Below are positions 1-7,588 of a DNA stretch of 7,588 nucleotides, piece after piece (within the stretch, counting starts at the first letter, position 1; every line of letters starts with the position of its first letter). This stretch comes from an uncultured Rhodobacter sp. (GTDB taxonomy: Bacteria > Pseudomonadota > Alphaproteobacteria > Rhodobacterales > Rhodobacteraceae): contig CALGTJ010000709.1 in the NCBI GenBank assembly GCA_937901435.1, forward strand, positions 1 to 7,588. The letters run 5' to 3'. A program made the translations under genes and the position numbers. The notes beneath the pieces were generated by a model, which was not told the origin of the DNA, made no database searches, and saw nothing but the letters and a program-made list of their open reading frames with translations.

Positions 1-225
1 CTCTTCTTCGGACTGGACTTTTGTTTTGCCGTAAGCCTGTGTGTTGATGTGCCCGTCAATCCGATCAAGGAGCCTCCTATCGGTTTGGACTATATTTTGG
101 TCGAAAAAACTGAGTCTGCTCCACCGCGCGCCGCTCAGTTGTTAGCCGAGTGTTTGACCAAGCACTTGAGCAACGTTCTGAGCGAGTGGCGCAAAAAATT
201 TGATATGCAGGTGCCAAAATCTTAG
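1..225 (+). CDS. 3' end of a gene, possibly a LysR-type regulator (partial)
   Basis: Frame 1 is open from the left edge to a TAG at 223-225, giving the last 74 residues of a protein that begins outside the window. The segment around residues 27-52 (PPIGLDYILVEK, then SAPPRAAQLLAECL) resembles the last strand and helix of a LysR-type substrate-binding domain, where a hydrophobic strand is followed by a short polar turn and a helix rich in Ala, Arg and Leu. The end is a charged helix (SEWRKKFDMQVPKS). The first 20 residues look atypical, so the reading frame near the edge could be disturbed. There is no helix-turn-helix in view because the N-terminus is missing, so the family call is weak; only the existence of the open frame is seen directly. 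It lies 33 bp upstream of the interrupted oxidoreductase gene on the same strand and could be co-transcribed with it. Confidence 0.45.
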   Translation, partial: LFFGLDFCFAVSLCVDVPVNPIKEPPIGLDYILVEKTESAPPRAAQLLAECLTKHLSNVLSEWRKKFDMQVPKS

Positions 226-258
226 GTTAGTGTAGCGAAAAAACGGAAGGGTCGTAGA

Positions 259-1263
259 ATGATTGGCACAGCACTTATCGGTTTCGGATGGTGGGGCCAG
301 CACATCGCTCGCCGTCTGAAGGATCATCTAAACTTTGATATAGGCGATGTCGTCGAGCCGGCGCCAGAGCTTCATACAAAGATCGAAGATCTTGGCCTAA
401 ACGTTGCATCAACCTAGGAGGCGGTGCCGAACGATCCGCGCGTGCAAGCTGTCATTCTCACATCTCCGAACGATCTCCACGACAGTCAAGTCCTAGAGGC
501 TGTAGCTGCTGGCGCACATGTGTTTTGTGAAAAACCATTGTCACTGAACGCCAAAGGCGCGCGTGCGAGTATTGAAGCGTGCCGCAACGCTGGCCTTGTT
601 TTGGGCGTAGGTCATGAGCGCCGCTTTGAGCCCGCGATTTTAGCGTTGTGAGAGATGATAGAACAACAAGCGCTTGGCAAGATCATGCACACAGAAATGG
701 CGTTCAGCCATGACAAGTTGAAAGAGCTCACTTCAGACAGTTGGCGCACGACCAAAGCCTTTGCTCCCGCTGCTGGTATGACGCAGATGGGCATACATTT
801 GACGGACCTTCTTATTGCGTTTTACGGGTCTGTCACAACCCTTCATGCGTTCACAGCCGACCGCAGTTTAGGTTGGGAAACGGGCGATGTGGTCACCGTA
901 CAGTTGCAGTTTGAAGCCGGGATGACAGCGACTTTGCATGCCATTCTACATACACCACACTTCATCAGAACTCATGTGTTTGGCTCTGATATGTGGGTGG
1001 AAATTCGCAACTCCACTCATCCAGACACCCCCGGTGGCAAAGCCGCGATGAAGCGGTATCACTCAATTGAAGACGTTGAAATCGAATTGTTTGATTGGAC
1101 CGATATTGTGGTCGCAAACCTTGAAGCCTTCGGTGCTGCGATTCGAACTGAAAAGCCCTATCCTTACTCTGACTTCGAGCTTTTACATGACATCGAAGTA
1201 CTCGACGCGATCATACTGTCCGCCGAAACCGGAGAGGCGACTCACCTTAACGCGTCACCGTAG
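259..1263 (+). pseudogene. Gfo/Idh/MocA-family oxidoreductase gene with two in-frame stops
   Basis: One frame runs from ATG 259 to TAG 1261-1263, 334 codons long, about the usual length for this NAD(P)-dependent sugar/polyol dehydrogenase family. It is broken by TAG at 415-417 (codon 53) and TGA at 649-651 (codon 131), with no frameshift. The Rossmann motif GFGWWG is at codons 8-13, the family EKP motif with its Lys at codon 92, and the catalytic-type GIHLTD with His at codon 180 and Asp at codon 183. A good ribosome binding site (GGAAGG, 245-250) stands 8 nt before the start. Each stop is one substitution from a sense codon: TAG from CAG or TGG, TGA from CGA or TGG. Because every motif and the ribosome binding site survive, inactivation looks recent. 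Other genes here end in TAG, TGA and TAA, so the code is not altered. Sequencing error, readthrough or expression in pieces remain possible. The 3' end overlaps the convergent cupin gene by 22 bp. Confidence 0.85.
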
Positions 1264-1703
1264 GCGAGACGGAATTCAGCAGGGATTTCCAAAGGTGGGT
1301 TCGTCCCATCCATGAATTCAACCGTAGCAAACGCAAGATCCGTGTCGCCAGTATTCTCAAGCGAATGCATCATGTAATCACCTGTTCCATAATAAAAATG
1401 TTTAGTTTCTCCAACCGTATATTCTGTATCCGTGACTTCACCCGAAGAAAAATAGTTGCGCGCTTTGCCAGCACTCAACACCGTCCAAAAGTAGGGGTTC
1501 ACATGGCGATGAAACGCGCAACGCGCGCCCACGGCAAGGTGCAAATGCCACACACGCACTCGATTCGTCTCTGACACAAGCATACTGCCGACGCAGCCAT
1601 TGTCATGGCTCGTCAACATTTCCTCATAAAGCCCCTCAGGCCAATGTTCAAAGGCTGCAGGATCAGGATTGGTCGCAATATGATCGGATCCGTGCGTGCT
1701 CAT
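1242..1703 (-). CDS. Small cupin-domain protein
   Basis: This encodes a 153-residue single-domain cupin, likely a cytoplasmic metal-binding beta-barrel; its reaction is unknown. The first cupin motif is around residues 57-85, with the His pair H65 and H67 in AFHRHVNPYFW. The second is around 98-118, with H113 in GTGDYMMHSLEN followed by the usual Asn. The conserved Glu normally 4-5 residues after the HxH is not evident; N69, P70 and Y71 occupy that stretch, so the metal site may be of a three-ligand or divergent type. A strong ribosome binding site, AAGGAG (complement of 1711-1716), lies 7 nt before ATG 1703 and fixes the start. The gene stands alone, divergent from the GST-hydrolase operon across a 120-bp gap and convergent with the interrupted oxidoreductase gene. 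Stand-alone cupins in catabolic clusters are often isomerases, dioxygenases or lyases, but none of these can be chosen here. Confidence 0.85.
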   Translation of the reverse strand: MSTHGSDHIATNPDPAAFEHWPEGLYEEMLTSHDNGCVGSMLVSETNRVRVWHLHLAVGARCAFHRHVNPYFWTVLSAGKARNYFSSGEVTDTEYTVGETKHFYYGTGDYMMHSLENTGDTDLAFATVEFMDGTNPPLEIPAEFRLAYGDALR

Positions 1704-1823
1704 GTTTCATCTCCTTATGCAAACCAGCCTAATCTACCAAAACCCGCTCTTGCTATAAACGCAATAGGAATCGATGCTATGTTTGACCGCTGATAGCAAG
1801 AACTTAACACAAAAGGACGCACG
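1704..1823. promoter_or_regulatory. Divergent control region between cupin and GST operon
   Basis: This 120-bp gap must hold the promoters of both the cupin gene (leftward) and the GST-hydrolase operon (rightward). It contains the cupin ribosome binding site at 1711-1716, the GST one at 1812-1817, and a perfect 9-bp inverted repeat listed separately. No pair of boxes matches the sigma-70 consensus well enough for me to place a promoter. The TTATCGnnCGATAA site found in the other two divergent gaps is not present here, so these two units may answer to a different regulator. Confidence 0.6.
1748..1801. repeat. 9-bp perfect inverted repeat, candidate operator
   Basis: TCTTGCTAT at 1748-1756 is matched exactly by ATAGCAAGA at 1793-1801, leaving 36 nt between the arms and 45 bp between arm centres. 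A further same-sense copy of the core, TGCTAT, lies between them at 1775-1780. The loop is too long for a good hairpin and there is no T run, so a terminator is unlikely. The spacing, a little over four helical turns, and the position midway in a divergent promoter region fit a two-site or looping operator. The regulator is unknown. Confidence 0.45.
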
Positions 1824-2462
1824 ATGATTGATCTCTACACTTGGACTACGCCAAACGGGCGCAAGGTATCTATCCTTCTAGAAGAGCTTGGTGTCCCCTA
1901 CACCCCTCACACCATCGATATTTCTAAGGACGAACAATTTGCGCCTGACTTTTTAAAAATCGCCCCGAACAATCGCATTCCCGCAATTGTCGATCAGGAG
2001 ACTGGCACGCAGTTGATGGAGACAGGCGCGATCATGCTCTACCTTGCTGACAAATACAAAAAGTTCCAATGCGAGGGTGATGAGTACTGGCGCATGGTGG
2101 AATGGCTGATGTGGCAAATGGGTGGTTTGGGTCCGATGTTGGGACAGGTCCATCATTTCGTAAAATATAACAAAGGAAAATCGGAGTACGGCGAGCAGCG
2201 CTATTCAACGGAAGCGAGCCGATTGTATGGTGTCTTGAACAGGCGCTTGGAAGGGCGTGACTACATTGCAGGCCACGGCGTGGGCATGTATTCCATCGCT
2301 GATATGGCGTGCTGGCCTTGGGTGTCGCGCTTTGAGTGGCAAGAGATCAACCTCAACGACTTTACAAATGTGCGCGATTGGTATTTGCGCATCGCATATC
2401 GCCCCGCCACGCAAGCTGGTTACTCGGTTCCGAAATTCACAACAGAGGTGCCGATGCCATGA
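1824..2462 (+). CDS. Glutathione S-transferase, Nu class (YfcG/YghU-like)
   Basis: This 212-residue cytoplasmic enzyme has the thioredoxin-fold N-terminal domain at residues 1-80 and the helical C-terminal domain at about 85-205. The start MIDLYTWTTPNGRK matches the opening of E. coli YfcG, including T9 and N11, the glutathione-contacting residues of that family in place of a catalytic Ser, Tyr or Cys. PNNRIPAIVD (48-57) carries the cis-proline loop, E66-T67 are the gamma-glutamyl contacts (Ser is commoner at the second), and YSIADMACWPWV (156-167) is the C-terminal N-capping region. YfcG-type enzymes act as glutathione-dependent disulfide reductases with weak peroxidase activity; the role here is inferred from that. 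The ribosome binding site AAAGGA (1812-1817) precedes ATG 1824. Its stop codon overlaps the start of the metallo-hydrolase gene (ATGA), so the two are translationally coupled and probably work in one pathway. Confidence 0.92.
   Translation: MIDLYTWTTPNGRKVSILLEELGVPYTPHTIDISKDEQFAPDFLKIAPNNRIPAIVDQETGTQLMETGAIMLYLADKYKKFQCEGDEYWRMVEWLMWQMGGLGPMLGQVHHFVKYNKGKSEYGEQRYSTEASRLYGVLNRRLEGRDYIAGHGVGMYSIADMACWPWVSRFEWQEINLNDFTNVRDWYLRIAYRPATQAGYSVPKFTTEVPMP
2445..2450 (+). promoter_or_regulatory. Ribosome binding site deciding the hydrolase start
   Basis: GAGGTG lies 8 nt upstream of ATG 2459. It supports that ATG as the true start over an in-frame ATG at 2336, which lies well inside the GST gene and would add 41 residues of no family character. 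Confidence 0.6.
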
Positions 2463-3340
2463 ACGCAACAAACGAAAAGTATACATCAAGTATCCATCGC
2501 TTCACTTTGGGCGAGGCATCGGTGAGCACAATTCAAGACGGTGCGCATATCCGCGAGCCGATCAATCCCCCCTTTGCGCTAGACAAGTCTGACGAAGAAA
2601 TCGCACAAATCGCCGCGCGCAATAACCTTCCTGCGCATGGCTTTGAGAGTGGTTACACCCCAACAATCATTCGTATTGGTGACCAGACTGTCCTCTTTGA
2701 TACAGGTTTCGCGCCCCTTGGCGTCGACGAACCCGCTGGACACTTGCGCCGTCGCTTGGCCCATGCAGGTTACGCGCCGGAGGACATCGACATCGTTGCC
2801 TTCACCCACTGCCATCCAGATCATATCCTCGGTGTAATGGATGGAGATAAGCCCACCTATCCAAATGCGCGCTATGTGATAGGACGCAAAGAATTTGATG
2901 CATGGTCTAGCGGCGAGGGCATTCCAGAACAACGCGCCAGAACGCGTGACATTTTCCTCAAGCTGATCCCGCCTTTGGCGGATCGGATGACATTTCTAGA
3001 GGACGGGAAGAGTGTCGTTTCTGGCCTCACCGCCGAAGCGGCATTTGGACATTCTCCCGGCCATATGATGTATCGCCTTGAAAGCGCGGGCAAGTCGCTT
3101 CTGGTTTGGGGTGACGTCACCAATCACTTCGTCTTTTCGCTGCAATATCCTAACAGTCTTGTCGGCTATGACGATGATAAAGAAATGGCGGTTACAACGC
3201 GAAACCGCGTACTTGATATGGTCGCCACAGATGGTCTTTTAGTCAGTGGCTTTCACATGCCGTTCCCATCTCTTGGCTATGTAGAACGCACGCAAGACAG
3301 CTATCGCTGGACCCCAGCAAGCTATCAAACACGGATGTAA
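2459..3340 (+). CDS. Metallo-beta-lactamase-fold hydrolase
   Basis: This is a 293-residue cytoplasmic metal hydrolase of the lactonase/glyoxalase II type. The full two-metal ligand set is visible: HCHPDH at 117-122 (H117, H119, D121, H122), H198 in FGHSPGH, the bridging D219 in VWGDVT, and H266 in SGFHMPFPS. The strand VLFDTG at 78-83 precedes the site as is usual for this fold. No signal peptide is visible. Known relatives include N-acyl homoserine lactonases, glyoxalase II and other lactone or thioester hydrolases; sequence reading cannot choose among them. Coupling to a glutathione transferase by a 4-bp ATGA overlap at 2459-2462 makes a glutathione-linked substrate attractive, but that is inference. 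Its stop TAA directly abuts the stop codon of the convergent second GST gene, with no spacer and no terminator visible. Confidence 0.92.
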   Translation: MNATNEKYTSSIHRFTLGEASVSTIQDGAHIREPINPPFALDKSDEEIAQIAARNNLPAHGFESGYTPTIIRIGDQTVLFDTGFAPLGVDEPAGHLRRRLAHAGYAPEDIDIVAFTHCHPDHILGVMDGDKPTYPNARYVIGRKEFDAWSSGEGIPEQRARTRDIFLKLIPPLADRMTFLEDGKSVVSGLTAEAAFGHSPGHMMYRLESAGKSLLVWGDVTNHFVFSLQYPNSLVGYDDDKEMAVTTRNRVLDMVATDGLLVSGFHMPFPSLGYVERTQDSYRWTPASYQTRM

Positions 3341-3949
3341 TCACTCCGTCACGCGCAGCTCCTCAAAGGATGTCGCAACCCATTTGCGGTATCCTGCACG
3401 CACTGCAATATTGGCGTGCCATTCGCCTACCACCGGCAAAGTATCCAACATGGTCGGGTGCAAATCCATGATGCGGTGAAACAAACTGCCAATGGCGATA
3501 TCTGCCATCGAAAAATCATCGCCAGCCAAGTAAGTGCGCCCGTCCGCAAGACCTGTTTCAAGAATGCGCAATGCCGCGTAGAGCGATTTGATATGCTTTG
3601 TCAAAGTCGCCTTGTCCTGCGCAGTCTTTCGCATGCGCACCTGTTGCCAGAATAACCCAAGAAACGGAGGTTGCAATGTTGTAGAACCAAACTCCATCCA
3701 CATATCCGCAATAGGGCTAACCAGTCCCATCGCCAAATAGCGCAGAATCGCGTGGCTTTCCCAAAGCGTGACGTCGCCATCCTGCAAAACAGGAACACGG
3801 CGCACGGGTGTCAGTGCGGTAAACTCTGGATCAGAGTTTCCTCCAAATATACCGCCAACAATCTTGTGATCATAGGGTAGCTCGCGCTCCTCCAAAGCCC
3901 ACAGCACCTTTTGCACATTGACCGAACTTGCACGTCCCCAAAGGATCAT
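3341..3949 (-). CDS. Glutathione S-transferase family protein
   Basis: This 202-residue soluble GST is distinct from the one at 1824. The N-terminal thioredoxin-like domain (residues 1-75) begins MILWGRASSVNVQKVLWALEE, with S9 at the position of the catalytic Ser. V52-P53 form the cis-proline loop and E64-S65 the glutathione gamma-glutamyl contacts. The helical domain has the family signature in LAGDDFSMADIAIG (141-154). Its start overlaps the stop of the upstream cyclase gene (ATGA, 3946-3949), and no Shine-Dalgarno sequence is visible before it. Translation therefore probably depends on ribosomes finishing the cyclase gene. It is the last gene of a leftward operon and ends exactly where the convergent metallo-hydrolase ends. 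Its role is probably conjugation or isomerisation with glutathione in the same pathway as the cyclase; the substrate is unknown. Confidence 0.92.
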   Translation of the reverse strand: MILWGRASSVNVQKVLWALEERELPYDHKIVGGIFGGNSDPEFTALTPVRRVPVLQDGDVTLWESHAILRYLAMGLVSPIADMWMEFGSTTLQPPFLGLFWQQVRMRKTAQDKATLTKHIKSLYAALRILETGLADGRTYLAGDDFSMADIAIGSLFHRIMDLHPTMLDTLPVVGEWHANIAVRAGYRKWVATSFEELRVTE

Positions 3950-4902
3950 TTGATCGCTTGGGGATTGATAGGAGATCCAGCAGCCCCAGGAATATGGAGC
4001 GGTGGGGCCGTGAAGAAGAACTCATACACACCATCTTCCGCGCAATCCTCACCGAGGTCTTTGAGGTAGAAAATCTCGCCCATGGAAATGCCTATGGCCG
4101 GGATAACGACCCAGTGCCATGGCTGATTGGCTTCCTCGGATTCATTCGGGCGCACTTCGCACCCCCATGTGTCCGCACAAATCGCTGCAATATCATTTTT
4201 CTTAATCCAATGCGCTGTCTCAAACGACAGACCGGGCGCATCACCGCCCGCATATCCTGTCCAATCCCCCGCCGCGAGACAGCGTTCCTGATGCCCCGTG
4301 CGCACAATCACAAAGTCACCTTTGCGTATGTCGACACCTTGCGCAGCCGCACATCTATCAAGATCGTCGTTGGTGATCGGATAGCCGTCGTCCAAGCTAT
4401 CCACGCCTTTCCAACGCGCGATATCGAGCAACACGCCGCGACCAACCATCTTATCACGCACATTTTCGATTCCGAGGTTTTTAGCACCATTTACCGTAAC
4501 ATCTGTCGCTGGAAATCCGTTATACATCTTGTCATCCAGAAAGATGTGGCACAGGGCGTCCCACTGCGTGCTGCCCTGACAGGGTAAGTTAATTGCATCA
4601 TCCGCGTAGCGCAAGTATGCTTTTCCGTCGCCATCTTGCTCACCAATAACGGCATCCGTTCCCGTTGCCAGCATCTGATGGATCATATTCCAACGGCCAC
4701 CAAACAGACCCGACTGTATCTTCTCCTTGAGGTCCAGACCTAGCGCAAATGTCTTTCCTTTTTTGATCAAACGACCCGCTGCAATCACATCCTCAGGCGT
4801 CACGTTATTCAACGTGCCAATCTGATCACCTTTCCCCCAACGCCCCCAATTAGAAAGCTCTTTGGCAGTGTCGTAAATATCCTGTCGCGTTAGTTTGGTC
4901 AT
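3946..4902 (-). CDS. Cyclase-family metal-dependent hydrolase (Pfam Cyclase, KynB-like fold)
   Basis: This 318-residue cytoplasmic protein belongs to the cyclase family, which includes kynurenine formamidase and isatin hydrolase and cleaves amides, lactones or cyclic imides. The N-terminal part has GDQIGTLNNVTPEDV, typical of the longer bacterial subfamily. The metal-site region GSTQWDALCH spans residues 110-119, with Q113, D115 and H119. GRGVLLDIAR (154-163), GDFVIVRTGHQ (195-205) and AIGISMGEIFYLKDL (269-283) follow in family order. Canonical members have GTHxDxxxH; here Gln stands where the first His is, as I recall for the GTQWD-type subfamily. The start is placed at ATG 4902 (MTKLTRQD) because GGGAGC at 4914-4909 sits 7 nt upstream; an in-frame ATG at 4923 would add only seven residues and lacks a site. 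It is the first gene of a leftward operon with the GST, driven from the shared gap with OsmC, where the TetR-type sites lie. Confidence 0.9.
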   Translation of the reverse strand: MTKLTRQDIYDTAKELSNWGRWGKGDQIGTLNNVTPEDVIAAGRLIKKGKTFALGLDLKEKIQSGLFGGRWNMIHQMLATGTDAVIGEQDGDGKAYLRYADDAINLPCQGSTQWDALCHIFLDDKMYNGFPATDVTVNGAKNLGIENVRDKMVGRGVLLDIARWKGVDSLDDGYPITNDDLDRCAAAQGVDIRKGDFVIVRTGHQERCLAAGDWTGYAGGDAPGLSFETAHWIKKNDIAAICADTWGCEVRPNESEEANQPWHWVVIPAIGISMGEIFYLKDLGEDCAEDGVYEFFFTAPPLHIPGAAGSPINPQAIK

Positions 4903-4908
4903 GTGTCT

Positions 4909-4914
4909 GCTCCC
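4909..4914 (-). promoter_or_regulatory. Ribosome binding site deciding the cyclase start
   Basis: On the minus strand this reads GGGAGC, 6 nt from ATG 4902 (7 nt if only GGGAG is counted). It favours the shorter 318-residue protein over a start at 4923. Confidence 0.7.
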
Positions 4915-4930
4915 GATGTGCATTGTTTAT

Positions 4931-4944
4931 TTATCGAATGACAA
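4931..4944. promoter_or_regulatory. Candidate TetR operator, copy A (cyclase-proximal)
   Basis: TTATCGAATGACAA shares its left half-site TTATCG exactly with copy B at 4997, and its right half TGACAA matches CGATAA at 4 of 6 positions. The similarity continues for several A/T bases beyond the box (ATTAAAT versus TTTAAAT). It overlaps the proposed -10 element of the leftward cyclase promoter. The assignment to the nearby TetR protein is inference. Confidence 0.5.
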
Positions 4945-4966
4945 ATTAAATTCGTGCCTGAGTCAA
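4938..4966 (-). promoter_or_regulatory. Possible sigma-70-type promoter of the cyclase-GST operon
   Basis: On the minus strand TTGACT (4966-4961) is a good -35 element, followed after 17 nt by TGTCAT (4943-4938), a weak -10. Transcription would start near 4931, giving a leader of about 28 nt before ATG 4902. The -10 overlaps operator copy A. Confidence 0.35.
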
Positions 4967-4971
4967 TGGAC

Positions 4972-5000
4972 TTGCCACATATAAGATCTCATGCTTTTAT
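4972..5000 (+). promoter_or_regulatory. Possible sigma-70-type promoter of the osmC-tetR operon
   Basis: TTGCCA (4972-4977) and TTTTAT (4995-5000) are separated by 17 nt. The -35 matches the consensus at five of six positions, the -10 at four of six. The -10 overlaps the left end of the perfect palindrome at 4997-5010, as expected if repressor binding blocks polymerase. Confidence 0.4.
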
Positions 5001-5010
5001 CGAACGATAA
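4997..5010. promoter_or_regulatory. Candidate TetR operator, copy B (perfect palindrome)
   Basis: TTATCGAACGATAA is a perfect 6+2+6 palindrome (TTATCG and its reverse complement CGATAA). It lies 24 bp upstream of the OsmC start, in front of the operon that also encodes a TetR-family regulator. Size, symmetry and position fit an autoregulatory TetR operator. It is repeated imperfectly 66 bp to the left (copy A) and in the gap before the CoxM gene (copy C). Confidence 0.65.
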
Positions 5011-5034
5011 TTTAAATCAGGGATACCAAACATC

Positions 5035-5526
5035 ATGGCCGATCCAGAAATGAAGACATTCGATATCATCTTTGAGGGCACTGGAACCATGTCTGGAAAG
5101 ATGCGCAACGACGTTAAAGTTCATTTTGGAACGATGAATGAGACCTATGATCTCGCAACAGATGAAGGCCCATTTCATGGTGGGGATGCAACCGCTCCGC
5201 CCCCACTTGCTCTGTTCACGGCGGCGCTAACAGGTTGCATCATGACCCAGATCAGGGCTTTTTCCAAACGAATGAAAATCCCGATCGGACAGGTTACAGT
5301 AAACGCGCGCCTGCATTGGCGGGGTGAGCAAATGGGGAACGATCCTTATACAACAGCGCCTGTTGGTTTTGATCTGGATATCGATTTTGACAGCCCTGCG
5401 AACAAGGAGGACCAGATGCGTTTGATGGCGGCCGCCAAGAAGGGCTGCTTCATCGAGACCACCTTGATGCAAGGGCTCGAAGTGGGGCACAGACTTCAAA
5501 TTGACGGCGATTGGCACGACGCATAG
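5035..5526 (+). CDS. OsmC family protein (thiol peroxidase-like)
   Basis: This 163-residue cytoplasmic protein has the OsmC/Ohr fold. The two family cysteines are present: C68 in AALTGCIMTQIRAFSKR at the start of the long central helix, and C138 in AKKGCFIETTL. These are the peroxidatic and resolving thiols of organic hydroperoxide reductases. The Pro-rich APPPLALF segment (54-61) ahead of the first Cys is also typical. Known family members reduce organic hydroperoxides, but some OsmC-like proteins have no proven peroxidase role. The start is set at ATG 5035 with AGGGA at 5019-5023, an 11-nt spacing that is slightly long; Met6 is possible but has no better site. The gene leads a rightward operon with the TetR regulator 10 bp downstream and is divergent from the cyclase operon, with two palindromic sites between. 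Confidence 0.9.
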   Translation: MADPEMKTFDIIFEGTGTMSGKMRNDVKVHFGTMNETYDLATDEGPFHGGDATAPPPLALFTAALTGCIMTQIRAFSKRMKIPIGQVTVNARLHWRGEQMGNDPYTTAPVGFDLDIDFDSPANKEDQMRLMAAAKKGCFIETTLMQGLEVGHRLQIDGDWHDA

Positions 5527-5530
5527 AGGG
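5526..5530 (+). promoter_or_regulatory. Ribosome binding site deciding the TetR start
   Basis: GAGGG, starting on the last base of the OsmC stop codon, lies 6 nt before ATG 5537. It supports that start over an in-frame ATG at 5501, which is inside the OsmC gene and would add 12 residues. Confidence 0.65.
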
Positions 5531-5536
5531 CCGCTC

Positions 5537-6193
5537 ATGACACAGCCTGACATAGCCCCCAATAAGCCACCAAAGCGCAAACGGCTCTCGTCCGAAGCGC
5601 GGCGTCAGGATTTTATCAATCAGGCGATTGAGTTCTTCGCGGAAGAAGGTTTTGAGAGCTCGACCCGCGGCTTGGCCAAGAAGCTTGGTGTCACTCAACC
5701 GCTTTTGTATCGTTATTTTCCATCCAAAAACAACTTGATCTCAGAAGTATACGACGCCGTTTACGTCAAACGTTGGCAACCTGAATGGGAGCCACTTTTG
5801 CGTGATCGCTCACGACCCTTGGCAGATCGCTTGAATACGTTTTACAAAGTCTACACTGACGCGATTTTTAATCGCGAATGGATGCGGATATTCCTGTTCT
5901 CAGGCCTCAAGGGCGTCGACATCAATCGCCGTTACATGCAACTGGTGCGTCAGCGCATTCTGGAACCCATCCTTATTGAAGCACGCGTTGAGTTTGGATT
6001 GCCAGACGTCCCTCCAAAACACTGCGAAGTTGAATTCGTGTGGGTCACACACGGCGGCATCTTTTATTATGGCGTACGGGATCTAATCTATGAAAGCGCG
6101 ATCTCCACCGACAAAGACCGCGTGATCGCCGATGCAATCACAGCGCTCATGGCCGGGTTAGAAATCAAATTGAACGGCCCAAAACAAACTTAG
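5537..6193 (+). CDS. TetR/AcrR-family transcriptional regulator
   Basis: This 218-residue DNA-binding repressor-type protein has a basic N-terminal tail (PPKRKR, 11-16), then the TetR_N domain at about 21-70. Its helix-turn-helix is TRGLAKKLGVTQPLLYRYF (43-61), followed by PSKNNLISEVYD. The C-terminal ligand and dimer domain (75-215) is all-helical, with WMRIFLFSGLKGVDINRRYM (115-134) and no recognisable ligand signature. It has a single cysteine, C163, so a simple two-thiol redox switch within one subunit is unlikely. It follows the OsmC gene by 10 bp in the same operon. It is likely to repress its own operon and neighbouring units through the 14-bp palindrome at 4997 and its relatives at 4931 and 6739. 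That pairing is inference from location and symmetry. Its TAG stop overlaps the TAA stop of the convergent peroxiredoxin-like gene. Confidence 0.93.
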   Translation: MTQPDIAPNKPPKRKRLSSEARRQDFINQAIEFFAEEGFESSTRGLAKKLGVTQPLLYRYFPSKNNLISEVYDAVYVKRWQPEWEPLLRDRSRPLADRLNTFYKVYTDAIFNREWMRIFLFSGLKGVDINRRYMQLVRQRILEPILIEARVEFGLPDVPPKHCEVEFVWVTHGGIFYYGVRDLIYESAISTDKDRVIADAITALMAGLEIKLNGPKQT

Positions 6194-6711
6194 GCAGTCG
6201 TTCCGCGCGCGGGATAGCTGTTGTCCATCGCGAACTTAACTTTAGACAGCAAAAACCCCACATCAGGGCGTGACCACGGCATGTTTGAGATATCAATCAG
6301 GTATAAACGTCCATCTGGACGCACCCAAAACAAACCTGGCTCCGCAAACTGGGGGATTTCGGTTTCTTTGAAGGCTGTCGATAGATAAAGCCCCCAGTTG
6401 CGCACATCATCTACCGTTGCGCCGTATGCGATATCGAGGTTGGCAAGCTCCCACTCCGATTTGGTTTGTGTTGCGCGATCTTCGGGATCCATGGACACGG
6501 CAACTACGTTGACACCAGCATCTGCCGCCATATCGGTCAGCTCATTTAGCTTGCTCAGATACATTTTGCATACAGGGCAATGTAGGCCACGATAAAAAAT
6601 CACCATCGTGAAGTTTTTTGGGGTTTGATCGGCAAGCGCCCAAGTTCCACCGCCAACCAAAGGCAATGAAAGTTCGGGCGCTTGGCTGTCTGGCATAAGT
6701 TTTTGGGTCAT
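6190..6711 (-). CDS. Peroxiredoxin-like (AhpC/TSA, redoxin-fold) protein
   Basis: This 173-residue thioredoxin-fold protein has no signal peptide, so it is probably cytoplasmic. After the family's PDSQAPELSLPLVGG entry, the strand VIFYRG (37-42) leads into the active site LHCPVCK, with C45 and C48 as a CxxC pair. The later strand VVAVSMDPED (69-78) and the cis-Pro region around residues 118-128 are also as expected. Classical peroxiredoxins have PxxxTxxC with no CxxC, so this belongs to the peroxiredoxin-like branch, which may reduce peroxides or disulfides. The start ATG 6711 has a modest ribosome binding site (AGGA, complement of 6721-6724) 9 nt upstream. The gene is transcribed leftward from the gap that holds operator copy C. 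Its end shares bases with the TetR stop codon (6190-6193). It may protect against peroxide made by the molybdenum hydroxylase; that is inference. Confidence 0.88.
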   Translation of the reverse strand: MTQKLMPDSQAPELSLPLVGGGTWALADQTPKNFTMVIFYRGLHCPVCKMYLSKLNELTDMAADAGVNVVAVSMDPEDRATQTKSEWELANLDIAYGATVDDVRNWGLYLSTAFKETEIPQFAEPGLFWVRPDGRLYLIDISNMPWSRPDVGFLLSKVKFAMDNSYPARGTTA

Positions 6712-6809
6712 TGTTTTGATTCCTAGCTTGATCCTTATTTATAACTCGATAACTTAGGTTGTATGTCGCGTAAAGGTTGGGCGACGAATCCATCTAGCTA
6801 GGAGACATC
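6712..6809. promoter_or_regulatory. Divergent control region between peroxiredoxin-like and CoxM genes
   Basis: This 98-bp gap serves two outward-facing genes. It holds the peroxiredoxin-like ribosome binding site (complement of 6721-6724), the CoxM one (AGGAG, 6800-6804) and the operator-like box at 6739-6752. On the minus strand TATAAA (6743-6738) is a plausible -10 for the leftward gene and overlaps that box, but no good -35 accompanies it. No convincing rightward promoter is visible. Confidence 0.55.
6739..6752. promoter_or_regulatory. Candidate TetR operator, copy C
   Basis: TTATAACTCGATAA has the perfect right half CGATAA and a left half TTATAA that matches TTATCG at 4 of 6 positions, with the same 2-bp centre spacing as the perfect site at 4997. 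Overall it matches the TTATCGnnCGATAA pattern at 10 of 12 positions. It overlaps the leftward -10-like TATAAA. Its position in a second divergent gap suggests that the peroxiredoxin-like and molybdenum hydroxylase units belong to the same regulon. Confidence 0.45.
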
Positions 6810-7588
6810 ATGAAAGCTCCAGACTTTGACTATCTACGACCAGCAAGTTTAGCTGCTGCCGTTGCGATGCTCGCCGAATATGATGGCGAAGCTATGCCGC
6901 TCGCGGGTGGACAAAGCTTGATGCCGATGATGAATTTTAGAATGGCTGCGCCCGAGGCCTTGATCGACCTCGTCAATCTAAGCGAGCTGCGTGGTATTTG
7001 GGTGGAAAGCGATACAATCCGTATTGGCGCAATGACGTCTTACGCCGAGTTAAAGGGTGATGCTGCAGTGCAAAAGCATATCCCACTATTCAGCCTCGCA
7101 CTGCCCCATATCGCCCATGATGCGATCCGTAATCGTGGCACGATTGGCGGCTCTCTAGCGCTTGCTGATCCAGCGGCAGAAATGCCCGCGATGATGCTCG
7201 CATTGAACGCAAACATCGAAATCGAAGGGCCAGATGGCACACGCATGCTAAGTGCCGATGACTTCTTTCTTGGCATGTTCGAAACAGCTTTGGATGGTGA
7301 ACTCATCAAAGCAATTCACATCCCAGTTGCAACGTCCGAACAACGTTTTGGCTTTCACGAGCTGACACAGCGGCACGGTGATTACGCCCTCGCAGGGGTT
7401 GCTATCGCTCAAACATCGAACACATATCGCGCGGCCTTTTTCGGGGTAGCAGATCGTGCAATGCGCGTGCCAGAACTTGAAGTGGCACTTGAAAAACAAG
7501 CCGATTTCTCATCCGTTCTCGAACACCTCGATAGTATCGATTTCACCGATGATCTCAAAGCAAATTATAAGACCCGTCAGCGTCTTGC
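6810..7588 (+). CDS. FAD-binding subunit of a molybdenum hydroxylase (CoxM/xanthine dehydrogenase subunit M type), 3' truncated by window
   Basis: The frame is open from ATG 6810 to the right edge, giving 259 residues; family members are usually about 270-290, so only a short tail is missing. The two FAD-binding motifs are present: AGGQSLMP at 32-39 and TIGGSLALADPAAE at 111-124. RHGDYALAG (188-196) marks the C-terminal CO dehydrogenase flavoprotein domain. The ribosome binding site AGGAG (6800-6804) is 5 nt before the start. In this family the subunit passes electrons from a [2Fe-2S] small subunit to FAD while a molybdopterin large subunit hydroxylates an aromatic, purine, nicotinate or aldehyde substrate. 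The partner genes should follow downstream, outside the window. Despite automatic labels of carbon monoxide dehydrogenase for this family, nothing here shows CO as the substrate. It is likely the first gene of a rightward operon. Confidence 0.93.
   Translation, partial: MKAPDFDYLRPASLAAAVAMLAEYDGEAMPLAGGQSLMPMMNFRMAAPEALIDLVNLSELRGIWVESDTIRIGAMTSYAELKGDAAVQKHIPLFSLALPHIAHDAIRNRGTIGGSLALADPAAEMPAMMLALNANIEIEGPDGTRMLSADDFFLGMFETALDGELIKAIHIPVATSEQRFGFHELTQRHGDYALAGVAIAQTSNTYRAAFFGVADRAMRVPELEVALEKQADFSSVLEHLDSIDFTDDLKANYKTRQRL

Follow-up and report, generated by a model that had tools for sequence, protein, structure and literature searches.

Conserved palindromic boxes outline a predicted TetR regulon around a molybdenum hydroxylase operon in a Planktotalea-like member of the Rhodobacterales

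The window, i.e. the whole 7,588-nucleotide stretch of DNA that was analysed, stems, judging by its sequence, from a Planktotalea-like bacterium of the Rhodobacterales; three contigs (L004–L006) are ~98% identical to it in the overlap, and a Planktotalea locus (L007) is 86% identical. The features relevant here are as follows.

3341–3949, minus strand: glutathione transferase gene, overlapping the cyclase gene (open reading frame list and Pfam).
3946–4923, minus strand: cyclase-family (PF04199) hydrolase (open reading frame list and Pfam; start possibly at 4902).
4928–4947 (core 4931–4944), strand not applicable: box A, predicted operator at the cyclase–glutathione transferase promoter (20-bp model score 28.2).
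4961–4966, minus strand: TTGACT, the probable −35 element for cyclase transcription (TTGAC conservation; box A over the matching −10 position).
4994–5013 (core 4997–5010), strand not applicable: box B, predicted operator at the OsmC–TetR operon (perfect 6+2+6).
5035–5526, plus strand: OsmC-like protein, leading gene of the tetR operon (PF02566; NF041052).
5537–6193, plus strand: TetR-family regulator, putative repressor (PF00440, E 6.2e-12).
6190–6711, minus strand: AhpC/redoxin-like gene, sharing the gap that holds box C (Pfam).
6736–6755 (core 6739–6752), strand not applicable: box C, predicted operator of the Mo-hydroxylase operon (out-of-sample model match).
6810–7588, plus strand: FAD-binding subunit of a Mo-hydroxylase (PF00941, E 1.1e-49; cut by the window end).

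The glutathione transferase and the cyclase probably form one operon, and the OsmC start lies ~110–130 bp from the cyclase start. The sole solved relative found for the cyclase, 5ibz, is uncharacterized. In L007 the FAD subunit is followed by FeS-type and Mo-binding subunits. The gene order cyclase, OsmC–TetR, redoxin, Mo-hydroxylase is widely kept among the loci fetched from other genomes; in several Hyphomicrobiales loci (L021, L023, L027, L029, L032) the divergent pair is the cyclase and HsaA–flavin reductase–OsmC–TetR.

A sequence-only reading of the window had pointed to a perfect 6+2+6 palindrome upstream of the OsmC–TetR operon and to two related boxes, each agreeing at 10 of 12 positions, with all three in intergenic DNA. 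A pattern scan bears this out: TTATCGNNCGATAA is matched without mismatch at 4997–5010, whilst TTATCGAATGACAA (4931–4944) and TTATAACTCGATAA (6739–6752) each carry two mismatches to it, boxes A and B being located in the cyclase/OsmC gap and box C in the redoxin/FAD-subunit gap. With up to three mismatches to the core, the window has five matches, where 200 shuffles average 2.77; since 31 of these shuffles reach at least five, the imperfect boxes A and C are not significant on window evidence alone; only the perfect box is striking by itself. The fuller element is ~20 bp long, TATTTATCRNNYGATAAATA, at 4928–4947, 4994–5013 and 6736–6755, and these are the only window sites scoring at least 15 with the 20-bp model described below. 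Since that model places no box before GST1, MBL or the cupin-like gene in the window, these genes look to be outside the putative regulon.

It is comparison between genomes that settles the reality of the boxes, the window alone being barely beyond chance. Eighty loci were fetched from genome contigs with the TetR as query (the best 80 of 526 relatives), and a DNA search contributed three further plasmid loci. The cyclase/OsmC or cyclase/TetR gap is readable in 28 loci, and many relatives show a second box within it. Twenty-six of these gaps (42 sites; L004 and L006 left out) served to train a symmetric 20-bp model, which was then applied out of sample to the redoxin/FAD-subunit gaps, where it found a site in 25 of 25 (score 17.4–26.5; three of the gaps are those of the near-copies L004–L006, which were kept out of training). 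These sites lie ~70–125 bp before the FAD-subunit gene, and only 0 or 1 of 100–300 randomised versions of each gap scored as high; the boxes are thus conserved in the orthologous gaps of the related genomes checked. Together, the 83 loci (1.48 Mb) contain 252 sites with a score of at least 15, training sites included, versus 1.7 expected in first-order random sequence, and 222 of the 252 lie within 350 bp upstream of the cyclase, OsmC, FAD subunit, DHPH, DctP, DctQ, HsaA or TetR genes.

Box occurrence was counted for each gene as a site within 260 bp upstream (L004–L006 left out, together with L084 and L086, which overlap other loci; L085 was kept although it overlaps L009 of the same genome, so that for genes such as DctP, DctQ, LLM and PuuE one copy enters the count twice). 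Every cyclase has an upstream box (45/45), including cyclases at least 2 kb from tetR, as do 58 of 59 FAD subunits, 25 of 27 DctP and 23 of 25 DctQ genes; the FAD-subunit site of L017 is of the TGATC type and precedes a more divergent (46%) FAD-subunit gene. Lower fractions were found for OsmC (18/26), the DHPH-like monooxygenase (11/14), the HsaA-like monooxygenase (29/50, one of which, in L046, is a contig-edge artefact), and for LLM (22/49) and cupin (10/16), the gaps of the last two possibly being shared with the FAD subunit or DHPH. An upstream box is rare at flavin reductase (1/37) and GST3 (1/5), and none was found within 260 bp of PuuE-like (0/50), MBL (0/6), CMD (0/3) or GST1 (0/3) genes. 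For the redoxin the count is 11 of 23. Since all 12 loci with a boxless redoxin retain the FAD-subunit box, we assign box C, on this conservation pattern, to the Mo-hydroxylase; the redoxin itself is unlikely to be a conserved target.

It had been proposed that one TetR controls four gene sets. The cyclase–glutathione transferase, OsmC–TetR and Mo-hydroxylase members of this set are strongly supported as predicted targets by conserved gaps, genomic rarity and co-distribution with the TetR (see below), whilst control of the peroxiredoxin-like gene is open to doubt, since 12 of its 23 occurrences are boxless. Nor is the regulon local to the two divergent gaps, as had been suggested: boxes are present there, but TRAP transporter and flavin monooxygenase genes are also boxed. 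In Planktotalea the TRAP gap (between dctP and dctQM) has two boxes 79–80 bp apart, and after the TRAP genes come those for a luciferase-like monooxygenase, for an alpha/beta hydrolase and for a PuuE-like hydrolase; other boxes precede the DHPH-like gene or occupy the gap between GST3 and flavin reductase. As predicted from box positions, the regulon is larger than proposed, with the TRAP transporter and, depending on lineage, further flavin monooxygenases carrying the box.

Genomic background was taken from the genomes of relatives. In one of 3.1 Mb (G001) the core TTATMRNNYGATAA occurs at four places, all within 14.1 kb of one contig, and in one of 4.1 Mb (G002) at five, four of them in the cluster; a reversed control pattern gave one match across the ten genomes scanned. 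Core sites away from tetR make up three of four places in G068 and two of four in G258, with one each in G103, G008 and G002. A longer box pattern behaved alike in eight genomes. The box, whose background frequency the earlier reading had named as a point to check, is thus rare outside the cluster in the genomes examined (ten for the core, eight for the longer pattern).

L004–L083 were selected by the presence of the TetR; the independent test of co-distribution is provided by searches of 296 genomes from the family of G003, with a close TetR relative defined as E ≤ 1e-60. Such a relative is present in 11 of the 296. The strict box pattern occurs in 19 genomes, i.e. 9 of the 11 with the TetR and 10 of the 285 others; one of the latter, G210, carries its boxes close to a TetR of 39% identity. 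In the two TetR genomes that the strict pattern failed to match, the model detects boxes (L088 in G027 and L089 in G183). All 11 TetR genomes have the cyclase with a box before each, as established by coordinates (G003, G008, G068, G103, G170, G258), by the box model (G027, G183, G154), or by reading G085 and G128 as L020 and L025, with which they were equated by their equal coordinates. In G154, where tetR is on another contig than the cyclase, the cyclase box is retained. Four genomes have a cyclase relative and no such TetR. In the stretches fetched from three of them no site scores at least 13: G021 (an 86%-identical cyclase with TTGAC kept; no TetR hit), G256 (69%) and G149 (53%). In the fourth, G034 (no TetR hit at E ≤ 1e-40), the cyclase is at a contig edge and a box-like site precedes a DHPH relative. 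A second cyclase copy in G258 (68%), beside another TetR, also has no site scoring at least 13.

Strict sigma-70 scans detect no promoter in either gap, and the promoters are therefore assigned on conservation. In 31 of 45 cyclase gaps (L004–L006 left out) TTGAC, a likely −35 element, starts at a distance of 14–20 nt upstream of the box, and in 30 of the 45 at 18–19 nt, which would place the box over the −10 position; in the other 14 gaps it is not at 14–20 nt, three of these having TTGAC at 24 nt. Read by eye, the cyclase side of the window has TTGACT (4966–4961) with TGTCAT 17 bp on, inside box A; the OsmC side has TTGCCA (4972–4977) and TTTTAT (4995–5000), the latter inside box B. As predicted in this way, the layout of the cyclase/OsmC gap is that of an autoregulated repressor. 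Looping between boxes was considered and set aside; since their spacings vary from 28 to 128 bp, independent sites are the simpler arrangement.

The TetR has a TetR_N helix-turn-helix (PF00440, 45.5 bits versus a cut-off of 24), and its AlphaFold model (mean pLDDT 87.8, pTM 0.79) is of the all-helical TetR fold with a C-terminal domain for ligand and dimer contacts, and has ten helices. In this model, helices span residues 43–50 and 54–60, the second of which is likely the recognition helix. The PDB fold matches listed are TetR-family proteins (top TM 0.64 by query, 0.73 by target). The protein scores below the curated cut-off of all 14 NCBIfam families matched (e.g. PRK13756, 32 of 265 bits; AcuR, 30 of 247; RutR, 21.9 of 368; HapR, 20.1 of 350). 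Palindromic sites are present and conserved at the predicted promoters of tetR itself and of its putative targets.

Paralogous TetRs (~40–48% identical) adjoin other Mo-hydroxylase operons, and the gaps there have 6-2-6 palindromes with other half-sites. Three classes can be distinguished by residues falling in helix 54–60: QPLLYRY occurs with TTATCR half-sites (class I, 26 of 26 gaps), QSLLF with TGATCA (class II, 12 of 12) and HAVIYRH with TGACCA (class III, 3 of 3), whose operator, TGACCA-N2-TGGTCA, resembles what we take to be the RutR consensus. With leave-one-out class models, the own class scores best in every gap (41/41), the box seeds and helix classes having been defined after the sequences were viewed. 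Because each helix class is a single clade (support 98/97, 100/98 and 100/100), the helix/operator match amounts to two evolutionary changes, not 41. For this comparison, 19 places with lower-identity TetRs yielded 15 gaps (12 of class II, three of class III); L004 and L006 were left out, as were L096 (without upstream sequence) and L087, L104 and L106 (class I helix, no adjacent FAD subunit). A count of exact half-sites upstream of tetR, in which 76 of the 85 rows of class I, 6 of the 12 of class II and 2 of the 3 of class III came out as 'none', is uninformative, because OsmC or other genes separate the class I box from tetR and the match is too strict.

Taken as a whole, the best explanation, which we hold with considerable confidence, is that the boxes are operators of the TetR encoded at 5537–6193, acting by repression and autoregulation on an inducible import-and-breakdown regulon. 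The TetR is very probably the box binder, and an autoregulated inducible repressor, since the box tracks it across genomes and other recognition helices pair with other 6-2-6 palindromes. In the mechanism we envisage, a TetR dimer would bind each ~20-bp palindrome (6-bp TTATCR half-sites around a 2-bp centre); boxes so occupied, at or near the −10 elements of the cyclase–glutathione transferase, OsmC–TetR and Mo-hydroxylase promoters, would keep RNA polymerase off, and the TetR would repress its own operon. A pathway substrate or intermediate would then release it. The TRAP importer (dctP and dctQM) and the dihydroxypyridine-hydroxylase-like monooxygenase would come under the same control via boxes outside the window.

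We consider it improbable that the TetR, once bound to the boxes, activates its targets or combines activation with repression. LuxR of Vibrio harveyi, a TetR-type protein, both activates and represses according to PMC2628434, and the best profile and fold matches of our TetR among solved structures are to the LuxR group, although distant only. Against this, the boxes overlap the predicted core promoters and sit close upstream of tetR's own operon; moreover, PMC3511530 indicates that TetR proteins with a divergent neighbour less than 200 bp away usually repress that neighbour, and the OsmC and cyclase starts are well within this distance. There is little likelihood, too, that a global regulator or another regulator of the cluster, such as the LysR-type proteins encoded nearby in some loci, binds the boxes with the TetR a mere neighbour: the three LysR types compared are scattered and none is common to all loci, for which reason we rejected them as binders, the rarity of boxes elsewhere in the scanned genomes speaks against a global regulator, and box presence follows the TetR in the 296 genomes as operator class follows its helix class. 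Although the window alone would allow the palindromes to be chance or plain AT-rich promoter sequence (as many matches in 31 of 200 shuffles at up to three mismatches), the conservation of their place and sequence in many alphaproteobacterial genomes (25 of 25 redoxin/FAD gaps) and their rarity elsewhere make this a negligible prospect.

The predicted repression by the TetR would be a familiar arrangement, the repression of divergent enzyme genes by TetR proteins being standard according to PMC3511530. One close precedent is FhtR of Enterococcus faecalis, a TetR-family protein of haem efflux; PMC7858072 describes two 14-nt palindromes, TTATCAATCGATAA and TTATCGATTGATAA, in the −10/−35 region, each bound by FhtR and either one sufficient for repression. 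Their core, as given there, is that of the boxes here, but FhtR senses haem, belongs to a different phylum and controls genes of haem efflux; the likeness drawn here is between operators. In Escherichia coli the TetR-family protein RutR, which serves pyrimidine use, represses a catabolic operon and has a ~16-bp palindromic box (PMC10891134); it differs from our TetR in operator and gene set, and our TetR is below its family cut-off, as noted above. The LuxR/HapR/SmcR group, the source of the best profile and fold matches, comprises Vibrio quorum-sensing regulators with dyad-symmetric operators of 21–22 bp (PMC2628434); identity in the top fold match is 19%, and the HapR cut-off is far above the score of our TetR. 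A setting comparable to ours is that of a Streptomyces TetR protein acting beside a Mo-hydroxylase operon, XdhR, which controls xanthine dehydrogenase; it is from a different phylum and is likened here by gene setting alone. The outer bases of our boxes are AT-rich and may resemble those of LuxR-type operators in this respect. XdhR is named in PMC3511530. A literature search, its coverage thin for subscription papers, returned no account of this regulon, which seems to be undescribed, the kind of system being familiar.

Besides the Mo-hydroxylase, a luciferase-like monooxygenase, a PcaD-like alpha/beta hydrolase, a PuuE-like hydrolase and flavin reductase, the pathway genes encode glutathione transferases and a further monooxygenase, for which the best relative among solved structures is 2,6-dihydroxypyridine hydroxylase (2vou, E 2.5e-45). 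Because of this enzyme set, the regulon probably serves the import, perhaps by the TRAP transporter, and breakdown of an N-heterocyclic or aromatic compound. An uncharacterised alphaproteobacterial import-and-breakdown pathway thereby gains a defined operator, a probable repressor and a bounded gene set, and its inducer, hence its substrate, could be sought via one reporter.

The helix/operator set is the most interesting part of this well-supported regulon, the matched sets offering a small natural test of how TetR DNA specificity changes. We lean, with some reserve, towards a reading in which three sister TetR lineages beside Mo-hydroxylase operons kept the 6-2-6 frame and changed half-site and recognition helix together, so that related ring-breakdown pathways would have insulated switches, at times within one genome. 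Two divergent TetRs with a class I helix, both outside the count, speak against the helix/operator match: in L106 no site was found down to a score of 10, and L104 has a half-and-half box, TTATCACTTGATCA. Classes I and II occur together in one genome, G085.

Of the 252 high-scoring matches to the model of the palindromic box (the predicted operator of the window TetR), thirty do not precede a gene of any of the eight kinds that were compared; examples are:
L001, sites at 5068 and 7866
L044, sites at 6608 and 7632
L040, sites at 14689 and 14713
These remaining sites likely mark further regulon members in the Hyphomicrobiales and on plasmids.

In the Planktotalea locus (L007), the gap between dctP and dctQM holds two boxes, at 16149 and 16228 (approximately 80 bp apart), whose right half-sites read GCTAA instead of GATAA; the arrangement and the altered half-sites are similar in many loci. 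Sister TetR lineages (L092, L093, L095-L103, L105 and L107-L111; the gap of L096 could not be read) carry predicted operators of the TGATCA or TGACCA type, and other Mo-hydroxylase operons adjoin nearly all of these TetRs. In L017, a pair of neighbouring TGATC-type palindromes (18296-18336) is located upstream of a FAD-subunit gene (46% identical), and TTATC-type boxes are also present in this locus.

The frame at window 259-1263, which we take to encode a putative Gfo/Idh-like oxidoreductase (a name given without a family search), contains two internal stops, with none in its relatives in L007 and L009; either the gene has decayed or the contig sequence is wrong here. The window redoxin (6190-6711) is a weak, below-cut-off match to a SelL-related model, and the OsmC-like protein (5035-5526) scores above the cut-off of an OsmC-related (seleno)protein model.
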